This document shows, piece by piece, positions 1 through 36,395 of a stretch of 36,395 nt of DNA. Origin of the DNA: Candidatus Poribacteria bacterium (GTDB lineage: Bacteria; Poribacteria; WGA-4E; WGA-3G); NCBI GenBank assembly GCA_022822085.1, contig JAJECK010000038.1, positions 1 to 36,395 of the forward strand. Direction: 5' to 3'. A program made the translations under genes and the position numbers. The notes beneath the pieces are model-generated. The model worked only from the letters and a program-made list of their open reading frames with translations, was not told the DNA's origin and did not search any database. Positions within the stretch are counted from its first letter, which is position 1, and each line of letters opens with the position of its first letter.

Positions 1-34
1 TGATTTCACAACGATCTAATGTTATACTAATCAT
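1..34 (-). CDS. 5' end of a gene running off the left edge
   Basis: An ATG at 34-32 on the minus strand opens a frame reading MISITLDRCEI up to the window edge. A strong Shine-Dalgarno, AGGAGAGG (41-48 on the plus strand), sits 6 bases upstream, so the start is credible although only 11 codons are visible. The residues ITLDRCEI resemble the lead-in to a 4Fe-4S ferredoxin CxxCxxC motif, but the rest is off-window and I do not assign a function. The gene is divergent from pyrK. Confidence 0.45.
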   Translation of the reverse strand, partial: MISITLDRCEI

Positions 35-157
35 TGGTATCCTCTCCTATTCTAATAGATTATTTGGAAAGGATACCATTTTTCTATGTACATCGCAACA
101 AATACCTAAATTTAGATTTGTGCAAAAACTTTACACACCCAGGACACGTCTTTTCTC

Positions 158-186
158 TTGTGTTCCTACATCAGTCGTGATATAAT
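158..186 (+). promoter_or_regulatory. Candidate promoter for pyrK-bioB
   Basis: TATAAT (181-186) is a perfect -10 box, preceded at 17 bases by TTGTGT (158-163), a weak -35. It lies in the AT-rich divergent spacer about 100 bases before the proposed pyrK start. Assignment is from consensus matching only. Confidence 0.4.
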
Positions 187-284
187 GTAAAAATATAAAT
201 GGTCCGAGTTGGATATGTTAACGTAGGTATTGATCCCAAATCTTGTTTTCCTTGAACTATTCTGTCTGCTGTCCTATACCACTC

Positions 285-1082
285 ATGAACACTTATGATA
301 TAAATACCACTATCCTCTCAAATGAGGAAGTAGCTGAGGATCATTACTTGTTACGTTGTGAGTGTTATGAGATTGCGAAGCGTGCTCAACCGGGACAATT
401 CGCTCATGTCCTCATTACGAATGGGGCAGGCCTATTACTCCGCCGTCCATTTACGATTTACACAGTTGATGATAGTCATATAACTATGCTCTATCAGATT
501 ATTGGAGAGGGAACACAACGGCTTTCAGAGATGCCGATTGGTGCATCAGTCCAGGTACTTGGACCACTCGGTAATACCTTTGACATTGATTGCAACCCTA
601 ATCCTGCGATTTTAGTTGGTGGTGGAGCAGGTATTGCATCCTTGATGTTGTTGGCAGCATCGTTGCGCACTCAAGGGACAGAAACATTAGGATTGGTAGG
701 AGCACAACATCGCAAGAGATTGCTGAGTGTTGATGATTTGGAAACGATCGGTGTTACGGTGCACATCGCTACTGATGATGGGAGTATAGGTCAACACGGA
801 TTCGTTACTGATCTTCTCACAGATTTGCTCAGTAACAATGATCTGAACCGTCCAATAGTGTATGCCTGTGGGCCCCACGGAATGCTTACAGCTGTCTCGA
901 AGATTACATCAGAATTTGAAGTGCCGACACAAGTTGCGATGGAAAATCGTATGGGATGTGCTATGGGTGTATGTCTTGGATGTGTTTGTCCTGTGCGTAT
1001 TGGTGATAATAGAATAGAGTATCAACGTGTCTGCACTGAAGGACCTGTGTTTAATGCCACTGAAATCGCGTGGGAAATATAG
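285..1082 (+). CDS. pyrK: Dihydroorotate dehydrogenase electron-transfer subunit, PyrK-like
   Basis: Iron-sulfur flavoprotein of the ferredoxin-NADP reductase superfamily, which in class 1B dihydroorotate dehydrogenase passes electrons from dihydroorotate oxidation to NAD+. In the 265-residue product the FAD-binding RRPFTIY is at about 53-59, the glycine-rich nucleotide loop GGGAGIAS at 112-119, and a 2Fe-2S cysteine cluster C225-x4-C230-x2-C233...C250 near the C-terminus. That order is typical of PyrK. An upstream TTG at 243 is in frame, but ATG 285 fits the family N-terminus better; no strong ribosome-binding site is visible for either. It is followed 22 bases later by bioB. The catalytic PyrD partner is not in the window, so another oxidoreductase partner is possible. 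Confidence 0.85.
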   Translation: MNTYDINTTILSNEEVAEDHYLLRCECYEIAKRAQPGQFAHVLITNGAGLLLRRPFTIYTVDDSHITMLYQIIGEGTQRLSEMPIGASVQVLGPLGNTFDIDCNPNPAILVGGGAGIASLMLLAASLRTQGTETLGLVGAQHRKRLLSVDDLETIGVTVHIATDDGSIGQHGFVTDLLTDLLSNNDLNRPIVYACGPHGMLTAVSKITSEFEVPTQVAMENRMGCAMGVCLGCVCPVRIGDNRIEYQRVCTEGPVFNATEIAWEI

Positions 1083-1104
1083 TTCGTAAATAGAAACAGA
1101 TAAA

Positions 1105-2253
1105 ATGAAACCAGTCTTCTATCAAAAATTAACAGAGACAAGTTTGCAAGGTGAACTGCTATCGGATGCTTGTTGTGAAGAGATATTATCATCACCAGCC
1201 GTGGAATTGCTTCCATTATTAGACGCTGCTTATCAAGTTCGCAGGGAATATTTTCATAATACGGTCCAACTACACATTCTCAATAATGCACAAAACGGTA
1301 ATTGTCCAGAGGATTGTCAATACTGTGTGCAAGCAAAAACTGCCACGACAGATATTGATACCTATTCATTAAAACCGATGTCTGAGATTCTTGCTGAAGC
1401 GGAACGAGCATATCAATCCGGTGCATATCGTTACTGCATTGTGATGAGCGGAAGAGGTCCTTCCACAAAACGTGTTGCACAACTGGCACAAGTAATCCAA
1501 ACAGTTAAATCACATTTCCCCATTGAAGTGTGTCTATCTGTCGGTTTGATTGATGAACCAGCAGCACGCACATTGAAAGCTGCTGGTTTAGACAGATTGA
1601 ACCACAATCTCAACACCTCTGAATCTCACTATACAAATATCTGTAGCACCCATACTTATCGAGATAGGATGGACACATTGCATGCGGCACAATCCGCAGG
1701 ACTCGCCTGCTGTTCAGGTGTGATTGTTGGTATGGGTGAGGATAATGAAGACATAATTGGCGTAGCTAAAGAGTTACGTAGATTAGAGGTAGCCTCAATT
1801 CCGGTTAACTTTTTTCTACCTATCGCTGGATCGCAGTTATTGGAATCTTTTACGGCACAGCGGAGTGTGCCTACTACCTTAACATCGGAATCTTTTACGG
1901 CACAACCGAGTGTGCCTACTACCTTAACACCTGACTATTGTCTTCGGGTGCTATGTTTGTATCGGTTATTAAACCCAGAAGCGGAGGTGCGTGTCGCGGC
2001 TGGACGGGAACATCATTTGCGCGGTATGGAGGTTATGTCGCTTTATCCTGCGAATTCAATGTTTTTAGATGGTTACCTTAATGCAACAGGGAAGGAAGCA
2101 TCTCGGACCCTTCAGATGATAGAGGATGCTGGTTTTACCGTTGAAACAAATGGGAACATATCTGAACACATACAGCATACGCAGAACAATCAGGTAGATG
2201 TGCCGCTTAAAGATATAGAGGTGCTTCGTCCACGGATAGAAGAAAGAACATAA
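1105..2253 (+). CDS. bioB: Biotin synthase with an in-frame repeated insertion
   Basis: Radical-SAM enzyme that inserts sulfur into dethiobiotin in the last step of biotin synthesis. The 4Fe-4S cysteines are CPEDCQYC (C67, C71, C74). LNHNLNTSE and RVAAGREHH match other conserved BioB segments, the latter carrying the arginine near the 2Fe-2S site. Residues about 246-275 are unusual: two consecutive 15-residue units, ESFTAQRSVPTTLTS and ESFTAQPSVPTTLTP, lie where normal BioB has a short loop before LTPxxCLR. The flanking TIM-barrel sequence continues normally, so the protein may remain active with an enlarged loop. At 382 residues it is longer than typical BioB. It is probably cotranscribed with pyrK. 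No good Shine-Dalgarno was seen. Confidence 0.93.
   Translation: MKPVFYQKLTETSLQGELLSDACCEEILSSPAVELLPLLDAAYQVRREYFHNTVQLHILNNAQNGNCPEDCQYCVQAKTATTDIDTYSLKPMSEILAEAERAYQSGAYRYCIVMSGRGPSTKRVAQLAQVIQTVKSHFPIEVCLSVGLIDEPAARTLKAAGLDRLNHNLNTSESHYTNICSTHTYRDRMDTLHAAQSAGLACCSGVIVGMGEDNEDIIGVAKELRRLEVASIPVNFFLPIAGSQLLESFTAQRSVPTTLTSESFTAQPSVPTTLTPDYCLRVLCLYRLLNPEAEVRVAAGREHHLRGMEVMSLYPANSMFLDGYLNATGKEASRTLQMIEDAGFTVETNGNISEHIQHTQNNQVDVPLKDIEVLRPRIEERT
1842..1931 (+). repeat. Two tandem 45-bp palindromic units inside bioB
   Basis: Copies at 1842-1886 and 1887-1931 differ at only a few bases. Each contains a hairpin with stem GGCACA/TGTGCC and a 6-base loop, at 1854-1871 and 1899-1916. The period is a multiple of three, so the host frame is kept. 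This resembles the in-frame palindromic elements known from Rickettsia (RPEs), though the sequence is unrelated. Confidence 0.85.
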
Positions 2254-2282
2254 AGTAAGAAGATAATTGTATTTGGAAAAAC

Positions 2283-3254
2283 CTAATAGCAGTCGCAGTC
2301 TTCTTCGTTAAGTTCTAAAGAAAGTTGAAGAGATTGTGGTGCTGTTGCGACGACTCCGCCATTGGTTTTGATTTTTTTAGAGTCAATATCCCTCATGTCC
2401 TCTGGTATTACAAAGTGAGACTTCAGTATTTCCCAATCCTTGTCTGCAATTGTAATGATCTCACCCAGGTAGAAACTCACCCACACATCGCCAATTTTTG
2501 AGTTTGCTGATTCTTGAGATAATTTTTTTTGTGTGATCTGGACATATTGCGGGTCAATATCTATACCGATGACATTCCGTCCCAATCTCTTGGCAGCTAC
2601 AGCTGTTGTTCCGGTTCCCATAAAAGGGTCGAGGACTAAGTCCCCTTCGTCCGAGCTCATCAATATAAGTCGTTCTAATAGATGCACCGGAAGTTGGCAC
2701 GGGTGTGGATCTCTATGTTTATTATGGCGAATTCGGTGGATATCCGACCAAATATCAGAAACAAGAGGACCGAATGGATGCAAGATTTTCTTTTTCCCAC
2801 CGTAGTCTTTTAACAAGTATCCACATTTCCGACATCGCTTATGTGGATAGCGGATTTCATAGAATTTGTTTTCATGTTGATTTTTTGCATAAAAGAGAAT
2901 GCCGTAGTGTGAGGGTTGCAAGGTCTTTCCCATAGGTGTTGTTGGTGCGTCCCATGCGATCCAATGTCGAAAATCTGCGACTTTGTTAAGGAACTCCGCG
3001 TAATATGTAAGCCATTTAGGGATGTTGTGCAAGAAGATGGATCCGCTCGGTTTTGTGATTCTCACCATCTCAAGGATCCACTGTTTACACCAACTGAGAT
3101 AATCGTTTGTTTCCTTTTCATCTTTGTGAGTCCCGTATTTCTTTTTTAGGTTGAAGGGCGGATCGGCAAATGTAACGTCAATGCTTTCTGATGGAATTTG
3201 CTGCATCACCTCTATACAATCACCGTAAATGATTTTGTTTAGATATTTTTCCAT
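2283..3254 (-). CDS. DNA methyltransferase of a type II R-M system (beta-class amino methylase)
   Basis: SAM-dependent DNA amino-methyltransferase (N6-adenine or N4-cytosine). Catalytic motif IV, ADPPFNL, is near the N-terminus (DPPF 31-34) and the SAM-binding motif I, DPFMGTGTT, is at about 209-217, followed by GIDID. Motif IV before motif I with a specificity region between them is the beta-class order. A CRKC pair (141-144) lies in the putative target-recognition region. I chose the ATG at 3254, not the upstream in-frame ATG at 3275, because GAGGTG (3259-3264) sits 4 bases before it. It lies 40 bases downstream of the broken nuclease gene on the same strand. Recognition sequence cannot be read from the protein. 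It should protect the genome even though the nuclease looks inactive. Confidence 0.88.
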   Translation of the reverse strand: MEKYLNKIIYGDCIEVMQQIPSESIDVTFADPPFNLKKKYGTHKDEKETNDYLSWCKQWILEMVRITKPSGSIFLHNIPKWLTYYAEFLNKVADFRHWIAWDAPTTPMGKTLQPSHYGILFYAKNQHENKFYEIRYPHKRCRKCGYLLKDYGGKKKILHPFGPLVSDIWSDIHRIRHNKHRDPHPCQLPVHLLERLILMSSDEGDLVLDPFMGTGTTAVAAKRLGRNVIGIDIDPQYVQITQKKLSQESANSKIGDVWVSFYLGEIITIADKDWEILKSHFVIPEDMRDIDSKKIKTNGGVVATAPQSLQLSLELNEEDCDCY

Positions 3255-3294
3255 AGGACACCTCAAATAATTCATATATGGACTTAACGCAGTG

Positions 3295-4276
3295 TTATCT
3301 TAAAGCGTCAAGTAGCGAATCCTGGAAACGTTTAAGTTCTGATTCTTCAAAAGTAAAGACATCTTCAAAAGCATCTACAATCCTTCCCAAATCCTTATAG
3401 CGAACGTACCACCCAATACCATCAACAAATCCCAAAAATGAGTATTCGGATAATGCTGTAAAAGAAGGTTTCTAATTGCAATCTCTGTTTTTGCTTTATC
3501 ACCTTGTCCCGATGAGGTGGTTGTCAAATATGAAGACTCAATTATTACTTTCGGTTCTTTCTTGTTTGGAATGACAAAATCCATTGTGCGTTTTTGATTC
3601 GGGGCGTTTTCTTTCAATTTATCTAAGTCAACACTTTTTTCAAAGTCAATTCCCTCTATTTCTAAGAGATTTTGAATAACTTTCTCTGCATTTCTTTGTT
3701 CCTTTCCTGAGTAAGCACCTTTTTCTTTATAACGGATCAATGTATCTATCATTGCCTCAACCTCAAAACTGAGTTTAGAAACGCTTAACTTTTTTAACTC
3801 AAAAGCGGTAATGTATTAGAAAGTACGGGGACAGTTGAACCCTCATAAAAAAGATTCACCATACCTTGTCGAAAATAATCACACTCTTGGAGTTTTGTTT
3901 TGATTTTTGTGTTAGACCACTCTTTTATTGAGGAAGTGTCTAATTCCGTTTTGTCTATCCATTGATCTTTAAAGGTGAGTTTTGCAAGTTCTTCATCATC
4001 ATTAATTCGAATAAAAGTTATTAACCGTTTAAAAGTTTCATTTGAAAATCCCGTTAATGCTAACAAAGCTTTAAAACCGTTTTCTTTTTCAAAAACAAGG
4101 TCTTCTAACAACTCTTTGGAAAGTCCTTCGTTTTGAACGCGAATTCTCAGGACGAGTAAAGTCTCTTTTAGAGAAGTGATTTCCGCTTCACTTTTCTGAT
4201 CAAACTCACTATTCTGAAACCAAAATGTGTTTTGCGTTAAAACGGTTTTGACTTTCTCATCAATGGTCTTTGCCAT
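3295..4276 (-). pseudogene. Type II restriction endonuclease broken by two frameshifts
   Basis: Three consecutive frames together give one protein of about 327 residues. The first frame (4276 to 3794) ends at SNTLPLLS. One extra T in the T4 run at 3801-3804 would continue it as LPLFELKKLSVSKLSFEVEA into the second frame, which holds MIDTLIRYKEKGAYSG and the probable PD-(D/E)xK core MDFVIP...VIIESSY. A second missing T in the T5 run at 3434-3438 would turn FWDLLMV into FLGFVDGIGWYVRYKDLG and continue to the stop at 3295. The layout and the DFVIP/ESSYLTT/GDKAK pattern resemble DpnII-type nucleases; the exact family is uncertain. AGGA lies upstream of the ATG. Both lesions are single-base losses in homopolymers, so either real inactivation or sequencing error is possible. 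Confidence 0.8.
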
Positions 4277-4336
4277 TTTATTGTTCCTATTGTCTCAAAT
4301 TCAGCGATCTTTATAGCAAAGTGACTCTATCCAGTA

Positions 4337-5626
4337 TCACTCAATTTGTTTCAAACCACCCATATACGGCTGCAACACTGCAGGTACACGCACTGTCCCA
4401 TCCGGATTCTGATAGGTCTCAAGGAGTGCAATAACAACACGGGGCAAGGCAGTCCCTGACGCATTTAACGTGTGGATAAACTCAGGTTTTGCACCTGCTT
4501 CAGGACGGTATCGTATATTAGCACGACGTGCCTGAAATGCCTCAAAGTTGCTACAAGAAGATACCTCTAAATGCCTCTCTCGAGCTGGTGCCCATACCTC
4601 AATATCGTAGCATTTTGCGGCGGCGAAGGAGAGTTCCACAGTGCAATGTTGCACAACACGGTAGACTAACCCTAATGCTTGCAATACACTCTCCGCATTT
4701 TCTAATAGCGACTCATGTTCTGCATAAGAAGTTTCTGGCGTAGTGAATTTCACCATTTCCACCTTGTCGAATTGATGGATACGTTGTAACCCACGTGTGT
4801 CCTTTCCATACGCACCAGCTTCACGTCGGAAACATGGCGTGTAGGCAGTATAGTAGATTGGCAACTCGTCTGCGGATAAAATTTCACCTGCGAATAGGTT
4901 GGTCACAGGCACTTCAGCAGTCGGTATTAGAAATAGATCGTTATCTGGATTTTCTTCGTCTCTGTCGCACCGATACATATCGGACTCAAATTTTGGGAGT
5001 TGACCTGTGCCTGTCATAGTAGGACGATTGGCGAGAAACGGTGGTGATACCTCAGTGTATCCGTGTTCGGTTGTGTGCAGATCAAGCATGAATTGAATCA
5101 GAGCGCGTTCCAACTTTGCCCCCAAACCTTTGAATAGCACAAAGTTACTTCCTGCTACCTTTGCACCACGTTGAAAATCAACAATGTCCAATTGTTCAGC
5201 GAGCTCCCAATGTGGTTTGAGTTCAAAATCGTAACTCGGTTTTTCACCCCATGTCTTGACTTCAGTGTTATCATCTTCACTGGTGCCGTAAGGTGTGCTT
5301 TCCTCTGGCATATTTGGGATGTTCAAGAGGATTGCATCTATGTCTGCTTTTAGATCGTTTGCTTCTGCGGACCGTTCTTTTATTTCTTGTGAGAGTTTCC
5401 GCATCTCAGAGATAGTTTCTGTTGCGTCCTGCTTTTCTCGTTTCAATTGGGCAATTTGTTGGGATACTTGATTCTGGTGTGCCTGTAGCGTCTGTGTATG
5501 TGTCAAATTTTCTCGCCACTGTGTATCCAGTTCAATTAGTTTATCTAATTCGGCATCTGTCTGGCGATCTGTTAGCATCTTGCGGACAGCATCGGTATTT
5601 TCTCTGATAAATTTGAGGTCAACCAC
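4337..5626 (-). CDS. serS: Seryl-tRNA synthetase
   Basis: Class II aminoacyl-tRNA synthetase charging tRNA-Ser (and tRNA-Sec) with serine; 429 residues, the usual length. The N-terminal region (about 30-110) is the charged, heptad-rich tRNA-binding coiled-coil arm. Class II motif 2 is [15 protein letters not shown] and motif 3 is near the C-terminus, around [12 protein letters not shown]. The start is GTG (5626-5624), read with the family N-terminus [16 protein letters not shown] lies 9 bases upstream. No T-box or other leader structure was recognised in the short upstream gap. Housekeeping gene. Confidence 0.97.
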
Positions 5627-5712
5627 TTCGGTTCTGCTCCTCTATGTTTAGGGTCCGGTCTGTAACGGAAAAAGTCACAGACATTTTAAAACAATTCTGA
5701 ATGTTACTCCAC

Positions 5713-6414
5713 TTAACCGTCAGAAAACCAACGATATTGGTCCCAATAGTCGTTGTTGTCAAGTTCCTGAAGATGTCGTTCTATCTCTGCTATCATATTT
5801 GCATCGGTCGTGAGAGCAATGATTTTTTTGAAATCTGCTTTGGCTTCCTGCCTCTGTCCTAAGAAGCCTTTTGTTTCACCTCGGATTTTATATGTTTTGA
5901 CATCATTAGGGTTCTGCTGGATTTTTTCGTCCAGTGCTGCGATCCTTGCTTTATAAGAATTCAGGATATTTTCCGCTACTTGTCGTTCAGAAAGTATTTC
6001 AGGGGCACCTGGATCTACCTTAAGTGCCTGATCGTAATCTGCGATGGCAGCTTCATATTGGCCCAAATTATATTTTGCGTTTCCTCGCCTATAGTATGTA
6101 TCAGAAAGGTAGGGGAAGTTAGGATCTATTCGCAGCACTTCGTCAAAGTCTGAAATCGCGGAACGGAGTCCTGCATAGCAATCAGAAATCAGAGACTCGC
6201 GTAGTGCAAGGTAGTCTTTCAGACATGCCCTATGAAAATACGCTTTAGCATAATTTGGGTTGAGGCTAATAGCCTTGTCGTAATCGGCGAATGCAGACGG
6301 ATCTTGATCTAACAAAGCCTTTGCCAATCCTCGGTTGAAATAGGCTTCAGCAGAATCCGGATTAAGTCGAATAGCCTCATCGTATTTATTGAGTACAGAT
6401 GTGTCAGTATGCAT
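5713..6414 (-). CDS. Tetratricopeptide-repeat protein
   Basis: About 233 residues consisting of at least four TPR units, with characteristic segments such as AYFNRGLAKALL, DYDKAISLNPNYAKAYFHRA, YYRRGNAKYNLGQYEAAIADYDQAL and YKIRGETKGFLGQRQEAKADF. TPRs are helix-turn-helix protein-interaction scaffolds, so no specific partner or reaction can be inferred. The frame is open further upstream to 6507, but AGAGGG sits 6 bases before the ATG at 6414, making that the best start (6420 is the near alternative). There is no signal peptide in this shorter form, so it is probably cytoplasmic. It is downstream of the tRNA pair and may be read from its own promoter. Confidence 0.8.
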   Translation of the reverse strand: MHTDTSVLNKYDEAIRLNPDSAEAYFNRGLAKALLDQDPSAFADYDKAISLNPNYAKAYFHRACLKDYLALRESLISDCYAGLRSAISDFDEVLRIDPNFPYLSDTYYRRGNAKYNLGQYEAAIADYDQALKVDPGAPEILSERQVAENILNSYKARIAALDEKIQQNPNDVKTYKIRGETKGFLGQRQEAKADFKKIIALTTDANMIAEIERHLQELDNNDYWDQYRWFSDG

Positions 6415-6534
6415 ATTCATCCCTCTAAACACAGCATCGATAACCTGAGAACTTGTAGATAGTAACTTGTCTTGTAAAAGGAAAAACCACAGCATTGTGT
6501 AGCACAACCTGTGGCTATTTCTATGTAATATGAA

Positions 6535-6609
6535 CGGGCCCGACGGGACTTGAACCCGCGACCTCCTGCGTGACAGGCAGGCGCGCTAAACCAACTGCGC
6601 CACGAGCCC
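6535..6609 (-). tRNA. tRNA-Asp (anticodon GTC)
   Basis: On the minus strand a full cloverleaf folds: acceptor GGGCTCG/CGGGCCC, anticodon stem CCTGC/GCAGG with loop CTGTCAC (anticodon GTC), and a T-arm loop TTCAAGT. CCA is not encoded. It lies 19 bases downstream of tRNA-Val on the same transcript. Confidence 0.95.
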
Positions 6610-6628
6610 GTAAGGGACTTCTAATAAG

Positions 6629-6702
6629 TAGGCGGGACAGGACTTGAACCTGTGGCCTACAGCTTGTAAGGCTGTCGCTCTAGCCACCTGAGCTACCCGC
6701 CC
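6629..6702 (-). tRNA. tRNA-Val (anticodon TAC)
   Basis: Minus-strand cloverleaf with acceptor GGGCGGG/CCCGCCT (one G-U pair), D-arm GCTCAGGTGGCTAGAGC, anticodon stem ACAGC/GCTGT with loop CTTACAA (anticodon TAC, reading GUA), and T-arm ACAGG TTCAAGT CCTGT. CCA is not encoded. First gene of a two-tRNA unit. Confidence 0.95.
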
Positions 6703-6744
6703 AAAATGAGATTGTGGCATCACTTCATCTCAAGGACAGTGTTA

Positions 6745-6773
6745 AGTATAACACATACTATGGGGTTTGTCAA
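6745..6773 (-). promoter_or_regulatory. Promoter of the tRNA-Val/tRNA-Asp unit
   Basis: Minus strand: TTGACA (6773-6768), a 17-base spacer, and TATACT (6750-6745), about 43 bases before the mature 5' end of tRNA-Val. A perfect -35, near-perfect -10 and ideal spacing fit a stable-RNA promoter. Confidence 0.85.
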
Positions 6774-6884
6774 GAAAATATGATTTTTCTGTCAGAGACG
6801 CTCAATTCTCGTGTATTTTTGTTGGGATGGTTTCCAACAGTTTCTGGTCGTACTCAGGATGTTGCTCCTACAAGGCAGCAAGTT

Positions 6885-7093
6885 TCAATACGTCTTAAAA
6901 TGGTAAGTGCCAGAAACACCTATACGAATAAGATCCTCGGTATACTCACGTCCATCGTCATCAACCGCACGCTCCCATCTGCCCCATAACACAGAAGCAT
7001 CCCAAGTAAAGTCTTGTCTTGCACGTGAACCGATTCCCCCAGTGAGTCCAATTAATTTCACAAGTTCAATACCTGTTCCTTCTGGCACATCAA
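6885..7093 (-). pseudogene. Fragment downstream of the PhyH-like gene
   Basis: A frame of about 70 codons containing SLVDVPEGTGIELVK and ending GVSGTYHFKTY. It lacks a convincing start or ribosome-binding site and abuts the stop of the preceding PhyH-like frame. If one base were added near 7110 (for example in the AA of ATTAATGC), the two would read through as one protein of about 216 residues. Alternatively it is a leftover tail of another gene; its aromatic-rich end loosely resembles the last strand of an outer-membrane barrel. I cannot decide. Confidence 0.35.
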
Positions 7094-7531
7094 CTAACGA
7101 TGTTCCTGCATTAATGATCCAGCATAAGGTTCGGCATCCTCAACACCGTAGTCCTGTCCAGATGCATGAAAATGAATGTCATCTGAAGTTTTATAATTTT
7201 TGGTCAATGCACAATCTACCAGACAAGGTGATCCACGTGTGAGTGCAATGACGACGCGCATAATGTCAATATTTAGAACAAGTCTTTGAATGGCAGTATC
7301 TCCGTATTGCACATTATTAATCCAGTGTGCAATTGTTGAATTATAATTATTTGTCTGAGAAGTTGAAGTCAGTGGTGGAGGTAATTTCTCTAACGACATG
7401 TCGTGCCAACGATTGCCCAATTCAATTATCAACTCAATATCATCGGGTGGAATAACCTTGCGTAGAATAATGAATCTGTAATGATCAAAGAACCATTTTT
7501 TTTCAGGTGTGAGTTTTTGAATTCCTGTCAA
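7094..7531 (-). CDS. Short, probably truncated PhyH-like dioxygenase
   Basis: 145 residues. The N-terminus, LTPEKKWFFDHYRFIILRKVIPPDDIELI, is typical of phytanoyl-CoA dioxygenase-type Fe(II)/2-oxoglutarate enzymes, and IHFHAS could supply the first iron-binding histidine. The second half of the jelly roll, including the distal histidine and the 2-oxoglutarate arginine, is missing, so activity is unlikely as it stands. The apparent start is a TTG overlapping the end of the upstream nucleotidyltransferase by 29 bases, implying translational coupling if expressed. Substrate unknown. Confidence 0.5.
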   Translation of the reverse strand: MTGIQKLTPEKKWFFDHYRFIILRKVIPPDDIELIIELGNRWHDMSLEKLPPPLTSTSQTNNYNSTIAHWINNVQYGDTAIQRLVLNIDIMRVVIALTRGSPCLVDCALTKNYKTSDDIHFHASGQDYGVEDAEPYAGSLMQEHR

Positions 7532-8096
7532 TCCATCTGTTGAAATCGTCTAATGTTGCAACCTTGTCAGTAAGAACTGCGCGATATACAGCCATGCTGT
7601 TATAGACATCACCTCTATAATCAGGACGCTGGTGAATTGCATGTTTTATACGAAGAATAGCGAGACGGTCTGCCCGTTTAATTTCTTTATGTAACAGATC
7701 GAAGTCCTCCATGTGTGTGCGATAATCAGATTCACCATAACCCCACAGGTCAATCTTCCACTCATGTTCCTTGTAAAGAAGCCGTGTTCCCCAATATAAC
7801 CCGTGATCAAACCCAGGAAAATTGCGAATGAAGTGATTTGAATAGGACATTTTAGTAATTTGGAATTTCATTGCCATTTTCGCACCGATTTCAAAAAACA
7901 AACCGACATCCTGTTTATCTGGTAAAACCATACTAATATCAATATCTCGCCATGTCATCGTATCTAATGTGTAACTACCAATAACACGCGTTGTGCCAAA
8001 ACTTGTGAGCAGGGTCAGCAAACCTTCCTTGTTCAGTAGATTGCTTGCTTCGTTCCTTAGCATCTGTGCCTGTTCGAGTAATTCTTTATCGGTCAT
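7503..8096 (-). CDS. Nucleotidyltransferase-fold protein
   Basis: 197 residues. TRVIGSYTLDTMTWRDIDISMVL near residues 35-58 has the GSxx...DxD arrangement of the polymerase-beta/minimal nucleotidyltransferase fold, in which two acidic residues bind metal; WKIDLWGYGE (about 114-123) may give the third carboxylate. The C-terminal half is helical. Members of this fold adenylylate antibiotics, proteins or RNA; the target here is unknown. ATG 8096 has AGGA 7 bases upstream. It lies 36 bases after an AAC(3)-type acetyltransferase gene on the same strand, which makes an aminoglycoside-type small-molecule target worth considering, but this is inference. Confidence 0.65.
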   Translation of the reverse strand: MTDKELLEQAQMLRNEASNLLNKEGLLTLLTSFGTTRVIGSYTLDTMTWRDIDISMVLPDKQDVGLFFEIGAKMAMKFQITKMSYSNHFIRNFPGFDHGLYWGTRLLYKEHEWKIDLWGYGESDYRTHMEDFDLLHKEIKRADRLAILRIKHAIHQRPDYRGDVYNSMAVYRAVLTDKVATLDDFNRWIDRNSKTHT

Positions 8097-8132
8097 GACT
8101 AATCCTATAGCAACCAGTATTGCAATAATAGC

Positions 8133-8864
8133 TCAGCCAGTATACGGATTGGGATTCCGTTCTACCTCAGCGAGAAGGGTGTCTACATACAGTTTGATAC
8201 TAAAAAGACGCGATGGTGAATCTCCAATTTTACCTTGTTGCAATTTCCCAAGTGAGTCCCAATATTCACCGAGTTTAGGACGATTTAATCCAATGAAATT
8301 AACTTTTGGATTATCCTTAAGACGTTTGTTCCAGTGAATTACCTCAACGAGATGGATATAGGTTGATGTGTTGTAATCCACACCAAGCATGAGGAGTTTT
8401 CCATTTTTTTGATATGCTCGAAACATCGGTGAATGTGTGCCGTAAGTCTTTCCCCAAGGCGAATAATCCCATGGGGAACGGTATCCCTCACAACTTAGAT
8501 GGTCTGAGACAAACACTTTAGCATCTTTTCCACGAGCAGCAACGGAATGTGAATAATGGTCTGACCGATAAGTTTTATCCATCTGACGAAAATACTCTGT
8601 TAACCATCCTACAGTAGACGGCGTTTTGTCAACGTCCCATGAATCCGTCCGTTCCTCTCTACTCGGTAATAGATTGAAGGATGGCATCAATATCAGCCCA
8701 TCTCCACCGATAACATCTTCAAGTGCGGAGATAACCGTTCCTGCACCACCGTCAACACTCCCTAAACTCTTGAAAGAAGAATGAATAAACAGCGTATCTG
8801 CTTTCTGGATTCCGAGTTTTGTAAAATCTCTGATGAGTTTTTCGCGTGTATATGGCAGTTTCAT
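8133..8864 (-). CDS. Aminoglycoside N(3)-acetyltransferase family protein
   Basis: About 243 residues of the antibiotic_NAT/AAC(3) fold, acetyl-CoA-dependent enzymes that acetylate an amine of aminoglycosides or related metabolites. Supporting segments are LFIHSSFKSLGSVDGGAGTV near the N-terminus, LILMPSFN, DHYSHSVAARG (with the conserved histidine), SPWGKTYGTHSPM, and LLMLGVDYNTSTYIHLVE. It is slightly shorter than many AAC(3) enzymes. The frame is open to 8888, but KLPYTREKLIRDF matches the family start, so ATG 8864 is chosen. Family members in environmental bacteria often have unknown natural substrates, so resistance is not assured. First gene of an AAC(3)-nucleotidyltransferase-PhyH set. 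Confidence 0.85.
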   Translation of the reverse strand: MKLPYTREKLIRDFTKLGIQKADTLFIHSSFKSLGSVDGGAGTVISALEDVIGGDGLILMPSFNLLPSREERTDSWDVDKTPSTVGWLTEYFRQMDKTYRSDHYSHSVAARGKDAKVFVSDHLSCEGYRSPWDYSPWGKTYGTHSPMFRAYQKNGKLLMLGVDYNTSTYIHLVEVIHWNKRLKDNPKVNFIGLNRPKLGEYWDSLGKLQQGKIGDSPSRLFSIKLYVDTLLAEVERNPNPYTG

Positions 8865-8962
8865 TTGTATTGAATAATAGAAACACAATTGGGTTGCTTA
8901 TGGTTCGAGGAAACTCCGATTTCCGCCCCTTTCAAGCCCATTAATTAGCACTTAACTAAGCA

Positions 8963-10129
8963 CTATTCTGCTCCATGTTCCATTAGCAACTTAACAATTT
9001 CTTCTGTACCTGTTCTCCGTTTTTGTGTTGCTATTTGAAGAGGAGTTGCCTCTTTCTTATTCTTGAAATTAGGATTTGCACCCTTGAGAAGCAACTTCTC
9101 AATAGCTCCACGTTGTTTTTCTCCATCTTTGATTGTTGATCGGATTGCTTCAATTAAAGGGGTTTCACCATTGTTGTCGGTAGCATCAATAGTCGCGCCA
9201 TTGTCTAAAAGTACATCAATGACCTTGATAAAACCTGCCTTTGCCGCGCAATGTAATGCGGTTTTTCCTTTGCTACTCCTGATATCAATGTCTGCCCCGA
9301 GTTTTAGCAGCCTCAAAACCTTCTCAGGATGCTCACCTTTGTCACCACGACAAACGTAAGGGAGTTGAGGCCATCCCATGTGGTCTACTGCGTTTACATC
9401 CTCTGGTGGGACATCGTAGGACTTGAGTAGGACGCTCATTTCAGAATTATCATCGTATACGCGTGGTGCTTGTTTAGGATTGGCACCGTTGTCAAAGAGC
9501 AGCTGAACGATGTCTGTCCTATCAGTTGAAACAGCATGATCCAGTAACTGTCTGCTATGCGGTTCTATCGTTGCACCTCTTGAGATAAGGAGTTCAACAA
9601 TGCGGATGTTTTCACCCACGATTGCATAACGAATAGGTGTGGCTGCCTTTGAGAACCGATGTTCAACTGTATGTGGTCCACCCGACTGTAGCATAACAGA
9701 ATCAAGGTAACCGGTATTAACAAGCATTGCATCTTGATTGACGAGTTTGTGTGCTGTCTCATAATCACCAAGATATGCAGCGGTATGTAGATCAACAACT
9801 GCACCTTGATTAAGAAGATAATCCGCTACATCGTTACGTCCTTCGTGTCGTGCAACACAGTAGGGTGTTATCTCCAAAGCATGTTGACTAAGATGGCATC
9901 CGGGTAGATTGATATTTGCACCTTGTTCCACGAGATACTGGACAACGTTTAATTTGCCACGGTAGGCAGCTTCCCATAGCATCGTTCTGCCATGTGAACC
10001 AACCGTGTGAAGCCATTCGGGTTTATCCTCTAAGAATTGTTTTACCGCATCAAGGTCACCGCGTCCTGCTGCAGCAACAACAATCTTTAAGAAATCGCTT
10101 TGGTTTCCAGTGAGTTGAGTTTTTGGCAT
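8963..10129 (-). CDS. Ankyrin-repeat protein
   Basis: 388 residues almost entirely of ankyrin repeats, roughly ten units, with clear consensus in GRTMLWEAAYRGKLNVVQYLVEQGANI, GKTALHCAAKAGFIKVIDVLLDNGA and NGETPLIEAIRSTI. There is no signal peptide or catalytic domain. Ankyrin arrays mediate protein binding; in sponge and other host-associated bacteria they are often proposed to act on host proteins, but nothing here shows export. It sits between the AAC(3) gene set and the PhyH pair, on the same strand. Confidence 0.9.
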   Translation of the reverse strand: MPKTQLTGNQSDFLKIVVAAAGRGDLDAVKQFLEDKPEWLHTVGSHGRTMLWEAAYRGKLNVVQYLVEQGANINLPGCHLSQHALEITPYCVARHEGRNDVADYLLNQGAVVDLHTAAYLGDYETAHKLVNQDAMLVNTGYLDSVMLQSGGPHTVEHRFSKAATPIRYAIVGENIRIVELLISRGATIEPHSRQLLDHAVSTDRTDIVQLLFDNGANPKQAPRVYDDNSEMSVLLKSYDVPPEDVNAVDHMGWPQLPYVCRGDKGEHPEKVLRLLKLGADIDIRSSKGKTALHCAAKAGFIKVIDVLLDNGATIDATDNNGETPLIEAIRSTIKDGEKQRGAIEKLLLKGANPNFKNKKEATPLQIATQKRRTGTEEIVKLLMEHGAE

Positions 10130-10199
10130 TTATCAAACCTTAGATATCTGAGTATCCAGCACGCTTTCAAAGCGCGCCCACATTAATTGTGTAGTGCTG

Positions 10200-10934
10200 T
10201 TAATTTGATTCAACAACGCGGGGTCTACCTCCAATAGATGGTGGTAAAAGCATACGTTTTTGTTGTTCTGTCAAATCACCGTATGTGCTAATGTCATAAT
10301 AATTGCCAGACCAAGCTGAATGACCTGGGCTATATTTATAGAGGAGGGCGCGACGTTGGTGTCCGAGTTGCCAAGGCATAGTTCCATGAACAAGTGCTTC
10401 AGTAAAAAATAGCACATCTCCTGGTTCAAGAGCCGGTTGAATAACATAATGTGTTGGCCGTTGAAAATTGCGAACTTCTGGTGGAATTTCTCTCAAAAAA
10501 TTACTCTTGTGACTTCCCGGTATACATGCAAATCCACCTGCGCCTTCTGGTGCTTCTGTGAGATTATATGTCATCACACATAAACCATTTCGCATGATTC
10601 CATCACGATATTTATACCAATGGTCGCCTTCTGGTCCACCGGGACTACCGCCGTCTTCACCACCGTGGAGTCCACCCCGTCCCTGCCCACCATTCATAAT
10701 AATAGGATAGTCGTGATCAAGTCGGACGTTAGGACCTAACATTTCAATCAGATAAGGAAGTATTGTCGGATGGTCAATGAGGTGCCTGAATATTTCTCCC
10801 CATTGACTTTGAGGTCCCTGCATTTCACCTTTATCAATAAACTCGTTCATTTGCGCCACTTCGTCGTCAGTTAAGACATCTTTTATAATAAGATAGCCTT
10901 CAAGGTCTACCTTGAATTTTTCTTCTCCTGTCAT
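10200..10934 (-). CDS. Phytanoyl-CoA dioxygenase family protein, copy 1
   Basis: 244-residue Fe(II)/2-oxoglutarate dioxygenase of the PhyH family. RGGLHGGEDGG carries the first iron-ligand histidine and an acidic residue, GDVLFFTEALVHGTMPW the distal histidine, and the arginine-rich HQRRALLYKYSPGH the likely 2-oxoglutarate site. MTYNLTEAPEGAGGFACIPGSHKSN is the typical PhyH core. It is the downstream member of a tandem pair of equal length; the substrate is unknown and hydroxylation of phytanoyl-CoA should not be assumed. Confidence 0.9.
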   Translation of the reverse strand: MTGEEKFKVDLEGYLIIKDVLTDDEVAQMNEFIDKGEMQGPQSQWGEIFRHLIDHPTILPYLIEMLGPNVRLDHDYPIIMNGGQGRGGLHGGEDGGSPGGPEGDHWYKYRDGIMRNGLCVMTYNLTEAPEGAGGFACIPGSHKSNFLREIPPEVRNFQRPTHYVIQPALEPGDVLFFTEALVHGTMPWQLGHQRRALLYKYSPGHSAWSGNYYDISTYGDLTEQQKRMLLPPSIGGRPRVVESN

Positions 10935-11030
10935 TAGATATGCTTTCCTTTCAATGAATGTTTTATTGAATAGAATATTGATATTTCAACAAAATATTAC
11001 ACAAGATTCAATTACAAGCAATCACCAGTT

Positions 11031-11765
11031 TCATTTCGTATCAACAACTGGTGGTCTTTTACCGATGGAGGGTGGTAAAAGTAAACGTTTCTGTTGTTCA
11101 GTCAACTCAGGATATTTGCTTATGTCGTAATAATTACTTGACCATGATGAATGTCCTGGACTATATTTGTATAGCAATGCGCGTCGTTGATGATCTGCTT
11201 TCCAAGGCATTGTTCCGTGGACAAGTGCTTCGGTGAAAAACAGAACATCACCTGCTTCAAGTGCTGGTTGGACGACATAATGAACAGAACGTTCAAAACT
11301 TCGGACATCTCTCGGTATTTCTGGTGCGAAATTACTTTTGTGACTTGCGGGTATACATGCGAATCCGCCAGCTCCTTCAGGAGCATCGGCGAGGTTGTAT
11401 GTCATTACACACAGTCCATTTCGTATTACACCATCTCGATATTTATACCAATGATCACCCACGTTCCCGCGTGCATGCCCGCCATTTTCACCACCGTGCA
11501 ATCCACCTCTTTTTTCACCTTTATTCATAATAATTGCATAATCGTGATCTAAACGGACATACGGACCAAGTAGTTCTATCAGGTAAGGCAATATTTTGGG
11601 ATGATCCATTAGGTCTTTGAATGTTTCACTCCAAAGACTGGGACGCCTGTCCATTTCACCTTTGTCGATAAAAGAGTTCATTTCAGCGACTTCATTGTCA
11701 GTTAAAACATTCTTTATCACCAGATATCCGTCAAGGTCTACTTGAAATTTCTCTTCACCTGTCAT
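11031..11765 (-). CDS. Phytanoyl-CoA dioxygenase family protein, copy 2
   Basis: 244 residues, the same length as the neighbouring copy and highly similar along the whole chain (MTGEEKF start, PEGAGGFACIP, GDVLFFTEALVHGTMPW, RRALLYKYSPGHS). The iron-ligand residues are kept: LHGGENGG here against LHGGEDGG in copy 1. Differences cluster in the loops before and after the glycine-rich segment, and the C-termini diverge, suggesting tandem duplication with some specialisation. A consensus promoter lies about 90 bases upstream; copy 1 follows after 96 bases. Confidence 0.9.
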   Translation of the reverse strand: MTGEEKFQVDLDGYLVIKNVLTDNEVAEMNSFIDKGEMDRRPSLWSETFKDLMDHPKILPYLIELLGPYVRLDHDYAIIMNKGEKRGGLHGGENGGHARGNVGDHWYKYRDGVIRNGLCVMTYNLADAPEGAGGFACIPASHKSNFAPEIPRDVRSFERSVHYVVQPALEAGDVLFFTEALVHGTMPWKADHQRRALLYKYSPGHSSWSSNYYDISKYPELTEQQKRLLLPPSIGKRPPVVDTK

Positions 11766-11856
11766 ATTTGGAGTCTCCTCTCCTTCTGTCTGACATCAAT
11801 GTTGGCATTTTTCATCAACTTCCGCAAACCGAAATCAATAACCATATTAACGATTG

Positions 11857-11886
11857 ATTATAGCAGCAAAATTTGAGATGTGTCAA
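11857..11886 (-). promoter_or_regulatory. Promoter for the PhyH pair
   Basis: Minus strand: TTGACA (11886-11881), 18-base spacer, TATAAT (11862-11857). Both hexamers are perfect. The implied leader to the ATG at 11765 is about 85 bases. Confidence 0.8.
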
Positions 11887-11985
11887 AGTCAATTCTCAAT
11901 ATCGATTTATAAGGTGATTTAGTTTTCAATATTTTCAAACAGTTTTTTCTATTGTGTTAATGTTTTATAGCAGCATCATTTCCGT

Positions 11986-12165
11986 GTCTTTAGTCCCGTA
12001 GGGACGATATGTTTATAGCAAAACGTTGAGCACAAGTTCTTTAATTCCATTGGGACGATATCTGTCCAACAAAGATATTAGATAAACATATCGTCCCTAC
12101 GGGACTAAGATACTGTGTTCATGCACGATCTATAAACATATCGTCCCTACGGGACTAAAGAGCGT
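11986..12165. repeat. Cluster of GTCCC..GGGAC palindromic repeats
   Basis: Copies of the unit TAGTCCCGTAGGGACGATAT plus GTTTATAG: one plus-oriented near 11990-12018, a degenerate one near 12045-12063, and two inverted ones near 12082-12110 and 12130-12161. Each has a GTCCC/GGGAC mini-hairpin. Related single copies occur near 27051-27080 and 31815-31842. The spacer 11766-12373 otherwise shows only the two flanking promoters. Confidence 0.8.
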
Positions 12166-12300
12166 TACTCGGACCTTCATATCCTTTAGTTTATCTCATG
12201 AGTTTTGCTACGCTGGACTTGACCATCGATTTTAACTTTTAGTAAAACACAAAAGCGATAATTCTTAAAACAAAATAACCCTGATCGATTTATTGGACAA

Positions 12301-12329
12301 TTGAATCCTTCATTTAGATATGGTATACT
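12301..12329 (+). promoter_or_regulatory. Promoter for the FGE-like gene and mutY
   Basis: TTGAAT (12301-12306), 17-base spacer, TATACT (12324-12329). It places transcription start near 12336, ruling out the in-frame ATG at 12320 as a translation start. Confidence 0.65.
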
Positions 12330-12373
12330 TAAGAACGGAATTAATGACAATATATCTTCAACTTAATAGAGAC

Positions 12374-13093
12374 ATGAAAATAGAAATCCTCAATTATCCG
12401 ATGGTAGAAATACCAACGGGACCTTTCACAATGGGCACATATCCGACAGGGCTGCGGAAAACAGACCCTGAAGAACCGCAACGTAGTGTCACACTGGATG
12501 CTTACGCTATCGGAATCTATCAAATAACTAATACACAGTATGCTCAGTTTATAAAAGGGACAGAATATAGACAACCGATATATTGGGCAGATGATCGTTT
12601 CAATAATAAAGATCATCCTGTTGTCGGAGTAAGTTGGTATGATACTCAACTTTTTTTGGAATGGCTTAACGAATTCAGTGGTCAGACATATCGTTTACCA
12701 ACAGAAGCTGAATGGGAAAAAGCAGCACGCGGTACTGATGGTAGAGAGTATCCTTGGGGTAATAACTGGGATGCTCATAGAGCAAATACCTCGGAAACTG
12801 GAAATAAGATGTTAAAACCTGTTGGTAGTTATCCTGATGGTATTAGTCCTTTTGGTTGCTATGATATGGCAGGAAACGCCTATGATTGGTGCAGTGATTG
12901 GTTTCACATTGAAACATATAAATATGCACCTACAGAGAATCCGATGGGTGCTGTTGATGGAAGACGGAAGGTGATTCGTGGTGGTTCGTGGCAACCTCGC
13001 GGAGAGTATGCAGCACGTTGTGCGAATCGTGCTGCCAAGGAACCTGCAAATGCAAGTCACAATGTAAGTTTCCGTATTGCAATAGATGTGTAA
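12374..13093 (+). CDS. Formylglycine-generating-enzyme/SUMF1-like protein
   Basis: About 240 residues of the FGE-sulfatase fold: MVEIPTGPFTMGTYP at the start, HPVVGVSWYDTQLFLEWLN, YRLPTEAEWEKAARG, GCYDMAGNAYDWCSDWF, and RKVIRGGSWQ near the end. True aerobic FGE uses two nearby cysteines; here the C-terminal segment reads EYAARCANRAAKEP, keeping one cysteine and lacking its partner five residues earlier. It may therefore be a non-FGE member (EgtB-like or structural) rather than a sulfatase activator. No signal peptide is seen with this start; ATG 12344 is an alternative. mutY follows with a 2-base gap, so the two are cotranscribed. Confidence 0.8.
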   Translation: MKIEILNYPMVEIPTGPFTMGTYPTGLRKTDPEEPQRSVTLDAYAIGIYQITNTQYAQFIKGTEYRQPIYWADDRFNNKDHPVVGVSWYDTQLFLEWLNEFSGQTYRLPTEAEWEKAARGTDGREYPWGNNWDAHRANTSETGNKMLKPVGSYPDGISPFGCYDMAGNAYDWCSDWFHIETYKYAPTENPMGAVDGRRKVIRGGSWQPRGEYAARCANRAAKEPANASHNVSFRIAIDV

Positions 13094-13095
13094 CA

Positions 13096-14181
13096 ATGGA
13101 AAAACTATCTTCATCAGAATCCTATCAAGAATTTCGTAATTCCTTGTTGAAATGGTTCAAGAAACATCAACGTGAAATGCCGTGGCGGGGTATTGATGAC
13201 CCTTATAAAATTTGGGTTTCTGAGGTGATGTTACAGCAAACACAGGTAAAAAAGGTAGTTGACTATTATGAGAGATTTATTGTCCAGTTCCCTGATGTAA
13301 CTCAACTTGCTGCTGCTTCCTTACAAGATGTGCTAAAAGTATGGGAAGGAATGGGATATTATGCCAGGGCTCGGAACTTACATAAAGCAGCAAAGATTAT
13401 CGTCAATGAATATGATGGGGAAGTCCCTACAGATTATACGACCTTTCGTAAATTACCGGGTGTGGGCGATTACAGTGCTGCTGCAGTTTTAAGTATTGCC
13501 TATAATGCACCTTACGCGGCAGTAGATGGTAATATAAAGCGTGTATTGGCACGCCTTTTTTTAATGAAAAGTCCTATCAACGGGACATCAGTTGCAGGAC
13601 AATTTCAACAGAAGGCAAACGAACTATTAGATGCGGAAGAACCAGGATTATTTAATCAAGCGATGATGGAATTAGGTGCGACTGTATGCCGTCCACAGTC
13701 TCCCACTTGTCTTGTCTGTCCTGTGAATTTATTTTGTGGAGCATACCAAACAGCAAGGCAAGATGAATTTCCTATACGACACAAGCGTGAAAAAATTCCT
13801 GAACATCACATCACTACAGGTGTTATCTACAAAGGAGATGAAGTCCTCATAGTACAACGACCCCTTGATGGTCTACTTGGGGGACTTTGGGAATTTCCTA
13901 ATGGACATGTTGAAAAATCAGAAAACACTGAACAAGCATGTATTCGCCATATTAGTGAAGTAGTAAATCTCTCAGTCTCTGATATAAAATACCTCACCCG
14001 AGTTAGACATGCATTCACACATTTTAAAATAATGGTAGATGTATTTGAATGCAATTATGTGTCAGGTGAGGTTGTACTAAATGGTCCAATAGACGCGAAA
14101 TGGGTAAAACTATCTGAACTGAAGGAGTATCCACTTCCGCGTGCTACACATAAGATATTAGATGAATTAATTCAACAATAA
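13096..14181 (+). CDS. mutY: A/G-specific adenine glycosylase
   Basis: 361-residue base-excision repair glycosylase removing adenine opposite 8-oxoguanine. DPYKIWVSEVMLQQTQV carries the catalytic glutamate, LPGVGDYSAAAVLSIAYN the helix-hairpin-helix, and VDGNIKRVLAR the catalytic aspartate. The 4Fe-4S ligands are C-x6-C-x2-C-x5-C in VCRPQSPTCLVCPVNLFC. From about residue 225 a NUDIX-like domain follows (GVIYKGDEVLIVQR, GGLWEFPNGHVE), which recognises 8-oxoG. The longer in-frame start at 12988 is rejected because it overlaps the FGE-like gene and is out of character. The 3' end overlaps the convergent aldo/keto reductase by 15 bases. Confidence 0.95.
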   Translation: MEKLSSSESYQEFRNSLLKWFKKHQREMPWRGIDDPYKIWVSEVMLQQTQVKKVVDYYERFIVQFPDVTQLAAASLQDVLKVWEGMGYYARARNLHKAAKIIVNEYDGEVPTDYTTFRKLPGVGDYSAAAVLSIAYNAPYAAVDGNIKRVLARLFLMKSPINGTSVAGQFQQKANELLDAEEPGLFNQAMMELGATVCRPQSPTCLVCPVNLFCGAYQTARQDEFPIRHKREKIPEHHITTGVIYKGDEVLIVQRPLDGLLGGLWEFPNGHVEKSENTEQACIRHISEVVNLSVSDIKYLTRVRHAFTHFKIMVDVFECNYVSGEVVLNGPIDAKWVKLSELKEYPLPRATHKILDELIQQ

Positions 14182-15120
14182 ACCGAACTTTGCATCGAAT
14201 TTTTCCCACACATCATCTGATATTGGAGTGCTTGCTGCGCGGACATTGGCATCTAATTGTTCTTTATTGAGACTGCCAATGTTATTGCCATGAATCCGAT
14301 CTTCACGCAGACAGTACTGTAGAGCAAGTTGTAGCAAGCTGACACCTTCTTCTACACACCATTCCCAGAACGGATATGCTGCTGCAACATCACCCTCTTT
14401 TTTCCAACGTCCGCGTTCAATCTCATCATCAAGATTAACATCTGTAAGGATACCTCGCAGGATTGACCATCCGTTCATTACACCGATATCTGCTTCTGCA
14501 GCAGCAGGTAGGATTGTGTCTTTCACAGATTGTCGCACAAGGTTGTAGTCGTTAAAACACAAGAGAAGGTCAACATCTCCAGTAGCGATAGCTTTTAGAT
14601 GGAAATCGTGTGGATGCATGCCATATCCAACGAATCGGACAAGTCCACGTTCTTTACATATCAGCAATCCTTCAAGCGTTCCATCTTTTTCAAGCGTGGG
14701 ATCAATTGCTCTTGGATCGTGAATCAACATACCGTCAAGATAATCAATATTTAGGATTTTTAGTTGATCTTCAAGATCGGCAATTGCTCGGTCAGCAGAA
14801 TAGTTGGGTTCACCTTGCCCATAACCACCCCAATCCGCTGCAGAATGGCAACAGAGGCGTGCAGTGATGATCACATCTTCGCGAGGAATTTCCTTCATAG
14901 CTAATCCAAGTTTCCTTAATGAATCACCATAACACCGTGCACAATCAAAATGGTTACAACCGATAGAGACTGCGTACTTAATCAAGTCAATTGCATCTTC
15001 ATCAGATACATGACCGAAATTGTTCCCGAAACCTTGTGTTCCGTAGGGTATGACAGGGATACTTAACTCAGTTTTACCTAAACGTCTTCTTGGGACAGTT
15101 GGTAATGATTGATTTGCCAT
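14167..15120 (-). CDS. Aldo/keto reductase family protein
   Basis: 317 residues with the AKR TIM barrel: RRRLGKTELSIPVIPYGTQGFG at the N-terminus, CNHFDCARCYGDSLRKLG with the catalytic Asp and Tyr, DYLDGMLIHDPR with the active-site histidine, and SLLQLALQYCL late in the barrel. The position normally holding the catalytic lysine (ISTK in most members) reads IITARL, so the Lys of the tetrad appears absent; redox activity is uncertain. Good AGGAGAG 4 bases before the ATG. Its 3' end overlaps mutY tail to tail. Substrate unknown. Confidence 0.85.
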   Translation of the reverse strand: MANQSLPTVPRRRLGKTELSIPVIPYGTQGFGNNFGHVSDEDAIDLIKYAVSIGCNHFDCARCYGDSLRKLGLAMKEIPREDVIITARLCCHSAADWGGYGQGEPNYSADRAIADLEDQLKILNIDYLDGMLIHDPRAIDPTLEKDGTLEGLLICKERGLVRFVGYGMHPHDFHLKAIATGDVDLLLCFNDYNLVRQSVKDTILPAAAEADIGVMNGWSILRGILTDVNLDDEIERGRWKKEGDVAAAYPFWEWCVEEGVSLLQLALQYCLREDRIHGNNIGSLNKEQLDANVRAASTPISDDVWEKFDAKFGLLLN

Positions 15121-15379
15121 AATACTCTCCTAATTAATATCGTAGATAAGTTTAAAAGTTAAGGACTATAATTAAACACAATGAATTGTTTGATATAACG
15201 TGAACTCGGCATAGGCCATTTGACGAATTAGTACGGTTTCCTAACCTAATGTAGAGGAGACCGCACGGGGAATCATGACAAATACCCATAAGCGTCAATT
15301 TAAGGCATATTATCCGTATTTTGGATGTGTTTAGTCCCAGGAATTTACGTCAAATGCACGTTTGACACCTCTTATATTC

Positions 15380-15485
15380 TGTAGGAGCGAGCTTTGCTCG
15401 AGGCCTTTCATCCGGTTATATTCTGTAGGAGCGAACTTTGCTCGAGACCTTTCGTCCAGTGTCGCGAGCAAAGCTCGCTCCTACA
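15380..15485. repeat. Three copies of the GTAGGAGCGAGC palindrome
   Basis: Direct copies of TGTAGGAGCGAGCTTTGCTC at about 15380-15405 and 15424-15449 (one G-to-A change) and an inverted copy at 15461-15485. The same element forms an inverted pair at 26634-26695. Each core (GCGAGC-TTT-GCTCG) folds on itself. The frame open across 15362-15592 is an artefact of these repeats. Confidence 0.85.
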
Positions 15486-15497
15486 AAAAAATCTTCG

Positions 15498-15541
15498 CTA
15501 AATTGACAACTATGGGTAGAGCGAAGCGAAACCCGACGGAC
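15498..15541. repeat. GGGTAGAGCGAAGC element
   Basis: GCTAAATTGACAACTATGGG followed by TAGAGCGAAGCGAAACCCGA and CGGAC. A copy with identical flanks but inverted core lies at 31624-31668, and a third, inverted, at about 31208-31242. The rest of the spacer 15121-15613 shows no gene; a 'CGTCAATTTAAGG' tract near 15292 recalls the edge of the 31232 copy. Confidence 0.7.
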
Positions 15542-15613
15542 AGAAGAAAACTTGACCTTCAATTAGAAGTTGACAGAACACTACAGATTTAACGACCAAC
15601 TGATAGTTTGGCA

Positions 15614-16171
15614 CTATTCATACGTCAGAACGCGTAGGTTGCCAAACTGATCATCTATCCAAATAACATCACCCCAACGTGAAAATCCTGTCATTCTTAT
15701 CCGAGAATTACCTATCTGTAAATATTGCGGGTCATCAACTTTAGAGTATTTCCTTGGACGTGAACTGTAAGATCTTGTATGAGTATTACCTTTTCTTAGT
15801 GAAATAATTCGTGCATAACTCGTTATGTTAACTTTAAAGCCGTATGCACGCAGCCATCTTAAAGATGCTTTGGGACTCAGCAAGACAAGCCTTTTATTTT
15901 GGTTTCCAACCTTTTTTACAGGAGGTAAAGAAATAGGGTTTATGTTTATCGTTGTTTTGACTGGTAGATTTCTACGTTGCTGCATTTTTTGGAAAGCTTG
16001 TTGACTGGCAACCGAAGAGTTGTAAATAAAATTCGATATAGCCTGTGATTCAGCCAAAGCCTGTTCCTCGGTAAGTTCCTGTTCCTCGGTTAGTATCTGT
16101 GCACAACCAACAACAATAACACTGACTGTAAGGAGTAGAACAAAAGCGACTATTTTCAGTTGGATATTCAT
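15614..16171 (-). CDS. Lipoprotein of unknown function
   Basis: 185 residues. The N-terminus, MNIQLKIVAFVLLLTVSVIVVGC, is a lipoprotein signal with lipobox VVGC, so the mature chain is probably membrane-anchored in the envelope. Right after it is a duplicated acidic unit, LTEEQELTEEQALAES, from an 18-base tandem repeat near 16062-16100. The C-terminal part (RMTGFSRWGDVIWIDDQFGNLRVLTYE) is beta-rich and might be a small binding domain, but I recognise no family. It has its own good promoter and stands alone. Confidence 0.7.
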   Translation of the reverse strand: MNIQLKIVAFVLLLTVSVIVVGCAQILTEEQELTEEQALAESQAISNFIYNSSVASQQAFQKMQQRRNLPVKTTININPISLPPVKKVGNQNKRLVLLSPKASLRWLRAYGFKVNITSYARIISLRKGNTHTRSYSSRPRKYSKVDDPQYLQIGNSRIRMTGFSRWGDVIWIDDQFGNLRVLTYE

Positions 16172-16202
16172 AGGTTCACCTAATGTCTAATACTTGCATC
16201 GG

Positions 16203-16231
16203 AATATATCACAGATATGTATTGATGTCAA
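16203..16231 (-). promoter_or_regulatory. Promoter for the lipoprotein gene
   Basis: Minus strand: TTGACA (16231-16226), 17-base spacer, TATATT (16208-16203), about 32 bases before the ATG at 16171. Confidence 0.75.
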
Positions 16232-16399
16232 GACGAGATTCAATAAGATCCATGGTTATTTAGTTTTCGGTCTTTGAGCAGATTTTATCACAAATGTTAA
16301 TATATCAATGGATTTGATGTCCATATTGAATCCTGGTTCAGACAACACATAACCGCTAAAGTTAGAAAAAATAGATTTATTTTATTTAGATTGACGTTT

Positions 16400-16424
16400 A
16401 TGGGACGAGGTAACCTCGCCCCTA
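16400..16424. repeat. GGGGCGAGGTTACCTCG element
   Basis: GGGACGAGGTAACCTCGCCCC forms a CGAGGT/ACCTCG palindrome; a related copy in the other orientation is at 31303-31322, next to a stronger GGGCGGGG/CCCCGCCC hairpin at 31347-31365. Confidence 0.65.
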
Positions 16425-16459
16425 CGAAACGGACGTTAAAATTCAAAGTTGACCAAACA

Positions 16460-17080
16460 TTAGTATTGATCAGAACCTTCTTGCGGAAGCGGTACAGCCC
16501 AGATGTTTCGGTATTGAACTAAATTGCCGTGGTCCTGTAGACGTAGTGGGCCTGGTTTAGCTGCATCGGAATCACTACCGCCACCTGTGCCTGGCAACTG
16601 CACGTTATTCAAAATTACCAATCCATTTTGGATTGCAGTAACTCTGACGTTTTCAGTCATTTCACCGGCATCGTTGAACCGAGGTGCACGAAAGACTACA
16701 TCGTAGGTTTGCCAATGAAGTGGTGGTTTACAGGCGTTGACAAGTGCAGCGAATTGATTGTAAATTGCACCGCAATCGCCCTTGCCGGGCACCTCAATAC
16801 CGTAGGAATCTAAGACCTGAATTTCATATCTGCCTTGGAAGAAAACGCCACTATTACCTTTTGCCTGTCCACTTGCTTCAGGCATGTCAGGACACATGAA
16901 TTCAAGGTGTAGGAAATGATCCATGAAAGTTTCCTTGCTTGATATGTCACCCGTGCGTGGCTCAACAATCATCGCGCCATCTTCAACTTTCCATTTCGGT
17001 TCACCATCACGGCCAGTCCAGTTACTAAGGTCTTTTCCATCAAAGAGAATCACAGCGGATTCTGGGGGTGTGTGTAACAT
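16460..17080 (-). CDS. DUF1080 (3-keto-disaccharide hydrolase domain) protein
   Basis: 206 residues forming one DUF1080 concanavalin-like jelly roll: AVILFDGKDLSNWTGRDGEP at the start, WKVEDGAMIVEP, HLEFMCP, GNSGVFFQGRYEIQVLDSYG, and PLRLQDHGNLVQYRNIWAVPL at the end. Characterised relatives cleave 3-keto-glycosides, but most members are uncharacterised, so the substrate is unknown; a sugar or glycoside is likely. No signal peptide is visible. AAAGGAT lies 5 bases before the ATG, with a promoter 50 bases further up. DUF1080 genes are often numerous in sponge-associated and planctomycete-like bacteria. Confidence 0.88.
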   Translation of the reverse strand: MLHTPPESAVILFDGKDLSNWTGRDGEPKWKVEDGAMIVEPRTGDISSKETFMDHFLHLEFMCPDMPEASGQAKGNSGVFFQGRYEIQVLDSYGIEVPGKGDCGAIYNQFAALVNACKPPLHWQTYDVVFRAPRFNDAGEMTENVRVTAIQNGLVILNNVQLPGTGGGSDSDAAKPGPLRLQDHGNLVQYRNIWAVPLPQEGSDQY

Positions 17081-17132
17081 AAGATATCCTTTCTGTGTTT
17101 GTAAACAAAATCCAAACTTTGTTTATCAACGA

Positions 17133-17161
17133 TTTATATATAATATTGTAAAAATAGTCAA
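17133..17161 (-). promoter_or_regulatory. Promoter for the DUF1080 gene
   Basis: Minus strand: TTGACT (17161-17156), 17-base spacer, TATAAA (17138-17133). The -35 box begins just beyond the stop of the upstream lipoprotein gene. Confidence 0.6.
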
Positions 17162-17164
17162 TTA

Positions 17165-17917
17165 TTATTCGTTAATGTAATCAGAACGTAACACAAATGT
17201 ATGATTTGTCCAACTACCTGTGCGAACATCAAGTTCAGCTTCAATTGCCATAATGTCTTCCAAAGCCTCATAGATGTCAGCATCTTCTTGACTTGCAAAT
17301 TCAAACTCAACCAACCTATGCGGAGTTTCGCCATAATAGTTATCATAAGAGGCTATAGTTTTCAACTGAGGCGGACCGACTGTTATAGAAGAAACAGATT
17401 CAACCCAATCCAGGTATGCTTGTTTTCCACCAAGCGGATAATTAATCAACAATACACCTTTAATTGGCCAGTTCCCTTCTTCCTCTTTTGCGTAGTCGGA
17501 ACGTTGGATAAATGTGTACAAGCTTACATCGCTTGCATGGTTTGGGAGATCGCTCATAATCTCAGCTATCTCGGGACGATTCAGATATGTTGCCATATCG
17601 AGAAAACTATTAAATTCATACTCAACAAGTCGATTCGGACTCATAGTTGGGTCTTCATTATCATAAGACCGTATTCGGCGGACCTCTTCAAAGGCTTGCA
17701 ACGTTGGAGCAACGGATCTAACCCATTCGAGGTAGACATCCTTTCCACCTTCCGGGTAGTCAATTAGCAAAACAATCTTCATAGGAATCGCTTCCACCAT
17801 ATTGTCTTCTGGTGACATAGAGTCCATCACCACGTTTTGTACTCTTTCACAACCTGTAAGCGCAATTAGTGCTACGATAGAAAAAATTAAAAATAAACTA
17901 CCTAATTTTGATGTCAT
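17165..17917 (-). CDS. Lipoprotein with two copies of a ferredoxin-like domain
   Basis: 250 residues. MTSKLGSLFLIFSIVALIALTGC is a lipoprotein signal with lipobox LTGC. The rest is an internal duplication: MKIVLLIDYPEGGKDVYLEWVRSVAPTL...LVEYEFNSFLDMATYL...YTFIQRSDY and IKGVLLINYPLGGKQAYLDWVESVSS...LVEFEFASQEDADIYE...HTFVLRSDY. Each copy of about 100 residues looks like a dimeric alpha/beta-barrel (ABM/EthD-like) unit, which would let the monomer form a pseudo-dimer. Ligand and activity are unknown. Excellent ribosome-binding site (GAGGAGGAAGG) before ATG 17917; the preceding operon ends at the hairpin 17961-17989. Confidence 0.75.
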   Translation of the reverse strand: MTSKLGSLFLIFSIVALIALTGCERVQNVVMDSMSPEDNMVEAIPMKIVLLIDYPEGGKDVYLEWVRSVAPTLQAFEEVRRIRSYDNEDPTMSPNRLVEYEFNSFLDMATYLNRPEIAEIMSDLPNHASDVSLYTFIQRSDYAKEEEGNWPIKGVLLINYPLGGKQAYLDWVESVSSITVGPPQLKTIASYDNYYGETPHRLVEFEFASQEDADIYEALEDIMAIEAELDVRTGSWTNHTFVLRSDYINE

Positions 17918-17956
17918 CCTTCCTCCTCTTCATAATAGTAAAATTTGGTAATTTTT

Positions 17957-17989
17957 AAAACAGTTTTCTTTAGCCGCTAAAGAAAACTG
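17957..17989 (-). terminator. Intrinsic terminator after the Rieske gene
   Basis: Perfect 13-bp inverted repeat CAGTTTTCTTTAG (17961-17973) / CTAAAGAAAACTG (17977-17989) with a 3-base loop, followed on the minus strand by TTTTAAAAATT. It is placed between the last gene of the six-gene operon and the next gene. The stem is AT-rich, and A/T tracts on both sides would allow some bidirectional function. Confidence 0.75.
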
Positions 17990-18052
17990 AAAACTATTCT
18001 ATTCAATATGAATATAAAAATCAAGTTTTAAAATTAGAAACGAGAAATTGAA

Positions 18053-18385
18053 TCAATTCGTTGTATTTTGCTCTTCTAATTGTGTTTGGATTTTTATATC
18101 CTCGTCTTCCACGATAACAGGATATGTTCTGATTCGCAATCGTGGATCAGTCAAACATTCTCCAGTTTCAGTGTTATAGACATATCCGTGTACTGGACAT
18201 ACAACTGTTCCGTTTCTAATTCTTCCTCTCCCAAGTGAACCCATTGCATGGGGACAGGTATTGTCCACAGCACAGAACTTACCGTTTTCATTCAAAATAG
18301 CGATCCGTCTTCCGTTGACAGTAAAAGACTTTCCGCGTCCTTCCTTAATCTTGGAAGTTTTTGTGACTGTAGAATATTCAGACAT
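18053..18385 (-). CDS. Rieske 2Fe-2S ferredoxin-type protein
   Basis: 110-residue soluble Rieske protein. The cluster ligands are CPHAMGSLGRG (Cys, His) and CPVHGYVYN (Cys, His), the CxH...CxxH signature. The size and the typical end (DPRLRIRTYPVIVEDEDIKIQ) match small ferredoxins that feed electrons to dioxygenases or reductases rather than bc1-complex subunits. No signal peptide. It starts 5 bases after the permease stop, so it is the last gene of the operon that begins with DUF481. Its redox partner is not obvious locally. Confidence 0.92.
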   Translation of the reverse strand: MSEYSTVTKTSKIKEGRGKSFTVNGRRIAILNENGKFCAVDNTCPHAMGSLGRGRIRNGTVVCPVHGYVYNTETGECLTDPRLRIRTYPVIVEDEDIKIQTQLEEQNTTN

Positions 18386-18390
18386 AGTGA

Positions 18391-20112
18391 TTACTCCTTT
18401 ACGCTTCCAAGTGTAATACCTTGCACAAATTCGCGTTGCATTGCCAAAAAAAGTATGACGATTGGCAACAGCGATAGTAAAGTTCCAGCCATTAACATCC
18501 CATAATCTTGGCGATAAATGCCGATGAGATTTGCTAAACCGATAGGTAAGGTGTATTTTGTTTCATCGCGTAGAACAATGAGTGGCCATAGATAACCGTT
18601 CCATGAACTCAAAAAAGTATAGATCGTTAAGGCACCGAGAGCGGGTTTGATGATCGGTAGAACAATGCGGTAGTATATTCCAAATTCTGAACAACCGTCA
18701 ATACGTGCTGCATCAAGCAATTCTGATGGTATAGTAACGATAAAATGACGCATTAAAAAGACACCGAATGCCCCTACAGAAAACGGGAAGATAATTGCAT
18801 TGTAGCTATTCAACCAACCAATATCATACATCAAACCGAATAGGGGCACAAGCAATACCTGAAATGGAACCATCATTGATGCAAGCACTATACCGAATAA
18901 GATTGTCTTACCACGGAACTGATATTTTGCAAATGCAAACCCACCAAGTGAACAGAAGAATAGGGCAAGAAGAGTTGAGGCAGTCGCAATAAAGACGCTA
19001 TTGATAAAATACCGATTATACGGCACTGCTTTCCATAATTTACTATAATTTGAAGTAAATTTATCCCATACAATGGATATATAAGATGGACGGTGAATAG
19101 TTAATTTCAAAGACAAATTGTTCGTAGTCCCCTGTGTTATTTGCCCCTTTATCATATCTTGTTTTGAGATAATTTGTTGCATTGTCATCTGTGATGCTTC
19201 TAATTCTCCAGGAATTCCGTGTAATCTCCACATTGTATCCTTGCGTAGAGCATTATCTAATATATAAGGATGAGTGGGTTTATAGGTCGTGGCGTTGGAA
19301 GTAATCGTTAAAGTGAGATGGTGATAAGACGCATCTCCGTGAACAGGAAGTATTATACGACGTATTCTTTCTATTGCAACTGGAGATTTAACATTAGTCA
19401 ACAGAATCACATCATTCACATCTTCAAAATTGTAGGACAAATTAGTCTTCAATGTTGATCCCTGTGATTGTTGGATAAGTTTGATTACCTCAGAGGCAGT
19501 ATTCCAATTTATATTGTCAATTTTGTATCGATTGAACTCAATATCTTCAATCTCTATAGTTTCAAGTACTGTTTGACGATAGATGTTATTCAATATAGTT
19601 TCAATTGTTTCAGGTATGATTGACTTTTCAATTTCTGTCACGATTGAATCGTTTGTTCTATCCCAAAATTCAACTGGTAATGTGGTAACGTGTAGTTGCC
19701 AAACACCTTCAATTATTTCAGTTTGTAATTGTTGTGTAAATACAGAATTAGATTGAGTTAGAATTTCCACAAAGTGTTGCTGTGCTTTATTCCAAATCAC
19801 CGTTTCTAACTCAGGTTGAAGTGTTTTCCAAGAATTATTGTCTACAGAATGTGGTTTTTTAACTTTGGGATAGACATTGGATAAAATATATGGAGAGGAT
19901 GTGATACGTGGTGGTAGTTTAGGAAGCCACCGAATTGGCACTGCAAAGATTTCATCTGCGGTTTTGAATGAAGAACTTATCAACCATAATAGAGGTACCA
20001 TAGTACATATTGCTGCAACTAAAAGAAGAGGATAGACAATACCGACTAATAATTTTCTCTGAATACGGTTGTGTTTTGTGTTAGATTTCATTGGTTTGTC
20101 TATCAGTCTCAT
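18391..20112 (-). CDS. ABC transporter permease (MalG type) with a large extracytoplasmic insert
   Basis: 573 residues; ordinary MalG-family permeases have about 280. Residues about 20-50 form the first membrane helix followed by PLLWLISSSFKTADEIF, the usual start. Residues about 70-340 are a hydrophilic insert (NSWKTLQPELETVIW..., many Thr/Ile-rich beta segments). The normal permease core then resumes: NYSKLWKAVPYNRYFINS, several helices, and the ATPase-contacting EAA loop SELLDAARIDGCSEFGIYYR. No ATPase, partner permease or binding protein is adjacent. Start ATG 20112 overlaps the MoxR gene by 32 bases; ATG 20091 is an alternative. The insert probably faces the periplasm and may act as a built-in binding domain. 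Confidence 0.85.
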   Translation of the reverse strand: MRLIDKPMKSNTKHNRIQRKLLVGIVYPLLLVAAICTMVPLLWLISSSFKTADEIFAVPIRWLPKLPPRITSSPYILSNVYPKVKKPHSVDNNSWKTLQPELETVIWNKAQQHFVEILTQSNSVFTQQLQTEIIEGVWQLHVTTLPVEFWDRTNDSIVTEIEKSIIPETIETILNNIYRQTVLETIEIEDIEFNRYKIDNINWNTASEVIKLIQQSQGSTLKTNLSYNFEDVNDVILLTNVKSPVAIERIRRIILPVHGDASYHHLTLTITSNATTYKPTHPYILDNALRKDTMWRLHGIPGELEASQMTMQQIISKQDMIKGQITQGTTNNLSLKLTIHRPSYISIVWDKFTSNYSKLWKAVPYNRYFINSVFIATASTLLALFFCSLGGFAFAKYQFRGKTILFGIVLASMMVPFQVLLVPLFGLMYDIGWLNSYNAIIFPFSVGAFGVFLMRHFIVTIPSELLDAARIDGCSEFGIYYRIVLPIIKPALGALTIYTFLSSWNGYLWPLIVLRDETKYTLPIGLANLIGIYRQDYGMLMAGTLLSLLPIVILFLAMQREFVQGITLGSVKE

Positions 20113-20968
20113 TCATTTCAACTGCACGAGCACGATGTATATCATCTTGGTATTTGAAAACACAACCTAATGTTTTTTCAATTACCTCGTCATCCAATTG
20201 TGTTTTTCCGAGAGCCAATAAAGCCATACCCCAATCTAATGTCTCTGCGATTCCCGGTTTTTTATAGAAATCACCTTGCCGCCATCTGTGTATCATATCG
20301 CATAACTGTTGTGCTAAAGTATCATTTATATTAGGAATCTTCTTCTGAACAATAGCTAATTCTTTCTCAACTGATGGGTAATCAATCCATTGATAGAGAC
20401 AACGACGTTTAAGTGCCTCATGGACTTCTCGTGTGCGATTGGACGTCAGTACAACATAAGGGACCTGTTTCGCGCTGATCGTTCCAATTTCGGGGATTGT
20501 AATCTGAAAATCTGATAAGATTTCGAGTAGAAATGCTTCAAATTCACTGTCACTGCGATCGACTTCATCAATTAGCAGCACCGGCGGGACACTGCCGTTG
20601 CTTTGTATTGCTTCAAGTAGAGGTCGACACAATAAAAAATCTTCACTGAATAGATCTGCCCCAATCTCATCCTTGTCACGTCCTTGTGCTTCATCAATTC
20701 GTAGTTGCAATATCTGACGCGTGTAATTCCATTCATATAAAGCACTGTTGACATCCAAACCTTCATAGCACTGTAATCGGATTAATTTCGCACCTATTGC
20801 ATCAGCAAGTACTTTCGCTACCTCAGTTTTTCCAACACCAGGTTCACCTTCTAAAAAAATTGGTTTTTTGAGATGATGTGCAAGATATACAGTAGTAGCC
20901 AAACTTTTATCTGCGATGTAATCTTGTTTTTCACACGAGGCTTGTACATTCTCAATTGAATCAAACAT
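20081..20968 (-). CDS. MoxR-family AAA+ ATPase, CoxD-like
   Basis: 295 residues. Walker A GEPGVGKT (41-48), Walker B LLIDEVD (131-137), sensor LTSNRTREVHEALKRRC. Segments such as LIRLQCYEGLDVNSALYEWN, FLLEILSDFQITIPEIGTI, and KPGIAETLDWGMALLALG match the CoxD subgroup of MoxR ATPases, which in carbon monoxide dehydrogenase clusters helps mature the molybdenum-copper active site. A VWA-domain partner (CoxE) is the usual neighbour and is absent here. Directly upstream is a MocA-like nucleotidyltransferase, in keeping with a role in molybdenum-enzyme maturation, although no molybdenum hydroxylase subunits are in the window. Confidence 0.88.
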   Translation of the reverse strand: MFDSIENVQASCEKQDYIADKSLATTVYLAHHLKKPIFLEGEPGVGKTEVAKVLADAIGAKLIRLQCYEGLDVNSALYEWNYTRQILQLRIDEAQGRDKDEIGADLFSEDFLLCRPLLEAIQSNGSVPPVLLIDEVDRSDSEFEAFLLEILSDFQITIPEIGTISAKQVPYVVLTSNRTREVHEALKRRCLYQWIDYPSVEKELAIVQKKIPNINDTLAQQLCDMIHRWRQGDFYKKPGIAETLDWGMALLALGKTQLDDEVIEKTLGCVFKYQDDIHRARAVEMNETDRQTNEI

Positions 20969-21003
20969 AGTGTTATTATAGAATTTCCTTTTCTCCTTTG
21001 ATT

Positions 21004-21627
21004 CTATTGGTATTCATTAAGAGCGTTTTCATAATCTTCTTTATAATCTATATCGCGTAAGACCGCATCTGAATCTACATCCACGTATTGAATATCTTCG
21101 CTATGTATTTTATATAAAGATCGAACTCCGTCACTCTTTGCATCTAAGGCTAAGATGGCATCTGCATATTTGTTATGAAAGATGACAGGATGACCACGAC
21201 GATTTTTATAACTCGGTAAAACGATCCCTTTATTCGTCTGAGTGTAAGCATCAATCACTGAATCAATGAGTTCTGATGTGATTAGTGGTTGATCTACTAA
21301 CATAATTGAGAAAGCAAACTGATGGCAAGTAGTTGCCTCTATGATTGACCTTACACCTGCTTGGACTGAAGATAGCATCCCTTCATGATAGTTAGAATTA
21401 AAGGCTGTTTTTACTGGAAGATCATTTAATAACGGTTGAATCCTATCTGCACAATGTCCAATAACTACGATGACCTCATTGAACTTAGTCTGAAGCATGT
21501 TGTTAACTACAGTTTCAATGATAGTACTTCCTCCAAAAGGTAATAACTGTTTTGGTTCTCCCATTCGTGTTGAAAGTCCAGCTGCAAGTAAGATACCAGA
21601 GATAAATGGTTGCTGTGTGCCGTTCAT
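21004..21627 (-). CDS. MobA/MocA-like nucleotidyltransferase
   Basis: 207 residues of the NTP-transferase fold. SGILLAAGLSTRMGEPKQLLPFGG is the nucleotide-binding signature LAAGxSxRMGxxK; MLVDQPLI supplies the metal-binding Asp, and RRGHPVIF and LRDIDYKEDYENAL complete the MocA-type core. These enzymes attach CMP or GMP to the molybdenum cofactor; MocA (cytidylyl) serves xanthine-oxidase-family enzymes. Other sugar- or alcohol-phosphate cytidylyltransferases share the fold. Its start is 3 bases after the stop of the YdjY-acylphosphatase gene, and MoxR follows 35 bases later. Confidence 0.85.
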   Translation of the reverse strand: MNGTQQPFISGILLAAGLSTRMGEPKQLLPFGGSTIIETVVNNMLQTKFNEVIVVIGHCADRIQPLLNDLPVKTAFNSNYHEGMLSSVQAGVRSIIEATTCHQFAFSIMLVDQPLITSELIDSVIDAYTQTNKGIVLPSYKNRRGHPVIFHNKYADAILALDAKSDGVRSLYKIHSEDIQYVDVDSDAVLRDIDYKEDYENALNEYQ

Positions 21628-21630
21628 ATC

Positions 21631-22590
21631 TTATCGTCGGACTCCAAATGTTTTAAATTCACCAGTGAATTTCCGTTCTTCAATTTTAATGTCATCCACC
21701 CTTGAAACACGAGGTCCTTCCCACAGTTTTTCAATCAGAGAGTTCAGTTTCAACTTCTCACCTTCAGCTACTACTTCAACTTTGCCATTTGCTAAATTTT
21801 TCGCATAACCGTTTATACCGAGTTGCCTCGCGTTGGTTTGTGTAAAGTTACGGAAACCTACTCCTTGCACCTTCCCACTAATTAGTACATAAATTTGCAT
21901 TTTTCGGTTCACTTCTATAATGAAATTGATTGGAGTTCCAAGTTTTGGCATAACTTCGTCATTCTTTTTATACAGATTTTCTTCAACTGATTCTGGTAAC
22001 GGATTCTGAAAAAGTGCAGACCCATCCGTTTGTTTCAATGCGACAATGTGGTTTGCCATAAATGCATGAGGAATCATCGCATCTTCGTCATCGCTATCTA
22101 AATCTGGTATAACACGTGATCCGGAATAGATCCATGCTACTGGTGGTAACGGCTTATCTGCTTTAAAATTGTAAATTAACTCCTCGGCACGAACTCTTTG
22201 AGTTTTTCCATCCTTTTCCCATTCTACAGAAAGAAGAAATGTAGTTCCTGTTGGGGGAACATGCCCCCCTTTTTCCTCAACATAGTCGGGAGGTGTTCCG
22301 GGCTTAATATCAAGTTTTTCTATTGCTTCATAGACATCTTTTGCAGATGCTTCAGTAGTGATAATGCTTTCATATAATTTACCTGTAGGTCCACAAGCGA
22401 TATATTCTACGGCACCTTTCAGTGTATCATCAAATTGACCCAATGCTTTTGATATTTCACCTTTCAATATAATTTTTTGCTCTTTCTCAATGATTTGCAA
22501 ATGACCGTCTGTCCAACCATAGTTTGATAGTCCGGTAAGACATACACATAATGTAAATAGTATTGCACATGGGTAGAAAAGATATTTCAT
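21631..22590 (-). CDS. YdjY-domain protein fused to an acylphosphatase
   Basis: 319 residues in one frame. Residues 1-25 are a signal peptide. About 30-230 match the YdjY domain (GAVEYIACGPTGKLYESIITT, GTTFLLSVEWEKDGKTQRVRAEELIYN, PVAWIYSGSRVIPD, NPLPESVEENLY), a cupin-less family of unknown role. The last 89 residues, starting MQIYVLISGKVQGVGFRNF and containing GYAKNLANGKVEV, are a complete acylphosphatase with the catalytic arginine in VQGVGFR and asparagine in KNLANG. Acylphosphatases are normally cytosolic, so an exported copy is odd. Re-initiation at the internal ATG preceding QIYV is possible. AAAAGGAG precedes ATG 22590. Second gene of the six-gene operon. Confidence 0.85.
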   Translation of the reverse strand: MKYLFYPCAILFTLCVCLTGLSNYGWTDGHLQIIEKEQKIILKGEISKALGQFDDTLKGAVEYIACGPTGKLYESIITTEASAKDVYEAIEKLDIKPGTPPDYVEEKGGHVPPTGTTFLLSVEWEKDGKTQRVRAEELIYNFKADKPLPPVAWIYSGSRVIPDLDSDDEDAMIPHAFMANHIVALKQTDGSALFQNPLPESVEENLYKKNDEVMPKLGTPINFIIEVNRKMQIYVLISGKVQGVGFRNFTQTNARQLGINGYAKNLANGKVEVVAEGEKLKLNSLIEKLWEGPRVSRVDDIKIEERKFTGEFKTFGVRR

Positions 22591-22625
22591 ATTAGAACTC
22601 CTTTTGAAATAATTCTTTAATGATT

Positions 22626-23450
22626 TTAGAAAGTATAACTTAACCCGTTAAAAATTTCCAGATCATGTTTACGTATACCGGTAGGTGGTTCGTTATCATA
22701 CCGATAGTTCAATTTTAGTGGTAAACTTAACTTTGTTGTTAGACCTAACTTTATACTTCCCTCAAACAAAATTCGGTAATCCACGAGACGTTTGACATGC
22801 ACCTGATAATATCCAGTTGCACTTGTGGATAACCTATTGGACAATTGTGCAGTCCAGTTGATATAATTTGTTGAACGAATTAGATAGGTAGTTAGTTCTC
22901 CATTTACTGAGTCGTTAATGCGTTCATGTTCCCACATTACTCCGATGCCGATGTATAAATTGTATTTAGATTCTGATGGTAAAGTTGCAAACCGAATTCC
23001 TCCGCCAATCAAATTTCTATCAGTTAGTAGTATTGATTCATTGAACTGTTTTTGTATGAAGGATTCGATTAGAATGTGCTTGGTATATTTGTGGATAATG
23101 CGTCCGTGTGCCATCCCTTTGTTTGTAAAAAATGCCCCGTCTTTTCTCTCTCGTTGAAGACTACCGAAAATAAAACCGTGGTACGTAGTTGAAAGATAAT
23201 CGGAACGGAAACGTGTCCTTAACGTGAGTAGTTCTGTATTCCCTGTCCGGTAAGATACATCAAGATTGACGTTATTATACCATCCATGTTTCAGTTGCAT
23301 CTGCTTCATCGTTTCTCCTGTAAAGATATTGATTTGAGCAAGGACAGGGGTTGAAGATGATAGAACAAGTGAAATTGTAGTTAACAAAAGAATTTGTGGA
23401 ATTGGACAAATAGGTTTTTTATGTGTAAAATAGTATTTAGGTATTAGCAT
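22626..23450 (-). CDS. DUF481 outer-membrane beta-barrel protein
   Basis: 274 residues. An N-terminal hydrophobic stretch (IPQILLLTTISLVLSSSTPVLAQ) is a cleavable signal. The mature chain has DUF481 features: WYNNVNLDVSYRTGNTELLTL, alternating strands, RIIHKYTKHILIESFIQKQFNE, and a terminal phenylalanine in LSYTF, as for proteins inserted by BAM. DUF481 proteins (YdiY-like) are uncharacterised barrels, some salt-induced. The ATG at 23450 is only 22 bases from the divergent nucleoside hydrolase ATG; a TATAAT at 23469-23464 would leave almost no 5' leader. The operon that follows suggests an envelope context. Confidence 0.82.
   Translation of the reverse strand: MLIPKYYFTHKKPICPIPQILLLTTISLVLSSSTPVLAQINIFTGETMKQMQLKHGWYNNVNLDVSYRTGNTELLTLRTRFRSDYLSTTYHGFIFGSLQRERKDGAFFTNKGMAHGRIIHKYTKHILIESFIQKQFNESILLTDRNLIGGGIRFATLPSESKYNLYIGIGVMWEHERINDSVNGELTTYLIRSTNYINWTAQLSNRLSTSATGYYQVHVKRLVDYRILFEGSIKLGLTTKLSLPLKLNYRYDNEPPTGIRKHDLEIFNGLSYTF
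23403..23431 (+). promoter_or_regulatory. Candidate promoter for the nucleoside hydrolase
   Basis: TTGGAC (23403-23408), 17-base spacer, TAAAAT (23426-23431). It lies inside the signal-peptide codons of the divergent DUF481 gene, giving a leader of about 35 bases. Confidence 0.45.
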
Positions 23451-23472
23451 AACATAAGATGGTATTATAACG

Positions 23473-24438
23473 ATGCAAAGAATACTAATAGATACAGATC
23501 CAGGTGTTGATGATGCACTTGCACTTCTACTTGCTTTGAAATCTCCTGAATTAAAAATTGAAGCAATAACAACAGTAAGCGGAAATGTGCATGTTGAGCA
23601 AGCAACTCAAAATCTACTGAGAATATTAGGTCTACTTGATTTATCTGAATTTCCTATGATAGCCCAAGGTGAAGCACAACCTCTTGTAAAACTACTTGTG
23701 ATGGCTGAACATGTCCACGGTGAAGATGGGTTGGGCAACATCAGCGAGCTCAGTAATCATGATGGATGTCCAAGATATCCTTTAGCAGACTGTAATATCT
23801 CAACGATTTCCGGTGTCGACTTAATTCTTGAGCTGGTAAATCGTTATCCCAATGAATTAGTAATTGTGGCTCTGGGACCTCTAACTAATATTTCAAGAGC
23901 AATCCAAAAAGATCCCGAATGTATGCAACAATTGCAAAGTATCGTATTGATGGGTGGTGTCTTTAGAGAATATGGCAATGTGACAACTACTGCGGAGTTT
24001 AATGTTTTTGTAGATCCGCATGCTGCACATGAGGTCTTCAGTTCAGGTATACCCATTCACACCGTACCGTTAGATGTAACACATCAGGTAGTTTTGACAG
24101 GTAAACGCCTCAATGCAGAAACAGAAGAATATGATGACCGGTTGTCCAATTTTCTACGAGAATCAACACAAACTTGCATGGAATTTTACCGTGAGAACGT
24201 TGGTTTCTACGGTTTGCATATCCATGATGCCTTACCTATCGGTATTTTGACCCATCCACATCTGTTTGAAAGTGTTAACGCGTATGTACAGGTAGAAACT
24301 GAAGGCAATTTAACAAGCGGTATGACAGTGGCAGACTTACGCGGTGTACATAGTATTTCTAAACCTAATGCACAAATATGTTTAAAGGTAAATGCGGATT
24401 CGTTTCTGAAACTCTTTTTTCAACGAATTCTTAATTAG
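23473..24438 (+). CDS. Inosine-uridine-preferring type nucleoside hydrolase
   Basis: 321 residues of the IUNH family, which cleaves the N-glycosidic bond of ribonucleosides for base salvage. RILIDTDPGVDDALALLLA is the calcium-binding DTDPGxDD signature; LVIVALGPLTNISRA, LMGGVFREYGNVTTTAEFN (with the ribose-binding Asn) and the histidine of LHIHDALPI complete the active site. A normal full-length gene, cytoplasmic. Substrate preference cannot be read. It is the only plus-strand gene between mutY and the right edge. Confidence 0.93.
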   Translation: MQRILIDTDPGVDDALALLLALKSPELKIEAITTVSGNVHVEQATQNLLRILGLLDLSEFPMIAQGEAQPLVKLLVMAEHVHGEDGLGNISELSNHDGCPRYPLADCNISTISGVDLILELVNRYPNELVIVALGPLTNISRAIQKDPECMQQLQSIVLMGGVFREYGNVTTTAEFNVFVDPHAAHEVFSSGIPIHTVPLDVTHQVVLTGKRLNAETEEYDDRLSNFLRESTQTCMEFYRENVGFYGLHIHDALPIGILTHPHLFESVNAYVQVETEGNLTSGMTVADLRGVHSISKPNAQICLKVNADSFLKLFFQRILN

Positions 24439-24444
24439 TCCCAA

Positions 24445-24957
24445 CTATTGCACCCCTATCAAGTGTTTTGGTATATGTCTTAGCTCAGCGTGTGGGTCTG
24501 GTCGTAGTGATCGTGGTATCTCTAATTCTGGGAGTTTTAGTTTAGCAAAAGTAACACGTTGCTCATCAGAAAGTTCATCATGAACTTCTTGCAGGAGTTT
24601 TTCAATTTCTTTTAGTAATATATACCTTTGTGTAATGAATTTCCGGACTTTTGACCTTATTTCTGTGAGTCCGCGCCGTCTTTGTTGCGTACTCAGTCCA
24701 CCATCATATCTATACAAATCTCTATCGTTTGCCAGCGTCCGGTATTCTCGTAAATCCCCCTCCAACTGTTTTTTCTCAAAATCGTAATCTTCAACAATGT
24801 CACGAATAAGTTTTAATTTAGGTTCAATTGTCTGTTTCTGTTTGTTGGTAAGTTGAAGTTCAGAACTGCTCTTCTGAATATCAATTAATTTTATGACACC
24901 ACATCCACTTAAGAAAAAGCAAAGGGAGACGATTACCGACAACATTATAGTTTTCAT
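24445..24957 (-). CDS. Lipoprotein with coiled coil, LTxxQ-like
   Basis: 170 residues. MKTIMLSVIVSLCFFLSGC is a lipoprotein signal (lipobox LSGC). The rest is charged and helical: LTNKQKQTIEPKLKLIRDIVEDYDF, RQ-rich middle, and LSDEQRVTFAKLKLPEL. Two LTxxQ-like turns 90 residues apart recall the CpxP/Spy type of periplasmic helical proteins, but similarity is weak. It begins 14 bases after the carboxypeptidase stop, so it is likely cotranscribed with it. Confidence 0.65.
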   Translation of the reverse strand: MKTIMLSVIVSLCFFLSGCGVIKLIDIQKSSSELQLTNKQKQTIEPKLKLIRDIVEDYDFEKKQLEGDLREYRTLANDRDLYRYDGGLSTQQRRRGLTEIRSKVRKFITQRYILLKEIEKLLQEVHDELSDEQRVTFAKLKLPELEIPRSLRPDPHAELRHIPKHLIGVQ

Positions 24958-24971
24958 ACTGACACACAGGT

Positions 24972-26480
24972 TTAGTTAAGAGAATACAATTCTCCATACT
25001 TTGTTCGTAAATAATTGATATACGGTTCAATAGTCAAAGATTGTCCTGTTGCGCGTTCTATAATTTCAGGTGCAGTGAATTTCGAACCGTGTTGATATAT
25101 GTTGTTTTTCAACCAGTTATGCAATGTGTTGAATTCACCTTTTTCGATCTCTTCAGTGATTTCAGGATGAGCCTTCAAAGCGGTAGCATAGAATTGTGCT
25201 CCTAATATATTTCCTAAAGTATATCCTTGAAATGAACCACCAATAAGTCCAGAATACCAGTGGACATCCTGCAAAACACCATCTTTGTGATCTGGAGGGA
25301 CTATACCAAAGTCTTCCTGGAATCTCTCTCTCCAAGCATCTGGTAAGTCTTTTATTTCCATTTCACCTTCAAGCAGTGCTAACTCAAAATCAAAACGTAG
25401 CATGACATGTAGGTTATATGTAACTTCATCAGCTTCTGTGCGAATGAGTGATCGTTCCACTTTATTAATAGCGCGATGGAATGTATCAAGTTCAACGGAG
25501 TTGAGTTGTTCTGGAAATATGTTTTGGAGTTGTGGATAAAAGCATTTCCAAAATCCTTTACTACGTCCGACGATATTCTCCCATAAACGCGATTGACTTT
25601 CATGAACTCCAGCGGATGTTCCACGGGCAAGAGGTGTACCTTCATAACCCATACAGATACCTTGTTCATAGAGTGCATGACCGGTTTCGTGCATTGTACA
25701 GAACAACGCTTCACCAAGGCTATCTTCTTTTGACCGTGTTGTGATACGAACATCTCCAAGTGAAAATTTTGTCATAAATGGATGATGTGTTTTGTCTTGT
25801 CGCCCGCGACTTAGGTCATAACCAAACTTTTTTGCAACATCCATACCAAATTTCAACTGTTTCTCTTCAGGGAAATGTTTATGTAGACAGGAATCATCTA
25901 CAGGAGGTTGTGATGTAATTACAGAAGCAATAGGCACAAGTTCTTTTCGTAGTTCACCAAAGACATGACTGACATCTGCTGCCTTCATACCGTAATCTCT
26001 CGGTTCTATCAGCGGATCTGCGATATGGTCATATCCTGGAAAGAAATTAGCAGATTTACGGCTATACTCAAGTGTTTTTTCAAGGTATGGACGGACTCTC
26101 TCAAAATCATTTGCTGGACGTGCTTCTGTCCATACTTGGTATAATTCTGATATGTGTGTAGATACTTCAGCCATAAATTCTGAAGGTATTTTTATTGCAC
26201 GTTCATATTTCCTGCGTGTGACACGGATTAGACTTGCTTCGTCAGAATCGTAATCAAGACTTTGTTCATAAGGTGTTAACGCATCAAGTAGTTTTCCTAT
26301 TGCGGGATCAGTGAACTTTTCGTGTGCTATTCTACTTAATGTAGCAGATTGGCGTGCTCGTGCAGCTGCCCCGCCCGGTGGCATATATGTTGATTGATCC
26401 CAATGTAATAGGCCTAATGCAGAATTAATGTCATTTACCTCTATTAATCGGGTTTTGAGTTCTTGGTATTTGGCTTGCAA
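24972..26480 (-). CDS. M32-family metallocarboxypeptidase (carboxypeptidase Taq)
   Basis: 502 residues, usual for the family. The zinc-binding motif HETGH lies in FCTMHETGHALYEQG; HESQSRLWENIVGRS is the second family motif, and RTEADEVTYNLHVMLRFDFE and WYSGLIGGSFQGYTLG follow in the standard order. The enzyme trims C-terminal residues from peptides in the cytoplasm; no signal is present. It has a candidate promoter just upstream and a lipoprotein gene downstream. Confidence 0.95.
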   Translation of the reverse strand: MQAKYQELKTRLIEVNDINSALGLLHWDQSTYMPPGGAAARARQSATLSRIAHEKFTDPAIGKLLDALTPYEQSLDYDSDEASLIRVTRRKYERAIKIPSEFMAEVSTHISELYQVWTEARPANDFERVRPYLEKTLEYSRKSANFFPGYDHIADPLIEPRDYGMKAADVSHVFGELRKELVPIASVITSQPPVDDSCLHKHFPEEKQLKFGMDVAKKFGYDLSRGRQDKTHHPFMTKFSLGDVRITTRSKEDSLGEALFCTMHETGHALYEQGICMGYEGTPLARGTSAGVHESQSRLWENIVGRSKGFWKCFYPQLQNIFPEQLNSVELDTFHRAINKVERSLIRTEADEVTYNLHVMLRFDFELALLEGEMEIKDLPDAWRERFQEDFGIVPPDHKDGVLQDVHWYSGLIGGSFQGYTLGNILGAQFYATALKAHPEITEEIEKGEFNTLHNWLKNNIYQHGSKFTAPEIIERATGQSLTIEPYINYLRTKYGELYSLN

Positions 26481-26535
26481 TGTTGCTCTCCTAAATTGAA
26501 TGTATGTGAATGAACTATTTTGTTTCCATACTTAT

Positions 26536-26564
26536 ATGCTACCACATTCGTGTCTTGTGTTCAA
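26536..26564 (-). promoter_or_regulatory. Candidate promoter for the carboxypeptidase
   Basis: Minus strand: TTGAAC (26564-26559), 17-base spacer, TAGCAT (26541-26536). About 50 bases before the ATG. Confidence 0.4.
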
Positions 26565-26633
26565 TTACAATCAACATTTTGATGCCTAAATGCCTAACGG
26601 GTATGTAAAGTTTTTGGCATTAACCGTTTTTTC

Positions 26634-26695
26634 TGTAGGAGCGAGCTTTGCTCGCGACCGTTCGCCCAATGTCGCGAGCAAAGCTCGCTCGGACA
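26634..26695. repeat. Inverted pair of the GTAGGAGCGAGC element
   Basis: GCGAGCTTTGCTCGCGAC (26641-26658) and its perfect reverse complement (26671-26688), 12 bases apart. Same family as 15380-15485. The short overlapping frames on both strands here are repeat artefacts. Confidence 0.85.
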
Positions 26696-26780
26696 GAAGC
26701 CGCGCAACGCTTCCACAAACGATTGACAAAATATGGACGCACTCTTATACCAATTCTAATTATTTTTGGACCATTCTGCC

Positions 26781-26860
26781 GTAGGTCGGGTAGAGGCACG
26801 AAACCCGACATGATAACCACAATCAATACTTGTCGGGTTTCGTGCCTCTACCCGACCTAC
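26781..26860. repeat. Perfect 30-bp inverted repeat, GTAGGTCGGGTAGAGG family
   Basis: Arms 26781-26810 and 26831-26860 are exact reverse complements with a 20-base AT-rich loop. A single arm recurs at 31124-31153 with one mismatch. Confidence 0.9.
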
Positions 26861-26895
26861 GAAAAAGGGTTCATTATTAAGTAGAAATGGTATTA

Positions 26896-26941
26896 GAAAC
26901 CCTCCAACAACTCAAGTCCGGGTTGGAAACCCTCCAACAAC
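26896..26941 (+). repeat. Direct repeat GAAACCCTCCAACAAC
   Basis: Two identical 16-base copies (26896-26911, 26926-26941) 30 bases apart. Two copies are not enough to call a CRISPR. The remainder of the spacer to 27252 holds a small GCCTTTTCGGC hairpin near 26971, a TATCGTCC repeat near 27051 and the element at 27115-27177; no gene is seen. Confidence 0.6.
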
Positions 26942-27114
26942 ATAAAGAACAGCATGCCAAATCAAAGGGACCAATGCCTTTTCGGCATTCCCCGGGCCCG
27001 CCTCTACAATAAGAAATAATCATTTTTGTACAGTCAGTGGACAAACGTTTTCTATAAACATATCGTCCGGATGGGACTAATGCTTTGTCAAGCGTTAATT
27101 GATGGGTTTGAAAG

Positions 27115-27177
27115 TAGTCGGGAATCGGAGTTCCCTCCTACCCTAAGCAGTCCATCGGTAGGAGCGATTTCCGAATC
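27115..27177. repeat. GTAGGAGGGAACTCCG family element
   Basis: 27115-27141 is an exact 27-base reverse complement of 34185-34211. It is followed by GGTAGGAGCGATTTCCGAAT (27158-27177), a divergent half. The pair forms a hairpin-like unit around a short spacer. Confidence 0.8.
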
Positions 27178-27252
27178 GAGATGGACAATAATATGTTGGC
27201 AAAGCACTAAAGAAAGAACCGAAATATTTTTTTATCTTCATTCAAGGGGGAT

Positions 27253-27864
27253 TTAAGAGGAGATGCGTCCGTCCTGCTTGATATACTTCCACCCATCAAT
27301 AAGCACTGGAAACCCTCGAATCAGACAGATTGCAACAGCAATAGTGGCAATTGTTGTGGATGTTGCTGAAAAAATATTGAGGGATGCCTCGTCAAGGGAA
27401 GCGTTTTGAAGTAATGACACAGTAGCAAGACAGAGGAATGCAAGTGCCTTAGAAAAACCGGAAAACAGGCGTGAAATGCGAGAGCTTGTCAACACGCGCG
27501 CCCAAGGTATAGACATCATTTCAAAGGGTGTTTTTCCATCTGTTAGTGCCATGCTGCGGACACCGTCGGTCAGAAACCCGCGCGTAACCACGGCAACCGG
27601 CATCCAGACATGGACAAGTCCTCTGGTTGCAAAGTAAATCCAGAATACGTTTTCTATAACTCTATCAGCAGCAATGTCGAAGACAGCACCGAATGTAGAG
27701 GTCTGATTCTGTTTTCGCGCTACAATACCGTCTATTGCGTCAAGTATAAAAATAACACCGATTATAATAACACACGCTATATTGATGTAATGATGCTGCC
27801 CAAAGATTATGATGACAATAAAGGTTAAAAAAAGACGGTATAGTGTAATTGCGTTAGCTGTCAT
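27253..27864 (-). CDS. CDP-alcohol phosphatidyltransferase family membrane protein
   Basis: 203 residues with five or six membrane helices. The catalytic CDP-alcohol motif D-x2-DG-x2-AR-x8-G-x3-D-x3-D is complete: DAIDGIVARKQNQTSTFGAV followed by FDIAADR (about residues 42-68). Such enzymes transfer a phosphatidyl group from CDP-diacylglycerol to an alcohol such as glycerol phosphate or inositol phosphate; the acceptor here is unclear. The C-terminal half differs from PgsA. Last gene of the STT3-GspC-like set, 30 bases downstream. Confidence 0.88.
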   Translation of the reverse strand: MTANAITLYRLFLTFIVIIIFGQHHYINIACVIIIGVIFILDAIDGIVARKQNQTSTFGAVFDIAADRVIENVFWIYFATRGLVHVWMPVAVVTRGFLTDGVRSMALTDGKTPFEMMSIPWARVLTSSRISRLFSGFSKALAFLCLATVSLLQNASLDEASLNIFSATSTTIATIAVAICLIRGFPVLIDGWKYIKQDGRISS

Positions 27865-27894
27865 GTCAATATACTGCAGAAAATTTGCTTTGTG

Positions 27895-28410
27895 CTATTT
27901 TCGCGTTTGAGATGAGCTCAGAAACTTGTTTGTAGAAAGACGTAGAGGTATCCGCAGCTTTCCTTTTTTAAGGACTATCTGTTTGGGTTGGATATCGGCG
28001 ACATAAGTGTCTTCGCCAAGTTTTGTGCCAATAGATACAATCCGTATAGTTGACTCCCCTGATGTCTCTTGCAAGATAGCAGTTGCCTTGATTTCCTGTC
28101 CTACCGGAATATGGGTGCCAATAAGGCGATAAATAGGTGTAGGTTTTTTCGGTTTCCATCCCAGTGGTGCAAAGATATTGTTCTCAATAATTGTGCGATA
28201 AAAAAGTTCTTTTTGGTCAACAGGTTTCGGTTTTAAGTGTGCATAAAGTTTTTCGTTTTTCTTAACGGATTTTTTGTGTTCAATTTCGGGTACTATATAA
28301 ACCTTTTTCGGGGTGTGTTTTTGAAAATGGTGTAAAGTCGCATGTGTCAATGCCAGGCAGCAAAGAAGGGTGATGCCGATAATAGATAGGCGTTTCAAAA
28401 TGTGCTTCAT
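27895..28410 (-). CDS. Membrane-anchored protein resembling GspC/PilP N-terminal domains
   Basis: 171 residues: a single N-terminal membrane helix (LSIIGITLLCCLALTHA), a basic linker (about 35-60), then a small beta domain with IIENNIFAPLGWKP, YRLIGTHIPVGQEIKATAIL and RIVSIGTKLGEDTYVADIQ. The order anchor, linker, 'NIFxPLG', beta domain recalls type II secretion GspC or type IV pilus PilP proteins, but no other secretion genes are nearby, so this is tentative. Its ATG overlaps the preceding stop by 4 bases (ATGA), showing coupling to the STT3 C-terminal segment. Confidence 0.6.
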   Translation of the reverse strand: MKHILKRLSIIGITLLCCLALTHATLHHFQKHTPKKVYIVPEIEHKKSVKKNEKLYAHLKPKPVDQKELFYRTIIENNIFAPLGWKPKKPTPIYRLIGTHIPVGQEIKATAILQETSGESTIRIVSIGTKLGEDTYVADIQPKQIVLKKGKLRIPLRLSTNKFLSSSQTRK

Positions 28411-28970
28411 TTTTCTTCATCTTTCTTTTCCGGCGATTTTGCAAGATATTTCAGATTTTCTTCTATGTCAGATGGGTAGTGAATTTCCCATATCTTGACT
28501 TTAGCGGATGCTATATCGTGCTTTGGATAGACAGGAACAAACGCCTCGCTGTGTTCATCCCGAAAAAATAATTTAATGGCGAGACTGTTCCAACTATGCG
28601 GAGAAAGGTAGTGAATGGCTTCCTGGTGCGTTTTTGGGTCGAATAGGTGGAGGATGCCGCCGTTTTTGTCATTGGATTCCTCTGCGTGAACATGGGCTGT
28701 CCGTGGGTCATGTGTATGGTCAGAACGGGATGAGTTTACCTCGTTGTCGGATTTAATGTACGGTAGTTTTACGGTTTTGCCGGTTTTTAGACGTGCGGTA
28801 ACAATAACTGGATTGTGATGGAAATCAATCTCCACAAATTTGATAAGTGTGTTTTTGTGTACAGGTACCATACGGTAGCGTGCACTGCCGTAAGATGAAC
28901 GCGGCATAAGCGGTACCATATAAAGCGGGTGCTCTGGCATTTCGTCAACGTGTGTTCGTTGCGATGCAAT
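28407..28970 (-). pseudogene. C-terminal part of the STT3-like protein after an in-frame stop
   Basis: The frame continues directly from the STT3 stop: ten codons IASQRTHVDE and then MPEHPLYMVPLMPRSSYG...EIHYPSDIEENLKYLAKSPEKKDEEK. STT3 proteins carry a soluble extracytoplasmic domain here, and the segment RYRMVPVHKNTLIKFVEIDF reads like such a domain. It has no plausible start of its own beyond an ATG at 28940 lacking a ribosome-binding site. Its stop overlaps the next gene's ATG, so translation reaching this point would be useful to the cell. The segment itself is undamaged, favouring a recent mutation, readthrough or a sequencing error. Confidence 0.65.
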
Positions 28971-30935
28971 TTAAAGGACATCCTCTTCGCTGAGGAGCAG
29001 GTGAGTTACGTGGTGCGTTTTTAGAAATTCAAGTGCTTCGTGTTCGGAAGTCGCAGCAGCAAAGTGTTGTTCATAAAGGTCTATCCAATGTAAAATGAAA
29101 TGGTCCGGACCGATGACAGTTTTGACACCACCGAGGGCGTTAAGCATGTGTCCGTAACTCCAAGGTGCCGCAACGACTTTATCTGTTGAAAGATGTTCAC
29201 TGATCCATTGACAGGCGTTCGCCAGAGATGAATTTTTTCCAGGGATGACATGTTCAGGTTCAATATGTGTATTGTAACCTCTTGTGGCGAGTGCTGGTAG
29301 TGGTTTGTTACCTGGAGGTTCCCAAAACAGTATAAGGAGGATGGCTGCGGTGGTTATAACAGTCTTCGTCAATATATGAATTGTTGTTTTGTGCTTCTTC
29401 CATTTGTCCCTTATTTTCTCTGTGATACGTTGTGTCGTGTCCGTTGTGACTGTCTGTATAGCGATGGCTGCGAAACATGCAAGCGGTACTCCGATAAAGA
29501 AATCGTAGCGGAGTGCATCCCGGGCAAGACCAAGCCAAAAGAGCAGCCAGAATGCAAAAGCGACGTAAGTATATTCATGCTTGATAGGTTGATTGCGAAT
29601 CGCAGCGATGCCCAACGCAGCAATCGGTGTGAATGCTACCGCACCATAGAAAAGGTACTCACAGATAACGGGTGACAATACATGGTATAGATACTGTCGC
29701 AGAAAGGTTGCAGCGGTAAACAGTGAAAGTGTGGAAGCGAGAATAAGTGCTTTCGTCCCCCAGATTTTAACACATCCTACAATGAGACTTATACAAGCAA
29801 TGAGCAGCACGTGTCCATAACGACCGTACCAGAAAATATCATGTGGTGTCTTAAGTTCCCTTACATCTTCCATCACATCAGTACCGCTGAAAGGCACGAT
29901 ACTTTGTGCAAACGTTTCACGTTGAAGTGCAAAATACGCAATGCCGATGAGAAGACACACTGCACAGAAAACAAGAGAGACAGCACGTGCAGACATCTGT
30001 TCAACGACAAACTTTGAAACGGCATGTTGCCCGCGTGTCAGAAAATATCGGAGACTGCGTAACAGCAGCATGATGAGAGATGGGAGCAGTAAAAATGCGG
30101 TGACGTGAGTTGTGAACCCGCTACCACTGTGATATGCGGGTGAAAGGACGTAAAGTGTTGGCACAAACATCAGCACCCACAGCACATATTCCAATAAACG
30201 TTCTTCAGCATCCGTGGTGAGAAAACGCCAGAGTTCTACGATAACGATCACAAGGACAAATCCGCCGAATCCCTCCCAACTTAAACCGCCGAGGAAGACA
30301 CAGAAACCGGACAAAACCGAGCAGAAATATCGTACACGTTTGCTTGTTGTACCTTCTTTCCACAGATAGGTCGTGATGGCAAGGGTGGCAAGCATCCAGC
30401 ACCAAGCATCTCTATCACTGAATCCTGCGGCACTCCGTTCAATGCTACCGGGCATGATGACCAGAAGCGTAACAACGATAGCAGCAGGACCGAAGCCGAA
30501 ACGGATATAGAGGAAAAGACACAACACCGCCAGACCGATAAGAAAGCAGATCGTAGGTGCGTAAAGCAGCACCTGATAGATCGTGACGTTTGGAAAGAAT
30601 ATCTTTGCTATCTGATACGCATAAGCAATTGCGTACGGGTAACCGTTCAGTGTTTCCCTTAAATCTCTACCGAGCGGTACCCAACGATGCATCTCAACTT
30701 CCGGTAACGTCCCATCCTTGACAATTGTTTGTGCTTGCGAAAGATAGAGAAATGCGTCGTTAGAAGCGAACTGTCCAGAAGGGATGTTTGGGATGCCTTG
30801 CAGGCGGACCTTGCTACCTACGATCAGAATTAGGATAAGCAGGACGAATGCCCCGAAATGTTTGGCAATGCGGTAAAAGTTGACAATTTTTTTGCTTCTG
30901 CTATGCGTGTTATTCTTTGCCATGCGTGTGTTCAC
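28971..30935 (-). CDS. STT3-like oligosaccharyltransferase, membrane part
   Basis: 654 residues with about 13 membrane helices. Family marks are an acidic loop after helix 1 (FASNDAFLYLSQAQTIV), the DxD motif SAAGFSDRDAWCW, and a WWDYG-like site reading APWSYGHMLNALGG followed by THLLLSEEDVL. In characterised STT3/PglB the Asp of WWDYG binds the acceptor Ser/Thr; here it is Ser, so acceptor recognition may differ. It would transfer lipid-linked glycans to asparagine outside the membrane. The frame ends at TAA (28973-28971) with its C-terminal domain in the same frame beyond. Start is GTG 30935 or ATG 30923; neither has a clear ribosome-binding site. Confidence 0.82.
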   Translation of the reverse strand: MNTRMAKNNTHSRSKKIVNFYRIAKHFGAFVLLILILIVGSKVRLQGIPNIPSGQFASNDAFLYLSQAQTIVKDGTLPEVEMHRWVPLGRDLRETLNGYPYAIAYAYQIAKIFFPNVTIYQVLLYAPTICFLIGLAVLCLFLYIRFGFGPAAIVVTLLVIMPGSIERSAAGFSDRDAWCWMLATLAITTYLWKEGTTSKRVRYFCSVLSGFCVFLGGLSWEGFGGFVLVIVIVELWRFLTTDAEERLLEYVLWVLMFVPTLYVLSPAYHSGSGFTTHVTAFLLLPSLIMLLLRSLRYFLTRGQHAVSKFVVEQMSARAVSLVFCAVCLLIGIAYFALQRETFAQSIVPFSGTDVMEDVRELKTPHDIFWYGRYGHVLLIACISLIVGCVKIWGTKALILASTLSLFTAATFLRQYLYHVLSPVICEYLFYGAVAFTPIAALGIAAIRNQPIKHEYTYVAFAFWLLFWLGLARDALRYDFFIGVPLACFAAIAIQTVTTDTTQRITEKIRDKWKKHKTTIHILTKTVITTAAILLILFWEPPGNKPLPALATRGYNTHIEPEHVIPGKNSSLANACQWISEHLSTDKVVAAPWSYGHMLNALGGVKTVIGPDHFILHWIDLYEQHFAAATSEHEALEFLKTHHVTHLLLSEEDVL

Positions 30936-31123
30936 TGCTCAGTGTATCAAAGTCCCTTGATAAAGGGTACTTACAGGGCTCAAACGCGGTCCCTTATGTG
31001 TCAACTTAAGAAAAAATGTCACTATTTATAGTAGAAACCATAAGGACCTGCAAACAATTATAGTGCAAATTTTTAGTTGGCGTACGGGACTGCACAAATT
31101 AGTGGATAGTCCAGACTAAATAA

Positions 31124-31242
31124 GTAGGTCGGGTAGAGGAACGAAACCCGACACGTGATGATTATGTCTATCATGTCCAAATCAACGCAGAATGCGCGTT
31201 TGGCATTCTGCGGGTTTCGCTTCGCTCTACCTATAGGCGTCA
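31124..31242. repeat. GTAGGTCGGG arm, GAATGC hairpin and GAAGCGAAACCC copy
   Basis: 31124-31153 matches the 26781 arm; CAGAATGC (31188-31195) / GCATTCTG (31203-31210) is an 8-bp hairpin; 31210-31242 is an inverted copy of the element at 15498. No gene is seen between 30936 and 31862; the whole spacer is repeats plus AT-rich DNA. Confidence 0.7.
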
Positions 31243-31302
31243 ATTTAAGAAAAAATTACTACAGTATATCTCATAAATCATTATAGGACACCTTCATCGT
31301 CC

Positions 31303-31365
31303 GGGCGAGGTTACCTCGTTCCTATATAGAAAGGATTCTTCTAAACGGGCGGGGAGACCCCGCCC
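31303..31365. repeat. GGGCGAGGTTACC and GGGCGGGG/CCCCGCCC hairpins
   Basis: GGGCGAGGTTACCTCG (31303-31318) is related to 16400-16424. GGGCGGGG (31347-31354) and CCCCGCCC (31358-31365) form an 8-bp GC hairpin with an AGA loop. Confidence 0.75.
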
Positions 31366-31434
31366 CTACAAGTGATTTATGAGATACGCTCTAAATCTTT
31401 TTGTCCGAGGGATTTGTAATCCCAATTTTATGCT

Positions 31435-31603
31435 GGACACCTTTCGCACCGCTGGTGCTTTGGGTTTTTGTTGTCCCAAACTCTATACACCTTTCGCACC
31501 GCTGGTGCTGATATGTGATTTACTAAAGCCTCGGAGAGGCGAAAGGTGTATAGAAAGCGTTGAATCCCATCAATAACAAGCCCCAGAGGGGCGAAAGGTG
31601 TCC
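31435..31603. repeat. Four nested copies of an ACACCTTTCGC mini-hairpin element
   Basis: Two forward copies (31437-31460, 31487-31510) and two inverted copies (31526-31550, 31578-31603) make nested inverted repeats: outer 13 bp (31435-31447/31591-31603) and inner 15 bp (31483-31497/31539-31553). Each unit carries its own 5-bp stem: GCACC/GGTGC, GCCTC/GAGGC, GCCCC/GGGGC, i.e. base changes are compensated. Confidence 0.85.
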
Positions 31604-31623
31604 CAGACGCATTAACGTTACTT

Positions 31624-31668
31624 GCTAAATTGAAGCCTATGGGTTTCGCTTCGCTCTACCCGACGGAC
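31624..31668. repeat. Core-inverted copy of the 15498 element
   Basis: GCTAAATTGAAGCCTATGGG then TTTCGCTTCGCTCTACCCGA and CGGAC. The flanks are in the same order as at 15498-15541, while the core between GGGT and ACCC is reverse-complemented. Confidence 0.7.
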
Positions 31669-31862
31669 AAGTTTAACTTGGACACTCCACTAGGAAGTTT
31701 ATGGGACAGCACAGTCCAATAAGGCAGTTTAAGTCCAAGGACCAAAAGTGTGCATATATTTTTGGATTTTACTATAAAATCCTTTAGGTACTGAAGAACT
31801 CATGCAAGAACGTTTTTCTATAAACATATCGTCCAGACAAGACTGAAGAAATATATTCAAAA

Positions 31863-32447
31863 TCAAAATTCCTTAAGTGGACACATAAGGGTTTTCCAAC
31901 TTGATATTGTACCATTCATGTAAGGGTCCTGTTCAATTGAAAGCCAGAAATTGATACTGTGAACAACTTCATCTTTGAGCAGGACTTCCTCATAGTGTTC
32001 CCAAGTTGCATCTGGTGGCAAACCGCGCTGTTCAAGATATGTTGCCCGTTCTGCTGCACTCATGCTTTCCCAGTAAACTCGCGCGGAATACAACGTTATC
32101 CGTTGATTTGTCAGGGCATCTTCATAGTCTGAAAAACCGATAAAAGGTCTCCCTAATTCAAGCATGTGTGCAAGAAATGTGTTTTGAGGGTAAACGTCAA
32201 CCGCCTTCCCGATTGACTGGACGAATCTTTCTGATCCACCGGACTTGATAATCAACTCATCATGCCACATTTCTTGCATTTCAGCTACGGTGAAAGGTTG
32301 ATAGTCTCTTTTGATAACATCAAGATCAATTTCATCCCAATGCCGGGACCACCGGAATTCTTCAACACCGGTTTTACGATGATAGAGGGATGCCACCACA
32401 GCAACCGTCAAAAGTGTTATCACACTCCAAAAGAGTCGTTTATTCAT
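31863..32447 (-). CDS. Membrane-anchored protein of unknown function
   Basis: 194 residues. MNKRLFWSVITLLTVAVVASLYH is a membrane anchor or uncleaved signal; the rest is soluble, Trp/Glu-rich and helical (FTVAEMQEMWHDELIIKSGG, YWESMSAAERATYLEQRGLPPD). I recognise no family. The ATG directly follows the TAG of the larger gene upstream (TAGATG), so translation is coupled and the two products probably work together. Confidence 0.7.
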   Translation of the reverse strand: MNKRLFWSVITLLTVAVVASLYHRKTGVEEFRWSRHWDEIDLDVIKRDYQPFTVAEMQEMWHDELIIKSGGSERFVQSIGKAVDVYPQNTFLAHMLELGRPFIGFSDYEDALTNQRITLYSARVYWESMSAAERATYLEQRGLPPDATWEHYEEVLLKDEVVHSINFWLSIEQDPYMNGTISSWKTLMCPLKEF

Positions 32448-34022
32448 CTAAGGCGCGTCCGGTTGTGAAGGTGGTGTCTCAGATGGTTTTGGCGGCGTAG
32501 GTCTTTGGGATTTCTTCTGTGGTTCAGGCGGTCTTTGCGTCTCTGCCAAGTAACGCTCTAACTGATCAGCTATTGAGGGACTATCCTGCCGGACTCTGCG
32601 GAACCCTTCCTCAAACCCGTGTTGAAACATGAGTTCTAATGCATTTTCAAGTTGTTTAGAGTTACCTTGCTTCAACGAATGTTTAGACAGAAACTGTTTA
32701 CTAAATTGCTTTGCAAGTTCCCGCGAGACATCCTTATCTGCCATCGTTTCAAATTCTTTGCGTTGCCGCATGCTGTCCTGAAATCTTTCAAATTCTACTT
32801 TTGCCATCGCTTCGTGAGTGGCTGTCTCAGCATCAAACCTGGTGCTCCAAACTTCTTCTTCATTCCCTCGAAACTGTTCTTCTGGAAACGTAGTGCCTTC
32901 TTCAAATGTTTCCAACATTTTTCCAAATTCCTCTAACTCTATCGCTTCTTCTTCTAGTTGTTCATCGGTCATATAAGAACGAATATAGGTTTCCATATCA
33001 AAAGGTGGAGGCTTTTCTGATAGGATATTGTAGTCATTATCAACATAGACAACATCGACTCCTTCGGGGTGAACTCCTTCCTCAATGAGTAATCTCTGTT
33101 GTTCGTCGGTAAGTCGTGCCTTAGCACCTGTTCCCCAAAACCTTATCGCAGAACCATCTCTATTCACATATAATGTATTAGGGGATGTCACCAGATACTT
33201 ATCTGGACGGTCATCAAAGAAGCGAACCCCAGTTGCTGTCGGATCTTCTGTAGTGACACGTTTATAGATTTCCTGTTGCCATATCTGACGGTCAATATAT
33301 TCATTTTTATATGTTTCAAAGTTATCTGTTGGTGAAACACCACCCTTTCCTTCAGTCCACCATTCTGGGTTTGATTCGGCATTAATCACCCATCCACGGA
33401 TGTTAAGGAGTACGTTGTAATCGTCTCGGTTTTCAAAATGCATGCCTTTGTCAAGAAGCATCTGAATCCACTCAGATCGTGAATAATAGTCATCATAGGA
33501 ATTAGCATCGGGATAGAATTCCACATATTTTGCATCAAATGCCTCCATAAGTCCTTCCACTGTTTGTGGTCCTTCATACTTCTTAGGAGGAACGATTATC
33601 GGTGATGTCGCTCCTGGTATCAAGTGCCACGGAGGCTTTCCACCTACTGTTGGTGGTTTGTCTAAATAGGGTTTGAACATTTCCGCTAACTTCCTAACGC
33701 CTTCACGGATCTTTGGACGCTTTGCTCTAATTTCTGCTGGTGTCTTTAATACACCGTGTAGTACCTGCACACCTAACCATGCTTCAGTCCTTGCGTCAAT
33801 CCATTCTTCCCAAGTTTCCACAGTCTCTTTGTGGGTAGCTTTAATTGCAGTATCTGATGCCAGTGGGTGTAAACGCAACAAGGCTGCTTCATTGCTATCT
33901 TCCGAGGAGGGTAGAACATATTTTACTAAACCATTAGGGGAAGACAGACGGAAGAATAAAAAGAGAGTGATTCCGAATGCAAATAAAATCAGAAGTAATA
34001 TATATAACCTTTTATGTTTCAT
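32448..34022 (-). CDS. Large membrane-anchored protein of unknown function
   Basis: 524 residues. An N-terminal helix (YILLLILFAFGITLFLFF) anchors it; the chain beyond is acidic and mostly helical, with a long coiled-coil-prone region (about 345-490, rich in Glu/Gln/Arg) and a Pro-rich tail (RPPEPQKKSQRPTPPKPSET). No catalytic motif or known domain is recognised; repeated use of Glu and aromatic residues around 150-250 (EFYPDANSYDDYYSRSEW) is distinctive. AAGGA lies 8 bases before ATG 34022. First gene of a coupled pair with the small protein downstream. Confidence 0.7.
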   Translation of the reverse strand: MKHKRLYILLLILFAFGITLFLFFRLSSPNGLVKYVLPSSEDSNEAALLRLHPLASDTAIKATHKETVETWEEWIDARTEAWLGVQVLHGVLKTPAEIRAKRPKIREGVRKLAEMFKPYLDKPPTVGGKPPWHLIPGATSPIIVPPKKYEGPQTVEGLMEAFDAKYVEFYPDANSYDDYYSRSEWIQMLLDKGMHFENRDDYNVLLNIRGWVINAESNPEWWTEGKGGVSPTDNFETYKNEYIDRQIWQQEIYKRVTTEDPTATGVRFFDDRPDKYLVTSPNTLYVNRDGSAIRFWGTGAKARLTDEQQRLLIEEGVHPEGVDVVYVDNDYNILSEKPPPFDMETYIRSYMTDEQLEEEAIELEEFGKMLETFEEGTTFPEEQFRGNEEEVWSTRFDAETATHEAMAKVEFERFQDSMRQRKEFETMADKDVSRELAKQFSKQFLSKHSLKQGNSKQLENALELMFQHGFEEGFRRVRQDSPSIADQLERYLAETQRPPEPQKKSQRPTPPKPSETPPSQPDAP

Positions 34023-34182
34023 TTCAGTTTTTCCTTCATAATGCTATACGATTTAGTATGTCTAAAACCGTTTACAAAATTTACATCCATGCTTGGACCT
34101 GCTATAGATTTCATATTCAACTATTTTTTGTGTTTTTGACATACGCTATAGTAAACCTTAGAATTAATAGGATATTATCAAC

Positions 34183-34247
34183 TGTAGGAGGGAACTCCGA
34201 TTCCCGACTATCAGGGAGTTTGTCGGGATTCAGAGATCGCTCCTACA
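34183..34247. repeat. Hairpin element TGTAGGAG...CTCCTACA
   Basis: Outer arms TGTAGGAG (34183-34190) and CTCCTACA (34240-34247) enclose TCCCGAC/GTCGGGA inner arms. 34185-34211 is repeated at 27115-27141. The spacer 34023-34292 shows nothing else. Confidence 0.8.
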
Positions 34248-34292
34248 CTAAATGTGTCTACTTTATTTCAAAGTTCACAATAAGTTAAACTG

Positions 34293-35125
34293 TTAATATA
34301 CTGGAATTGCTATCCATCCCCAACTACCTTCAACAAAAATAAGGTTCAGAGGTGGGGGGACGTAATTTACATTGCCAGGATCATGTGTCGAACTACTTCC
34401 TTTAACTACTTCTTCTCCAGAATCTATCGTTTGCATGCCAAACTTGAAGTCGTTTACCCTTGCACTTTTTCTTGCCCGTGACGAACCTAATACCTTAGCT
34501 ATCTGAACCTCAGAAACATCCACGGGAGTGTCAACGTTACCAGTTACCTCTACCCTGTCAATTTGCACGTAGATCCCCCCAGAGAAGTTAATCTCGCTTC
34601 CTACTCCCCCAAATAACCCAGCGGAGCATCCAAAGAAAATTTAATATCTGGATTGGATCTTATTTTTACTTCACCCCTTGCCCATGCCCGCGTTCCAACA
34701 ACTACTTTTGCACGAAGATCACCGGTGGAATATCTTTCTTTCCCGGGAATGGTAATTTTTTCGTGATACTTTGAAGACCACCATTTCAATCTATATTCAG
34801 TACATTTCTCTCTCCGCGCTTTAGCATTTACATATCCTTTCCAGGCATGTGTTTCTGTGAAATCATTTAATCCATCAATTGATGGAGTGACAGAAGCTGT
34901 AGCACTACCAAGTCCAGCATGCAGATATCCAGACAGACTCCAACCCCGGCCAGATTCATCTATCTTGAAATTAACATCTAAAGATTTGATCTTAGAACTA
35001 GCCCAACTTCCATCTGACCACGAAGCACATATTCCATCGGTAATTGGAATAAAAATGAGACCTGCTAATGCTATAATGGATAAGCAAGCAAGTGTCATAG
35101 TAATCACCAGTTTTCTGTAACGCAT
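34293..35125 (-). pseudogene. Exported protein of unknown function broken by one frameshift
   Basis: The first frame (35125-34601, 174 residues) starts after a strong AAGGAG and has a signal (KLVITMTLACLSIIALAGLIFIPITDGICAS). It ends LGYLGE at a TAG. One extra G in the G5 run at 34606-34610 would continue it as LGYLGGVGSEINFSGGIYVQ into the second frame, RVEVTGNVDTPVDVSEVQIAKVLGSS...WGWIAIPVY, ending at 34293 and giving 277 residues. The two parts have the same beta-rich, Ser/Gly-rich character. No family recognised. As with the nuclease, a sequencing error is a real alternative. Confidence 0.65.
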
Positions 35126-35226
35126 TATACCAATCTCCTTATATTATCGGTAGACTGTTAAGTTCTTCTCACAGTCCATTTTTGTTATAAAATACAGTGT
35201 CTTGTGACACCGTAGATAAATTGCAA

Positions 35227-35808
35227 TCAAGATTTTCCAAAGAGGAAAAGGTTATTGCATCCGAATCCCCAACGTTCTCTTTTCACAAGTTGCCAACGTT
35301 TGAAAATATCTGGAAGACATTCAGGATCAAATCCATAGTGTTGATACAGTGAGAATCCCTCAACTATCCTGAACTTTTTGAGAAGATCCAAAAGACCATC
35401 CACACGTGGATGAGGCACTGTAATAATCACGTGTCCACCCGGTTTGAGGTAATCCCAACATACATTTGCGACTTCTGGCAGTCTGTCCATCGGGATATGT
35501 TCAACAGTCGCCAACATCGTAATGACATCAAAGGTTCTGTCTTCGGAGAAGTCTTTCGGAAAGTCGCCTTTCACCAGACGGTAATCCTTGAATTCAACAG
35601 ATTGGGTTAAATTTGCTTCGATACCTACACCGGAATGGATATGTCCGTTGAGGGATCGTAGGAATGCACCGTCTCCCGCGCCTATATCTAAGAGGGATGC
35701 CCCTTGTGGGATATGCGGTTTTGCCTTCGCGAATCGCAGCGATTCAAGAAAGCGGTCTACGGGTGTTCTCGGAAATTCCTCAAATTTACCGTTGTGTGAA
35801 CCTTTCAT
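35227..35808 (-). CDS. SAM-dependent methyltransferase
   Basis: 193 residues of the class I Rossmann methyltransferase fold. Motif I is ASLLDIGAGDGAFLRSL, an acidic residue after GVGIEAN binds ribose, and FDVITMLATVEHIP and LKPGGHVIITVPHPR are motifs IV-VI of the UbiE/Methyltransf_11 type. Target unknown; the YQHYGFDPECLPDIF C-terminal segment is also seen in lipid or glycan-cluster methyltransferases, but that is weak. AAAGGA before ATG 35808; candidate promoter upstream. Confidence 0.88.
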   Translation of the reverse strand: MKGSHNGKFEEFPRTPVDRFLESLRFAKAKPHIPQGASLLDIGAGDGAFLRSLNGHIHSGVGIEANLTQSVEFKDYRLVKGDFPKDFSEDRTFDVITMLATVEHIPMDRLPEVANVCWDYLKPGGHVIITVPHPRVDGLLDLLKKFRIVEGFSLYQHYGFDPECLPDIFKRWQLVKRERWGFGCNNLFLFGKS

Positions 35809-35847
35809 GTCTTCCTTTATTTAACAACAATAACAGGAGACGTGGAT

Positions 35848-35876
35848 ATAGTATCACGTTCTTCTGTTATTTTCAA
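35848..35876 (-). promoter_or_regulatory. Candidate promoter for the methyltransferase
   Basis: Minus strand: TTGAAA (35876-35871), 17-base spacer, TACTAT (35853-35848), about 40 bases before the ATG. Confidence 0.45.
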
Positions 35877-35922
35877 ACAAAAAAGTTGCATCACTTGTCC
35901 CCAAAATGTGTGATGTAACAAC

Positions 35923-35953
35923 AAAAGCCCGCGATGAAATATATCGTGCGGGC
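35923..35953 (-). terminator. Intrinsic terminator of the short unit
   Basis: Minus strand: GCCCGC...GCGGGC (35953-35948/35932-35927) with an extra GAT/ATC pairing and then TTTTGTTG. A second hairpin, TATCGCAG/CTGCGATA (35961-35986), precedes it. Confidence 0.7.
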
Positions 35954-36007
35954 ACAAAAATATCGCAGCATAGAATTCCTGCGATAAGACCTTGTAATAT
36001 GAACAAA

Positions 36008-36136
36008 TTAACGAATGTGAAGTGGGGGGGGGGGGGGTATTAACTTATAGTTAAAATGGAGCATAGAAACGTCATGAACGTCCGACGCGGACATTTTCTG
36101 AAACTGAATTGCGGTGTTTGCATGTCGCTGTTTCAT
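36008..36136 (-). CDS. Short ORF with a five-proline run encoded by a homopolymer
   Basis: 42 codons starting MKQRHANTAIQFQKMSASDV, then SMLHFNYKLI-PPPPP-LHIR and a stop. GGAG sits 7 bases before the ATG and a consensus promoter lies 100 bases upstream, so the start is well supported. The prolines come from a 14-base tract (36024-36037, C on the coding strand). Changing the tract by one base would open either other frame for 50-70 more codons. IQFQKMSASDVHDVSMLH faintly resembles the start of a GNAT acetyltransferase. It could be a small protein, a leader peptide or a gene truncated at the tract. Confidence 0.45.
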   Translation of the reverse strand: MKQRHANTAIQFQKMSASDVHDVSMLHFNYKLIPPPPPLHIR

Positions 36137-36240
36137 CTCAAGTCTCCACATTCGAATAATATTGACATTAACATCATTTATAAGTCAATAAAACGCATAA
36201 AAGTGTGAAACTATCCATGTCTAAAATGATGTGTTTATAT

Positions 36241-36270
36241 ATTATAAAACATAATATGGATGTTTGTCAA
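36241..36270 (-). promoter_or_regulatory. Strong consensus promoter of the short unit
   Basis: Minus strand: TTGACA (36270-36265), 18-base spacer, TATAAT (36246-36241). Both hexamers are perfect; transcription would start near 36234. Confidence 0.8.
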
Positions 36271-36395
36271 ATAAAATTTACAAAAAAATGCAAAATTCTG
36301 TCTTTTTTCATGTGGGAGGGGGTTTTAACCTCGATTTTATCACATTATTATAACGACTTGTGTTAGGTAACTAATTGTTTTATTCACAGTTATTG

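Follow-up and report, generated by a model that had tools for sequence, protein, structure and literature searches.

A poly-C leader as a putative phase-variable transcription attenuator ahead of exported-protein genes in Candidatus Poribacteria

We propose that a leader block located upstream of a methyltransferase gene in a 36,395-nt stretch of a Candidatus Poribacteria genome (hereafter, the window) is a phase-variable transcription attenuator, a reading to which we assign a probability of about 0.72. According to the proposed mechanism, a strong and probably constitutive promoter would start a transcript whose first ORF encodes a leader peptide of ~40 codons entering a poly-C tract, and this tract would be expected to gain or lose C residues by slipped-strand mispairing. 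In the closed frame, translation would end typically 13–16 nt past the tract, roughly 20–30 nt before the first of the hairpins, which would then form, with hairpin 2 and its U-rich tail, aided by hairpin 3, terminating transcription (OFF). With translation in a remaining, open frame (one or two per copy), the ribosome would follow RNA polymerase through the hairpins and block the terminator (ON), leading to transcription of the downstream gene, usually one for an exported protein. Tract length would set leader length, and only long leaders would let ribosomes melt the terminator. The assembled window allele, with 14 C residues, is predicted to be OFF. In-population slippage, termination and ribosome-dependent read-through are the inferred parts of this mechanism. 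Tract-length phase variation was one of four options offered in an earlier note on this DNA, and it is the best supported of them, with the amendment that no gene continues in another frame; instead, what is switched would be a leader peptide, and its length would determine if the terminator forms.

The leader block and its target gene all lie on the minus strand of the window (Table 1). The elements described in the earlier note (a perfect promoter, a good ribosome-binding site, a 42-codon ORF with a 14-base C tract and five prolines, and hairpins ending in a U-tract upstream of a methyltransferase) were all present, the hairpins being three in number, with U-rich tails on the second and third. 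The leader peptide, MKQRHANTAIQFQKMSASDVHDVSMLHFNYKLIPPPPPLHIR, starts at the ATG at position 36136, and a second in-frame ATG lies upstream at 36151. Hairpin 2 is followed by CUUUUGUUGUU, an imperfect U-tract, and the frame entered with one additional C terminates at a TAA ~8 nt ahead of the methyltransferase ATG. We consider the block to be more than a chance arrangement, given its repetition in the genome, the enrichment of its promoter class among the copies and the covariation of hairpins 1 and 2. Elsewhere in the window, two adjacent similar genes (MTGEEKF...; 10200–10934 and 11031–11765, minus strand) are probably a tandem duplication.

Table 1. Positions of the leader block elements and downstream genes in the window.
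Feature	Position	Strand	Evidence or remark
Promoter module	36157..36325	-	Repeated elsewhere in own genome, also without tract
Sigma-70 promoter TTGACA-18-TATAAT, 12/12	36241..36270	-	Consensus score
Shine-Dalgarno GGAG of leader ORF	36142..36145	-	Sequence; similar purine-rich stretch in copies
Leader ORF, 42 codons	36008..36136	-	Ends 5' of hairpins in assembled C14 allele
Conserved palindromic stretch around TTAACTATAAGTTAA	36038..36054	-	Directly 5' of tract
C14 homopolymer tract	36024..36037	-	C4–C17 in copies
Frame open through all hairpins with tract +1 C or -2 C	35817..36023	-	Open-frame length 204
Second frame, open through hairpins 1–3 with tract -1 C or +2 C	35854..36023	-	Length 167
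Hairpin 1	35961..35986	-	-11.4 kcal/mol, z -4.6; covariation
Hairpin 2 with U-rich tail, terminator-like	35917..35953 (stem 35953-35927)	-	-12.6 kcal/mol, z -1.8; covariation
Hairpin 3 with U-run	35880..35915 (stem 35915-35889)	-	-6.4 kcal/mol
Target gene 1, class-I SAM methyltransferase	35227..35808	-	PF13489, E 7e-15
Next gene, exported protein (MRYRKLVITMTLACLSIIALAGLIF...)	34601..35125	-	Sequence

The frame arrangement that the attenuator reading depends on was examined in 67 model-found copies, which supersede a first statistic on 51 BLAST-found copies; a C run of at least 4 and an ORF open to the tract were the entry conditions, and the downstream frames were unselected. In all 67 copies, which are related so that the counts are not independent, one frame stops no more than 40 nt after the tract and at least one other is open beyond hairpin 2, with two frames open beyond it in 44. 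Dinucleotide shuffles of the same segments would be expected to give 34 and 7, respectively, and the reverse strand of the same segment gave 9 and 0, while a downstream control stretch gave 29 and 6 of 67 and an upstream one 12 and 0 of 65. The same arrangement was found in 25/25 representatives below 75% identity and in 7/7 below 65%, and at least one open frame also passes hairpin 3 in 61/67 copies. A TAA within CGTTAAT typically provides the closed-frame stop, at +13 to +16 and a median of 21 nt before hairpin 1. Column-resampling for stop avoidance within the hairpins gave only a weak signal (1.32 vs. 1.55 ± 0.11). Of 70 leader ORFs counted as assembled, three of them with a tract of only 3 C, 39 terminate ahead of the hairpins, 29 extend through them and 2 end within.

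Throughout the 67 copies, whose subfamilies differ in length, the leader ORF has a start codon, usually a purine-rich Shine-Dalgarno sequence, and a frame open to the tract. The leader N-termini are alike (M-x-N/Q-R-...) and the remainder is divergent. A dN/dS of 0.67 (206 pairs) indicates weak protein constraint, with the frame kept and the peptide sequence kept loosely, which fits a leader but does not prove translation; the same value ruled out a conserved functional small protein. The palindromic stretch around TTAACTATAAGTTAA is conserved though the reading frame across it differs between copies, and its function may therefore lie at the DNA or RNA level, conceivably in slippage. Another way to read such a leader, also among the options of the earlier note, is as a ribosome-stalling one responding to polyproline and EF-P or to proline supply, where the pause at the prolines and not the length of the tract controls the hairpins. 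A run of C encodes proline whichever frame is read, and in closed alleles the stop comes soon after the prolines, but copies L016, L061, L064 and L086 keep the architecture with one or two prolines or an interrupted tract, and the targets are not proline-related. Stalling also leaves unexplained why a CCC homopolymer is kept over mixed proline codons and why open frames run past the terminator. We regard stalling as an unlikely primary control; with proline in every frame it is possible as a modifier, although it is not the best-supported option.

Support for a role of the block at the RNA level comes from the covariation of hairpins 1 and 2. In the alignment of copies, 93.9% of cells are paired, dropping to 31–51% when the pairing is slid, and both-side changes occur in 8 of 17 pairs (3.4 in shuffles) and in 20 cells (4.6 in shuffles). 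Outside these counts, changes in hairpin 3 also look compensatory in the first alignment (GCATTGGA/TTCAATGC and GCATTGGGG/CCCGATGC). Across copies, the hairpin-2 region has a median local MFE of -17.1 kcal/mol and its tail a median of 8 U in 11 positions. An Rfam search of the block gave nothing above chance, the best match being RsaA at 17.5 bits against a gathering score of 50 (E 2.5). Poly-C is the classical ligand of Rho, and the closed stop directly after the tract would suit a Rho-dependent attenuator, where leader translation covers or uncovers a rut-like site formed by the C tract and the hairpins have a secondary part. The covarying hairpins with U-rich tails suggest intrinsic termination instead, and we consider Rho control improbable, keeping in mind that it would remain tract- and translation-dependent. 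Polyproline stalling and a role of Rho are compatible with the attenuator as modifiers, or else stand as its rivals.

The leader recurs across the genus, with multiple copies in a genome, and is sparser in the wider family. BLAST returned 37 matches to all or parts of the block in its own genome and matches to the ORF-tract-hairpin module in many species of the genus. A covariance model (R1) built from 31 copies was run on 60 genomes with strict filters, so that the counts are lower bounds; it matched in 13/18 genus genomes, including the window's own, with 1 to 17 matches per genome, and in 12/18 genomes of sister genera within the family, with 1 to 3 each, and it gave no match in 24 genomes outside the family. 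In a GTDB pattern scan the carriers were Candidatus Poribacteria plus one record titled Betaproteobacteria (L107, VGIC01000022.1), with a single exact match of the hairpin-2 pattern GCGGGCTTTTGTTGTTGCATYG, for which chance, a mislabelled bin or transfer are all conceivable; viral contigs scanned with the hairpin pattern gave no match. We examined 87 distinct hairpin matches, 67 of them with ORF and C tract, and in the copies the elements follow one another in the order promoter, leader ORF, C tract (C4–C17), hairpins and then gene. The block falls into two separate modules, one with the promoter and one with ORF, tract and hairpins, which lie at least ~110 bp apart in many copies. Promoters scoring at least 11/12 lie within 300 nt of the ORF in 33/65 copies, with 0.6 expected, an enrichment that fits constitutive initiation with control exerted after initiation. 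Many copies have a second conserved block of ~90 bases (AATGTTAAGGTTTATCTGG...GCACAAG) between the promoter and the leader. The promoter module also stands alone at many genome sites (L018, L021, L022, L029, L031 and L034), often some hundred bases upstream of exported-protein genes, and several contigs, including that of the window, end at these block repeats.

Such recurrence could also be produced by a dispersed or MITE-like repeat, or by the remains of a gene family, without any part in regulation, and both the solitary promoter modules and the ~94–95% identity between window positions 35849–36395 and contig C143 (L009, G000:C143:300-847) over ~547 bp, ahead of a different downstream gene, are in keeping with this. 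Nevertheless, an inverted-repeat search of the block found none, thus no MITE terminal inverted repeats; copies below 65% identity keep the ORF, tract, hairpins and co-oriented gene; the hairpins covary; and random orientation of the copies relative to genes was not seen. A passive repeat is, in our judgement, scarcely probable.

The first gene with a Shine-Dalgarno sequence after the hairpins has an exported or membrane N-terminus in 68/74 cases, compared with 11/32 control genes of the window, as called by a crude hydropathy test of the hydrophobic N-terminus. Three of the six non-exported targets are methyltransferase orthologues in three species; those at L067 and L042 also follow the same kind of leader, and two of the three were seen with an exported-protein gene next, as in the window, where that gene is probably in the same operon as the methyltransferase. 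A Pfam scan of 30 targets assigned Laminin_G_3 to seven, while an eighth, weaker match did not reach the curated cut-off; cadherin was assigned to two, and NPCBM and a 3-keto-disaccharide hydrolase domain to one each. LTD matched below cut-off, and most other scanned targets were without a family. A proline biosynthetic attenuator was discarded as a candidate, for among LamG, cadherin, NPCBM, exported unknowns and methyltransferase none makes or imports proline. The earlier note had also considered a small RNA with a decoy ORF, in which the terminated transcript would be the product, and closed alleles would indeed yield a transcript of ~300–350 nt ending in hairpins. This option is weakened by the co-orientation of the block ahead of a gene with a Shine-Dalgarno sequence in 74 copies, nearly all of them, as well as by an ORF that stays open in subfamilies of different length and by the lack of an Rfam match above chance, and we hold it to be highly improbable.

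Tract length varies between loci and species, from C4 to C17, and reaches at least C9 in 48/67 copies. The remaining 19 have fewer than nine C and a tract is missing altogether from some copies, hence not every copy can be a fast switch. Genome G004 allows a comparison within the MKNRQTNHHLEI subfamily: the ORF measures 118 nt up to the tract in all tabulated copies, while the tract ranges from C10 to C13 and the state differs. Among sites with at least nine C, 9/11 in the window's own genome (G000) and 6/7 in the single-contig genome G010 are such leaders; the two others in G000 are L152 and L151, described below. The leader architecture was absent at six sampled C-run sites of G044, from another family of the order. 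Long C runs in these genomes thus sit where frame switching would matter; the raw count of C ≥ 9 runs per genome is about that of a rough composition estimate, and what is unusual is where these runs lie and that lengths of 13–17 occur among them. Homopolymers of 14 are error-prone, N runs occur at or beside the tract in two copies (L078 and L161) and part of the tract-length variation may be assembly error, leaving exact lengths uncertain, but C tracts turn up at the same architectural position at dozens of loci and, with C ≥ 9, in many genomes, one of them a one-contig chromosome, which leads us to reject the assembly artefact suggested earlier as the origin of the tract.

Relatives do not carry a full gene with a normal sequence at the tract, an outcome that the earlier note had held against its own reading; they have the same short ORF, mostly with a C tract. 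Two loci, L152 (G000:C32:18900-21800) and L173 (G017:C101), do encode orthologous secreted proteins (...ALTILYSGEEHGQL...) that begin with a leader-like ORF carrying a C13 and C9 tract, respectively, fused in frame across the tract and without hairpins. These would be a translational version of the switch. At L151 (G000:C17:18400-21300), a C tract splits an N6_N4_Mtase-type DNA methylase gene into two frames, and genes of the same type are likewise split at L166 and L172 (G007); with tracts of C9–C11, these are candidate phase-variable DNA methylation genes in Poribacteria.

The closest known system is Pil1/Pil3 of Streptococcus gallolyticus, where the number of GCAGA repeats alters the length of a leader peptide whose stop lies tens of bp before the terminator in the low state and within or beyond it in the high states; translation through the terminator raises transcription, and the system was tested with mutants and with flow cytometry (Danne et al. 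2014, PMC3894217). Both systems have a promoter, a ribosome-binding site, a leader ORF with a simple-sequence repeat and a stem-loop terminator, with the stops of frames other than the off frame lying near, inside or past it, and the Pil target, too, is a surface structure. At the sequence level, the Poribacteria leaders show a promoter and short ORF with a ribosome-binding site, a repeat inside the ORF, closed and open frames in 67/67 copies and a stem-loop with a U-tract before the target, and it is because they have each anatomical feature of the Pil1 system, with poly-C replacing GCAGA, that we favor the phase-variable attenuator. No sequence homology is claimed. Pil1/Pil3 concerns GCAGA pentamers and two pilus operons in a firmicute, whereas the Poribacteria leaders have poly-C, two or three tandem hairpins and dozens of loci with unrelated exported proteins in an uncultured phylum, with evidence at the sequence level.

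In attenuation of the pyrBI type, a ribosome close behind the polymerase prevents formation of the terminator hairpin; there the signal is a pyrimidine-dependent polymerase pause, whereas here it would be the genetically set length of the leader. Homopolymer contingency genes of Neisseria and Campylobacter, phase-variable DNA methylases among them, carry poly-C/G in their coding regions. They have in common with the leaders that a homopolymer sets the reading frame, but in them the gene itself is frameshifted, while in Poribacteria the tract lies in a separate leader ORF and the effect would be on transcription; the same Poribacteria genomes hold C tracts in the N6_N4_Mtase-type genes described above as well. 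Stalling leaders of the TnaC/MgtL type are short ORFs with prolines near the end, located before a terminator or Rho-sensitive region. In contrast to these, the Poribacteria leaders have no conserved arrest peptide, and their C-terminal residues vary with frame and copy.

The type of mechanism is thus already known, and what would be new is its form with poly-C, its spread over many loci as a regulon, its exported targets and its phylum. In the open-access literature, to which our search was confined and where absence is no proof, we found no description of a poly-C form, of such a regulon with exported, host-facing-type targets or of its occurrence in this phylum, and no paper on phase variation in Poribacteria. 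Within the literature found, leader-length phase variation has been demonstrated for two pilus loci of one bacterium (PMC3894217).

Cumulatively, we judge the odds to be slightly in favor of a genome-wide stochastic switchboard in this uncultured sponge-associated lineage, in which poly-C attenuators, as many as a dozen or more in a genome and independent of one another, would each randomly turn on or off a different protein of exported, host-facing type (LamG lectins, cadherins and carbohydrate-binding proteins), so that one clone would present combinatorial surfaces to its host. If true, leader-length phase variation would be a general control of exported proteins in a whole bacterial family. 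The leaders provide a handle for annotating the regulon and make surface diversification of sponge symbionts within a clonal population testable without culture, as existing sponge metagenomes and metatranscriptomes could show tract-length spectra and tract-linked expression.
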